IMG/VR virus record: IMGVR_UViG_3300021170_000005
Location: 1 to 42,933 of that record
Reading direction: 5' to 3' (one strand)
From: a virus
DNA: 42,933 nucleotides
Shown here: positions 1 to 42,933 of the stretch, piece after piece
Layout: every line of letters begins with the position of its first letter
Numbering within the stretch: the stretch's first letter is position 1
Notes under the pieces: model-generated
Database searches by the model: none
Told to the model about the DNA's origin: nothing
What the model saw: only the letters and a program-made list of their open reading frames with translations
Made by a program: the position numbers and the translations under genes

Positions 1-126
1 CATCCGATAAAACTGTAACAGTGTCATTAAAGTTACCACTCATCGAGCGAACTACGAGTCGCCCAGCTTCATTAAGAGCAGCATAAACAGGATTATTGCC
101 GCCAAGAACAGTAGAGTAAAGACTAT
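1..126. repeat. Terminal direct repeat, left copy
   Basis: These 126 bases recur exactly as the last 126 bases of the window. They lie inside one open reading frame (the nozzle-like gene) and carry no unusual structure. An overlap of this size is what a k-mer assembler leaves when it closes a circular graph, so it most likely marks a circular or circularly permuted genome rather than a true packaging repeat. Confidence 0.95.
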
Positions 127-298
127 AAACATAATCAGGTAGAGAAGAAGTTAGTTGTACCCGCCCGGCGATTAGTGAGATGGCACCATTTTCCTCTTGT
201 GTCAAATTGTCCATTCGCACAAGTCCAGTTGGATCTCCATTAACTGCATCAGCAGAAGGGGTCCAGCCAAGCGGATAACTAAGATGTGTGAGATTCAC
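1..298 (-). CDS. Nozzle-like structural protein, N-terminal part (continues at the right end)
   Basis: This is the 5' part of the 1314-aa gene whose remainder is at 39161-42933. A GTG at 298-296 starts two bases after the stop of the preceding gene (301-303), with AGG a few bases upstream as a weak ribosome site. The first 85 codons lead in frame into the ATG at position 43, which is equivalent to 42850, so that ATG is internal. The N-terminus contains LSYPLGWTPSADAVNGDP followed by LVRMDNL. Such an N-terminus seems familiar from other large phage structural proteins, but I could not check this. Confidence 0.85.
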   Translation of the reverse strand, partial: MNLTHLSYPLGWTPSADAVNGDPTGLVRMDNLTQEENGAISLIAGRVQLTSSLPDYVYSLYSTVLGGNNPVYAALNEAGRLVVRSMSGNFNDTVTVLSD

Positions 299-300
299 AA

Positions 301-711
301 CTAACCTACTTTATCCCCAAGAGTCACAGTGCTTGATACATGAACTCCAATAGGTGTAGGAGTATCTAAAGGTTGAAATAAAGATTCCATTTCTATACCC
401 CCTTCATTATGATACATATACCATATCACATATTGTTTTTGATTAGGAGTAAGAGACAACCAAACATCATAAGGTATAGCAATGTAAGTCCAACGAGCAT
501 GAGGCGGTGCAGTATAGAAACCCAATTTATCGATAACTTTAATTGTAAGGGCAATGGGATCTCCTATAAGTTTAGCCGTATAGAAAGTCTGAGTTCCAGA
601 AGTAAAAGCATCTCCTTGTACATAATCCGTACCAAGTGCCAATCCTCCTTCTGATGCCATTTCCATTATCATAGCAGTAGGATTATTGTTCCTATCAGTA
701 CGGAACGTCAT
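301..711 (-). CDS. Conserved phage protein of unknown function, probably virion-associated
   Basis: A 136-aa soluble protein with no signal peptide or membrane segment, starting MTFRTDRNNNPTAM. Recognisable stretches are ALTIKVIDKLGFYT, a WTYIAIP strand and YMYHNEGG near residue 100. I recall similar proteins from other environmental phages but know no function. It lies between the repeat-rich spike-type gene and the nozzle-like giant, overlapping the former by 17 bp, which suggests a structural or assembly role. A cell-wall hydrolase is not excluded, because no other endolysin was found, but I see no catalytic motif. Confidence 0.8.
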   Translation of the reverse strand: MTFRTDRNNNPTAMIMEMASEGGLALGTDYVQGDAFTSGTQTFYTAKLIGDPIALTIKVIDKLGFYTAPPHARWTYIAIPYDVWLSLTPNQKQYVIWYMYHNEGGIEMESLFQPLDTPTPIGVHVSSTVTLGDKVG

Positions 712-1657
712 TGAGGTATCTCCTTAAATAATCAATAAAGTCAGTTAATACCAAAAGCTGGGGCGGCCCATCAGATAAGGCCAGTACATCTGCTACAGAA
801 ACTTGTTTGTTAGTAATTAAATTAACTGCTACACTATCACTTAAACTTAAACTGTCGGATGCTACAATAGCTGTATTAGCTAAATACAACTGGACATTAT
901 CGGAAAGACTAAGAGTGTCTCCTATGAAATTAAAACCAAAAGTTATATCAAGTGAATGAAAATCTGTTAGAAGTAAACTATCAGATATACTAAGTCCGAG
1001 AATGGGGGCCGCAAAATGTACTGCATCAGATAGATTTAATGTATCAGATTCTGAAATAAAACATTGTGCTGATTTGGTTGTAGAATCTGATAAATTAAGG
1101 GTATCAGAAAAAGTAAATAAATTTCCTAAGAGCAACCCTACACTATCAGAAAGTGTTAGTGTATCTGCAAAACTAAATTGTAGTAATCCAGTCCCAATGT
1201 TAACATCAAGGGAATCAGAAAGAACAAGAGTATCACTGAAGAGTGCCCCGTAATCTGCTTCACTTCCAAGAGCATCTGCAAGAGTGAGAGTTTCATTAAA
1301 TGAAATCCCTAAACCAACTACAACAGTAATAGAGTCACTTAGACTTAATGTATCTGTCAGGCCAAGAGAAATCGTCGGACCGCCAAAAGTAACAGTATCA
1401 GTAAGTGTAATTGTATCACTGATTGATATAAGTAAATTAAGTGTGACAGCATCTAAATTATCTAGTAAATTAAGTGTATCCCCCGCCGCAGTCCCTACAT
1501 CACCTGTATTGAGTCCTAGAACTATAGTCTCACTATCAGATAGGCTCAATCCTTCAAGCGGGATGGAAACTTGATTACCTAAAACTACAGTCGCAGAATC
1601 TTTTAGACTAAATACATCTAATGTATCTTGTTGCGATTCTGTTAGTAATGTAGGCAA
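695..1657 (-). CDS. LSDS-repeat protein, putative fibre or adhesin
   Basis: A 320-aa protein made almost entirely of repeats of about 18-30 residues built on the core SDTLxLSDS, with a hydrophobic glycine-containing linker between copies. About a dozen cores can be counted. The periodic Ser-Asp and Leu pattern would suit a stacked beta-structure; Ca2+ binding by the acidic turns is possible. It starts at a TTG directly after the stop of the beta-helix gene (1658-1660). The last 20 residues (LTDFIDYLRRYLNDVPY) leave the repeat and look like a helical anchor. A tail-fibre or surface role is inferred from the repeats and the neighbours. Confidence 0.8.
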   Translation of the reverse strand: MPTLLTESQQDTLDVFSLKDSATVVLGNQVSIPLEGLSLSDSETIVLGLNTGDVGTAAGDTLNLLDNLDAVTLNLLISISDTITLTDTVTFGGPTISLGLTDTLSLSDSITVVVGLGISFNETLTLADALGSEADYGALFSDTLVLSDSLDVNIGTGLLQFSFADTLTLSDSVGLLLGNLFTFSDTLNLSDSTTKSAQCFISESDTLNLSDAVHFAAPILGLSISDSLLLTDFHSLDITFGFNFIGDTLSLSDNVQLYLANTAIVASDSLSLSDSVAVNLITNKQVSVADVLALSDGPPQLLVLTDFIDYLRRYLNDVPY

Positions 1658-3121
1658 CTAGACACCATACCAAAGGGGATCTTGAATTGATACAGAAAGG
1701 GCTACTGTAGAGGTTCCTTTAGGATCAAGTGGGCCAGGAGATGCATAACCAGTTCCACCAACAGTTAACACACCTGGAAATCCCAATCCCGCAAGTGCTC
1801 CTCCCCCACCAGCAGTTGAATTTAATGCAAAATTATTACTTGCTCCAGCTACAGTAGGATCAGCAGTTAGAACTATATCATTTAAACCTGCTTGATAATT
1901 TGTAGTGGTTGCATATCCATTATAATTATTTTCCATTGCTCCAATTGTTAGAGCACCTAGACAATCTATATCTTTTCCAGTATTTCCATAACTAATACAA
2001 TTTTCAAAAATAATTGGAGTTACGATCGGGTTATTAAATCGAAAACCATCCCTACCATTAGTATAAGCTAAACAATGATCTAATATTAATCCCCCTGTAT
2101 TAGATCCCATACCTGCTCCAGATGTAGTTCCTCCAAACCCATCAGAAGTAGATCCTGTGTTATTAGCAGAGATACACCGAACTAATATTGCACAGGCTCC
2201 GGTAAAACCAGAACATGAATTTGCATATGCGATACAATCAGTTGCATAGTTTGGACCATTTGATTGTTCCATTCTGAATGCAGATCCAGAGGTAGAACCA
2301 CAAGCTGTTACAATACATTGAAAAGCTTGATTCCCATTATTATTGAATGAAATTCCACCATTCGTACAATTTTTAACTAGAAAATTCTTAATACAAGCAC
2401 CTTGACCTTCAACAGTCATCCCAGATAATCCTGCTTTACTATTCCCATCTACAATGAAATTCCGATAAATAACTCCCGTATTAGGGTTTAAAGTCATTAA
2501 TGGATTTGGACCGCTTGAAGATGCTTGTATCGTTACTTGTCCGTTATCCCCACGAGTTGTTGTATATCCGTTAATTTGTGTAGGTTGTAATAGGCCAGAG
2601 CTACCATTAGGGCTTAAAGTAATGGTAGATGTAATAGAAACTGTTGCTTCCGCTTTTACCCATACTACCTGACCAGTTGTATTCATGTTAGTACTGGTTA
2701 AAATAGTATTTACTTGGCCGAGAGTCTTGAGTGCTCCACCAATATTCATTGTTACTAGAGTAGCGGCGGCCCCAGGAGAGCGATCTAGGTTGATTTGTGT
2801 GGCACTTACATAAGTAGCTTTATACCATCCTGTAGTTACTGTACCTCCAGTTCCACCTGTGAGATAAATAAAATTACCTGTAATTGCAGAAGTAAAGGCC
2901 GCAGTAGATGAAGTACAAGTAAAAGATCCTGTAGTAGTGGTAGTTAAATCTGTTGTAGATAAATTATTTGTTGTACTTTGACAATTAGTTCCACCAGAGG
3001 AATTTTTGTTATTAAATACAGACATGTCTGTACCGGCAGCAGCAGAATCAAACCCACCACCATTTGTATCAGTACCATTAGTAACTCGAACTTCCCAAAC
3101 ACCAGTTCCTGGAAGACTCAT
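1658..3121 (-). CDS. Right-handed beta-helix protein, putative tailspike
   Basis: A 487-aa Ser/Thr/Gly/Asn-rich protein. From about residue 200 it has successive short strands of the form GVIYRNFIVDG, ACIKNFLVKNC, GGISFNNNG, AFQCIVTACG and LILDHCLAYTNGRDGF. This is the usual look of a pectate-lyase-type parallel beta-helix, with Asn/Cys ladders and the phrase NCISYGNTG. Such folds form phage tailspikes that bind or cleave surface polysaccharide; no catalytic residues can be assigned by eye. The ATG overlaps the stop of the upstream glycosyltransferase (ATGA). The first 130 residues are a separate domain and may be the virion-binding head. Confidence 0.85.
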   Translation of the reverse strand: MSLPGTGVWEVRVTNGTDTNGGGFDSAAAGTDMSVFNNKNSSGGTNCQSTTNNLSTTDLTTTTTGSFTCTSSTAAFTSAITGNFIYLTGGTGGTVTTGWYKATYVSATQINLDRSPGAAATLVTMNIGGALKTLGQVNTILTSTNMNTTGQVVWVKAEATVSITSTITLSPNGSSGLLQPTQINGYTTTRGDNGQVTIQASSSGPNPLMTLNPNTGVIYRNFIVDGNSKAGLSGMTVEGQGACIKNFLVKNCTNGGISFNNNGNQAFQCIVTACGSTSGSAFRMEQSNGPNYATDCIAYANSCSGFTGACAILVRCISANNTGSTSDGFGGTTSGAGMGSNTGGLILDHCLAYTNGRDGFRFNNPIVTPIIFENCISYGNTGKDIDCLGALTIGAMENNYNGYATTTNYQAGLNDIVLTADPTVAGASNNFALNSTAGGGGALAGLGFPGVLTVGGTGYASPGPLDPKGTSTVALSVSIQDPLWYGV

Positions 3122-4020
3122 GCTGCTACCTTCTTCATTACTCTATCTATTTCACTCTGACAAGCTTCTGGTACTGCAATCACTTTATCAAATTGTTCAG
3201 CATCGAAAGGAAGTGACTCATAAGATACTCTGTAGTCAAATCCTTCTTCCGGGCCGGCCGTGGTAATATCATAATCAATAAGATCATCAATCATACTTAC
3301 ATCACGCTTACCAAGAACAAGGCACTTCTTTTCTTTAAGACTTACTTTCCTTCTCATTGGGAGAGAATCAGGTGGCAGACTGTAGACTCTTCCTGTGTAG
3401 ATGTCAAAATGCTCACACATCACAAAAGAGTCACACATTACCTTCCAAGATGTTTCCTTTAGTTTATTAAAGAAATATAGATCCTCTGTCCAAGACTCTG
3501 CATTGTTAATACCATCAAGAAACTGGTCTGTCTCGACTGTTTTGAAAAACGGGTCAGCTAAGTCAGCCAGACATGCCACTCGTATCAAAGTACAATCCAT
3601 GCCCAAACCAGTTACTTCAAAATACTCCCCTATTTTCCAATCCCAATAACTACCAAACCCATTACCCCGAAATACCAAAGGAGCAGGAGGATCACATTTG
3701 GCACAATACACACCACCAACCACCCCCAATGTCGGATCTTGCTCCATGCGAAAGATGAGTTGTCGAAGAGTATATCCAGGACATACAACATCATCACCAA
3801 GAAAAAATAGATATTTAGCCCCAGCCTCAATTGCGTATTTAGCCATATTATTTCGTGCGACATCAATGGCCTGCCCTTCTGTGATTTGAAATACACAATT
3901 ATAATTAATAGGAGGAGTCATACTTTTGAGCGCCATTGCCCACTTGAGATTCACGGGCCGCCCAAGAGTTGGGATTCCTACTACAATGCCTGGACCAGAA
4001 TTATGAGGGATTTTAATCAT
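3118..4020 (-). CDS. Glycosyltransferase family 2-like protein
   Basis: A 300-aa GT-A fold candidate. The N-terminus VVGIPTLGRP is a nucleotide-sugar-binding start, and FFLGDDVV (GDD at 75-77) is in the place of the metal-binding DxD motif. ARNNMAKYAIEAGAKYL before it is the helix usual in these enzymes. It would transfer a sugar from a nucleotide donor in the host cytoplasm. The target could be a virion protein, since it sits between fibre genes, or a host glycan. The ATG overlaps the stop of the upstream gene (ATGA). About 90 C-terminal residues have no recognised motif. Confidence 0.85.
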   Translation of the reverse strand: MIKIPHNSGPGIVVGIPTLGRPVNLKWAMALKSMTPPINYNCVFQITEGQAIDVARNNMAKYAIEAGAKYLFFLGDDVVCPGYTLRQLIFRMEQDPTLGVVGGVYCAKCDPPAPLVFRGNGFGSYWDWKIGEYFEVTGLGMDCTLIRVACLADLADPFFKTVETDQFLDGINNAESWTEDLYFFNKLKETSWKVMCDSFVMCEHFDIYTGRVYSLPPDSLPMRRKVSLKEKKCLVLGKRDVSMIDDLIDYDITTAGPEEGFDYRVSYESLPFDAEQFDKVIAVPEACQSEIDRVMKKVAA

Positions 4021-4247
4021 GTTTTTCTTTTAACAACTTCATGAATAGTATCTAGTTTCTCACAAATATTATCAAATTTTAATTCATCTTGAGCACAATG
4101 AACTGCAAGAGTACGATCTGTCTGAGATATCTGTTTTGATAAATCTTCTTTTACTTTTGCTTGAGCCAGTTTTATCATCAAGGTTATTACAAATCCTACA
4201 AACGAAAATGCTGCTGTAGAGTATTCAATTAATTCCTTAAAGTCCAC
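4017..4247 (-). CDS. Small single-pass membrane protein, holin/spanin candidate
   Basis: A 76-aa protein with one hydrophobic segment at about residues 10-28 (containing FSFVGFVITLMIKLAQ), then a charged, probably helical tail. It starts at GTG 4247 with AGAGG a few bases upstream and overlaps the previous small membrane gene by 11 bp. Two adjacent one-span membrane proteins with coiled-coil-like tails in a late operon could be holin, antiholin or spanin parts, but no family is recognised. That role is inferred from topology only. Confidence 0.75.
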   Translation of the reverse strand: MDFKELIEYSTAAFSFVGFVITLMIKLAQAKVKEDLSKQISQTDRTLAVHCAQDELKFDNICEKLDTIHEVVKRKT

Positions 4248-4512
4248 TTGACCTCTTTGTTACATCTGTTTTTACTTGAAGTGTTTCTGCTGCATCCATT
4301 TTACCTTCTAGTACACCCCTAGCATGTTCGGCCGTTCCAGTAACCTCAAGAAGTTTATCCATCTTGGCATTAGTAGTATCTGTAAGAGTTTGCATCTTGA
4401 CATTCATTTCATCATGATTTATACCCTGTCTATACCTGATAATAAATGCCAAGATTGTACTAATTATACCCGGTATAGCCGCAACTATAGCCAATGCAGT
4501 TGTATCACTCAT
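4237..4512 (-). CDS. Small membrane protein with coiled-coil tail
   Basis: A 91-aa protein with an N-terminal membrane segment at residues 5-27 (ALAIVAAIPGIISTILAFII). The tail is polar with heptad-like hydrophobic spacing (MNVKMQTLTDTTNAKMDKLL). It is paired with the next small membrane gene, whose start lies inside its 3' end. A lysis role is possible but not shown. It could equally be a membrane-anchored factor with another job. Confidence 0.75.
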   Translation of the reverse strand: MSDTTALAIVAAIPGIISTILAFIIRYRQGINHDEMNVKMQTLTDTTNAKMDKLLEVTGTAEHARGVLEGKMDAAETLQVKTDVTKRSSGL

Positions 4513-4518
4513 TGGCTA

Positions 4519-4995
4519 TTAACCGGAAATAGTATAAGAAATATTCAGTGTATTTGAAGTGGCTTTTACAAAGCTTGTGAAGGTGGCATGAGCAAGCATT
4601 GTGCCAGAGGCGGAAGAATTAAAAAGTCCCACTTCTGCCAGAGTGGTGTTACCCTGAGCAGTACTAAAACTTGTCTGTGCTTGCCAAGAAGGAGGATTAT
4701 TAGTAAGACCAGTCGTTACAAAAGTACCAATAGCTAGTCTTAGAGACTCTCCACCAAGTGCAGTATCAGCCGTAGTTGGGGCTGTTGTCACTGATCCTAT
4801 GGCACAATAACCAATAACTTGGGTAGTGTTATTTACACTTTCAAGTTGTCCTAAGACCCATGAGCGACCTACTGTGACAACTGTATTTTCTACACATCTT
4901 TTTTCAAGGATCTTTCCATCTGGATCAAGCAGATGAATTTGTAATGCTCCACGAAGTTTGATACCATCGTAAAACTGCTGCTGTTGAGTTTCCAT
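4519..4995 (-). CDS. Putative tail-fibre or collar protein
   Basis: A 158-aa beta-rich protein. The central stretch GYCAIGSVTTAPTTADTALG followed by ESLRLAIGTF resembles a motif common in tail-fibre/collar proteins, in which ALGTGTTAP-like text precedes a strand-rich domain. EVGLFNS and a C-terminal Ser/Thr-rich strand also fit. It begins directly downstream of the connector gene (stop at 4996) and precedes the two membrane mini-proteins. Function is inferred from sequence style and position. Confidence 0.75.
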   Translation of the reverse strand: METQQQQFYDGIKLRGALQIHLLDPDGKILEKRCVENTVVTVGRSWVLGQLESVNNTTQVIGYCAIGSVTTAPTTADTALGGESLRLAIGTFVTTGLTNNPPSWQAQTSFSTAQGNTTLAEVGLFNSSASGTMLAHATFTSFVKATSNTLNISYTISG

Positions 4996-5715
4996 CTAGA
5001 ACCTTTCCATTTCAAAGTTACTTGGTAAAATTGGTTTCGGGTACTTAAAGGCATCTATAGAGAGAAGCCCATCATCAACGGCGTACTTCTTACCTACAAA
5101 GCATCCGTCATTAATAAGACGAAATTGTTCAATAAGAAAATTATATTTATTCATGTAAAAGCTGGCGGCCTTCAGGAATTGTCCTGATCCCTCTGCACTA
5201 AATGCTTTCCAGAGACACCAAGCTTTCTGTGTACGCCTAAGAATGTAGGAAGGAATGCACAACACAGGATTGGAATTAGTAATATCTGGCTCCCGATAAT
5301 AGTCAATAATACAAGAAGGAGTGTTAACTTGTGGTGCATATACGTTAGGTTCTCCTGTTGATGTAAATGTTTCACCAGGTGTTGGGTAAAGTCTTATATC
5401 CCAAGGATTAGTTGGGTGCATTGCATAGTATAGAGGACGACCAAAAGATGATTCTACATTACTTGAATTATTGGGGCTTACAAAAACTGTGGCCGGTGTC
5501 ACCATTGTTAATTCTTCCCAATTGAGGGGATCAAGACTTCTTCCTCTCCAAGTAACTCTACGAAGTGTCCTTACATAAGATGGTAAAGTAATAACACTTG
5601 TACCACCTACTGTTGCTATACATTCACGTGCAAATATGCAATTTATATCAATAGCTATCTGGCCAATAGCATCTTGTTCGAGTTGAGTAAGAAAAGAATT
5701 GGACCAGATAGGCAT
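4996..5715 (-). CDS. Head-tail connector/adaptor candidate 2
   Basis: A 239-aa protein with a helical N-terminus (SFLTQLEQDAIGQIAIDINC) and a beta-rich middle (LPSYVRTLRRVTWRG, WDIRLYPTPG). The C-terminal helix contains AWCLWKAFSAEGSGQFLKA. Together with its upstream neighbour it looks like the pair of neck proteins that follow the capsid genes in many short- and long-tailed phages. Its ATG overlaps the TAA of the preceding gene at 5715. The assignment is by context and overall shape. Confidence 0.8.
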   Translation of the reverse strand: MPIWSNSFLTQLEQDAIGQIAIDINCIFARECIATVGGTSVITLPSYVRTLRRVTWRGRSLDPLNWEELTMVTPATVFVSPNNSSNVESSFGRPLYYAMHPTNPWDIRLYPTPGETFTSTGEPNVYAPQVNTPSCIIDYYREPDITNSNPVLCIPSYILRRTQKAWCLWKAFSAEGSGQFLKAASFYMNKYNFLIEQFRLINDGCFVGKKYAVDDGLLSIDAFKYPKPILPSNFEMERF

Positions 5716-6335
5716 TATCGTAAAGACATCATTCTATCACGATTACGTTGATTACGCATAAGCACTCTCAACTTATCAAGTACTTGTGTATAATTTTGAA
5801 ATTCTGTTTCTGCTTTAGTAAATTCCTGCGCTTGCTCCCACAAATCCATTTTGGAGTAACTCTCTAATACAAGCAAATGCTCATCAGGAATCGGTATTGT
5901 CGTTCCATCCACAAGTGTAGGTGCTTGTGCTCGATAGAAAACTATCATATTTCCATAGTTAGCTACACTCGGCTTCATATATATTGCAACATATCTGTGA
6001 TTGATTGGTGCAAAATAATAAGGAGTCCCATAAGCGTTATCCCAATCAATGCGTACTTGATTAAATTTTTTAAGACTTTGCGGCCACATCCAACGATTGA
6101 TAGTAGCATTATACATAGCAACGATGCCAATGTAATCTGGGAGAAGAGTAAGTAAATCATAATATGTTGTGAATTGAGTAAATGGTACTACTGCACTATT
6201 CCAAATACACCCAGAAAAAGCTGCTATCTCATCAAGACCATCTTGAAGACTTGCATTCATATCTCCAATCGTATAGTAGATGGAATTATTAAGATAATTT
6301 TGCAGGCGAACCTGCATATCAAGACGTGTGCTCAT
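5715..6335 (-). CDS. Head-tail connector/adaptor candidate 1
   Basis: A 206-aa protein whose start is taken as ATG 6335, in ATGA overlap with the stop of the upstream gene; longer in-frame extensions would run backwards through that gene. It begins with STRLDMQVRLQNYLNN, has the phrase ASLQDGLDEIAAFSG, and ends with a helix (MDLWEQAQEFTKAE) and a basic C-terminus. This layout (helix, strand-rich core, helical hairpin) suits a portal-ring adaptor. No family name can be given with certainty. Confidence 0.8.
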   Translation of the reverse strand: MSTRLDMQVRLQNYLNNSIYYTIGDMNASLQDGLDEIAAFSGCIWNSAVVPFTQFTTYYDLLTLLPDYIGIVAMYNATINRWMWPQSLKKFNQVRIDWDNAYGTPYYFAPINHRYVAIYMKPSVANYGNMIVFYRAQAPTLVDGTTIPIPDEHLLVLESYSKMDLWEQAQEFTKAETEFQNYTQVLDKLRVLMRNQRNRDRMMSLR

Positions 6336-7225
6336 AGTCCTAAAACTACATGATATTTCAACCAATAAGAAAGTGTCCCACAAGTACCAGAACACGTAAA
6401 AGCAGTTGCTGAAGCTGTATTTAAAGTAACTGGTAAATTTACTCGTTGTGTTGATGTGAATGAAGCTGCCCCATTTGCAATGCCTTCACATATAGTATTT
6501 ACAGTAGCAAGAATAGTCGCGGCGGTACAAGCTGGGCTTTGAACTATATTTCCACCTACACCATTATAGTATAATCCCCACGTCGTTCCTGCTGCATAAG
6601 CTGTAGCAGTTGGAATCACTTCAAAGACAACCATATCAGGAATAATAGTTGTACCTGAACCCTGGGCCGCTACAATAGTTACTGGTGTAACATCCATTGC
6701 TAAAATCTGTGCTTGTGTAATAGCAGGATTTGTACATCCAGCAGGGCATCCAGAAACTTCATAGTCAACAAATGCTATGTCTAATGCAGTTCCTGAAGTG
6801 AAAGTTTGTAGGGCAGTGAAAGTATTCGTCTGAGTTGGTAAACTGGATATGTAATTTGGACTTTGCCAGCATTTAAGCTGGATATTAACTTGTCCAGTAC
6901 CAGATGTTCCACTCAAGGTTACTCTTATAAATGGATTATAACCAGTAACAGTATAAAGAGATGTGGTAGTAGAAGTAGATGGATTAGATCCTGCTACTGT
7001 AGTTCCAACAAAATTTACCCAGGTAGTTCCGTTAACTGAACTTTGTAATGCCATTGTAAGTCCAGAAAATCCCTGGTTATCAAATGACATTGCCCATGCC
7101 AGGCACCCCATTGTTTGATTAGTAATAACTGTAGTGCTACCATTAGCTGGCAACGAATATTGTTGTGACAACTGTTGAGCACTAACTAAACTACTTAACA
7201 AGAACAACAATTTTGTCAATGTCAT
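6332..7225 (-). CDS. Secreted or virion-associated beta-rich protein with signal peptide
   Basis: A 297-aa protein from the ATG at 7225; an in-frame ATG at 7243 would add six residues. The first 18 residues, MTLTKLLFLLSSLVSAQQ, are a clear signal peptide with an SAQ cleavage-like site. The mature part is Thr/Ser/Gly-rich with strands such as GYNPFIRVTLSG and VNIQLKCW. There is a Cys-rich segment VSGCPAGCTNP near residue 165 and another CSGTCG near the end. A signal peptide on a late phage protein suggests export, perhaps to the envelope. The gene overlaps the methyltransferase by 35 bp. Confidence 0.75.
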   Translation of the reverse strand: MTLTKLLFLLSSLVSAQQLSQQYSLPANGSTTVITNQTMGCLAWAMSFDNQGFSGLTMALQSSVNGTTWVNFVGTTVAGSNPSTSTTTSLYTVTGYNPFIRVTLSGTSGTGQVNIQLKCWQSPNYISSLPTQTNTFTALQTFTSGTALDIAFVDYEVSGCPAGCTNPAITQAQILAMDVTPVTIVAAQGSGTTIIPDMVVFEVIPTATAYAAGTTWGLYYNGVGGNIVQSPACTAATILATVNTICEGIANGAASFTSTQRVNLPVTLNTASATAFTCSGTCGTLSYWLKYHVVLGL

Positions 7226-7733
7226 TTTGTAACACATCCTCATAGGACATCTGTGGTATTGTCTTTACGCATTTAATAATGGTGTTAAAACATTCTGGCT
7301 GCTCTTGTGCTACATTAATATCTTTAAATCCAGCTTCAATCAAATCTACTTTTACAGCCTCAGTTTCCATTGGAACTACATGAAAATCATAGATATTTTC
7401 CTGGCGTCCGTAAAGTACATCAGTCCAGAACTCTCGACTTCCCTTATAATTTTCAAGCCAGTACTGGGCGACAATGCGGAACTCTGGGAAGGACATGTAG
7501 AATCGTCCTTTGGGTTTAAGAACTCTATGAATTTCTTTAAAGAGTCTTCTATGATAGAACTTTTGTATATGTTCGATTGAGTGAAAAAGAAGGACTTCAT
7601 CTTGACTCTCAGCATCTAATGGGAAAACTTCCCGAACATCAAAACAAAGATCAGGTTCGAACTCTTTGTTCAAATCTACGTTCACGTAGTCTTTTAATTT
7701 ATTACGACCACAACAAAGGTTAAGGGAGGACAT
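7191..7733 (-). CDS. SAM-dependent methyltransferase-like protein
   Basis: The start is ATG 7733, with AAGGAG nine bases upstream, giving 180 aa. Near the N-terminus LNLCCGRNKL is a motif I variant (SAM-binding glycine loop), VNVDL the acidic end of strand 2, and LLFHSIEHI plus HRVLKPKGRFYMSFPE the typical later motifs of small class I methyltransferases (Methyltransf_11/COG4627-like). With the adjacent glycosyltransferase it may modify a sugar on a virion or cell-surface glycan. DNA methylation is unlikely because no DPPY/NPPF motif is present. Confidence 0.85.
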   Translation of the reverse strand: MSSLNLCCGRNKLKDYVNVDLNKEFEPDLCFDVREVFPLDAESQDEVLLFHSIEHIQKFYHRRLFKEIHRVLKPKGRFYMSFPEFRIVAQYWLENYKGSREFWTDVLYGRQENIYDFHVVPMETEAVKVDLIEAGFKDINVAQEQPECFNTIIKCVKTIPQMSYEDVLQNDIDKIVVLVK

Positions 7734-8430
7734 TATGTACCATCTCCTTATATAGTTCGTTGCGGTCACCTTTAGTAGTTTGCTTTTCTTCCTCGTTCCT
7801 ATATTGTGCTTTATAGTACTTTGTGTATTCTTCTCGATTCCAGGGTGCAATTACTTCTGGCCCCATGATATGGGCAGTCTCAATTCCACAATCTACTATA
7901 ATGGAACAATCGGGGACAGTATCTTTGGCCTTAACACAGAAGTAGATGTCTTCCGTATTATACGGGCCGGTCACAAAATAAGGAGGCCGGATTTTCTTTA
8001 AAAGAGAACATTTAATAAGAGCACAAGAAAATCCAACTGCATCCACATCCACAATTCCGGGGCCGCGCTCGACTTCGTAATTTCTTAGATTTTTACTTTC
8101 ATCCAGTTTGAAAAACATGTTGTCGAAGGGCCAACCACGAATAATAGTCCAACCTGCAACTATATCAACATCTCTTTCAATCATCTGCTCTATGCAACCA
8201 ATAGGTACGATAACATCGTCATCAATAAACATGAGATAATCACACTCAAATTCAAGTGCGATCTTTGCAGAAGCATTTCTCATACGGTCTATTGACATAC
8301 GACGTGGAGTGTTAATAAGAACAGTCCAATCTGGATGACGTTTTCCAAGATTATAAAAGAGTTGTAGATGATTAGCATAAGCTATCTGTTCTACAGAAGT
8401 AAGACAATTGATACCAATTAGAATTTTCAT
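7720..8430 (-). CDS. Glycosyltransferase, GT-A type
   Basis: A 236-aa protein. CDYLMFIDDDVIVP (DDD at 70-72) is the metal/nucleotide-sugar motif, preceded by RMRNASAKIALEFE. NTEDIYFCVKAK near residue 160 has the acidic residue usual at the catalytic base position, and AHIMGP follows. It likely transfers a sugar in the cytoplasm. The start ATG lies directly behind an intrinsic terminator (8432-8463), so it is probably read only by transcripts that escape termination. It has no Shine-Dalgarno sequence in the usual place. Confidence 0.85.
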   Translation of the reverse strand: MKILIGINCLTSVEQIAYANHLQLFYNLGKRHPDWTVLINTPRRMSIDRMRNASAKIALEFECDYLMFIDDDVIVPIGCIEQMIERDVDIVAGWTIIRGWPFDNMFFKLDESKNLRNYEVERGPGIVDVDAVGFSCALIKCSLLKKIRPPYFVTGPYNTEDIYFCVKAKDTVPDCSIIVDCGIETAHIMGPEVIAPWNREEYTKYYKAQYRNEEEKQTTKGDRNELYKEMVHNVLP

Positions 8431-8431
8431 A

Positions 8432-8463
8432 TAAAAGAAGGGAGGCTCTTTTGAGTCCCTCCC
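8432..8463 (-). terminator. Rho-independent terminator downstream of head genes
   Basis: On the minus strand, GGGAGG + GA + CTC, loop AAAA, GAG + CCTCCC forms a nine-pair stem with a two-base bulge, followed directly by TTCTTTTAT. This is a textbook intrinsic terminator. It lies after the capsid-associated gene (stop at 8492) and before the glycosyltransferase ATG (8430). It would let head genes be expressed more than the downstream genes. Confidence 0.85.
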
Positions 8464-8491
8464 ACAGAATTAAAGGAGTGACGTATGGAAC

Positions 8492-9088
8492 CTAGAGAAT
8501 ACGAACAAAAGCAGCTACACTTAAAGTCAATGCTGTGTTAGCAGCTTGAACAGTAGAAGCTTGTGTAGTTGCACTCGCAATACTTGTACCACCTAGAATA
8601 AGTGGGGCAAGAAATTGAGTGAAAGCGGAGGGACTAGCGGCCGTGGAAACACTTGCAAATGACTGAATTGCATTTGTAGTAAATCCATTAGCTAGAGATT
8701 CTGCATAAAGACCAATAATACCAGCACTTCCATTAATTGCAGCATAAGAAGGCCAAGTAGAGTTAGTGCTTGCCCTAGTAGCTAAAGTAAGTTGTACATT
8801 TGGACAATATCCAAAAGCCTGAACTTCACCGTAACCATTAACTGGGATTCCAGCAGAACTCGGAGGAGACACAACTACTCCATAGAGCAACGCTTGGGCC
8901 GTTACACCAGAAAAGTTAGTTTGTGCATTAATGTATCCCACTACATCTAATCCAGGGTTTGTTATGGAAGTAGATGTAAATGGAAAGTTAAGAATAGCAG
9001 CTTGACCAGGTGTCAGTGCTACTGTATCTGCATTACGAACTACAAGACAAATATCGTCTCTTTTATTACCAACAGCTTTAAAACGCAT
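8492..9088 (-). CDS. Putative capsid decoration or head protein
   Basis: A 198-aa Ala/Ser/Thr-rich, mostly beta protein with no membrane segment. It follows the major capsid gene by 33 bp and is the last gene before the intrinsic terminator, so it would be made at high level like the capsid. The N-terminal phrase DDICLVVRNADTVALTPGQA and the final LSVAAFVRIL look like capsid-surface domains. No family is recognised. The start has GAGAGA upstream, within a repeated AGAGATAAAT (9091-9100 and 9114-9123). Confidence 0.75.
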   Translation of the reverse strand: MRFKAVGNKRDDICLVVRNADTVALTPGQAAILNFPFTSTSITNPGLDVVGYINAQTNFSGVTAQALLYGVVVSPPSSAGIPVNGYGEVQAFGYCPNVQLTLATRASTNSTWPSYAAINGSAGIIGLYAESLANGFTTNAIQSFASVSTAASPSAFTQFLAPLILGGTSIASATTQASTVQAANTALTLSVAAFVRIL

Positions 9089-9121
9089 AGATTTATCTCT
9101 CTATATCTCCCGTATTTATCT

Positions 9122-10243
9122 CTACGGGGTCGTCAAAGTTCTGGCCACACCACCGATTATACCTTGTTTACGACGATTATCACAAGTAAGATTTCCCATC
9201 CATGCAACATGTCCTACTCGTGAATCACCATTAACAGGCTTAAACATGGTTTTGCCATTATCGTCTTCAAGCATTTTAAAGTCGGAATCTTCCTCATAAA
9301 CCATCTTGAAGAACTCAGGGTTGATAAAATATCCAGTACCATTTGTAAGAGAAGAAGGTTGTCCAGCGCCACCCTGAAGTGTAGGAATGATAGAGTTCTT
9401 TACATCAGGAACTTTATCATCCATGACGAAATGTGCCCCTTTGTACTTGATATTTTCAAAAGGATACGCTTCATCTACACGATCTTCAGTGTAACGATAT
9501 TTTTGATAGACGGCATGAACCATAAGTTCATAAGTAGTTTCATCCATCAGAACAAGTTTCACTTTGCCACCAGTACCAAGACTCGCTCTGTTGAAAATCT
9601 GATCTACTTCCAACAAGAAAGCATCATACCCGGCGGCCGCAGAAGTAAGAGTTTTGTTCTGCCACCAAGTATTTGTACTCTGTGCGATATTACCAACAGT
9701 GAGAGAAGCAGTAGGAGAATAAGCAATAAGTTCACTAATAGGTTCAATGGAACTAGAACCATTAACTGTACTTACATAAGGAGCTGTTAATGCCCCACCC
9801 TGACTTGCGGCCCCCCACATGAGACTTTGTGCGAAAAACTCCTGAAGTCCCATTTCTGCTTGTTTGATTCGTGATCTTACCAAATCAACAAGTTTCTGCT
9901 TGTTCTGTTTTACTTCTTTCATCGAATATGCAATAGCAGCAGCACACTGGCGCCACTGATAAATAGCATCAGTGATTCCATCAACCGGAACAGTTGAGAG
10001 TTCATCATACCCGTCGTAACTATCGGCTGTTTGCAAAGCATACATTAGTGGAATTTGAATATATGTTCCACCATCTTGACCTTCATAAAGGTCTTTTCGG
10101 AGAATTTCAAAAAAGAATGCGTTAGTTGCCCCAATGTTGTCAATTAGCTCTTTGCGATAAGCAGCGAGACTAAGACCGAAAAGTGAATCTAAATTAGTTG
10201 TTACCTGTGAGGGAGCCGATGCGTTCCCAAAAGTGACACTCAT
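9122..10243 (-). CDS. Major capsid protein
   Basis: A 373-aa protein in the expected place, between a scaffold-like gene and a head gene. The N-terminus (SLAAYRKELIDNIGATNAFF), GGTYIQIPLMY, a long helix with VKQNKQKLVDLVRSRIKQ and the C-terminal GDSRVGHVAWMGNLTCDNRR agree with HK97-fold capsid proteins of the class found with small scaffolds. GHVAWMGNL would be the last strand of the P domain. No protease gene or N-terminal delta domain is evident, so a separate scaffold (next gene) is likely. Confidence 0.88.
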   Translation of the reverse strand: MSVTFGNASAPSQVTTNLDSLFGLSLAAYRKELIDNIGATNAFFFEILRKDLYEGQDGGTYIQIPLMYALQTADSYDGYDELSTVPVDGITDAIYQWRQCAAAIAYSMKEVKQNKQKLVDLVRSRIKQAEMGLQEFFAQSLMWGAASQGGALTAPYVSTVNGSSSIEPISELIAYSPTASLTVGNIAQSTNTWWQNKTLTSAAAGYDAFLLEVDQIFNRASLGTGGKVKLVLMDETTYELMVHAVYQKYRYTEDRVDEAYPFENIKYKGAHFVMDDKVPDVKNSIIPTLQGGAGQPSSLTNGTGYFINPEFFKMVYEEDSDFKMLEDDNGKTMFKPVNGDSRVGHVAWMGNLTCDNRRKQGIIGGVARTLTTP

Positions 10244-10246
10244 ATT

Positions 10247-11089
10247 TTACTTTCTCTGTTTAGCTAGTTGTTCAAGAGCAAGATTAACTGCTCCTTTAAG
10301 ACCAATTGGCTTATTTGGTATCCAACTTTTATCATCCCCACTTCCAGTTGTTGTCCGAAGTCGGGACGGTAAATCATTGGCATTCCGTCGGATTCGATCT
10401 GCCACTACTCGTGTATTAGAGAGCTGTGTCCCTTTGCCATTTGAGGCAATTTGATATAAGTAGCGTATATATTGATCGACGGTCAATTCAGGAGCGGGCG
10501 AAATTTGCGTTGCAATTTCTGCCATCCTTGCTTCGAGTCTTTTAGACTCACCCTTAGTTTCTTTACTAAGTCTTTCATAAGCCACAACAACTTGAGATTC
10601 CACCCTCTGAATCTCTATTTGTTGAAACTTTTCTTGCTGTTCCTCACGTTCTTGCTCAAACACAGCTTCAATAGCTGGTCCGAGTTGATCCGCAAGAAAC
10701 TTCATATTCTCAGGAAGTGAATCCTTGAGAATTTCTTTTACAGCTTTTTTAGCTGTGGCCACTTCCGTTTTTGTTTCGGGAGTGTTTTTACCAAGAAGTC
10801 CGGCTTGTTGTGCAAGTGCTGCAAGCACTGCTGGCCCGGCTTTTGGATCTTTTAGAGCTTTGTAGAGTCTGAGAGCTTCATCTTTAGAAGCTTCATCAAG
10901 TTCTTCCTCTTGAGAGGCGTCAGATTCCTGGCTTTCTTCATCAGACTCGACTTCTTCTTGCTCTTCTTCAGTATCGTCAGTACCAATTTCTGGAGCTAAA
11001 GTCTTCCCAGGTTTGGTTTCTTTAGCCTTATCTGCTTCTTTAGTTAGTTCTGTCGCTGCATCAGCAATTGCTTCTTCAAGGCTTGGCAT
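10247..11089 (-). CDS. Scaffolding protein
   Basis: A 280-aa highly charged protein. An acidic stretch at about residues 35-70 (TDDTEEEQEEVESDEESQ) is followed by long predicted helices rich in Glu, Gln, Ala and Lys. The C-terminal part is basic, as in scaffold proteins whose C-terminal helix binds capsid. It lies three bases upstream of the capsid gene and overlaps the KTSC gene by one base. The function is inferred from composition and position; there is no sequence motif for this class. Confidence 0.8.
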   Translation of the reverse strand: MPSLEEAIADAATELTKEADKAKETKPGKTLAPEIGTDDTEEEQEEVESDEESQESDASQEEELDEASKDEALRLYKALKDPKAGPAVLAALAQQAGLLGKNTPETKTEVATAKKAVKEILKDSLPENMKFLADQLGPAIEAVFEQEREEQQEKFQQIEIQRVESQVVVAYERLSKETKGESKRLEARMAEIATQISPAPELTVDQYIRYLYQIASNGKGTQLSNTRVVADRIRRNANDLPSRLRTTTGSGDDKSWIPNKPIGLKGAVNLALEQLAKQRK

Positions 11090-11385
11090 TAGGAGACTCT
11101 TTCATAAGAATATTTTTCTCGAATGTATAAATTAAAGTACCGTCCTTGACTACCTGAATCGGCGAAGTCAACAAAAACATCGAGGGGAACATCTCGATAG
11201 ACATAAGTACCTCGTTGTTGAAATTCAATTGTAAGCACTTGCGTTTCTGGCTCATAATCTACATTCGCTACACATCTGGACTCATTGATATGGAATTTGC
11301 GTTTAGAACTTATTAATCTACTTATAGTAAGTGATCTATTAGCTAGATCCTTTTCGTCTTGTGTAATCTTACTTAATTGCGACAT
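11089..11385 (-). CDS. KTSC-domain protein
   Basis: A 98-aa protein. Residues 35-90 match the KTSC fold pattern: SRCVANVDYEPETQVLTIEF, then GTYVYRDVP and SQGRYFNLYIREKY. This small domain is frequent in phages and in some ATPases or tRNA synthetases; its role is not settled. It is encoded between portal and scaffold genes, so an assembly role is plausible. The start overlaps the zinc-ribbon mini-gene by 17 bp. Confidence 0.8.
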   Translation of the reverse strand: MSQLSKITQDEKDLANRSLTISRLISSKRKFHINESRCVANVDYEPETQVLTIEFQQRGTYVYRDVPLDVFVDFADSGSQGRYFNLYIREKYSYERVS

Positions 11386-11500
11386 TAAGTTTTAGTTGAC
11401 CTTTTTGGCCACATTTCCAACACACAACTTGAGAAGGTATATTCTTCTCTGGATCTATGTTGTGGTTTTGCCCACATTTACAAGTATAAAGTTGTTTCAT
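11369..11500 (-). CDS. 43-aa zinc-ribbon mini-protein
   Basis: The ATG at 11500 overlaps the portal stop (ATGA). The protein has CKCG near residue 8 and CWKCG near residue 28, a clear four-cysteine zinc ribbon, with a basic C-terminus. It fills the gap between portal and KTSC genes. Function is unknown; it may bind nucleic acid or stabilise a head protein. Confidence 0.75.
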   Translation of the reverse strand: MKQLYTCKCGQNHNIDPEKNIPSQVVCWKCGQKGQLKLNVAIK

Positions 11501-13353
11501 TGTACTGGGCCACCTGCAACTTGTGGAAGTTGATTAGTTAGTTGATTTCGTATTTGCTCGGCCCCAGGAGGAGTTGCTTGTTGAGTAATTTGTTGTCCAG
11601 CCGGTCCGGGTTGTGGCATTTGTGGTGGAGCCGGATTAGCTGCTTGCTTCAATTGATTCATTCTTGCCAATTCCATCAATAAGGCCATCTGCTGAAATTC
11701 TGCTATTGCTTTTTCATTTCTGTAACCAATACGATATGCAATCTCGCGGACGAGGTAGGGAGAAAACGCAACCATAGGAAATTGAGTGAGGACGGAAAGA
11801 TATTCGAGTAACTTCTTTTTCTCATCTATCTGAGCAGTAGTCGACATAGATGTAACGTCCACATCAATCTTAAAATCATATCCATCTCTCAAATCCTCAG
11901 CAGTGATGTATCTATATAAGGGTTTATTAGGATTCACACTTCCAAGGAAACTTTCCCCTTCGGCTTGTGTGAGTTTAGCAAGAGTTTTTCCTGTAAATTT
12001 TTCACGGACGATAAGAAGTACTGCTCTACCGATGTGAGAGAACCATTTAACAACTCTATCTCTTTCCTTACCGTCTCGTATTCCTGTTCTTTGATTGACA
12101 ATGTTCGCTTGAGTTGCTGTAGTTCTATCAGCAACGCCCCTGCTCTCATCCGAAGTTCCAGATATTCTATTAAGATCATCAGCACTTGTGGCGATAGATT
12201 GTTCAACAGATTGCCCAAGATCGGCATTTTCAACTGGTGTAATGCTATTTTCTCTTTTAACTTTAATGAGTGCCCCATCCGGGCCGGTTTCGAACTTTTC
12301 GATTTCTTCGTCATCAATCATTCCCTCTATGACTTGGAATTTTCTAACGAAACGACGACGGTGTGCGCGCAACATTTCTCTTGTTTCGTTGTATTCATCC
12401 TGTGGACTAAGCCAATGAAATGCTGGGGGAATGGGATAGAACCCGTTTGTGATGAGCCGTCTGTCAGGACGTAAATCGAACAAGGGTAAAAAGTCATATT
12501 TTTTCTGGAAAACCGTCACTTTTGGACTATCTAATACAAGAAGTCTCAATTCGGCTTTCAAATCCCAAATATGCCATATTTTGAGGGAATTTCTTGCATA
12601 TTCGGCCGTGTCATGTCTTACTGTTTCACGATTGGATTCTTCGCTATCCGACACAGTGGCTTGTTCCACTTTGTCTCGATTCATGAGTTTTTTGAGAGCC
12701 AAGAGATCATCTTTATCTACATACTCATAGTAACCGACCCAACCACACCTATTTAAGTATTTATGATCGTTACCACCGACCCTGAACGTTTTCGCAGGAA
12801 TATGTTTAAAATATACTCTTTCATTTTGAGGTATTTCAGCCGGCTCTTCAATAATTTTACGCTTAAGACGATCAGAAAGTCTGACATCAGTATCTTTCCC
12901 TAAAAGTGGTTTTGGGGCATTTGGATTCTCAATCCAATCTGCTGCATATCCCACTTCAATCATACCAAATCTGAAGAAGGAATCTTTATAAGCTTGTTCA
13001 ACTTCTTCACTAAAGTTGTTCTCCGGGTCTTGAGTAATGGTGTTTAACAAATCTTCTTTAAGTTGTGCCGAATGGGCCGCCGTAGCAATGTCATCTTCAT
13101 TACCCACTCTTGAAGCGACCAGGAAAGACGGAAAAGTGGGTATGAAATTCGCAATTTTAATTTGGATCGTTTCATACACTTTATTGATAACATAAGGGTT
13201 GTAACCTAACTGTCTCTGACTTCGCCACTGTTCACCTTCATAGTATTTATCAAGAATATCACATTTGAACAAAGATTCCCAACTTCTGTAAAACTTATCG
13301 GCAGTATCGAGGCGACGGCCCCAGATATTGTCTTCTATGGTCTGTTTAGGCAT
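11497..13353 (-). CDS. Portal protein
   Basis: A 618-aa protein located between TerL and the capsid genes. DILDKYYEGEQW near residue 35, the PYVINKVYETIQIKIANF segment and the region FHWLSPQDEYNETREMLRAH are typical of podovirus-type portals. The C-terminal 50 residues are Gln/Pro/Ala-rich and probably disordered or barrel-forming. It would form the dodecameric ring through which DNA is packaged and ejected. The start is ATG 13353, eight bases inside the end of the preceding small gene. Confidence 0.88.
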   Translation of the reverse strand: MPKQTIEDNIWGRRLDTADKFYRSWESLFKCDILDKYYEGEQWRSQRQLGYNPYVINKVYETIQIKIANFIPTFPSFLVASRVGNEDDIATAAHSAQLKEDLLNTITQDPENNFSEEVEQAYKDSFFRFGMIEVGYAADWIENPNAPKPLLGKDTDVRLSDRLKRKIIEEPAEIPQNERVYFKHIPAKTFRVGGNDHKYLNRCGWVGYYEYVDKDDLLALKKLMNRDKVEQATVSDSEESNRETVRHDTAEYARNSLKIWHIWDLKAELRLLVLDSPKVTVFQKKYDFLPLFDLRPDRRLITNGFYPIPPAFHWLSPQDEYNETREMLRAHRRRFVRKFQVIEGMIDDEEIEKFETGPDGALIKVKRENSITPVENADLGQSVEQSIATSADDLNRISGTSDESRGVADRTTATQANIVNQRTGIRDGKERDRVVKWFSHIGRAVLLIVREKFTGKTLAKLTQAEGESFLGSVNPNKPLYRYITAEDLRDGYDFKIDVDVTSMSTTAQIDEKKKLLEYLSVLTQFPMVAFSPYLVREIAYRIGYRNEKAIAEFQQMALLMELARMNQLKQAANPAPPQMPQPGPAGQQITQQATPPGAEQIRNQLTNQLPQVAGGPVQ

Positions 13354-13552
13354 TTACCAACTTATAAACTAACTCACCACGTTGGAGTTTTTCAACTTGT
13401 TCTTGTTCAAATCTCTTTTTAGATTCTAATGTTTCTTGAAGTTGTTCTTTTGTCCATTCCACATGTGGGCAGCCAACTTCATGCCACCCATTAGATGGAT
13501 GAAATCGACAATTCCAAATTATTTCAGGCACTCGCCGCCACCAAACCTTCAC
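13346..13552 (-). CDS. 68-aa protein between TerL and portal
   Basis: Starts at GTG 13552, inside the 3' end of terL (29-bp overlap), and ends inside the portal start. FHPSNGWHEVGCPHVEW has His/Cys residues that could bind a metal, and the C-terminal half is a charged helix (KKRFEQEQVEKLQRGEL). Function is unknown. The codon-tight placement supports it being a real gene. Confidence 0.7.
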   Translation of the reverse strand: MKVWWRRVPEIIWNCRFHPSNGWHEVGCPHVEWTKEQLQETLESKKRFEQEQVEKLQRGELVYKLVNA

Positions 13553-14954
13553 TTCTTCGTTTCATCATCTTGAACCATTTGATACTATTCTGTGGCACTC
13601 GTCTTTGAGGTAGAGATCGTCCACTTCCATGCATAGCTACAAAATATCGTACACAATCATATGCATGGTCGGCAACACTTTCTTCTCTATCATCACAAAA
13701 AATTTGTTTGCCGTCAATATATCCAAGAGATTTGCGGCGTTGTGACTGTAATTCATTAATGGCATAGAAGCATCCATTTGGGTATTCTGTAGACCGTTTA
13801 ATGAATTGTATGTTTGTGCGTTTAAGCAACTCGTTGATGCGATTTCTCGTGGCATGTTCATTATTGTCGGCCGGAATCCAGTGCAGAGGAGGAGAATCAA
13901 GTTTTAAATCACTATACTCATCTGCAACTGTCCAGAAACCTCCATCTTTTTGTGAGGTCTTTTTAAATATTTGAGGATCTGCAAAGTTTCCACTATAAAC
14001 TTCGTCATCACTTAAATCTCTGATTGCTTTTCTGTGATAACTAATCGGTTGATTGGGTGTATAATATTCACGATAGCAAATATAGGTGCCATCAATAACA
14101 GCAAACCAGAGACAACAAGTAGGTGAAGCATCCCCATGATCGAGTACTCTAAATAAATTTCCTTTTCGTTTGATCTTGTCAAGGAGTTCGTCGTTAGACT
14201 GTATAATACAGCTCGATGGAAGCGTATGAATCTGTGCATTACTAATCCCCCATTGTCCTTTTACATACTTGGCTACCCACTCTTCATCATGTTTAAGAGC
14301 TTCTGAGTAAGTCTCGGAGCTACCCAAACCAGCATCCCATTCTCCCTCTGTATAAAAGTAGTTTGCTCGTCTTTCGAGAGAGTCTGGATGATATTTTCTA
14401 AAGATATAGTGGAATTGGGTATCTGGGTTGCAGAGCAACATGTTGTAGGAAGGAGCAATTGGTTTTCCGGTTTTGGGACTTCGTGGCCAATTGTCATTTA
14501 GTAAACTTTCTGGGATTTGTGCATCATCCCACCTTCCTATACGACCGTCAAGAACATCGTAGACCTTTTCTTCAGTTTCTTCAGCTTGATCAACAAGAGA
14601 GGAGTTAATTTCTAGTCCACGCAACGTACTCTCGTCCACTTTATCAAGATGCAGCCAATAAATAACACTCTTGTTAATAAATTCCGTAAATCCATCTTGC
14701 TCATTATGTCTCGCTAAAAGTTCCCGAGGACAGATTTTGAAGAATGTTTGCATAGTTGTCTTCTTCAGATCTGCTAACGTCTGTCGTGAAATCGCCATAC
14801 GGTAATTCGGGAAAGTTGTAAGGAGTGTAAATGCTTTCAAACATCCTGAATACGTCTTTCCATTATTGAATCCGCCAGAGAAGCACTGATTCCGGGCCGT
14901 GGAGAAATAAAACTCTCGCTGTGCTTTGTTAGCGAAATTTATGTTAAGTTCCAA
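13524..14954 (-). CDS. terL: Terminase large subunit
   Basis: A 476-aa packaging ATPase-nuclease. Walker A is GGFNNGKT (27-34) and Walker B/catalytic Glu is SSLVDQAEE (118-126). The RNase H-like nuclease has acidic residues in RVLDHGD (D272), NFADP (D326) and DHAYDCVRY (429-437). The motor packages DNA into the prohead through the portal encoded next. The Walker A is the variant form with Asn-Asn before Gly-Lys-Thr. No certain small subunit is present; the 100-aa protein at 19045-19347 is one candidate. Confidence 0.93.
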   Translation of the reverse strand: MELNINFANKAQREFYFSTARNQCFSGGFNNGKTYSGCLKAFTLLTTFPNYRMAISRQTLADLKKTTMQTFFKICPRELLARHNEQDGFTEFINKSVIYWLHLDKVDESTLRGLEINSSLVDQAEETEEKVYDVLDGRIGRWDDAQIPESLLNDNWPRSPKTGKPIAPSYNMLLCNPDTQFHYIFRKYHPDSLERRANYFYTEGEWDAGLGSSETYSEALKHDEEWVAKYVKGQWGISNAQIHTLPSSCIIQSNDELLDKIKRKGNLFRVLDHGDASPTCCLWFAVIDGTYICYREYYTPNQPISYHRKAIRDLSDDEVYSGNFADPQIFKKTSQKDGGFWTVADEYSDLKLDSPPLHWIPADNNEHATRNRINELLKRTNIQFIKRSTEYPNGCFYAINELQSQRRKSLGYIDGKQIFCDDREESVADHAYDCVRYFVAMHGSGRSLPQRRVPQNSIKWFKMMKRRSEGLVAASA

Positions 14955-15114
14955 TTAATTCGTTATGCCTAGTATTGAATTTAAAATCTTCTTCAATTCT
15001 TTTCTTTATGCTTTGTGTTCTCTGCCATTCTTTTAGATAATCTATCCGTTTCTTTGGCTGTTTTGATCTAGCCAGCATTTTTAAACGATGGACTTCTCTT
15101 AATCTGCTTTTCAC
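14944..15114 (-). CDS. Basic 56-aa protein upstream of terL
   Basis: The start is taken as GTG 15114, which overlaps the upstream stop as GTGA; an alternative is ATG 15078 (44 aa). The protein is strongly basic and helical (MLARSKQPKKRIDYLKEWQR, then IKKRIEEDFKF) and could bind DNA. It overlaps the terL start by 11 bp. It could be a terminase accessory protein, but no family is recognised. Confidence 0.6.
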   Translation of the reverse strand: MKSRLREVHRLKMLARSKQPKKRIDYLKEWQRTQSIKKRIEEDFKFNTRHNELIGT

Positions 15115-15581
15115 TGTGACTGATAAGAAATGGATATAGAATCTGCTACTGTCCAACCCATAGGAAGATTAAAGGTAATAGGTTCGCCTGTAAATATTAC
15201 AAAACCAGTAGTAGCAAGAAGAAGATTCGTAGAGTTATAAGTATAAAATGCTACTCCAGTTACAGGTGTTTTGACTGTAGTATAAGTAATTGATGTGGCA
15301 GATGGCGCTAAATTAGTAAACGGAATTTGTTCAACTGTGGCCGCCGGGGAGTAGATAGTTCCCGTGAAAGTAAGAACATTACCTGTAAGAGTAAATCCAA
15401 GAGGAAGAGGAACACATAGGAAGGTAGCTCCATTCCACATTACAAATGCCGAAACTCCTGGAGTACATTTAACTTGAGGAATTGAGATAGTTGTTGGAGA
15501 TTGTGCAAGTGCTGGGGGTTGAGCAAAAGAAAATGAGATTCCTAAAAAGGCACTCAATAAGGATAATTTCAAGAATCTCAT
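15111..15581 (-). CDS. Exported protein of unknown function
   Basis: A 156-aa protein with a signal peptide: basic start MRFLK, hydrophobic core LSLLSAFLGISFSF, then AQPPALAQ with AxA cleavage sites. The mature part is beta-rich and ends with strands FVIFTGEPITFNL and DSISISYQSQ. It is unusual for such a protein to lie directly upstream of terminase. Function is unknown. Confidence 0.75.
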   Translation of the reverse strand: MRFLKLSLLSAFLGISFSFAQPPALAQSPTTISIPQVKCTPGVSAFVMWNGATFLCVPLPLGFTLTGNVLTFTGTIYSPAATVEQIPFTNLAPSATSITYTTVKTPVTGVAFYTYNSTNLLLATTGFVIFTGEPITFNLPMGWTVADSISISYQSQ

Positions 15582-15588
15582 ATTTCTC

Positions 15589-15861
15589 CTAATTCGTATG
15601 TGTTACGGTAGTAACTATCGAAGGAACACCAACTGCACTTTGCTTCACAGTTTGGGCCGCCGCCAAAGTCTGAAGTATCTTACCAAAATCATCAGATGAA
15701 ACAACTACACCTTTTGATTCAAGTGCAGAAATAATAGTCCCAGCCTCGATAATAATTGGGCCGGCCATAGGAACTGCGGCAATGCCAGGAATTTTAGAAG
15801 CAACTTCAATCCCAGCAAGTATATCTTTACCAATATTCTCAAGTATAGTAATAAATGACAT
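15589..15861 (-). CDS. 90-aa hydrophobic-core protein
   Basis: The start is ATG 15861, one base after the stop of the upstream gene; upstream in-frame codons belong to that gene. The start phrase is MSFITILENIGKDILAGIEV. A hydrophobic stretch (IPGIAAVPMAGPIIIEAGTI, residues about 24-43) might be a membrane segment or an amphipathic helix. The end is TVKQSAVGVPSIVTTVTHTN. Similar short proteins with this start occur in phages, but the function is not known to me. Confidence 0.7.
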   Translation of the reverse strand: MSFITILENIGKDILAGIEVASKIPGIAAVPMAGPIIIEAGTIISALESKGVVVSSDDFGKILQTLAAAQTVKQSAVGVPSIVTTVTHTN

Positions 15862-15862
15862 T

Positions 15863-16435
15863 CTATGTTCCCACAATTCTCCAGAAATATGTTGCTCCAA
15901 ATGCACCCATTGAACCAACGACGAAGTAATACTCTGTTCCACCTTGGGTGTATTTTTCGTTAGGTAGGAAAGTAGTTTCCGCAACTTCTGATGCAAAATA
16001 GAATCCATTTCCTGCATAACTTCCCACAAATGGAACTGAAGGAGTCGGAACTGTAGGAAGTGCAAAAGGAGGATAATCAGCTAAATTAATACTTACTTTA
16101 ATACTTCCTGGAGGAAATGGAGGATTTGCATTATAAGAAGGTACACCAGGGTAAGAAAGTCCAGGGGCTAATGGAATCGGGGCCGCAAGTGCTGAGGGAA
16201 CCCATGTATATCCATATTGTTCGCGTTCAAACATATATGTATAAGGGTCACCTGCATAAGCATCAATAGGAGCATCAATGAGAAGTCCAGAAAGTGCAAG
16301 TTGGTATGCAGTATTGTAACGAACACTTGGGTCAAGTGCTGTTCCTGGAAATCCCATATATCCAGCAAAAAGAGCTTGTACTCTAGGATCTTTAGAAAGT
16401 ACGTATGCTGTATCAAAAACAGATGCTGTACTCAT
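15863..16435 (-). CDS. Putative structural protein of unknown function
   Basis: A 190-aa Pro/Tyr/Ala-rich protein. The N-terminal half (VFDTAYVLSKDPRVQALFAG) looks helical and the C-terminal half has strands around YYFVVGSMGAFGATYFWRIV. There is no signal peptide. The start overlaps the upstream stop as ATGA. Its size and lack of enzymatic motifs suggest a virion part, which is an inference only. Confidence 0.75.
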   Translation of the reverse strand: MSTASVFDTAYVLSKDPRVQALFAGYMGFPGTALDPSVRYNTAYQLALSGLLIDAPIDAYAGDPYTYMFEREQYGYTWVPSALAAPIPLAPGLSYPGVPSYNANPPFPPGSIKVSINLADYPPFALPTVPTPSVPFVGSYAGNGFYFASEVAETTFLPNEKYTQGGTEYYFVVGSMGAFGATYFWRIVGT

Positions 16436-16581
16436 TGTCCCTGATAGGCAAGTTGAACTTGGGAGATAAGCTGATAAGCCTGTTGAAGTGCAGCTACAGA
16501 TTCCGTATCAGTTTGAGGAATTTGCCCTTGAACAGTCTGCAAAGAACCTGCAATAGAAGAGAGTTGAGACGAAATATTCAT
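16432..16581 (-). CDS. 49-aa Gln/Ser-rich mini-protein
   Basis: Starts at ATG 16581 and ends in ATGA overlap with the next gene, which supports translation. It is a single amphipathic helix type sequence (SSIAGSLQTVQGQ; VAALQQAYQLISQVQ). Function is unknown. It could be a short oligomerising virion part. Confidence 0.7.
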   Translation of the reverse strand: MNISSQLSSIAGSLQTVQGQIPQTDTESVAALQQAYQLISQVQLAYQGQ

Positions 16582-16585
16582 TTAT

Positions 16586-16744
16586 TTAACCTTTCACACG
16601 TTTTAGATTAGGATTCTTTTTCTTAGCCGCTGCACTTGCATGTCTTGTTCGTGACGCAAGAATAGCACCTGCTACTTTTTTAGAGTAACCTTCACGTTCG
16701 ATGGAACCTTGAACTGATTTAAAACCTGGGTGAGATTTAGGCAT
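16586..16744 (-). CDS. 52-aa basic protein of a widespread phage mini-family
   Basis: MPKSHPGFKSVQGSIEREGY, then AGAILASRTRHASAAAKKKN and a final NLKRVKG. The pattern HPGFKxVxxxI followed by AILAxxTRxAS and a lysine-rich tail recurs in small proteins of many phages. They are without known function, though the charge suggests nucleic-acid binding. It sits in a row of mini-genes, four bases upstream of the next. Confidence 0.75.
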   Translation of the reverse strand: MPKSHPGFKSVQGSIEREGYSKKVAGAILASRTRHASAAAKKKNPNLKRVKG

Positions 16745-16745
16745 A

Positions 16746-16991
16746 TTAACTCGTGGGAGTAAAATCTACATAATATTCATGACCATTAGAAAGTTTATTA
16801 AAAGCTTGTGGGTTAGAAATATGCACTTTAAATGATGCTGATGGTGTATATTTTGAGAATTGTTTATTCTCTTCACTACCGTCATATACAGCAGAAAGTT
16901 CTACATCTTCGTAATTAGTAGATCCATCAGCATTTTTTGAATGAAGTACATTATTTACTCGAAGTTTACATCTCATTATTGGTTCGTTCAT
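16746..16991 (-). CDS. 81-aa conserved phage protein
   Basis: The pattern IMRCKLRVNNVLHS, then VELSAVYDG, FSKYTPSASFKVHISNPQAF and YYVDFTP at the C-terminus is recurrent in phages. This suggests a small beta-barrel. I recall this type as common but without function. It overlaps the upstream gene stop as ATGA. Confidence 0.78.
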   Translation of the reverse strand: MNEPIMRCKLRVNNVLHSKNADGSTNYEDVELSAVYDGSEENKQFSKYTPSASFKVHISNPQAFNKLSNGHEYYVDFTPTS

Positions 16992-17308
16992 TTACTTTCT
17001 GCTCCTTCTTCCACATCACTTGCATCTGGACTTAAATGTTCTTTAATATGTTTTTGTAGTTCTTTATGATTCTTAACTACATGTTTAGTAGGTTCTGGAT
17101 GAGACATATAAGAATCACGAAAAGTAGCTCCACCACCTCCGGCCTTTCCAGAGAGAGGCTCAGGATAATGTGTAACTATATATCCATCTCCTCCATCTTC
17201 TGGCTCAATTTCCATTCTACGAAGACCCGGTTTCTTTTTTTCCTCTTTTTTCGAGTGCTTCTTCTTATGCTTCTCTATTGCACGGCCCAAATGTTCGGCA
17301 ATACTCAT
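16988..17308 (-). CDS. 106-aa charged phage protein
   Basis: A Lys-rich N-terminal helix (AIEKHKKKHSKKEEKKKPG), then RRMEIEPEDGGDGYIVTHY, a glycine-rich turn and His-rich HPEPTKHVVKNHKELQKHI. It is probably a nucleic-acid or metal binding small protein. The gene is chained by four-base overlaps to both neighbours. Function is unknown. Confidence 0.75.
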   Translation of the reverse strand: MSIAEHLGRAIEKHKKKHSKKEEKKKPGLRRMEIEPEDGGDGYIVTHYPEPLSGKAGGGGATFRDSYMSHPEPTKHVVKNHKELQKHIKEHLSPDASDVEEGAESK

Positions 17309-17472
17309 GGTGACACCTTCTTAGAGATTGTAATTGTTACTGTTAATCCCTCAAGGGAATTAGTAAGTGCTTGTTGTAAAGCAGGAATTACTTTATCTAC
17401 TATAGTTTGCTCAAATTGGTCTACAAGTGGAGTCAGGGCCGCCACATCTTGCTTAGGATCAAGAATACTCAT
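17305..17472 (-). CDS. 55-aa mini-protein
   Basis: ATG 17472 to TGA 17305, overlapping both neighbours (ATGA at the 3' end). The sequence begins MSILDPKQDVAALTPLVDQF and continues as an amphipathic helix, ending in a short strand (TVTITISKK). Function is unknown. The overlap pattern is the main evidence that it is translated. Confidence 0.68.
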   Translation of the reverse strand: MSILDPKQDVAALTPLVDQFEQTIVDKVIPALQQALTNSLEGLTVTITISKKVSP

Positions 17473-17687
17473 TGTACTCCTTTATAACAAACTGTCATAT
17501 TTACTATTTTTCCCTGATCTTGACCTTGAATAGTAAATAGGTTTTGGTTAGAATCTTGAATAGGATTTACTTTACCATCAAGTCTAATATCATAAGTAAT
17601 ACAAACTGGATGTTGCGTAGAAATTACAGGTGTAGGAGTATGAGAACATCCAGCACAGAGGGTTAGAAATAATAGTAAATATCTCAT
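17469..17687 (-). CDS. Putative lipoprotein, 72 aa
   Basis: The N-terminus MRYLLLFLTLCAGCSHTPTP has a signal peptide ending in CAGC, a lipobox-like site with Cys14 as lipidation residue (position -3 is Cys rather than the usual Leu). The mature part is short, polar and has two further Cys. A small lipoprotein in a late phage operon could be an outer-membrane spanin (Rz1-like), which would imply a Gram-negative host. No inner-membrane spanin partner is adjacent. Confidence 0.72.
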   Translation of the reverse strand: MRYLLLFLTLCAGCSHTPTPVISTQHPVCITYDIRLDGKVNPIQDSNQNLFTIQGQDQGKIVNMTVCYKGVQ

Positions 17688-18217
17688 TGCCCTGATGGTC
17701 CTTGGGAAAGAAGTCCAAGTGTTTTTGCAAGTTGTGGATTAATTTTAGTAAGCGTATCTTGCAATTTCCCTATATACTCGTCCCGCCAATCTTGAGGAAC
17801 TGAAGTTTGTTTTGGATCATAAGCTCCCATATAAGCCGGAACTTCATCAGCCATATTTCCTCGGCGATTTTGCATTACAGCTTGTGCGACTTGCGAGTAA
17901 ATGTCAGGACTTTGAGCAGACCCTTGAAGCCCTTTAGCATTCATCAGAAGTGAATGAATTGCTTCGTGACGTGTATCTCGGTTTAAGTCAAAGTCCTTAG
18001 AAGTTGGATCTAGTGTAATAGTCCCGTTGTTCGGGAGCGACTCCAAACTTGTACCTTTCATCAAGGCAGGGATATTAGTCAGTAGATCCAACATCGAAGG
18101 ACCCTGGAAAGTACCTTCTTGAGATTCGGGGAGTGGCTGGAATTTTACTTTTGTACGAGTTCGACGTTCTTGGGCCGGCCCGTAAGTTGTAGAAGTGTCT
18201 TTTGTGGGATCACTCAT
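17684..18217 (-). CDS. 177-aa protein of unknown function
   Basis: A mostly helical, soluble protein. The N-terminal 40 residues are basic and probably flexible. The middle includes NRDTRHEAIHSLLMNAKG; HEAIH resembles an HExxH zinc-protease motif loosely (it is H-E-A-I-H), which would make a metallopeptidase possible. The following text also resembles a peptidase helix pair, but no third ligand can be assigned. Overlaps both neighbours by four bases. Confidence 0.75.
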   Translation of the reverse strand: MSDPTKDTSTTYGPAQERRTRTKVKFQPLPESQEGTFQGPSMLDLLTNIPALMKGTSLESLPNNGTITLDPTSKDFDLNRDTRHEAIHSLLMNAKGLQGSAQSPDIYSQVAQAVMQNRRGNMADEVPAYMGAYDPKQTSVPQDWRDEYIGKLQDTLTKINPQLAKTLGLLSQGPSGQ

Positions 18218-18390
18218 ACCAATCCCCCAAAGTGTTTCATTACTGCTGGAAGTGAATTGTTGATGGAAGGAATCTTTGGGAGTTTCTTAGGATAGGGGCG
18301 GCCCAAAACTATATGGCGAGCAACTACATTGGCCAAGTAATTACTTTGAGTTGGTGCTTTTGGGGGTTTGATAATAGATGTACTTGCCAT
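18214..18390 (-). CDS. 58-aa mini-protein
   Basis: ATG 18390 to TGA 18214. It overlaps the upstream gene (TAATG) and the downstream gene (ATGA). A Pro/Lys-rich, probably unstructured sequence starts MASTSIIKPPKAPTQ. Function is unknown; gene status rests on the overlap chain and the lack of any other frame here. Confidence 0.65.
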   Translation of the reverse strand: MASTSIIKPPKAPTQSNYLANVVARHIVLGRPYPKKLPKIPSINNSLPAVMKHFGGLV

Positions 18391-18590
18391 TATCGTGAGT
18401 TTAGATGATACCTGGGAAGCGGGCCGCCAAGAGAACCAAAGTCTACAAAGAGACTAAGTACCCAAAGTACAACTAATATAATCACAACTACATTCAGAAT
18501 CTTCTTTATATTAGCATCCATTGGGATGTAAGTATTTACAAGCCATAAGAGGACACCAACTATGATGAGAGTAACTACAATTCCTATCAT
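18390..18590 (-). CDS. 66-aa membrane protein with two spans
   Basis: Two hydrophobic segments are visible: residues 3-22 (GIVVTLIIVGVLLWLVNTYI) and about 32-50 (VVVIILVVLWVLSLFV). The N-terminus is short and the tail includes GGPLPRYHLNSR. Two closely spaced spans in a 66-aa late protein are compatible with a class II holin, but similar small proteins of unknown role (Thivi_2564-type) also occur in phages. The holin role is therefore only a possibility. Confidence 0.75.
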   Translation of the reverse strand: MIGIVVTLIIVGVLLWLVNTYIPMDANIKKILNVVVIILVVLWVLSLFVDFGSLGGPLPRYHLNSR

Positions 18591-18775
18591 TTCTTTTTTC
18601 TCCTAGACTTCACAATATGCGCTGCCATATCTTTAGCGTGTTGTTGTTCCATCTGGATACCTTTAAAAGTGATCTTATTTCCTCTCATGGCCTCAATCTT
18701 ATTCATGACCATATAGGGGATTTTGCTGTTTTGCCCGTACTCTGATTTAAGTTTTTTCTCAAGAAATTCGGGCAT
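18587..18775 (-). CDS. 62-aa basic mini-protein
   Basis: MPEFLEKKLKSEYG followed by NKIEAMRGNKITFKG and a strongly basic tail SRRKKK. It recalls small lysine-rich phage proteins of the type MPxLEKKLKxEY. It probably binds nucleic acid. It overlaps the next gene by four bases. Confidence 0.72.
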   Translation of the reverse strand: MPEFLEKKLKSEYGQNSKIPYMVMNKIEAMRGNKITFKGIQMEQQHAKDMAAHIVKSRRKKK

Positions 18776-18781
18776 GAGAAT

Positions 18782-19048
18782 TTATCTGGACTCATCTCCC
18801 CGGTTTATAGCTTCTTCCTTATCAAGATCGATTACAGATGGCTGCACATTCACAAATCTGTAAGACATCTGGTCACAAAATCGTTTGGCCCGCTCAACTA
18901 CAAGTTTCATATCTTTTGATGGATAGTCAAAGAATGTAAATTGCGGGTGTGGGTTGCGACCTTGGCGGAAGTAGAGAGTAAATCTATTATTTGCAGGAGA
19001 TTCACTTGTGAGTGGTTTTCCAGGAGAAGGAGCTAATGAGGTTGTCAT
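18782..19048 (-). CDS. 88-aa protein of unknown function
   Basis: Contains the strand-turn pattern RFTLYFRQGRNPHPQFTFFD, then a helix (KLVVERAKRFCDQMSYRF) and a charged end. This resembles a small alpha/beta domain. No family is recognised. The start is in ATGA overlap with the preceding gene. Confidence 0.75.
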   Translation of the reverse strand: MTTSLAPSPGKPLTSESPANNRFTLYFRQGRNPHPQFTFFDYPSKDMKLVVERAKRFCDQMSYRFVNVQPSVIDLDKEEAINRGDESR

Positions 19049-19347
19049 CTTGGTATAAGAATAGGGTTGTATCCATTAAACTGAGAATCATTAATGATGA
19101 TAGTTACATTCATCGGCTTGATATCGTCATTCTTACCCAAACCGTTGAGTTCCAAGCCGATCCGGGCCGCTGCCACTCTTGACGAACTTGTATCCCCACA
19201 TTTCATCTCAAAAGCAACTTGTTCAAGAACTTCTTCTTTAGAGAGATTGGCTCTTTTGAGAAGAGTCTCTAGACTCGTGCTGTCTTTCTCGATCGGTTTG
19301 TGTTCCTTCAGAACTTCGTGAATTTGTGACGGACTTAGAAGTGGCAT
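19045..19347 (-). CDS. 100-aa protein, possible small terminase-like subunit
   Basis: The N-terminal 40 residues are helical (SQIHEVLKEHKPIEK). The middle (TSSSRVAAARIGLELNGLG) is typical of the helical repeats in small-terminase-like proteins that list tested gene copies or DNA sites. The end is VTIIINDSQFNGYNPILIPR, a C-terminal NPILIPR tail I associate with this phage protein class. It lies far upstream of terL, so the role is uncertain. Confidence 0.75.
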   Translation of the reverse strand: MPLLSPSQIHEVLKEHKPIEKDSTSLETLLKRANLSKEEVLEQVAFEMKCGDTSSSRVAAARIGLELNGLGKNDDIKPMNVTIIINDSQFNGYNPILIPR

Positions 19348-19453
19348 TGACTTTTAAAGGGGAATCTCGTAAACGAGAGAGTGCATAAGCTTCTCTCTCA
19401 TTAAGTTTTTTTGCTGATGACATTTTTGGTGTCGAGCAAGCATAACATTTCAT
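19238..19453 (-). CDS. 71-aa ORF overlapping the next gene, doubtful
   Basis: The first 35 residues (starting MKCYACSTPKMSS) lie in otherwise empty DNA and look gene-like, with a CxxC pair. The last 36 are Ser/Arg/Gln-rich and read across the start of the 100-aa gene in another frame. It may be a real short gene with a long overlap, or a remnant. No ribosome site is obvious. Confidence 0.4.
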   Translation of the reverse strand: MKCYACSTPKMSSAKKLNEREAYALSRLRDSPLKVNATSKSVTNSRSSEGTQTDRERQHESRDSSQKSQSL

Positions 19454-19470
19454 CTCTCAAGTGTCAAGCC

Positions 19471-19689
19471 CTATAAGTCATGTCTTTTCAAGGCTTCGGC
19501 TAAGGATTTTTCCTTAGAGTGCCAGCGGATAAGTAAATCATAACGATTTTTAATTTCTAATTTTTTAAAGATGTTCCTCTGATAAGTAGATACTGCTGAA
19601 TCGGAAATTCCCATTATATTTGAAATTTCTTTCTGGTGTTCAAAGGTTATCAGTAAAAAAAATAATTTTTTTTCTTGTGGAGAAAGCAT
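19471..19689 (-). CDS. Stand-alone LuxR-type HTH transcription factor
   Basis: A 72-aa protein consisting only of the C-terminal DNA-binding domain of the LuxR/NarL class. LSPQEKKLFFLLITFEHQKE, then ISNIMGISDSAVSTYQRN and IFKKLEIKNRYDLL follow the GerE pattern (TxRExEVL, KEIA, LxISxxTVxxH, NIxxKLxVxNR). There is no receiver or ligand domain. It is the first sizeable gene of the long late operon, so it may control late transcription. Small regulatory signals lie upstream (19798-20034). It starts at ATG 19689 with only a weak ribosome site. Confidence 0.85.
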   Translation of the reverse strand: MLSPQEKKLFFLLITFEHQKEISNIMGISDSAVSTYQRNIFKKLEIKNRYDLLIRWHSKEKSLAEALKRHDL

Positions 19690-19696
19690 TATGTAT

Positions 19697-19798
19697 CTAC
19701 CAAAGTTGACTTATCTTATAAATCCAATAAAGATCCCATAAGAAAAATATGAATAAAAAAATTGAAGATTTTGGGTAATTTTTGGTAATTTCTCGCAT
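19697..19798 (-). CDS. 33-aa hydrophobic mini-protein
   Basis: ATG 19798 to TAG 19697. The sequence contains SSIFLFIFFLWDLYWIYKI, a single membrane span with aromatic girdle. It lies eight bases upstream of the LuxR-type gene. No Shine-Dalgarno sequence is visible. It could be a small membrane protein or a leader peptide. Confidence 0.45.
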   Translation of the reverse strand: MREITKNYPKSSIFLFIFFLWDLYWIYKISQLW

Positions 19799-19812
19799 AT
19801 ATCTACGTTTGT

Positions 19813-19860
19813 TAAGGCGCCCTTATAGGCCCACCGATCCCCGAAAGTAGGGAGGACCGG
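19813..19860 (-). other. Two RNA hairpins downstream of the 42-aa leader ORF
   Basis: In the minus-strand transcript CCGGTCC pairs with GGATCGG (19854-19860 with 19834-19840). One pair is G-U in this strand but A-C in the other, which argues that the minus RNA is the functional one. Next is TAAGG, loop GCG, CCTTA (19813-19825). No U-tract follows, so it is not a classical terminator. The pair lies 12 bases behind the stop of the 42-aa ORF and may form an attenuator or protect RNA. Confidence 0.6.
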
Positions 19861-19871
19861 TAGGGAGGGAA

Positions 19872-20000
19872 CTAAGAGAATAGTTCTTTCAAGGCATTGT
19901 CATAACCATCCAAAAGATCAGCATAGCGTGATGGCTGCATTGTTGTAAATAACAAGTCAAGCCACGTATTAGAACTATATAACCAATAACGATTAGTCAT
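19872..20000 (-). CDS. 42-aa leaderless mini-gene
   Basis: ATG 20000 to TAG 19872, encoding a protein that begins MTNRYWLYSSNTWLDLLFTT. The ATG lies five bases after the -10 of a strong promoter (20006-20034), so transcription would start at or beside the A of the ATG (leaderless mRNA). The protein is aromatic-rich with a hydrophobic centre. It may be a leader peptide for the LuxR-type gene downstream. Confidence 0.6.
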   Translation of the reverse strand: MTNRYWLYSSNTWLDLLFTTMQPSRYADLLDGYDNALKELFS

Positions 20001-20005
20001 AACTA

Positions 20006-20034
20006 AGTCTATCTCACTTCCGGCCGCGAGTCAA
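20006..20034 (-). promoter_or_regulatory. Sigma70-like promoter, leaderless, minus strand
   Basis: -35 TTGACT (20034-20029), 17-bp spacer containing CGGCCG, -10 TAGACT (20011-20006). Five bases later comes the ATG at 20000. It would drive the 42-aa ORF, the 33-aa ORF, the LuxR-type gene and probably the late operon. Its -35 starts four bases from a large inverted repeat (20038-20096). Confidence 0.75.
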
Positions 20035-20037
20035 GAC

Positions 20038-20096
20038 TTTTCTTATCTTACCACTCTCTGAGTATGAAGAAATAAGGAAAGTGGTAAGTAAGAAAA
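20038..20096. repeat. Large inverted repeat next to the late promoter
   Basis: The plus strand reads TTTTCTTATCTTACCAC (20038-20054), then 26 bases, then GTGGTAAGTAAGAAAA (20081-20096). Arms of 15 paired bases are interrupted only by a one- versus two-base internal loop. It fills the gap between the 146-aa gene and the promoter at 20006-20034. It may be a bidirectional hairpin, a terminator without U-tract, or a protein-binding site. Confidence 0.8.
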
Positions 20097-20098
20097 CT

Positions 20099-20539
20099 CT
20101 AGGCCGTCGCTTTCAACTTATCCACAATCGCGGGATTGGAGAGAATCTGAGCTTGTGCCTGCTCCTTCGCCTTCCGCTTATCCTCACGTGGCATATCTTT
20201 TGCATAGTCATACAAAAGCTTGGCGAGCGAAAGCACGTGAACCGAAAGTTGCTTGCTCGCATTCTCACTGATTGTAGTTCCAGTGAAAGGTACGAGATTA
20301 TCCTCGTCATCCTTCGCCATCCAGGGAATTGAAGAATCTTGCTTAGCCTGCTCTGCAGTGTAAGAACAAAGGCCATCATTGATAATCTTCAAAAATGCAG
20401 CTGAATCATTCCCAACACGTTCAAGCGCTTCTTTCGTATTGTCGACAGGGGTGAAAGTGACCTGCTTGTAGAGCGTAACATCACTCTTAGAGTCCAAGTC
20501 AAAAACGGACTGCGTAGGTTCGAGTACGATGGGTTCCAT
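20099..20539 (-). CDS. 146-aa protein of unknown function, separately transcribed
   Basis: The start is taken as ATG 20539 because AAAGGAA precedes it at a good distance; an upstream in-frame extension to 20698 reads through a promoter. The protein has KQVTFTPVDNTKEALERVGN, then AAFLKIINDGLCSY, and ends in a charged helix (REDKRKAKEQAQAQILSN). The end resembles a helical binding domain. It stands alone between a structured leader and an inverted repeat, with its own promoter (20670-20698). No family is recognised. Confidence 0.82.
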   Translation of the reverse strand: MEPIVLEPTQSVFDLDSKSDVTLYKQVTFTPVDNTKEALERVGNDSAAFLKIINDGLCSYTAEQAKQDSSIPWMAKDDEDNLVPFTGTTISENASKQLSVHVLSLAKLLYDYAKDMPREDKRKAKEQAQAQILSNPAIVDKLKATA

Positions 20540-20663
20540 ATTGAGTTCCTTTACAAGATTGATTAGCTCCCGTTTCACGCTTCGAAATCCTGCGAGTCGG
20601 CAGGAGCGAAACTTGTTTTGAGTCAAGAGCCTTCTCTCGGAAGTGAATCGTTTGGGTTGCCAT
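20540..20663 (-). promoter_or_regulatory. Structured 5' leader of the 146-aa gene
   Basis: This 124-base leader runs from the predicted start site to the ATG at 20539. It folds into a compound hairpin at 20572-20612: an inner stem CCTGC/GCAGG around GAGTCG, and an outer stem CGCT/AGCG and GTTTC/GAAAC with a CA bulge. A 54-codon ORF (ATG 20663 to 20499) also lies here and runs into the 146-aa gene. It is arginine-rich and may be chance. Confidence 0.55.
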
Positions 20664-20698
20664 GTAGAGAGTATGCCAGAAGGGAGAGAAGTTGTCAA
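20664..20698 (-). promoter_or_regulatory. Sigma70-like promoter for the 146-aa gene
   Basis: -35 TTGACA (20698-20693), 17-bp spacer, -10 CATACT (20675-20670). An ATG at 20663 follows six bases later. Either a leaderless mini-ORF starts there, or the RNA has a 124-base leader for the gene at 20099-20539. Confidence 0.68.
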
Positions 20699-20836
20699 TA
20701 CCTTAGATGAAAAAAAGTGAAAATAAAATGACCCTCCTGAGCGGCAAGAGGGAATGCATAGGAGTTCGATGGTGAAGCGCAGGGCGAAGCGGACCCGGTT
20801 TAGAGGGGCCTAGAACGGGCTAGGTGCAACGATCAG

Positions 20837-20875
20837 AAGGGGATAGGAGAATTGGACTCCTAGCAATTCAGCATG
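20837..20875. repeat. Inverted repeat, left arm
   Basis: Read on the minus strand this arm matches the plus strand at 21058-21096 at about 31 of 40 positions. There are two well-kept blocks: CTGAATTGCTAGGAG (against CTGAATGGCTAGGAG) and CTATCCCCTT (exact). It also holds a local hairpin TAGGAG/CTCCTA (20844-20862). See the right arm and the candidate origin between them. Confidence 0.8.
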
Positions 20876-21057
20876 GCTCCTCGACTTTCTGATATGGTAG
20901 ATTTATATATATACAAATATATAATAATAAAGGACTTAAGAGAGAGAAAATGAGAGAAGGAAAGAGGGATAGAGAGAGTACAGATAGGTAGGCTAATATC
21001 CCCATTTGCCTCAGTTAGATACAGCAGTCAGACGGGTCAAAAAACCACCCATACGGG
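20876..21057. other. AT-rich and purine-rich core, candidate replication origin
   Basis: No gene is seen here. At 20891-20930 the sequence is almost pure A/T (TATATATATACAAATATATA). From 20931 to about 20985 it is purine-dominated (GAGAGAGAAAATGAGAGAAG). The segment is framed by the arms of a long inverted repeat and by divergent promoters. An easily melted segment with flanking repeats is typical of origins, but this is inference only. Confidence 0.45.
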
Positions 21058-21096
21058 CATACTGAATGGCTAGGAGCCACTTCGAGCTATCCCCTT
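21058..21096. repeat. Inverted repeat, right arm
   Basis: Partner of 20837-20875. It contains its own small palindrome GGCT AGG AGCC (21068-21078). It is followed after 22 bp by the -35 of the early promoter. Confidence 0.8.
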
Positions 21097-21118
21097 GATT
21101 CTAAAGCGAAGATAGCTA

Positions 21119-21153
21119 TTGACACCCCCCTCCTACAGGGTGTACACTCAGTC
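21119..21153 (+). promoter_or_regulatory. Early promoter, leaderless, with internal operator-like repeat
   Basis: -35 TTGACA (21119-21124, full consensus), 18-bp spacer, -10 TACACT (21143-21148), then five bases to the ATG at 21154. The spacer holds the inverted repeat ACACCC N10 GGGTGT (21122-21143). The palindrome GTGTACAC (21140-21147) overlaps the -10. These are good places for a repressor to act. This promoter should drive the whole plus-strand operon. Confidence 0.78.
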
Positions 21154-21324
21154 ATGCCCACACATAGACCCCCTTCAGACACCACGCTCCGAGTACCACC
21201 GGAGCTCAAAAACGTAGTAAAACATATGAGTAAGATGCTAAGTATTAGTAAGGCAAAAGCCTTAGATATTTGTCTACAATCCCCGCATATTAGAGCGGCA
21301 TTGATCCTAAAACTAATGAAGTAA
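21154..21324 (+). CDS. Ribbon-helix-helix DNA-binding protein
   Basis: A 56-aa protein. TLRVPPELKNVVKHMSKMLS followed by ISKAKALDICL is the Arc/CopG pattern: a short strand (TLRV), PPEL turn, helix 1, then S-x-S/K-A helix 2. RHH proteins bind DNA as dimers, with the strand in the major groove, and often repress their own promoter. As the first gene behind a leaderless promoter with inverted repeats, autoregulation of the early operon is likely. There is no Shine-Dalgarno sequence, as expected for a leaderless message. Confidence 0.78.
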   Translation: MPTHRPPSDTTLRVPPELKNVVKHMSKMLSISKAKALDICLQSPHIRAALILKLMK

Positions 21325-21356
21325 TAGTACTATGACTATGAGACAGATAGTACTAT
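21324..21356 (+). promoter_or_regulatory. Twin 10-bp palindromes, operator candidate
   Basis: ATAGTACTAT occurs twice (21324-21333 and 21347-21356), 23 bp centre to centre. The first copy spans the stop of the RHH gene and the start codon of the next gene. Tandem palindromes are the usual binding sites of RHH repressors. In RNA the two copies could also pair with each other and hide the start codon. Confidence 0.65.
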
Positions 21357-21481
21357 ATCTACATGGCTACATAGAAAACCTTAGGGAGAAAGGAATGGAT
21401 GTAACCATGTTAGAAAACGCAGAAAAGTTGATTAGAGATTTTCTAAACATCCAACGGCCCGGGTATTTAGAAAAGGACTAA
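21332..21481 (+). CDS. 49-aa protein of unknown function
   Basis: ATG 21332 (or 21338) to TAA 21479-21481. It is helical throughout: MRQIVLYLHGYIENLREKGM, then VTMLENAEKLIRDFLN. No family is recognised. It begins inside the palindrome pair, so its translation or transcription may be controlled there. The next gene starts two bases after its stop. Confidence 0.7.
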   Translation: MTMRQIVLYLHGYIENLREKGMDVTMLENAEKLIRDFLNIQRPGYLEKD

Positions 21482-21483
21482 TT

Positions 21484-21912
21484 ATGCCCCTACTCACACC
21501 ACACTGGGACACACCACGACCAAAAAACCCAAGGTCAAAGTCAACAAGTGAGGAAATTAAAGAAAGAAGAAAACTTGCCAATCGCAGAGCCTATAAGAAA
21601 CAAATGGATAAGGCTTTTGATCCTGCTAGAATGTCTCTTCTCGAACGTAGTTCACTTGATCGCTCGCGACTTGCCGAGCTTCACCGAAACAAGGATATCA
21701 TCATTGGGAAAGCTTGGGGTCCCATAGTTGCTAGAAGAATCGCACGTTGTATAGAAGCAATGAATAAGAATGTGGATGTATTGGTACTTACATCAAGTGT
21801 GAGCAAACCACCATTTACAGAGTACAATATAGAGTATTTCGATGTATATGTGAGGTATCATCGAACTACTTTCGACGGCCAGCGAGTGCTGGAAGTGGGA
21901 GAGATAAACTAA
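21484..21912 (+). CDS. 142-aa basic protein of unknown function
   Basis: Residues 15-50 are strongly basic (SKSTSEEIKERRKLANRRAY), which suggests nucleic-acid binding. The middle has IIIGKAWGPIVARRIARCIE and the end has NVDVLVLTSSV, a hydrophobic strand, then DVYVRYHRTTFDG. The gene overlaps the zinc-protein gene by one base (TAATG). No enzyme motif is recognised. Confidence 0.8.
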   Translation: MPLLTPHWDTPRPKNPRSKSTSEEIKERRKLANRRAYKKQMDKAFDPARMSLLERSSLDRSRLAELHRNKDIIIGKAWGPIVARRIARCIEAMNKNVDVLVLTSSVSKPPFTEYNIEYFDVYVRYHRTTFDGQRVLEVGEIN

Positions 21913-22520
21913 TGTGTCCATTCTGTAATCTCGAACTAGGACCATTTGAATTAGAACATGGTCACAAATGGCACAAAGCTTGTGCAAAGTGCCACTATTG
22001 TCAACATGAGGTAACTCATGAAATGGCTGAACAATGCGTAAGCAAGGCGGCAGACAATGTACTCTCATGTGAGCAGAGATTATATCATGTGCCGTGTCAC
22101 GAACGCGCATTGATGGAACAATTCAAAAATAAAGAGTTTCCCATTGTGCAAGAGCAACTAGACATCTTGAATAGATTCTTATTGACAAGTCATGAAGAAT
22201 TGCCATTAACATTGGATGCTTTGTATCCTTTGTTACGCAATCTTCAGCAGGCGGCCGCCAATGTGAGCATCGCTATCAATCGCAAGAAAGATAAGATTAA
22301 GATACGCGATGTAGCTGCATGGCGCGAGACTACCGAAATTCGAGAGCAGGTGAACAAAGAAGAGAAAGCCAAGATTGAGGCTAAAAAGATTCGCTTGCAG
22401 AACGAAAGAGCCGATCCGAAGTTACGTGATCGTCGGAAAGCCATAACAGGACTAATGCAAGCATTCGGTATATCTCAAGCCGATGCAGAAGCGATGATAG
22501 ATAAGAAAGAGGCGAACTAA
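21912..22520 (+). CDS. LIM-like zinc-binding protein with coiled-coil tail
   Basis: A 202-aa protein. Residues 2-30 have C2-x2-C5, H21-x2-C24-x2-C27-x2-C30, the spacing of the first LIM zinc site. A further Cys/His set lies at about C53, H59 and C62, where the second site would end. After residue 120 come basic helices (AINRKKDKIKIRD) and a charged coiled coil. A final module GLMQAFGISQADAEAMIDK resembles a small helical protein-binding element. It is probably a protein- or DNA-bridging factor. LIM-like domains are mainly known from eukaryotes, so this needs confirmation by structure prediction. Confidence 0.8.
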   Translation: MCPFCNLELGPFELEHGHKWHKACAKCHYCQHEVTHEMAEQCVSKAADNVLSCEQRLYHVPCHERALMEQFKNKEFPIVQEQLDILNRFLLTSHEELPLTLDALYPLLRNLQQAAANVSIAINRKKDKIKIRDVAAWRETTEIREQVNKEEKAKIEAKKIRLQNERADPKLRDRRKAITGLMQAFGISQADAEAMIDKKEAN

Positions 22521-22678
22521 TGACTGTAGCAGAATTAATTGAAACACTTCAAGATGTAGAAGATAAATCTAAATCTATTGAGACTATGCAAATAGTTTTT
22601 GAAAAACCACAATGGGTTAAGATTGTTGGTATTGCTGAAGATTCGGGTACTAGAATTAGTTTAATTTATGAGATTTAG
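22520..22678 (+). CDS. 52-aa mini-protein
   Basis: ATG 22520 overlaps the stop of the LIM-like gene (TAATG). The next gene starts two bases after its own stop. The sequence begins MTVAELIETLQDVEDKSKSI and ends in short strands (KIVGIAEDS, ISLIYEI), like a small alpha/beta domain. A related style of protein is encoded at 25897-26052 (MTLKEFIDDL). Function is unknown. Confidence 0.72.
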   Translation: MTVAELIETLQDVEDKSKSIETMQIVFEKPQWVKIVGIAEDSGTRISLIYEI

Positions 22679-22680
22679 TC

Positions 22681-24438
22681 ATGCCTAGACTTCTTTCACC
22701 GTGTCCAATTTGTGAAAAACCACTAATTCTCAAAGGTGAGTGTCCCATCGGCTCTGACATTTTCAGAGAGTACAAGTGTGGACATAGCTTTTATGAACAA
22801 GTCACAGATGTAGCGAAGCTAGGCGGCAACGGAACGCCCCAATTTACTAAGAGTCTCAATGAGAAAAAAGAAGCATTCCCATTTCAAGTTGAAGGTCTGG
22901 AATTTGTAGCTAAAAGTAACTACAATTGTCTCATTGCTGATCCGATGGGATTGGGAAAGACTATTCAAGCACTTCTGGCGGCCCGCAACGGGGGATTTAA
23001 GAGGATTCTTGTACTTTGCAAAGCTTCTTGTGGTTACCAATGGTTTGAAGAATCTAAAGAATGGTTTGCCAATGGAATCTGGAGCGCCTTTCTCATTAAT
23101 GGTACGAAAGCATTTGTACCGCCCGGATTCCAAGTCTACATCATGTCAATGGACACTATGAGTAGATTCGTCAATAATAAGGAAAAGTTTAAGGAATTGA
23201 AGGCTTTAGACTTCGATATGCTTATTGTGGATGAATGTCATAGCTTTAAGAATCCTGATAGTGCGCGAAGTCAGGCACTTGTAGCATTCTTGCAAGATAT
23301 CAGCCACACGGAAATTGACAGAGTACTAAGACTCAATTGTCCTATGTGCCGGCATTCGTGGACTGAGACGGCCAAAATTAAAATAAATTTAAGGGACAAC
23401 AAGTCGCAAGCTACTGTCCGCCACTACACTCAATGTCCGCAATGTGGAGGATCTTTAGCACAATCTGCACAAAAGGATGTACTCGATGAGACTGACAGAA
23501 AGAAACTAGGTCTTATCCTACTTTCTGGCACTCCTATTAAGAATCGAGCCGATGAATACTTTATCCCACTCAACTTGCTACGGCCAGGAGTTTTCACAAG
23601 TCTGACACAATTCCGCCGTCAATGGCTCCAGCAAGACCCCTACAGTGGAAAGTATAATAGATTCCTACCTTACAAGTTTGACGAATTTGAATATCAAACA
23701 CGGAATTTTATCATTCGTAGGGAAAAGAATCAAGTACTCTCACTACCTGAATTTAGACGTGCGATAGAGACGATTCTCATTGAAGATCCGAAAGTCAAGC
23801 TTGCATACAATAAAGAGTTAGCCAATCTCGCATATGCCGCAAGTAAGTCAAATCTAAACTTCTTCGATGTTCAAGATAATCTCATGACTTTGCGTCGCAT
23901 CACTGGAATGGCTAAAACTCAGTTTGCAATTGAATATGTAGATGTCTTTCTAGATACTGTCGAAAAGGAGAAAATCGCCATCGGCGTACATCATGAAGCA
24001 GTCAGAGATAGACTTTATTATGAGTTACAAGAACGTGGTTTTAATCCACTTAAACTCTCAGGGGAAGATTCTGCGGAAAGAAAAAATCAAATTGTTAAAG
24101 ATTTTACGAACGATCCACAAAAACGAGTTCTTATCGTTAATATGTTGGCCGGCGGAGTAGGACTTAATCTCCAAGTTTGTAATAATGTACTTGTATTAGA
24201 AAGACAATGGAATGCGGCCGATGAAGAACAATTCGAGGGAAGATTCCATCGTCAAGGCCAGCCACTTCCTGTACTCGCAGAATACATGATTGCTAAAGGT
24301 ACGATTGATGAATACTTTAGCAATCTTGTAGAGTCCAAAAGACAGATATGTGGAGAAACACTCGATGGATGGGACTTCACAAGTGACCCAAACGCACTAA
24401 GAGATTTAGTAGATCAGACTTTGAGCCACAAATTATGA
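22681..24438 (+). CDS. SNF2-family helicase-like ATPase with zinc insertions
   Basis: A 585-aa DEAD/SNF2 ATPase. Motif I is DPMGLGKT (87-94), motif II DECH (184-187), motif III-like LLSGTP (about 280-285) and motif VI HRQGQ (523-527). QFEGRFHRQGQ is a diagnostic SNF2 box. Two zinc ribbons are visible: C8/C11 with C21/C33 at the N-terminus, and C220/C223/C252/C255 inserted between motifs II and III. It would translocate on double-stranded DNA. With the neighbouring nuclease and Sak4-like ATPase it probably serves replication and recombination, perhaps like phage branch-migrating helicases. Confidence 0.92.
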   Translation: MPRLLSPCPICEKPLILKGECPIGSDIFREYKCGHSFYEQVTDVAKLGGNGTPQFTKSLNEKKEAFPFQVEGLEFVAKSNYNCLIADPMGLGKTIQALLAARNGGFKRILVLCKASCGYQWFEESKEWFANGIWSAFLINGTKAFVPPGFQVYIMSMDTMSRFVNNKEKFKELKALDFDMLIVDECHSFKNPDSARSQALVAFLQDISHTEIDRVLRLNCPMCRHSWTETAKIKINLRDNKSQATVRHYTQCPQCGGSLAQSAQKDVLDETDRKKLGLILLSGTPIKNRADEYFIPLNLLRPGVFTSLTQFRRQWLQQDPYSGKYNRFLPYKFDEFEYQTRNFIIRREKNQVLSLPEFRRAIETILIEDPKVKLAYNKELANLAYAASKSNLNFFDVQDNLMTLRRITGMAKTQFAIEYVDVFLDTVEKEKIAIGVHHEAVRDRLYYELQERGFNPLKLSGEDSAERKNQIVKDFTNDPQKRVLIVNMLAGGVGLNLQVCNNVLVLERQWNAADEEQFEGRFHRQGQPLPVLAEYMIAKGTIDEYFSNLVESKRQICGETLDGWDFTSDPNALRDLVDQTLSHKL

Positions 24439-24665
24439 TAAGAAAATACCGAATATATCTTAAAACTAAACCTGAAGAAGATTCATTAATTCAACATGAC
24501 CAAGAATCATTTATAGCTACTTCTGAGGGGTTGAAAATAATTTTAGATAAAGATTTTCTTTCTCTCAAAGGTGATGGTATGAATTTATGTTTTGCTACTT
24601 CAAGAGTCATCAGATTTGAATTAGAAGAAGAACCCGATGTCAAAACAAATACTCATATTAGATAG
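24435..24665 (+). CDS. 76-aa protein of unknown function
   Basis: Begins MIRKYRIYLKTKPEEDSLIQ in ATGA overlap with the helicase stop. Short strands (KYRIYLK, GLKIILD, SRVIRFELEEE) suggest a small beta-domain. The last 29 bases overlap the start of the nuclease gene. Function is unknown. Confidence 0.72.
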   Translation: MIRKYRIYLKTKPEEDSLIQHDQESFIATSEGLKIILDKDFLSLKGDGMNLCFATSRVIRFELEEEPDVKTNTHIR

Positions 24666-25548
24666 CTCACAGCTAAGTACTTATCTCGAATGCCCCGAAA
24701 AGCATTCCCTTATTAACATTGAACATCTTACAAAGTCCAACACTCTCGACGATCCTATGATAGCAGGAACTTTGATGCACAAATATCTTGAGCTTTACTA
24801 TAAAGCTAAAGGTATTGGAAAGTCAAATGATGTTGCTACTCGGGCGGCTCTAGCTTTTAATCCTGATGAGAAAGATGAAACTGATAATCACGAATATCCA
24901 CTTGGATTACCTTTACGTAAACAGATTGTTGATCGTTTTCTTGAATATACAATGGTCTATGGCATGAGTGATTATGAAGTAGCTACGAGGCCACAATATA
25001 AGATAACTATTGACGAACAAGGTATGCCAATAGATTCTTATGAAGGTGAACCTCTGATAGAACAAGGATTTTCTTATGAATTGTACCATACATCTGAATA
25101 CATGTTTATCCTCGAAGGCCGTATTGATTTTATCGGTAACACTCACGGAAACCCCCTCTGGATGGATCATAAATTACAGTTTAGGAAACGATCCCTTTAT
25201 AAGAAGAGAATCCAATTTAGAAACTATTCACTCGCTCTTGGCTATAATCTTGGAGTTATCAACTATATCCGAATGGCCAAAGACGCATCAAAAGAGACTC
25301 TTGTTAGAGAACCAATTAGCTTCTCTTCTTACGAAAATAGACTCTGGCGAGAAGAGTTAATTGAGATATATATTCAAATAGCTAAAGATCAGAGAGAAGG
25401 ACATCCTAGATTAAATAGGGATTCTTGTGAAGGTAAATATGGCTATCCTTGTCAATTTACATCTATTTGTGAAGAAGCAAGTGAGATAACTAAGAATGCA
25501 ATTAAGATAAGAGATTTTGTGAAGAGAAAGGAGTGGAAACCGTGGTAG
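24637..25548 (+). CDS. PD-(D/E)XK nuclease, RecB/Cas4-like, with four Cys
   Basis: A 303-aa nuclease. H49 is in LMHKYLELY, D164 in LEGRID and D177-x-K179 in WMDHK; Q193FRNY197 is the QxxxY motif of RecB-type exonucleases. C19 (LECP) and C264, C272 and C278 at the C-terminus (SCEGKYGYPCQFTSIC) match the iron-sulfur arrangement of Cas4 and AddB. It would be a single-strand or end-processing exonuclease for recombination. The neighbours (helicase, Sak4-like ATPase) support this. Confidence 0.9.
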   Translation: MSKQILILDSSQLSTYLECPEKHSLINIEHLTKSNTLDDPMIAGTLMHKYLELYYKAKGIGKSNDVATRAALAFNPDEKDETDNHEYPLGLPLRKQIVDRFLEYTMVYGMSDYEVATRPQYKITIDEQGMPIDSYEGEPLIEQGFSYELYHTSEYMFILEGRIDFIGNTHGNPLWMDHKLQFRKRSLYKKRIQFRNYSLALGYNLGVINYIRMAKDASKETLVREPISFSSYENRLWREELIEIYIQIAKDQREGHPRLNRDSCEGKYGYPCQFTSICEEASEITKNAIKIRDFVKRKEWKPW

Positions 25549-25691
25549 CCTTACATCTTACTGTATCACAGTTAGAAGATATTATTCTCGCTGTTGATAA
25601 TAGAATATCAATTGTAGGAGCAAATGAATATTTATGTAACCTTCAGGACTATCTAAAAACCACTCTTGCAGTATATAAGGATGAACTATGA
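25542..25691 (+). CDS. 49-aa mini-protein
   Basis: GTG 25542 with AAAGGAG upstream; overlaps the nuclease by seven bases and the next gene by ATGA. The sequence (VALHLTVSQLEDIILAVDNR) is a helix with a hydrophobic face. The good ribosome site supports translation. Function is unknown. Confidence 0.7.
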   Translation: MVALHLTVSQLEDIILAVDNRISIVGANEYLCNLQDYLKTTLAVYKDEL

Positions 25692-25900
25692 CTCTCCGTT
25701 CCCAGCTTTTCTCCAGACTCCCAGCCGACAAGAAAGAATATTACTTCTTGAGACGAGCACGATTAGAAAAATCTCATACTCTTGATCCTCTCTTAGTGGT
25801 TAGTTCTGATAAAGATGATATTTTTCGGTGTTTAGAAGAATATGAGAAACTTGGAGTGCCTTGCTATGTAGAAAATAGAGAAGGGAAGAGATTATCATGA
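25688..25900 (+). CDS. 70-aa protein of unknown function
   Basis: Begins MTLRSQLFSRLPADKKEYYF and ends with GVPCYVENREGKRLS. It probably folds as a small alpha/beta domain with a lysine/arginine-rich start. It is chained by ATGA overlaps on both sides. No family is recognised. Confidence 0.75.
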   Translation: MTLRSQLFSRLPADKKEYYFLRRARLEKSHTLDPLLVVSSDKDDIFRCLEEYEKLGVPCYVENREGKRLS

Positions 25901-26052
25901 CACTTAAAGAGTTTATTGATGATTTAACAAGTAAAAAATCTTTGGAAGAAATTCAAGATTTTGATTTAGTTTTCTGGAACCAGGATAATGATGAAATGAA
26001 TTATAATGGAGCAGTAATTTCCGGAAAAGAAATTGAGGTAGATCTTGGCTAG
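25897..26052 (+). CDS. 51-aa acidic mini-protein
   Basis: ATG 25897 to TAG 26052. It begins MTLKEFIDDLTSKKSLEEIQ and ends with strands. Its shape matches the 52-aa protein at 22520-22678 (helix, then two strands), suggesting a family of small early proteins. Function is unknown. Confidence 0.7.
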   Translation: MTLKEFIDDLTSKKSLEEIQDFDLVFWNQDNDEMNYNGAVISGKEIEVDLG

Positions 26053-26335
26053 TTTAAATCATATCCACACCTACATCCGTCGCACTGGTACTGACAAGAC
26101 AGATTGGAAAGAATCTATTTTCAAATGTGCCGATCCACATTGCACACAAATTGAACTAGCAATTAACTTAGAAGGTAAATCTTCAATGTGTGGCAAGTGT
26201 AATTTAAATGAAATTATTTTAGACTACAGACAACTCAAACTTGCTCGCCCGCGATGTGCAGAGTGCTCTATGTCCAGAAAAGACAAAGAAAAAATCGAGA
26301 CTAGAAAAAAATTAGAGGAGATGGGGATTGTATGA
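26045..26335 (+). CDS. 96-aa zinc-finger protein
   Basis: TTG start at 26045, eight bases inside the preceding gene. Pairs of Cys at KCADPHC (28-33), MCGKC (48-52) and CAEC (72-75) form zinc-ribbon patterns; the tail is a charged helix (RKDKEKIETRKKLEE). This strongly resembles small phage zinc proteins found in replication operons. Exact role unknown. Confidence 0.78.
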   Translation: MASLNHIHTYIRRTGTDKTDWKESIFKCADPHCTQIELAINLEGKSSMCGKCNLNEIILDYRQLKLARPRCAECSMSRKDKEKIETRKKLEEMGIV

Positions 26336-26469
26336 GAGAAAAATGTCAATTTTGTAATGGTACTGGATTAGAAACAGATCAAAATGGAGTACAAAAAGAT
26401 GAACCTTGTCCTATTTGTGATGGATTAGGTTATCTTGAATCAGAGGATGAAGATGCCCAAAGCCTCTGA
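26332..26469 (+). CDS. 45-aa DnaJ-type zinc mini-protein
   Basis: ATG 26332 in ATGA overlap with the previous gene. It has two CxxCxGxG units: CQFCNGTG (5-12) and CPICDGLG (26-33), the zinc motif of DnaJ's central domain, but no J domain. The 3' end overlaps the start of the Sak4-like gene. It may be a free-standing zinc knuckle that binds protein or DNA. Confidence 0.78.
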   Translation: MREKCQFCNGTGLETDQNGVQKDEPCPICDGLGYLESEDEDAQSL

Positions 26470-27265
26470 TCTTACTCCCGAAACCCGTTTTGTTGGTCTT
26501 TTTGTAGGTCAAAGTGGAAGTGGCAAAACTGTTGCAGCGGCCAGCTTTCCATCACCTATTCACATTAATGATTTTGATGGCCGCATACGTGGACTTCTTG
26601 GAGCACCTTGGATAGATCGCTCTAAGATAACTTACGACTATTTTCCTCCAAAATCTGATGGTTTAATTCCTGAACTAAATAAAAAACTTGAAGTGTTCTC
26701 TATTCAAGCCCGCACTGGTCAGTTAGATGTAAAAACTCACATTACTGATTCCATCACAAATGAGTGTTATGCCTTTATTTGTCAAGCTATCTCCATGACT
26801 CATGGTACAGATAAAGATAGAAAAGGAAAATGGATCGGTCCTGTTTCTATGGCCGGCCCGGAAGATTATGGACTCGAAAGTCAAGCCGCGAGTGATTACA
26901 TGGCTTTCATTAAGTCTATCCCTATTCCAAATATTATTGTTAGTGCCCATCTTATTGACAAGTTTGGCAAACCTCTTGATTTCCAGGGCCGTGAAATGAC
27001 CTATGCTGAATCTATTGTCGTTGGTGAGAAACTATCAATACGTGATAAAATAGGAGTCAACATACAGACTCATTTCGATCATATCTTCAAGTTTGAACGT
27101 GAGACAATAAATGGATGTGACAAATATTATGTGACTTTTAAAGGTGGGATAGCCAGAACATCCTACAGTGGGCTTCCCGAGGGCCGGTGGGACATTACAG
27201 GAAAGTCATTTTATGAAGAGATGCAAAATCTCTTAAAGAAAGAGGTTCTCAGTGTGGCTTCTTAG
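26453..27265 (+). CDS. Sak4-like RecA-family ATPase
   Basis: Start ATG 26453 (270 aa) is chosen because AGAGG lies six bases upstream; ATG 26447 and TTG 26435 are possible. Walker A is GQSGSGKT (19-26). HINDFDGRIRGLL is the adjacent acidic motif, and NIIVSAHLIDK the strand-4/sensor region of AAA_24/Sak4 phage ATPases. These work as single-strand annealing or strand-exchange partners with a phage SSB. The next larger gene (27497) is a DUF669-like candidate partner. Confidence 0.88.
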   Translation: MPKASDLTPETRFVGLFVGQSGSGKTVAAASFPSPIHINDFDGRIRGLLGAPWIDRSKITYDYFPPKSDGLIPELNKKLEVFSIQARTGQLDVKTHITDSITNECYAFICQAISMTHGTDKDRKGKWIGPVSMAGPEDYGLESQAASDYMAFIKSIPIPNIIVSAHLIDKFGKPLDFQGREMTYAESIVVGEKLSIRDKIGVNIQTHFDHIFKFERETINGCDKYYVTFKGGIARTSYSGLPEGRWDITGKSFYEEMQNLLKKEVLSVAS

Positions 27266-27470
27266 TTGGATAAGAGAAGGAAAGCAACAAAAGATTTTGA
27301 TTGAAGAATCAGATACAGTTTTAGACTATCTAATCCATAATAAAGATATAGGACTACTCATTGAATATATACCTAGATATGCTAAGTCTGATCCCAAAGC
27401 TCCCAAAAAAGAGTCAACTTCCACGAGGTTGATTCCACTAAGTGATACAACCTATAAAGAAGATAAATAA
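27252..27470 (+). CDS. 72-aa protein of unknown function
   Basis: GTG 27252 with AGAGG upstream; overlaps the ATPase by 14 bases. Contains KQQKILIEESDTVLDYLIHN, then LLIEYIPRY and a lysine-rich tail. It is probably helical. No family recognised. Confidence 0.7.
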   Translation: MWLLSWIREGKQQKILIEESDTVLDYLIHNKDIGLLIEYIPRYAKSDPKAPKKESTSTRLIPLSDTTYKEDK

Positions 27471-27496
27471 AAAACCAAAGGAAAATCAAAAAGTAC

Positions 27497-27886
27497 ATGC
27501 CAATAATCAAGATCACTAAAGCCGATATAGAGAAGTTAAAAACACTTGAAGGTGGATGGTATGGAGCGACAATTACAAAAGTTTCTGATCCAACACCTTC
27601 AGCCGATAAACAGAGTATTAATACAATTGTTACTCTGACTATTGATAAACACGGTAAAGAGATGAATCAGTATTTCAATAGTAAGCTCATTGCTATGATT
27701 ATTCCTCTTTATGAAGCAGTGATGGGGAAGAAAGTTACTGAAGAGATGGATCTCGACACGGGACATCTTTTAGGTAAAAAACTAGATGTAAAACTCACAA
27801 CTGAAATCTATAAGGGGAATCCTCAAAATACTATCGAGGGTTATCTTCCTTATGGAGCTGGAGCTAATCAGAAAACTCCTTTTTAA
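27497..27886 (+). CDS. DUF669-like protein, putative single-strand DNA-binding partner
   Basis: A 129-aa protein. WYGATITKVSDPTPSADKQS, then TIVTLTI and LLGKKLDVKL form a beta-barrel-like strand series; the end is GANQKTPF. Position right after a Sak4-like ATPase is typical for DUF669 proteins, which are thought to be SSB-like. The acidic C-terminal tip of bacterial SSB is absent, which leaves the function unproven. Confidence 0.75.
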   Translation: MPIIKITKADIEKLKTLEGGWYGATITKVSDPTPSADKQSINTIVTLTIDKHGKEMNQYFNSKLIAMIIPLYEAVMGKKVTEEMDLDTGHLLGKKLDVKLTTEIYKGNPQNTIEGYLPYGAGANQKTPF

Positions 27887-27890
27887 GAAT

Positions 27891-27936
27891 GTACCATAGT
27901 TCAGATGGTAAATTTGCCTGTTCTGATCCGTGGTAC
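27891..27936 (+). other. Extended intercistronic hairpin
   Basis: GTACCA (27891-27896) pairs with TGGTAC (27931-27936); inside, TCAGA pairs with TCTGA, and GGTA with TGCC around AATT. It starts four bases behind the stop of the DUF669-like gene and is not followed by a U-tract. The next 117 bases to the first ATG of the 29-aa ORF hold no gene I can support. It may be an mRNA processing or stability element. Confidence 0.55.
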
Positions 27937-28053
27937 TTATAAAGAAAGGAATTGGGGTGAGAGGCGCGAACAAGAATTTCCTCCAATCTTCTTAAGTAGC
28001 ACTCTTTAAATGAGGCATCATGCTGCACTATGAGATAGCAGCCCTACAAATTT

Positions 28054-28143
28054 ATGAGAGTCAAGATATTACCAATTACTTTAATTTTAATTGTACTTAT
28101 TATCGGAACAGTTATCCTTATAGGAATTATACGAGGCTTATGA
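28054..28143 (+). CDS. 29-aa single-span membrane mini-protein
   Basis: ATG 28054 to TGA 28141-28143, in ATGA overlap with the next gene. After a basic start (MRVK) the sequence is a continuous hydrophobic run (ITLILIVLIIGTVILIGII) ending in RGL. It lies in a different frame from a longer overlapping reading frame (28020 start). The membrane pattern and coupling support it. Role unknown. Confidence 0.6.
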   Translation: MRVKILPITLILIVLIIGTVILIGIIRGL

Positions 28144-28361
28144 AAATAACATTCAATTTCGATCGTGACTGCCGAGCTTTTAATATGGAGCCAGAAGATG
28201 ACTTAGAGTATACAGTCCTAGCAGAAATGGCCATGCAGGTAAAAAAAGGATCAACTCTTCAGATAACACAAATACAGCACCCTGTTGATAACCCTAAAGA
28301 GTTCCGTGTCGAAATGCGAGTAAATGGACATCAGGCACGTGTGGCACAACCAAAAGAATGA
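28140..28361 (+). CDS. 73-aa protein of unknown function
   Basis: Start at ATG 28140 is preferred to 28020: GAGG lies five bases upstream and the ATGA overlap fits the operon, whereas the 28020 frame would add 40 residues that cover the membrane mini-gene. It begins MKITFNFDRDCRAFNMEPED and ends with strands (EFRVEMRVNG). It is probably a small alpha/beta protein. Function unknown. Confidence 0.75.
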   Translation: MKITFNFDRDCRAFNMEPEDDLEYTVLAEMAMQVKKGSTLQITQIQHPVDNPKEFRVEMRVNGHQARVAQPKE

Positions 28362-28579
28362 CAATAGGAACTCATAAAGAATACCCTTTAGAAATTGGTA
28401 AAGTCTATCGAGGGCTTAATAACCCTAATGGTGAATATGATGATGATATTCACTATAAAGTAATAAAAGAATCTACAAAAGAAGCATATGATCAAACTTG
28501 TATGGAATTAGGTGTTAAACCTGAATGGGATAATCCTTATTTTCCTAAATATATCTATTATGAGGTACAAACAGATTGA
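28358..28579 (+). CDS. 73-aa acidic protein
   Basis: ATGA overlap with its upstream neighbour. Contains IGKVYRGLNNPNGEYDDDIH, then YKVIKESTKEAYDQTC and YFPKYIYYEVQ. It resembles small beta-type phage proteins of unknown role. It overlaps the polymerase start by four bases. Confidence 0.75.
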   Translation: MTIGTHKEYPLEIGKVYRGLNNPNGEYDDDIHYKVIKESTKEAYDQTCMELGVKPEWDNPYFPKYIYYEVQTD

Positions 28580-30981
28580 TCCGTGGTCGTGGTTATGCTT
28601 CTGCCCGCATTATGCTCATTGCTGACGGCGGTGCCGAAAGTGATGTTTCGACAGAACTTGCTATTTCAGGTGATCCAGAAATCAAACTTCGTAAACTGGC
28701 TTACAGCCAAGGTTTAGACTTTGAGAAATTTTGGCTCACCTGTCTTATTAAAGAAAAGATAACTAATAAGTCTGGTAAAGATGCAACTAAAAGGAATAGA
28801 GAATTACTTACAGATGAATACAAAAATATCCTTACAAATGAAATTCAGCAACTCGGAAGCTCGATTTTGGTCCCACTTGGTGAATTGGCCTTTCAATTCT
28901 GTACTGGATTATCGGGAATACGCAAGTTTCGTGGATCAATTTTACCATATAATAGCGTACCAATACGAAGAGTAATCCCTATTCTCGGCCCCCATCCATA
29001 CCTATATGAAGAACCTAAGCTCGAATTTATCTCAAGACTTGATTTCTCAAAAGTCAAACGTAATGAATTACTTGAAGGCCCAATACCTGAAATTGGCCAG
29101 TGTTGGGTGGCCCAAACGCCCGGACAAGTCAAAGGATATTTCAGAAGACAATTGGAGAAAAATCCTAATTTTGTGGTCTTTGATATCGAAACTTTCGCTA
29201 ATATTCCTACTTGTATATCTTTTTGTTTCGACGGCCTTGAATCTTGTTGTGTACCCATTCTCGACTATCACATTAATGAAGATGATCGGGTTTTGATGCT
29301 CCTGGTCGTGGCCGAGCTACTCCGAAGTGACATTCCGAAAGTCAACCAGAATGTGAAATTCGATTGGCGGAAACTTGAGAAGTGGGGACTGACAGTAAAG
29401 AATGTAGTTGGTGACACAATGATAGCAGCCAATTGTCTTTATTGTGAGTTTCCTAAAAACTTAGGATTCTTGACAAGTATCTACACAGACATGCCTTATT
29501 TTAAGGATGAGGGGAAAGATTATGATCCAAGCTTCTATGATCGGCAAAAATTATATATCTATAATGCTAAAGATAGCTTGGCTACACATCAAATTTATTC
29601 ACAACAACTGGAAGAAGTTAAAGAAACTAACACCGCCAACGTGTATAGAATGCAGATGGACATTCTACCCATCTACAAACAAATGGAAGATAACGGCATA
29701 CGAGTCGATAATCAACAACGGCGTAATCTTATCGGTAAATATGAGTCACTTTATGAAACCTACAAATACAAGCTCCAGCTCCTTGTCGGCCGAGAAATAA
29801 ATCCTCTTAGCTCTCTAGTTTGTCAGAGGTTAGTTTATGAAGAATTGGGCTATAAAGCTATACGTGGTACAAAACACACTTCTACTGGAAAACCTTCAGC
29901 AGATGAAGAATCACTTGAATTGCTTCTCTGGATGGGTAATTCACCATCATATAATTGCAGGGATATTCTCCGTACCATTATTGATTGTCGTAAGTTGCAT
30001 AAAGTTATTGAACTTCTTGTACCACCTCTTTATCCAGATGGGAAATTCCGTTGTGAATTCAACCTGGCGGGGACAGTAAATGGTCGTTCTTCGGCCGGTG
30101 AAACTACTGATTACATACTTTATCTACAGGATAATGGTGTAGTCAAGATGGGTAATCTTGGGCATTCTTTTCAAACAATAGGAAAGCATGGATTTGCGGT
30201 GGATGGAGAAACTTATGGAAAAGATATACGTAGTATGTTCGTGCCTTCTCCTGGTTATATATTTGTTGAAAATGATCTTAGCCAAGCAGAAGCTAGAGTG
30301 GATGCGGTATTATCCTCAGATTTTGACATATTACAACAATTTGATGGACCTATTGGTATACATAAACTTACTGGTAGCTGGGTATACGATTGTCCACCAT
30401 TGGAAATAAAAAAATCAATTCTTGTCAATGGTGAAGATCGCTACTATGTCTCGAAAACAGTCCGTCATGCCGGTGAACGAAATATGAAAGAAGATCGTTT
30501 AATGATGATGATTCACCAGCCAGTAATGGATTGTGCTAAGATTCTTAAGAAATTCCATGATAACCAACCAAACATTCGTGGTGTGTTCCATAAAGGAATA
30601 AGAGAACATATCATGAAAGAGAGAGTTTTGGTTGCTCCTAACGGCCGGCGACGTGACTTTTTTGGCCGTATTGATGAACATACGATTAATGAGGCAATCT
30701 CATTTCTACCCCAAGCCATTGTTACTGATTACCTTAAGCAGAGTCTAGTCAAAACATTCTCTGAGTGCCCTTATGCCCGCCCACTAATTGAGGCACATGA
30801 TGGATTTTTAGCAGAAGTACCAGAAGGGAAAGAAGAAGAATATGCTACAGTATTTAAAAAGAATGTGGAAGTACGAATTGATTTTCGGACTTGTAGTCTT
30901 AGTAGGGACTTTGATCTTGTTATACCTTGCGAGAGTACTATAGGAGAAAATTGGAAAGATATGGAAGAGATAAAAATATGA
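28576..30981 (+). CDS. Family A DNA polymerase fused to a UDG-like domain
   Basis: An 801-aa protein starting at TTG 28576 (TTGA overlap). Residues 1-150 follow the layout of family 4 uracil-DNA glycosylases (VPLGELAFQFCTG, GIRKFRGS, GPHP), but the N-terminal GEAPG motif is replaced by ADGGAES, so activity is doubtful. The 3'-5' exonuclease has D203/E205, D263 and Y329...D333. The polymerase has GTVNGRSS (499-506), motif A DLSQAEAR (567-574) and motif C HDG (741-743). Motif B is KTVRHAGERNM (627-637), lacking the usual Tyr. It probably replicates the genome; the next gene is translationally coupled. Confidence 0.9.
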   Translation: MIRGRGYASARIMLIADGGAESDVSTELAISGDPEIKLRKLAYSQGLDFEKFWLTCLIKEKITNKSGKDATKRNRELLTDEYKNILTNEIQQLGSSILVPLGELAFQFCTGLSGIRKFRGSILPYNSVPIRRVIPILGPHPYLYEEPKLEFISRLDFSKVKRNELLEGPIPEIGQCWVAQTPGQVKGYFRRQLEKNPNFVVFDIETFANIPTCISFCFDGLESCCVPILDYHINEDDRVLMLLVVAELLRSDIPKVNQNVKFDWRKLEKWGLTVKNVVGDTMIAANCLYCEFPKNLGFLTSIYTDMPYFKDEGKDYDPSFYDRQKLYIYNAKDSLATHQIYSQQLEEVKETNTANVYRMQMDILPIYKQMEDNGIRVDNQQRRNLIGKYESLYETYKYKLQLLVGREINPLSSLVCQRLVYEELGYKAIRGTKHTSTGKPSADEESLELLLWMGNSPSYNCRDILRTIIDCRKLHKVIELLVPPLYPDGKFRCEFNLAGTVNGRSSAGETTDYILYLQDNGVVKMGNLGHSFQTIGKHGFAVDGETYGKDIRSMFVPSPGYIFVENDLSQAEARVDAVLSSDFDILQQFDGPIGIHKLTGSWVYDCPPLEIKKSILVNGEDRYYVSKTVRHAGERNMKEDRLMMMIHQPVMDCAKILKKFHDNQPNIRGVFHKGIREHIMKERVLVAPNGRRRDFFGRIDEHTINEAISFLPQAIVTDYLKQSLVKTFSECPYARPLIEAHDGFLAEVPEGKEEEYATVFKKNVEVRIDFRTCSLSRDFDLVIPCESTIGENWKDMEEIKI

Positions 30982-31343
30982 AAAAGAAAGAGAAAAAAAT
31001 GAAAGAAGCTAGATTTAGAAATATGGATAAAGGAATGCCTATAGAAGTTAGAGAGCAATTAGATAATGTTATGCCCGAAGGCCAGGGCAAAAGAGATACT
31101 AAACGCCCACGACATGACCTAATTCCAATAGAATTTATAGATGAACTTGCTTCTATTTTTGAAGAAGGTTTAACTAAATATGGGGATTCCTGGAAGAAAG
31201 GTGGGGATGACTTCCTAATAGATTGTCTCAATCATGCTTCCAACCATCTTCATCTTTATATGAGTGGGGATAGGACCGAGAACCATCTAGCTAAAGTAGC
31301 TTGGAATAGTTTGGCAGTTAGGTGGTTTCATGCAATTAGGTAA
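30978..31343 (+). CDS. dATP/dGTP pyrophosphohydrolase-like protein (DUF5664-like)
   Basis: Start ATG 30978 overlaps the polymerase stop (ATGA); 121 aa. After a lysine-rich start, RHDLIPIEFIDELASIFEEG, then KYGDSWKKGG, CLNHASNHLHLYMSG and HLAKVAWNSLAVRW follow the all-alpha MazG-like pattern of phage dATP/dGTP diphosphohydrolases. It would hydrolyse dNTPs to monophosphates. No PurZ-like gene is present, so a 2-aminoadenine genome is not supported. Confidence 0.8.
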   Translation: MKKKEKKMKEARFRNMDKGMPIEVREQLDNVMPEGQGKRDTKRPRHDLIPIEFIDELASIFEEGLTKYGDSWKKGGDDFLIDCLNHASNHLHLYMSGDRTENHLAKVAWNSLAVRWFHAIR

Positions 31344-31491
31344 ATGTTCTCTTTGTAATTATACAAATGAATCTGAAACAGCTTTTTGTTCCCAATCTAA
31401 ATGTCCATTAATGGCTCCTAATGAACAACAAGATAATCAATCGTCCCCCTTTCCAACCACTTCACTTTCGATACGGGGGGTTTCAGGATAA
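31330..31491 (+). CDS. 53-aa zinc mini-protein
   Basis: ATG 31330, 14 bases inside the preceding gene. CSLC (6-9) and C20/C25 form a zinc site; the tail is Ser/Thr/Pro-rich. It overlaps the next gene by 71 bp in another frame, so one of the two is less certain. Function unknown. Confidence 0.55.
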   Translation: MQLGKCSLCNYTNESETAFCSQSKCPLMAPNEQQDNQSSPFPTTSLSIRGVSG

Positions 31492-31630
31492 TACTTTTAA
31501 CTGTATAGATTGTCATCTTCCATTTACTTCTCCTTCAGCTCACGCCAAAAGGTGTCCTAAATGTAAAAAGGCATTTCTAAAGAACTACATGAAACAATAT
31601 CATTTAAAGCACCCAAAGGCAAAAAGGTGA
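31421..31630 (+). CDS. 69-aa zinc-finger protein
   Basis: CIDC (28-31) and CPKC (45-48) form a zinc ribbon, followed by a basic tail (KKAFLKNYMKQYHLKHPKAK). The stop overlaps the GTG of the next gene (GTGA), which fits the operon. It probably binds nucleic acid. The ATG lacks a good ribosome site. Confidence 0.7.
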   Translation: MNNKIINRPPFQPLHFRYGGFQDNTFNCIDCHLPFTSPSAHAKRCPKCKKAFLKNYMKQYHLKHPKAKR

Positions 31631-32820
31631 CTTTTGTTGAGCATTTTCTCAAACACACTGAAAATTATGAATCTCCTACTTCTTTTTGGCGATGGGCGGC
31701 ATATACCACCATAGCGGCGGCCCTGAGAGACAGATGTTATCGCAAAATGGGTGATAGCTATCTTTATCCTAATTTCTACACTCTGCTAGTTGCAGACAGT
31801 GGCCAGCATAGGAAAGGTGAGCCGGTCAAACTTTGCGAAAGATTACTTACAAAATCAAAAGCCACGAAAGTTATATCTGGTCGTGCTTCGATACAGGGGA
31901 TATTAGATGAGTTGGGTAGAGGAGAAACAGACAAAGCTACTGGAGAACTTATTACTGGAGGCAGTGCAATCTTTTCTGCGCCAGAGCTTTCCGCTGGAAT
32001 TGTCAACGACCCTGAAAGTATCAAAATTCTTACAGACGTATATGAATTTAAAGACGAATATACTAGTAGACTTAGAGGTTCGGGTGTATTCAAAATCAAA
32101 TCAGTCTGTCTCTCGATGATAGCGGCAAGTAATGAGGCACTTCTCATAGATGTTTATGATGATAAAGCTAAACATGGCGGCTTGCTTGCTAGAACTTTTT
32201 TAGTTAAAGCTAATGAATTTCGTCCGGGCAACTCTCTGCTTCAAATTAAAGACACTACACAAGCAGAAAGTTTAGAAGGCTTAGTTGATCATCTTACACA
32301 AATAGCCCGCTTGAGAGGGGAGTTTAAATTTGACAAAAAAGCTGAAGATGCTTATGATGAATGGTATCATCCTTTCAGAAAAAGTTATGAACACAAACCC
32401 GATCGCAGTGGGATTTCTGCTAGGATACATACTTCTATTCTTAAACTCGCTATGGTCATATGTATTGATTATACACTTGCTCTTGAAGTTAAAGAATGTC
32501 ATATTATTGAAGCTATAGATCAGTGTATGTTATTGCTTCCCAACTATCAGAGTCTAATTATGAGTACAGGAAAATCAACAGTAAGTGAAGTCGCAGCAGT
32601 TTTGATAGAAGATATTTGGAGAGCTAAAGGAAAATGCTTAACGAAAAGAGAGTTTTTAGGAAGACATTTTCATATGTTTGATCTCGAAGTGACAGATAAA
32701 TGTGTTGCGACGCTTGAACAAGCCGGATTGATTACAAGTTATGTAAATGGCAATGAGGTAAGTTATATGGTAACTAAGAAATGTGAAGAGGTTTTTAATT
32801 TGAAAGAGGAGACTAAATGA
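31627..32820 (+). CDS. DUF3987-like replicative ATPase/helicase candidate
   Basis: A 397-aa protein starting at GTG 31627. FWRWAAYTTIAAALRDRCYR near residue 22 and YPNFYTLLVADSGQHRKGEP are in the style of DUF3987 phage proteins, whose Walker A-like loop is here ADSGQHRKGE (no GKT/S). LLARTFLVKANEFRPGN and a helical C-terminus follow. Such proteins may be primase/helicase partners. ATP binding is unproven because the loop is non-standard. Confidence 0.82.
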   Translation: MTFVEHFLKHTENYESPTSFWRWAAYTTIAAALRDRCYRKMGDSYLYPNFYTLLVADSGQHRKGEPVKLCERLLTKSKATKVISGRASIQGILDELGRGETDKATGELITGGSAIFSAPELSAGIVNDPESIKILTDVYEFKDEYTSRLRGSGVFKIKSVCLSMIAASNEALLIDVYDDKAKHGGLLARTFLVKANEFRPGNSLLQIKDTTQAESLEGLVDHLTQIARLRGEFKFDKKAEDAYDEWYHPFRKSYEHKPDRSGISARIHTSILKLAMVICIDYTLALEVKECHIIEAIDQCMLLLPNYQSLIMSTGKSTVSEVAAVLIEDIWRAKGKCLTKREFLGRHFHMFDLEVTDKCVATLEQAGLITSYVNGNEVSYMVTKKCEEVFNLKEETK

Positions 32821-33248
32821 CTGGGAAAGAATTTGATAAATTATATGATAGAATAGGGTTTATTTCAAATCAGTTAGGTGTTTTAGTAGAATATGCACGA
32901 ATAGCAGACACTCGGGGCCGTGCAGTTGCTGAGATGTGGGAGAAGATGAAACAAAAATCTAAAGAAACTAACTTTGATCCTAATAAATGGTATGAAGAAA
33001 CAAAAACTAAACCAATAACTTTAGATGTTCGATCCTACGACTGGTGGCGACTTGAAAATGGAGCTTATGCGAAAGTCTACAAAACTCAACTACAAGGTGA
33101 GATTTATCAAGAAGATGGAAAAATGCTTCAATATGCAGATTGGAATCCACTTTCTTTAGTTTCTATGGATAGATTAGATGGAAAGTGGAATCTTAAAAAT
33201 CGCAAATCCGGTGACAATCCAGCAGGATGGCCAGATTGGTGCAAGTGA
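32817..33248 (+). CDS. 143-aa protein, last early gene
   Basis: ATGA overlap with the upstream gene. A helical N-terminus (EFDKLYDRIGFISNQLGVLV) is followed by a tryptophan-rich, strand-like half (YDWWRLENGAYAKVYKTQ; GWPDWCK at the end). No family is recognised. Its stop (TGA 33246-33248) directly abuts the stop of the convergent late operon. Confidence 0.78.
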   Translation: MTGKEFDKLYDRIGFISNQLGVLVEYARIADTRGRAVAEMWEKMKQKSKETNFDPNKWYEETKTKPITLDVRSYDWWRLENGAYAKVYKTQLQGEIYQEDGKMLQYADWNPLSLVSMDRLDGKWNLKNRKSGDNPAGWPDWCK

Positions 33249-34010
33249 CTAGTAGTTCAATCTATCAATGATAGTTTGTATTCGTGGATCTATAGAAGCT
33301 GGGGTAGCATTGTATTCAGCTAATCCAGCTTTTCCTCCTCTTATAACTCCACGAATTGCAGGAACAGTAATTCCGGCCGCGGCCCCAATATGACCACCTA
33401 GTTCAGAATCCCCCACTATCCCACCTATTGCTTGTCCAGCATATTTACCCACAATAGCTTTTAGAAGTGTTGCTCCTCCTGGAACATTAGAAAGAGCTTT
33501 AGCAATATATCCAAAACCTGTAGGACTTGGGGCAGCTAACTCTTGATAAGCTCCTTTAACTGCACCTTTTGCTACGGCCCCCACTGGGCCAGTAACTACA
33601 TCTTTTACTCCTTTACCAGTTTGAGCAAGATTAGCTAGAGTTCCTAAGGGATCTTTTACAAAAGCCTCTTCAGGATTATTAAAGAACTTCCCAATACTAT
33701 CAATTAAACTCTGAATTTCTTGTCCAGGATGTAATGTTGCAGCTGATTTAAATTCTGGACTTTGATCTTGTGGTCCTTTTGATGGATCAATTGGGGGAAG
33801 TGTTTGAGTTTGCCCAATACCACTTCGCTGTGGTAAGCTTAATATAAGTCTTATAGCCGATTCGGGAAGATTAGAAATACCTTCTTTAAGTAGACTTGGA
33901 CTAGAATTTTGAGAACTAGATTGACTTGGATTACTATCTAAAGTATACCCTTGTGGAAGTGTAGGATTTTGATCTAATTGGTATCCTGGAGGAAGTGAAG
34001 GAGTACTCAT
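33249..34010 (-). CDS. Putative DNA-ejection (internal virion) protein A
   Basis: A 253-aa protein. The N-terminus carries two copies of PxGYxLDxNP (PPGYQLDQNP, PQGYTLDSNP), a motif I associate with podovirus internal proteins. Later stretches are glycine/alanine-rich and could insert into membrane (AIVGKYAGQAIGGIVGD; GAAAGITVPAIRGVIRGG). It is the last gene of the late operon. The role is inferred from motif and place. Confidence 0.8.
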   Translation of the reverse strand: MSTPSLPPGYQLDQNPTLPQGYTLDSNPSQSSSQNSSPSLLKEGISNLPESAIRLILSLPQRSGIGQTQTLPPIDPSKGPQDQSPEFKSAATLHPGQEIQSLIDSIGKFFNNPEEAFVKDPLGTLANLAQTGKGVKDVVTGPVGAVAKGAVKGAYQELAAPSPTGFGYIAKALSNVPGGATLLKAIVGKYAGQAIGGIVGDSELGGHIGAAAGITVPAIRGVIRGGKAGLAEYNATPASIDPRIQTIIDRLNY

Positions 34011-35494
34011 TGTGCCACCGGCTGTGCTACTATTGGATTTCCAGTTTGTATATCAAACCATTTTTGTCCATCATTAGAACCTATCTTATGTCCATTAGGT
34101 CCAGTTGCAGTTTGTTTGTAAGCCGCAGGCGTATTTTGTCCACCAAAATCTACAATCCCTCTTTTCTGTAAAGCTACATTAAGTCTATCTGGATTTACAC
34201 CTTGAGTTCCGGTACGAAGTTGTTGGTTAATTAGGGCAGCTTTGTCATTGATATTCTTTGTATTCATTGCTACTGTATTTTTAGGATCAACAAGTCCAGA
34301 AAGTTGTCTTGCAATATTCTGGTCACTCTGTCTTTGTGATCCCTCAAGAGTAGGAATAAACTTCCCGACAGTAGTTCCTAATCCCTCAATAGCTGCATGT
34401 GCTGGACTTCCGGGAGTAAGGCCATTTGCATCAGTTCCGGGCATTGGACTATGTACACCAAATGGCCCCATTCCCATATTTTTATTCCCAGCGGCCGTAG
34501 AACCAGGAGAATCCAAGGAGTACTTTTGTGCTGCATCTCTAGCTTGTGATAGAATACCTTGAACAGCAGAAGCATTGGCAAGAGTGGATCTATATGTTTT
34601 AAAAACTTCTCCTGTTGGTACTGTTTCTCCATTTGCGACCGCATAGTTAGTAACTAGTTGCTTATCATCTTTTGACATTTTATCAGGATCAGTAGTTCCA
34701 TCATAGATACCATCTAGGAGAGTTTTGGCTTTTTGTGCTACTGAACCATCACCAGGATCTAGTCCTAGTTGGTGCATTAAGGCTATACCTTTAAGATGGT
34801 AAGCTCCAGTTATATTAGCTCTACTATTTTCTCCAGCTTGTCTAATTGTTTCTCTTCTATCATCTCTATCCTCTCGCATATTTGCAAGAAGTTGTGCTTG
34901 TTGGTTTTTTCTATCATCTTCTTCTTTCTGGGCCACCTGAAATCTATTAAATACATCAGTTCCAGGTTGACTTAAAGCTGCTTGTGCCTGACCTGTGCCA
35001 GTTCCTAATGCAGTAGCTCGTGCTTCTCCTTGTTTTTCAACATTTATTGAATCTAAAATCTGTTGTTGTGTAGGTTGTCCAGTACTTGCAGGTTGTTGAC
35101 TAGATCCACCACCTTTAATACCAAAAGGATCACTAGGATCACCATAAGTGCCTGCATTTATCATTCCTACAGCTTTATCTGGATCAACCCCAGATCTAAT
35201 TAATTCTCTAATTTGTTTAGCTCTTTCAATGCGATTCATTTCAAGCTGAGCTTGTAACATAGGCATAGATACATTTTTCATGTAATCTTGTCTATCTTCA
35301 TGTTCTTGTTGAGCTAATGTGTCGGCCCGGTTATAATGGGCTTCTTCCATTTTCGTACGTGCTAAGTTTTCAGCAGTACGTTGTTTTATTTCTTCAAGTC
35401 TTTGTGCTCGATCAGCACTTTCCCCTTGTTGCCTTGATGTCGCAATCATCGCTTGGATGATAGGATTGATTAAACCTGGAACGTCTTCTAGCAT
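34007..35494 (-). CDS. Putative DNA-ejection protein B
   Basis: A 495-aa, mostly helical, charged and glutamine-rich protein with an ATG at 35494 behind a strong AGGAGA. The N-terminal 120 residues are coiled-coil-like (ESADRAQRLEEIKQRTAENL). The middle has repeated disordered stretches and the C-terminus a small strand region (KWFDIQTGNPIVAQP). Size and position match the middle protein of the ejectosome trio of podoviruses. Confidence 0.8.
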   Translation of the reverse strand: MLEDVPGLINPIIQAMIATSRQQGESADRAQRLEEIKQRTAENLARTKMEEAHYNRADTLAQQEHEDRQDYMKNVSMPMLQAQLEMNRIERAKQIRELIRSGVDPDKAVGMINAGTYGDPSDPFGIKGGGSSQQPASTGQPTQQQILDSINVEKQGEARATALGTGTGQAQAALSQPGTDVFNRFQVAQKEEDDRKNQQAQLLANMREDRDDRRETIRQAGENSRANITGAYHLKGIALMHQLGLDPGDGSVAQKAKTLLDGIYDGTTDPDKMSKDDKQLVTNYAVANGETVPTGEVFKTYRSTLANASAVQGILSQARDAAQKYSLDSPGSTAAGNKNMGMGPFGVHSPMPGTDANGLTPGSPAHAAIEGLGTTVGKFIPTLEGSQRQSDQNIARQLSGLVDPKNTVAMNTKNINDKAALINQQLRTGTQGVNPDRLNVALQKRGIVDFGGQNTPAAYKQTATGPNGHKIGSNDGQKWFDIQTGNPIVAQPVAQ

Positions 35495-35503
35495 CAGAAT
35501 CTC

Positions 35504-36250
35504 CTAATATTGACCTACTGTTGTAGGACCACTAACAGCTCCGAGAGAAGGAAGAGTCCCGCCAGTTACAGGGGAATTAGAATTTCCAAAAGCATTTGGT
35601 CCAAAACCTACAGAAGCAAGAATAGTATTGAGATTACTTCCTGTCCCACTTCCATTAGGTGCAGCTAATCCTCCACCTAATCCCGCAAAAAGTCCAGCTA
35701 ATCCACCACCAGGAGTAGAAGTAGTTTGTTGTTGTTGCCCAGTGCCAGTATTTGTAGAACTTGAGGTTCCAGTAGTAGAAACTCCAGTAGGTAATGCACT
35801 GAATGCCCCTTGAAGTTGTGCAATGTTCTGTTGTTGTAGTTGTCTTTGAAGAAGTGGAATACTAGAAAGTAGTTGCTGGCTTTGATTTAACTGATTCTCA
35901 GTATTCATAGTATTAGCCGTAGCTGCATCAGGCGAGTTAGCTAATCCTCTACTGGCTAATACATTATTCAAAGTATTTGTTTGTGCCTGCCCCGCCTGGT
36001 TGATATTTTGCAGGCCGCCCGCAGTATACTGATTAAGTAGATTTCCAGTATTGTTGGCCATTGTTTCGGCTTGGCCGCCAAACATATTGGCGAGTGATTG
36101 TTGAAGTGGAGACAAATTTGGGGTAGTTGATCCACTTTGATTACTATTAGACGCATTACTAAAACTACTATTTGTGTTAGTTTGTTTAGTAGATCCTCCT
36201 CCAAACAAACCTGCAAGTCCGCTTACAATAGGCAATATAAAAGATGCCAT
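35504..36250 (-). CDS. Putative DNA-ejection protein C
   Basis: A 248-aa protein starting with a short hydrophobic, glycine-rich segment (MASFILPIVSGLAGLFGGGS). The rest is Asn/Gln/Ser/Thr/Gly-rich, including GGGLAGLFAGLGGGLAAPNG, a second membrane-active-type stretch. Low-complexity sequence of this kind fits small ejected proteins that enter the cell envelope. It ends nine bases from the next gene. Confidence 0.78.
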   Translation of the reverse strand: MASFILPIVSGLAGLFGGGSTKQTNTNSSFSNASNSNQSGSTTPNLSPLQQSLANMFGGQAETMANNTGNLLNQYTAGGLQNINQAGQAQTNTLNNVLASRGLANSPDAATANTMNTENQLNQSQQLLSSIPLLQRQLQQQNIAQLQGAFSALPTGVSTTGTSSSTNTGTGQQQQTTSTPGGGLAGLFAGLGGGLAAPNGSGTGSNLNTILASVGFGPNAFGNSNSPVTGGTLPSLGAVSGPTTVGQY

Positions 36251-36254
36251 ATTC

Positions 36255-37355
36255 TCAACACTCCTTAACTATCCATCCTCCAGCTTGAGCTGATCTATTT
36301 AGAGGTAACTCTATAACCATTTGAGGTATACGAATATGAGCATTAGAAGGGGCATAAGCATGTTCAATAACTAATTGAGGTGCCCGTATATTAGCAGTTG
36401 TAGGTTTATGAGAAGATTCAACTAAAGTCTGACTTATACGTCTATTGGGATTGGGTGCTAGTGTAGCATGTCCAGAAAATCCGGAGCCAGTACCCGAAGA
36501 AATACTAAGAGTGATAGTTCCTGTATTTGAATCTCCAAGATAATTTGGACTAATTGGGAATATACTTGTTATTTGTCCTGATGCTCCTATAGTAAATCCT
36601 AAGGTAGCATCTCCAGAACTTGGAGAAAGCGTGTTACCTCCTAAGTACCCACTTCCTGGATTATCTATTATTAAACTCCAGAGATTTCCTGGGTATACCA
36701 AAGAAGTACTATACCCACCTACATAAGTTTCTCCAACTCCACAGGGGCCACTTCCGTTAGGTTGTGACCAAGTTACTAAACTACCTGCAAAACTATTGGA
36801 TTGAAAACTTGTATCAAGATAAAAATTACTAATTCCTTGAGTTCCTGAGCAGAGTTGGAATCCATCAACATATATAGAAAACTCAGCTGATAAGAAATTT
36901 ACACTTCCTATATGAGTAGTAAATAACTTAATCCCTACTTGAAAGAAATACCATACATTTTGTTGCATGATAAATGGATAAGGATTAACTAATGATCCAC
37001 TGTTGAATACGAGTACATTGGGACTGCCCGCAACATAGCAAGAAAGTGTATTATCGTTTTCTACCTTTAGTATAGCTGTGGCAGTTTGCTGGCCATTAAT
37101 AAGAGTACCTACTGACTGGAAAATAGTTCCACTCTGTGAGAATCCCGTATTCTGCCAAGCAAACCAAGCGGTGAAATTAGATACTCCTGTAGTAAGAGCA
37201 GCATTAAGATTACCTACAAACTGAAGCCAGTTATGGGGAGAAAATGCACCATCATTAGAGTAAGGTTCTACAGTTGCAGAATTTCCACTAAAACCTGGGG
37301 GGAATCCTGGCCCTGGAGCGGTTCCAACTATAGAATCATAAAAATAAAGACTCAT
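36255..37355 (-). CDS. Putative LamG/ConA-like fibre protein with C-terminal repeats
   Basis: A 366-aa beta-rich protein. The first 220 residues look like a jelly-roll lectin domain (WYFFQVGIKLF; AEFSIYVDGFQLCSG). Then a GSGYLGGNTLS block and, at the end, short repeats with PQLVIE and PQMVIE. The latter repeat form is common in tail proteins. It may bind host surface glycans. It overlaps its neighbour by four bases and may be a paralogue of it. Confidence 0.78.
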   Translation of the reverse strand: MSLYFYDSIVGTAPGPGFPPGFSGNSATVEPYSNDGAFSPHNWLQFVGNLNAALTTGVSNFTAWFAWQNTGFSQSGTIFQSVGTLINGQQTATAILKVENDNTLSCYVAGSPNVLVFNSGSLVNPYPFIMQQNVWYFFQVGIKLFTTHIGSVNFLSAEFSIYVDGFQLCSGTQGISNFYLDTSFQSNSFAGSLVTWSQPNGSGPCGVGETYVGGYSTSLVYPGNLWSLIIDNPGSGYLGGNTLSPSSGDATLGFTIGASGQITSIFPISPNYLGDSNTGTITLSISSGTGSGFSGHATLAPNPNRRISQTLVESSHKPTTANIRAPQLVIEHAYAPSNAHIRIPQMVIELPLNRSAQAGGWIVKEC

Positions 37356-38431
37356 GTTTTAATATCTACACCAAAACTAGTAGCATTGAAATTACTCACA
37401 GTCCATGATCCACCACCTGGGGGAGATTCAAAACCTTGAAAATCATACCTATAGTCATCTCCAGGAGCTATATAAGGACTTGGAGATTGGTCTACTCCCC
37501 CCATAGTTTGTGCGAAAGTACGAGAACCTTCTGCATCTTTTCTATGAAATACACCGAAATGTACAAATGGAATAGGATCTGTTCCTGTTAATGGGCCGAA
37601 AAGAAAATCACATTTATCACCTGGATTATTATCAGTTATATAAATTGTGTCATCATTTATATCTGGATATTGTGGATTGCAAGCCCCAAAAAGTGTAGCA
37701 GCCCCAACAGGTGCCCACCCTACATCCGTAGTTGTAGAATAAGGGAAAATGGCTCCTAGTCCCACATCCCCATAAGGTGCAGAACCATTAGCAGAAATAT
37801 AGAAGTCTCTCATCCATGCAACACCATTAACAATTCCTGCTCCAGTAAATTGATGGTAGTTAGCTGTGTTCTGACCATTAAGAGTTTGGGAAGTATTAAA
37901 AGCAGTATTACCAGAGTAAGACCCAGTTCCCATTACTACTCCATTTATCTTCAATTCCATTGTAACACTAATAGGAGTAGAACTGGAGCCGCCCGAAGTT
38001 TGCGAGAATACCTCGATATAATAACTTGTGAACCCTTTAAGTGTAATGGGAGGATTAAGAGAACCTGTATTAAAAAGAAGTGTAGCTGTTCCGTTCCCGG
38101 CCCGTAAACTTACAGTTGCATCATGTTCTACTGTTACTGACCCAAATGGTGTTAAGTTAGCTCCACCTATTTGATAAAGTTGTCCAGCGCCTCCAAATCC
38201 TTGAGAAGATGCAAAATACACTCTAAATCCAGTCCACCAGGTATTTTGATAGGTCATTGTCTTGCCAATGCCAGCACCTATGGCAAGTCCTGTCTTTCCA
38301 CTTCCATCTGGTATTATACCAGTTTTAGTAGAAGCAATAACATTTTCAGTCCATTTAAGACCAATGTAGTCAATACCATTACCTGTCCAACGATAATGTT
38401 CAGTAGAATCTGCAAAAAGATCAAGTGCCAT
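37352..38431 (-). CDS. Putative LamG/ConA-like fibre protein
   Basis: A 359-aa beta-rich protein. It starts MALDLFADSTEHYRWTGNGI and contains a jelly-roll-type section (GFTSYYIEVFSQTSGG, SVTMELKINGVVMGTG) followed by a second strand domain. Layout and phrases recall the next gene, suggesting a tandem duplication. It probably belongs to the tail tip or fibres. The ATG overlaps the previous stop (TAATG). Confidence 0.78.
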   Translation of the reverse strand: MALDLFADSTEHYRWTGNGIDYIGLKWTENVIASTKTGIIPDGSGKTGLAIGAGIGKTMTYQNTWWTGFRVYFASSQGFGGAGQLYQIGGANLTPFGSVTVEHDATVSLRAGNGTATLLFNTGSLNPPITLKGFTSYYIEVFSQTSGGSSSTPISVTMELKINGVVMGTGSYSGNTAFNTSQTLNGQNTANYHQFTGAGIVNGVAWMRDFYISANGSAPYGDVGLGAIFPYSTTTDVGWAPVGAATLFGACNPQYPDINDDTIYITDNNPGDKCDFLFGPLTGTDPIPFVHFGVFHRKDAEGSRTFAQTMGGVDQSPSPYIAPGDDYRYDFQGFESPPGGGSWTVSNFNATSFGVDIKT

Positions 38432-38976
38432 TAATTATCCAATAATATTACTATTCCTATAGAGACTAGACTTGCTCCGCCACCACTAACTATTAGGGGA
38501 ATAACTGGCATAAGAGTACCAAGTTTTTGTGTAGGAACATTAAATGTACTACTAATAGCTGGAATAGTATCCCCGGGGTTAAGAGTTAAGTTGCTTGTCA
38601 TTAGTTGATTTCCATTAATATTCACATTAATACTTAATGGTCCTGTAGTGGGTGGTACTGTTGCCCCTAACCAAACTTGTGTAGGTGTTCCAGTTCTTCC
38701 TATTCCAGCATAAAACGTAGGAGCGACCAGACTTCCAGGAACTACAGCACCTACAGATTCAAAAACTATAGTATAGTATTTCTTTGTGGCTGCTGGCTGA
38801 GTAGGTAAAGTTGGTATCTGACTTAATGTAGCATAGTCATTTGGGTTAACCCCAGGACTAGCATTGGTTATACTTAAACCATGAAAATCCCAATTAGATG
38901 TACTTAGTTTATCTTTCCAACTAAAAAGTTGGTTCAGTGCTTGTTGTACATCTGCGAGACTCTTTACGATGAACAA
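38431..38976 (-). CDS. Tail-fibre-like protein
   Basis: A 181-aa protein starting at TTG 38976 with AAGGTGAG upstream. The phrase WDFHGLSITNASPGVNPNDY (about residues 29-48) is the common tail-fibre linker DxxGxxITNAxxPVNxxDY. A beta-sandwich follows (PLSINVNINGNQLM, NLTLNPGDTIP). It probably attaches to the tail or forms a small fibre head. Confidence 0.82.
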   Translation of the reverse strand: MFIVKSLADVQQALNQLFSWKDKLSTSNWDFHGLSITNASPGVNPNDYATLSQIPTLPTQPAATKKYYTIVFESVGAVVPGSLVAPTFYAGIGRTGTPTQVWLGATVPPTTGPLSINVNINGNQLMTSNLTLNPGDTIPAISSTFNVPTQKLGTLMPVIPLIVSGGGASLVSIGIVILLDN

Positions 38977-39164
38977 GTATGCTCACCTTGATTAAAGACA
39001 CATTTTAGACAAGTGCCTTGAAAGATAGTTTCAGACGGAATAAACTTAGGTTGCCCATACATTCCATTACGTCGTAACTTCATAGAGTCCCAACGCATCT
39101 TATCATACTCAGTATTTTCTGGCCGCTCACCATTTCTTATTTGTTCTTCTTTTGTCTTTCTCAT
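38964..39164 (-). CDS. 66-aa mini-protein with Cys motif
   Basis: ATG 39164 overlaps the stop of the nozzle-like gene (ATGA). It is charged, with a C-terminal CLKCVFNQGEHTC that could bind zinc (Cys/Cys/His/Cys). Between two structural genes, it may be a small assembly factor. Function unknown. Confidence 0.72.
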   Translation of the reverse strand: MRKTKEEQIRNGERPENTEYDKMRWDSMKLRRNGMYGQPKFIPSETIFQGTCLKCVFNQGEHTCSS

Positions 39165-42100
39165 CTAATTGGCACCCACTGAGAGTCTGATTCCATCCCA
39201 GAAGTTTGTACTTTTACATGTGTGTCGTATCTATGAAAGGAATCAGTAGTAGGTCCGAGCACGAGACGAATGATGTCGGTATTGACACTTTTTGGAAGAA
39301 AGACTTCGTACACGTTGTCAAGCCCGGGAAATACGGGAATGGTCCCTGAATATAAAATAGGGGTTCCATAAGTTGGGTCACTTGGACTTAAATCTCCCAG
39401 AATTTCAAAAGGTAAACTTGTCGTAGTCCCATTCATTATGAGGCGGAGGCGGAAACCGAAAAGCTTTCCAATTTTGTCAAGTCTGATTGGTCCAAGTTGG
39501 TCGTACTTTTTAGGGACTGGAAGTACTTCAACATTTTCTGGCTGTCCATATTCGTAAAATTCAAAAGGTTGTCCTTGGACTTGGCTCTGGAAAGTACCTC
39601 CATAATCTGTTCCGAAGACATCGTTGCTAAAATAGTGGTAAAGAGTTCCCTTTCCGAAAATTTGCAATGTGGTTGTATTTGATTGTAATACACCATCCAC
39701 AATTGGCGTAAAGGTGACAGGGTTTCCATAAGTGTCTATCACAATCGGAATAGTTCGTATTCTCTTTCTCGCGGCCACACCAAAGTTGGTATTGGGAGTT
39801 TTATAAAATTCAAGACGATCAGGGAGTTTCTCAACTGTCTGGGGAACTACAACGCCATAAAATTCAAATGGATTCCCTGGTAGTGATGCTAATGTTCCAC
39901 CGATGTCGATCCCAATCGTATCAACTGTGAAAAAATACTCAACTGTCTGTTTTGAAGGTGTTGTAAATATTGCTGGAGTACCAAGATTTCCATCGACAAT
40001 GGGGGTAAAGGAAATTGGACTTCCATTGGTGTTAATTTGAAATTTATAACTTGAGTGTCTTTTTCTATTTGGTACACCATAATCATTTGCTGGAATTACA
40101 AAATATTCAAGTCGATCTGGAAGTTGTTCTACCTGTTGTGGAGTAATGACACCATAAAATTCAAAAGGTGTGGCCGCGGCTAGGGTTCCCCCAATATCAA
40201 TACCTATTACATCTTGGCCAATAGGGAAGAAATACTCAACAGTACGTTTGATCGGTGTATTGAATACAGCCGACGGATATGATACTCCATCCAAGATTGG
40301 AGTAAAGGTGACATTTGCACCTCTAGTAAGGATTTGAAATTTATAGGATGTATGTCTCTTCCTATTAGGCGTTCCATAGTTATTAGCAGGTATAACAAGA
40401 AACTCAACAGGAGTAGGAAGCTTTTCCGATACACATTCTTCAATATTGACAGTATAGAACTCAAAGACACCTCCAGAAAAAATACCCCCTATGTCAGTTC
40501 CAAGAGTTTCGGAAGTGAAATAGAAGATGTAAGTGAGTTTTGTTGAGGTGGAGAAGGCATAGCTAGACTGTGGTGCGTTGTCCACATAAGGAGTAAAGCT
40601 AATATTATTACCCAAAGTGTCAATAACAACAGCGTAGGCAGTAAATCTTTTTCGTGCAATTGATCCAAGATTCGTCGGTAGAACCCGTAAGTAATCAACT
40701 TGTTCAGGTCTGGGTTCGTACTCGATGGTAGTTTCATAAAGTTTAAACTTACTTACAAGTGCATGATCGACTATTTTAATAGAGTAACGAAAGCCAAGAG
40801 TTATGTTATTAAGAGGAAAATAATTAGTAGCCAGTCCATTATTACTCATGTTTCCAATTAATGTATAAGAATTAATAGGATCATCAGAGTCTTTGGACAA
40901 GTAAATATCAACTTGCTGGCCGCCACAATCAGAAATGACTTTGAGAGTAAATGTATCTTTACGATTTCTTGGTTGTCCATTGCAATCAAATACAGTTTGT
41001 AAAACAAAAGGTGTTTGACTTGTGGCTCCAGCTTTCTCTATTTCATAGACTCCTACAGATGGTTGTGAGTAACCAACAATAAGCCTATCTGTAGGAGTAG
41101 CACATATAGTAAGAGGATCATCCCTTGTATCTATAAGTCTCCAAGTTTGTAAGACTGTATCATAACATACAATCCTATGCACACCATCAGTACAAGGAAT
41201 GACACAGTATAGCTTGGTCTTGGCCGCCGCAAGACTGTAATTTATTGAATCTTGAGTCTGTATAGCTACTCCAGGAACACCAAATCTGGTTGATCCCTGC
41301 CAAAGTAGTCTTATGCCTTGAGAAATAAGAGTAGATGTGCCTCCATTTGTGGCCCGAATTCCGTCGGCCGCAGGATAGAAAAGCACCCCATTTCCATTAC
41401 ATACATCAGCAGATAAAGATGGATATTTCTCCCCAATAGGAGTAATTACTACATCTAAAGTTCCATCTGGTAAAGCTTCCAGGGTTCCCGTAATAAGATA
41501 ATGTTCTCGTGAAGTAGCAAGTACCAATTGGCTCGGGGCTATCTTTTTCAGCCATAGATTTTTCTCGGTTGCTCCCGCAAATGCTCTTACACTGTATCTC
41601 TGGTCAATAGCATCAGGATTAAGAGGATCAGAAAGATAGATAGTACTCTCACTAACATAAAGCATTCTCGTATAGTACATACCTTCCATACATACTATAG
41701 GATCAGAAACAATAAGATCTTGAATAGACTGAAGAAATTCATTAGCTACAATATCTTGTTCAAGGGCCACAATATCGCTTGTATTATCTTCTACTATAGC
41801 TCCAGGCGCTCCTTGGGCCACAAGATACCATTGATTGAGATTAGCTGGAACTTTATTTTGTGAAATAAATGTCTGATAAATTGGATCAGTTGAGCTAATC
41901 ATTGATCTACGGAATAACCACACTTCATTTGCTTCTGTATCAGTGCAAATCAGTGTAGCCATTACAAATGAATTTTGTACAAGTATATTATTCGTAAAAG
42001 GACTCAATGCACTCTTAGCTTGATAGATACCATTGTCGTATACTGCAACTGTAGCATATTGATAAACACCGAGCAAGTTACCTTGTGGGCCACCCGTAAC

Positions 42101-42933
42101 TGTTATCTGATCTATAACTGCCCAACTTTGCTGAATCCCAGTTAGTGTAAATTGTACAGCAGTTACATGGGTCCAATCAAGAAAGTGATTAGGTGCTTGA
42201 AATGGTCCAGGGTGACTTGAGCTAGTTCCTTGGCGTGACCAATTTTGTCTTTGATCTCCTATGATAGATTGTTGTGTAAGTCCAATGTTGAATTGCCCAT
42301 CATTGATAAGAAAATCTTCCCAATAGTAGTTGAAAGGTTGGGTTGGATGATTATCAAGAATAAATTGGACTCGTATATCTGTAAACTGGCTAGAGTCATT
42401 TAATTGAGCTAGAAAATTTATTATATCAGTTAAGTAGTTATCAGTTACTCCACTTCCAAAAGCTGTAGTATCAAGAGGAGAAGCATATGTGTAAGTTACA
42501 GTTGCTCGTAAAGTTACAGGATCAAGAGTAAAAGAAGCCGCACTACTTCCGGGGGATGTAAAAGGAATAGGATTCGGTCCGGCCCCAGTGTTAGCAGCAA
42601 TCCCCGGTACACCTTCTGAGATACTCCAAGTTCCACCAGTACTTAGATTAATGATAGCTGGTTGTTGGATTACTATTGTTGGCCCAGTTAATTGATCTTT
42701 TAATCCGAGATTTCTGAAAGTTCCAGACCCATCATCTTTAACAGCTTGTGAACCACAAACCACCAATACCGCTCCAAGCGCCGATCCAAATGCTGTAATA
42801 AACCCACCATCCGATAAAACTGTAACAGTGTCATTAAAGTTACCACTCATCGAGCGAACTACGAGTCGCCCAGCTTCATTAAGAGCAGCATAAACAGGAT
42901 TATTGCCGCCAAGAACAGTAGAGTAAAGACTAT
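39161..42933 (-). CDS. Nozzle-like giant structural protein, main part (N-terminus at 298-1)
   Basis: With the 298-base start at the left end this gene encodes 1314 aa. Residues from about 85 to 750 are beta-rich. The part around WLKKIAPSQLVLATSREHYL and GIRATNGGTSTLISQGIRLL resembles the beta-propeller of podovirus tail nozzle proteins (T7 gp12/P22 gp10 type). Then come four tandem repeats of about 85 aa, with conserved RKRxxxYKFQI, FTPIxDG, GxDIGGTL, FEFYGV and VExLP. It may form the tail tip or nozzle; the repeats look like stacked beta domains. The next gene overlaps by ATGA. Confidence 0.85.
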   Translation of the reverse strand, partial: SLYSTVLGGNNPVYAALNEAGRLVVRSMSGNFNDTVTVLSDGGFITAFGSALGAVLVVCGSQAVKDDGSGTFRNLGLKDQLTGPTIVIQQPAIINLSTGGTWSISEGVPGIAANTGAGPNPIPFTSPGSSAASFTLDPVTLRATVTYTYASPLDTTAFGSGVTDNYLTDIINFLAQLNDSSQFTDIRVQFILDNHPTQPFNYYWEDFLINDGQFNIGLTQQSIIGDQRQNWSRQGTSSSHPGPFQAPNHFLDWTHVTAVQFTLTGIQQSWAVIDQITVTGGPQGNLLGVYQYATVAVYDNGIYQAKSALSPFTNNILVQNSFVMATLICTDTEANEVWLFRRSMISSTDPIYQTFISQNKVPANLNQWYLVAQGAPGAIVEDNTSDIVALEQDIVANEFLQSIQDLIVSDPIVCMEGMYYTRMLYVSESTIYLSDPLNPDAIDQRYSVRAFAGATEKNLWLKKIAPSQLVLATSREHYLITGTLEALPDGTLDVVITPIGEKYPSLSADVCNGNGVLFYPAADGIRATNGGTSTLISQGIRLLWQGSTRFGVPGVAIQTQDSINYSLAAAKTKLYCVIPCTDGVHRIVCYDTVLQTWRLIDTRDDPLTICATPTDRLIVGYSQPSVGVYEIEKAGATSQTPFVLQTVFDCNGQPRNRKDTFTLKVISDCGGQQVDIYLSKDSDDPINSYTLIGNMSNNGLATNYFPLNNITLGFRYSIKIVDHALVSKFKLYETTIEYEPRPEQVDYLRVLPTNLGSIARKRFTAYAVVIDTLGNNISFTPYVDNAPQSSYAFSTSTKLTYIFYFTSETLGTDIGGIFSGGVFEFYTVNIEECVSEKLPTPVEFLVIPANNYGTPNRKRHTSYKFQILTRGANVTFTPILDGVSYPSAVFNTPIKRTVEYFFPIGQDVIGIDIGGTLAAATPFEFYGVITPQQVEQLPDRLEYFVIPANDYGVPNRKRHSSYKFQINTNGSPISFTPIVDGNLGTPAIFTTPSKQTVEYFFTVDTIGIDIGGTLASLPGNPFEFYGVVVPQTVEKLPDRLEFYKTPNTNFGVAARKRIRTIPIVIDTYGNPVTFTPIVDGVLQSNTTTLQIFGKGTLYHYFSNDVFGTDYGGTFQSQVQGQPFEFYEYGQPENVEVLPVPKKYDQLGPIRLDKIGKLFGFRLRLIMNGTTTSLPFEILGDLSPSDPTYGTPILYSGTIPVFPGLDNVYEVFLPKSVNTDIIRLVLGPTTDSFHRYDTHVKVQTSGMESDSQWVPIR
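42808..42933. repeat. Terminal direct repeat, right copy
   Basis: Exact copy of bases 1-126. Joining the ends here restores an unbroken 1314-aa gene, which supports a circular or circularly permuted molecule of 42807 bp. Confidence 0.95.

Follow-up and report, generated by a model that had tools for sequence, protein, structure and literature searches.

An inverted repeat around an AT-rich core at the divergence point of a viral genome: a candidate replication origin and control region

Introduction

The origin of phage lambda contains inverted iterons that open a neighbouring A+T-rich region of approximately 40 bp (PMC5043065). In Ceduovirus (Lactococcus phages c2, bIL67 and 923), the origin is a non-coding gap from which the early and late modules diverge; its centre differs between types, and an untranslated transcript has been proposed to act in initiation (PMC7150918).

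Outside a few models, phage origins are mostly unmapped. The gap described here offers a candidate that is precisely placed and open to test, in a lineage remote from isolated phages. It lies in the window, the stretch of DNA that was analysed, which is the whole virus record IMGVR_UViG_3300021170_000005 of IMG/VR (42,933 bases).

Results

A direct terminal repeat of 126 bp (1-126 and 42808-42933) indicated that the genome is probably complete and circularly assembled, and the phage is apparently lytic-type and tailed. Read on the circle, the genes between 21154 and 33248 ran rightward and all others leftward, with one divergence point (20664-21153) and one convergence point (33248/33249). This map agrees with the original prediction that the region is the organising element of the genome. 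The divergence point is a gene-free gap of 490 nt between the two gene blocks, containing no ORF longer than 45 aa. The right block encodes a SNF2-type helicase, a PD-(D/E)XK nuclease, a Sak4-like annealing protein, a family A DNA polymerase (PolA) and a primase-like protein, and these replication genes begin at the right edge of the gap. Terminase, portal and major head protein are encoded in the left block. Isolated phages were distant, the best helicase matches being approximately 28% identical and the best terminase matches approximately 24%, and no close phage DNA match to 18.8-23.8 kb was found. Two further gaps in the leftward block, of 564 nt (18218-18781) and 409 nt (19690-20098), lacked ORFs of at least 70 aa and may hold small genes. 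The N-terminus of the PolA-family protein (28576-30981) weakly matched uracil-DNA glycosylase, below the cutoff.

The first leftward gene (20099-20663, minus strand, ATG at 20663) encodes a conserved protein with no function assigned, 73-74% identical to its relatives over 148 aa. The product starts MATQTIHF, and relative to contig L002 (a close relative, see below) the frame is broken by one base after codon 30. The stretch 20540-20663 is thus out of frame with the conserved body, whereas the corresponding L002 stretch is in frame; the break is either real or a sequencing error of one base. On the other side, the replication operon starts with a 56-aa ORF (21154-21324, plus strand) directly behind the rightward promoter, which by eye is possibly ribbon-helix-helix-like. 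In contig L003 the rightward promoter is followed at once by an ORF starting MPLLTP, whose window counterpart sits at 21484.

Divergent promoters had been predicted at 20664-20698 and 21119-21153. Both are present and sigma-70-like by sequence, although neither is unusually strong by consensus. The leftward promoter (TTGACA-17-CATACT, 20670-20698, minus strand) has a TG before the -10 and recurs at the same site in L003; the rightward promoter is TTGACA-18-TACACT (21119-21148, plus strand). Each -10 lies only 5-6 nt from an ATG (6 nt on the left, 5 nt on the right), so both divergent mRNAs may be leaderless, the leftward one probably. Genome-wide, 22 promoter-like sites scored at least 10/12 against the consensus; the two in the gap are singled out by position, conservation and this ATG distance. 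Upstream of the leftward -35, alignment of the relatives marked an A/T-rich stretch (20699-20735) that may act like an UP element.

Three further blocks were distinguished in the gap. The sequence CGGTTTAGAGGGGCCTAGAACGGGCTAGGTGCAACGATC (20796-20834), immediately outside the left arm of the inverted repeat, was near identical in L002 and L003 and lost in contig L004. Half of a wider motif, CTTAAGTCCTTTA (20928-20940, minus strand), lies at the edge of the AT core and was kept in L002 and L003. The site AGCTATC..CCTTGATTCTAAAGCGAA..GATAGCT (21086-21117) has the core TTGATTCTAAAG at 21095-21106 and self-complementary outer arms. It is the most conserved block of the gap; 21098-21124, which touches the rightward -35, was kept in L002, L003 and L004. 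The gap of the window contained no DnaA box and, like the gaps of L002 and L003, no perfect IHF consensus site (WATCAANNNNTTR).

The arms of the inverted repeat (20837-20875 and 21058-21096) are complementary at 29 of 39 positions. They contain two blocks, exactly as originally described: one of 10 bases without mismatch (AAGGGGATAG/CTATCCCCTT) and one of 15 bases in which a single position differs (CTCCTAGCAATTCAG/CTGAATGGCTAGGAG); the outer block of the right arm overlaps the TTGATTCTAAAG site. The repeat scored 19, against a mean of 9.1 and a maximum of 14 in dinucleotide shuffles of the 420-nt interval (0/300 as good), and when left and right segments alone were compared none of 2000 shuffles reached its score. 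Among inverted repeats with arms within 400 bp, one in the genome outscored it (1016-1061/1073-1118, score 20). That repeat and another strong one (17993-18015/18080-18102, score 17) both overlap called ORFs. Transposon or MITE ends were ruled out for the repeat in the gap, since in relatives the element occupies the equivalent place and has diverged in sequence. With a 182-nt loop between the arms, a cruciform in duplex DNA would be unlikely.

An A/T core and a polypurine tract, free of genes, had been described between the arms, and both were borne out. No other 40-mer of the genome is as AT-rich as the core (20892-20931, 90% AT), which by composition would qualify as an A/T-rich unwinding segment. 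The purine-rich tract (20929-20988, 87% purine) is among the 12 most purine-rich 60-mers of the genome and was partly kept in relatives. The 6-mer TAGGAG occurs five times in the gap; comparable clusters were not unusual genome-wide.

Three IMG/VR contigs spanning the gap, L002, L003 and L004 (helicase 95, 83 and 81% identical), gave four close sequences in all, the window included. Further searches, whether with two DNA patterns or with the helicase, ORF 21912 or the first leftward gene, returned the same close contigs again. All three contigs retain the promoters and parts of the flanks. In the alignment, both -35 regions and the ends of the gap were conserved, together with islands between them. 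The AT core with TATATATA and AAAGGACTTA was kept in L002 and L003, and in L004 the AT-rich stretch was slightly displaced.

The arms themselves do not align across these relatives. Each contig nevertheless has an inverted repeat of its own round the core: 4236-4260/4429-4453 in L003 and a perfect 15-bp repeat, 1281-1295/1455-1469, in L004 (shuffles as good, 1/2000 for each), and a marginal one, 4109-4136/4314-4341, in L002 (63/2000, P approximately 0.03). Left and right segments paired across species scored at most 12, compared with 19, 15 and 15 for the own pairs of the window and two relatives; the own pair of L002 scored 10 and was not the best pairing for that contig. A search of relatives for the two blocks, suggested with the original prediction, thus found them not conserved as sequence, while the ability to pair was kept; the refuting condition given there, absence of the blocks from relatives, has to be recast accordingly. 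In two relatives, then, pairing persists under sequence turnover, L002 being marginal. Since the sequences of the arms do not align, the arms went unregistered when RNAalifold was applied to MAFFT alignments.

Among wider relatives, L006 and L018 (helicase 53 and 35% identical) have a common motif, TAAGTCCTTTAGAATCAAYGRCTTA, in their divergent gaps. Of the three copies in L018, two stand in inverted orientation on the two sides of an AT-rich stretch, and L017 has repeated near-palindromes. The divergent gap of L016 (helicase 48%) was without a strong inverted repeat. An IMG/VR scan with the TAAGTCCTTTAGAATCAAYGRCTTA motif returned eight contigs. One of these, L023, was missed by protein search and found by the DNA motif alone; it encodes a homologous helicase, nuclease, Sak4 and PolA. 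At the same place as in the window, its gap contains the motif together with an AT-rich stretch and an inverted repeat of 82 nt built from repeated TTGACACACG-type units (0/300 shuffles). This inverted iteron array (2018-2099/2354-2435, numbered along the reverse-complemented locus) lies round the AT-rich stretch and is a clearer origin candidate than the gap of the window itself. Clear arrays of repeated sites, as expected for an initiator, were confined to L023, L018 and L017; the window gap has one long inverted repeat and a half-motif.

IHF-like motifs (TAAGTCCTTTAGAATCAACGACTTA and variants) also occur, paired in inverted orientation or in arrays and mostly around AT-rich DNA, in more distant relatives and, near primase genes, in unrelated phages. 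The inverted pairs of Henu15 (31-nt arms, 90%, 209 nt apart) and VCLv11 (31 nt, 77%) lie round A/T-rich DNA, and that of WTB has 18-nt arms (89%). The motif stands in non-coding DNA directly after primase genes in WTB and A1432, at the end of the gene that follows a primase/helicase gene in DLP_6, and approximately 1.4 kb from the primase in KL1. In Stenotrophomonas phage DLP_6 (KU682439.2) the motif family ..AAAATCAACGACTTA occurs at about 21 places, in part as tandem 25-bp repeats just past the primase/helicase gene region. A reading of the motif as a primase-loading (ssi-like) hairpin found no support beyond nearness to primase genes. The right half of the motif fits the IHF consensus, with perfect sites in L004, L006, L018, L031, L033 and L036; a single host protein, and not descent, may therefore account for part of the likeness between unrelated phages. 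In the genome collection of bacterial chromosomes the full motif had no exact match, and a shorter conserved block had scattered 16-base matches only, taken as chance. A text search of the literature gave a single match, an unrelated PCR primer.

Discussion

The gap at 20664-21153 is best explained as a combined replication origin and divergent transcription control region, a reading that we consider about evenly balanced between right and wrong. The arms and the adjoining motif sites would be inverted binding sites for an initiator or bending protein of phage or host. With protein bound on both sides of the AT-rich core, the DNA would be looped or bent and the core would open more readily, and helicase and primase would load there. 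The outward promoters would serve the replication operon on the right and the structural operon on the left.

The significance of the inverted repeat, the unique AT-rich core, the adjoining replication genes and the positional repeats in L003, L004 and, weakly, L002 argue for an origin, as do the inverted motif copies of L018, the iteron array of L023, the inverted pairs of Henu15, VCLv11 and WTB and the motif sites close behind primase genes in WTB, A1432 and DLP_6. Against it, the arms lack sequence conservation, whereas a conserved protein would usually have conserved sites; the skew minima, the lack of a perfect IHF site or DnaA box, the L016 gap and the small number of close sequences (four) count the same way. 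No initiator gene was identified in this phage. A strand-skew reversal at approximately 21 kb, a supportive but not strictly defining mark of phage origins, was not found: the GC-skew plot, originally proposed as a check for a replication peak, reached its cumulative minimum at 15.1 kb and purine skew at 19.6 kb, both confounded by gene direction. The original prediction of a replication origin or shared regulator platform is therefore partly supported: by the sole divergence point, the core, the repeat kept by position and pairing and the inverted sites of relatives, but not by GC skew.

The arms may also, with the balance against it, serve functional single-strand pairing, in RNA or in DNA opened at the origin, with their sequence free to change. 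The gap would then hold an undescribed structured element at the divergence point, built on the recurring motif TAAGTC..TTTAGAATCAA..GACTTA, which lies near primase genes in unrelated phages. If pairing and not sequence is selected, the gap would join the Ceduovirus origins as a second case in which sequence turns over fast and structure is conserved. Those origins are said, in work by Rakonjac from 2003, to have conserved flanks and a partly conserved RNA structure.

It is rather doubtful that the gap is a transcriptional switch only, with inverted operators at which a phage repressor or activator loops the DNA between the promoters and times early versus late expression while replication starts elsewhere. 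The conserved divergent promoters, the most conserved block abutting the rightward -35, the possible ribbon-helix-helix ORF at 21154 and a GC skew that does not mark an origin here would all fit such a switch. The AT-rich core and the inverted iteron arrays of relatives exceed what it needs, however, and L003 is without the 21154 ORF at that position.

A structured non-coding RNA of approximately 260-370 nt running through the gap, with the inverted repeat as its long closing stem, is unlikely; such an RNA might prime replication, a role that has been proposed for the PE1-T transcript of c2, or serve as a regulator. Pairing kept while sequence changes would be expected of such an RNA. A promoter-like site (GTGTCA-16-TAGAAT, 21125-21098) in the most conserved block, also present in L003, offers a candidate minus-strand start near 21091, and with a terminator-like hairpin (20752-20732) it would frame an RNA of approximately 360 nt. 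Fold z-scores against shuffles were about -6.4 for the window region on both strands, -4.5 to -4.8 for L003 and -3.2 to -3.7 for L004, values that mostly restate the inverted repeat; that of L002 was only -1.3 to -1.9. No covariance model of Rfam 15 matched, the two strands folded equally well, and G-U versus A-C mismatches in the arms, read by eye, favoured neither strand. In L023, moreover, the arms are DNA iterons with the rightward promoter between them and so cannot pair in the transcript from that promoter, and the terminator-like site was not found in L003. DNA sites are therefore favoured, with an RNA as a live rival.

Very improbable is the reading of the inverted repeat as a replication by-product, in which template switching at quasi-palindromes homogenises the arms and complementarity persists without selection for function: compensatory-looking turnover in three lineages would be accounted for, but several lineages have the repeat in one and the same position around the same core, with shared flanking blocks, which suggests constraint, and arms 160-180 nt apart are far for typical quasi-palindrome correction.

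With the preferred reading of a combined origin and control region, the locus can be set beside known systems, and its motif can be used to find origin candidates in other phages. As in lambda, inverted repeats stand next to an AT-rich segment of approximately 40 bp with a phage replication module alongside; here the arms flank the core, are 182 nt apart and lie outside genes, and an O homologue was not identified. The locus shares with Ceduovirus a non-coding gap from which early and late modules diverge. In c2, two early promoters, PE1 and PE2, flank the origin centre, whereas here the promoters diverge and a transcript through the gap would be hypothetical; the likeness is one of kind, and a sequence relation is not expected. 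Relatives resemble the iteron/IHF plasmid origins of pSC101 and R6K in having IHF-consensus sites and AT-rich DNA, while the window gap is without a perfect IHF site or DnaA box and no Rep protein was found. Morganella phage Henu15, Flyfo podovirus Tbat2_2, Variovorax phage VCLv11, Burkholderia phages KL1 and WTB, and Stenotrophomonas phages A1432 and DLP_6 are unrelated in genome, and the regions concerned are not annotated as origins in the records consulted. They nevertheless have in common with this locus a TTTAGAATCAA-type core, present as inverted pairs in non-coding DNA in Henu15, VCLv11 and WTB and often near primase genes, of which the window site is a degenerate version.
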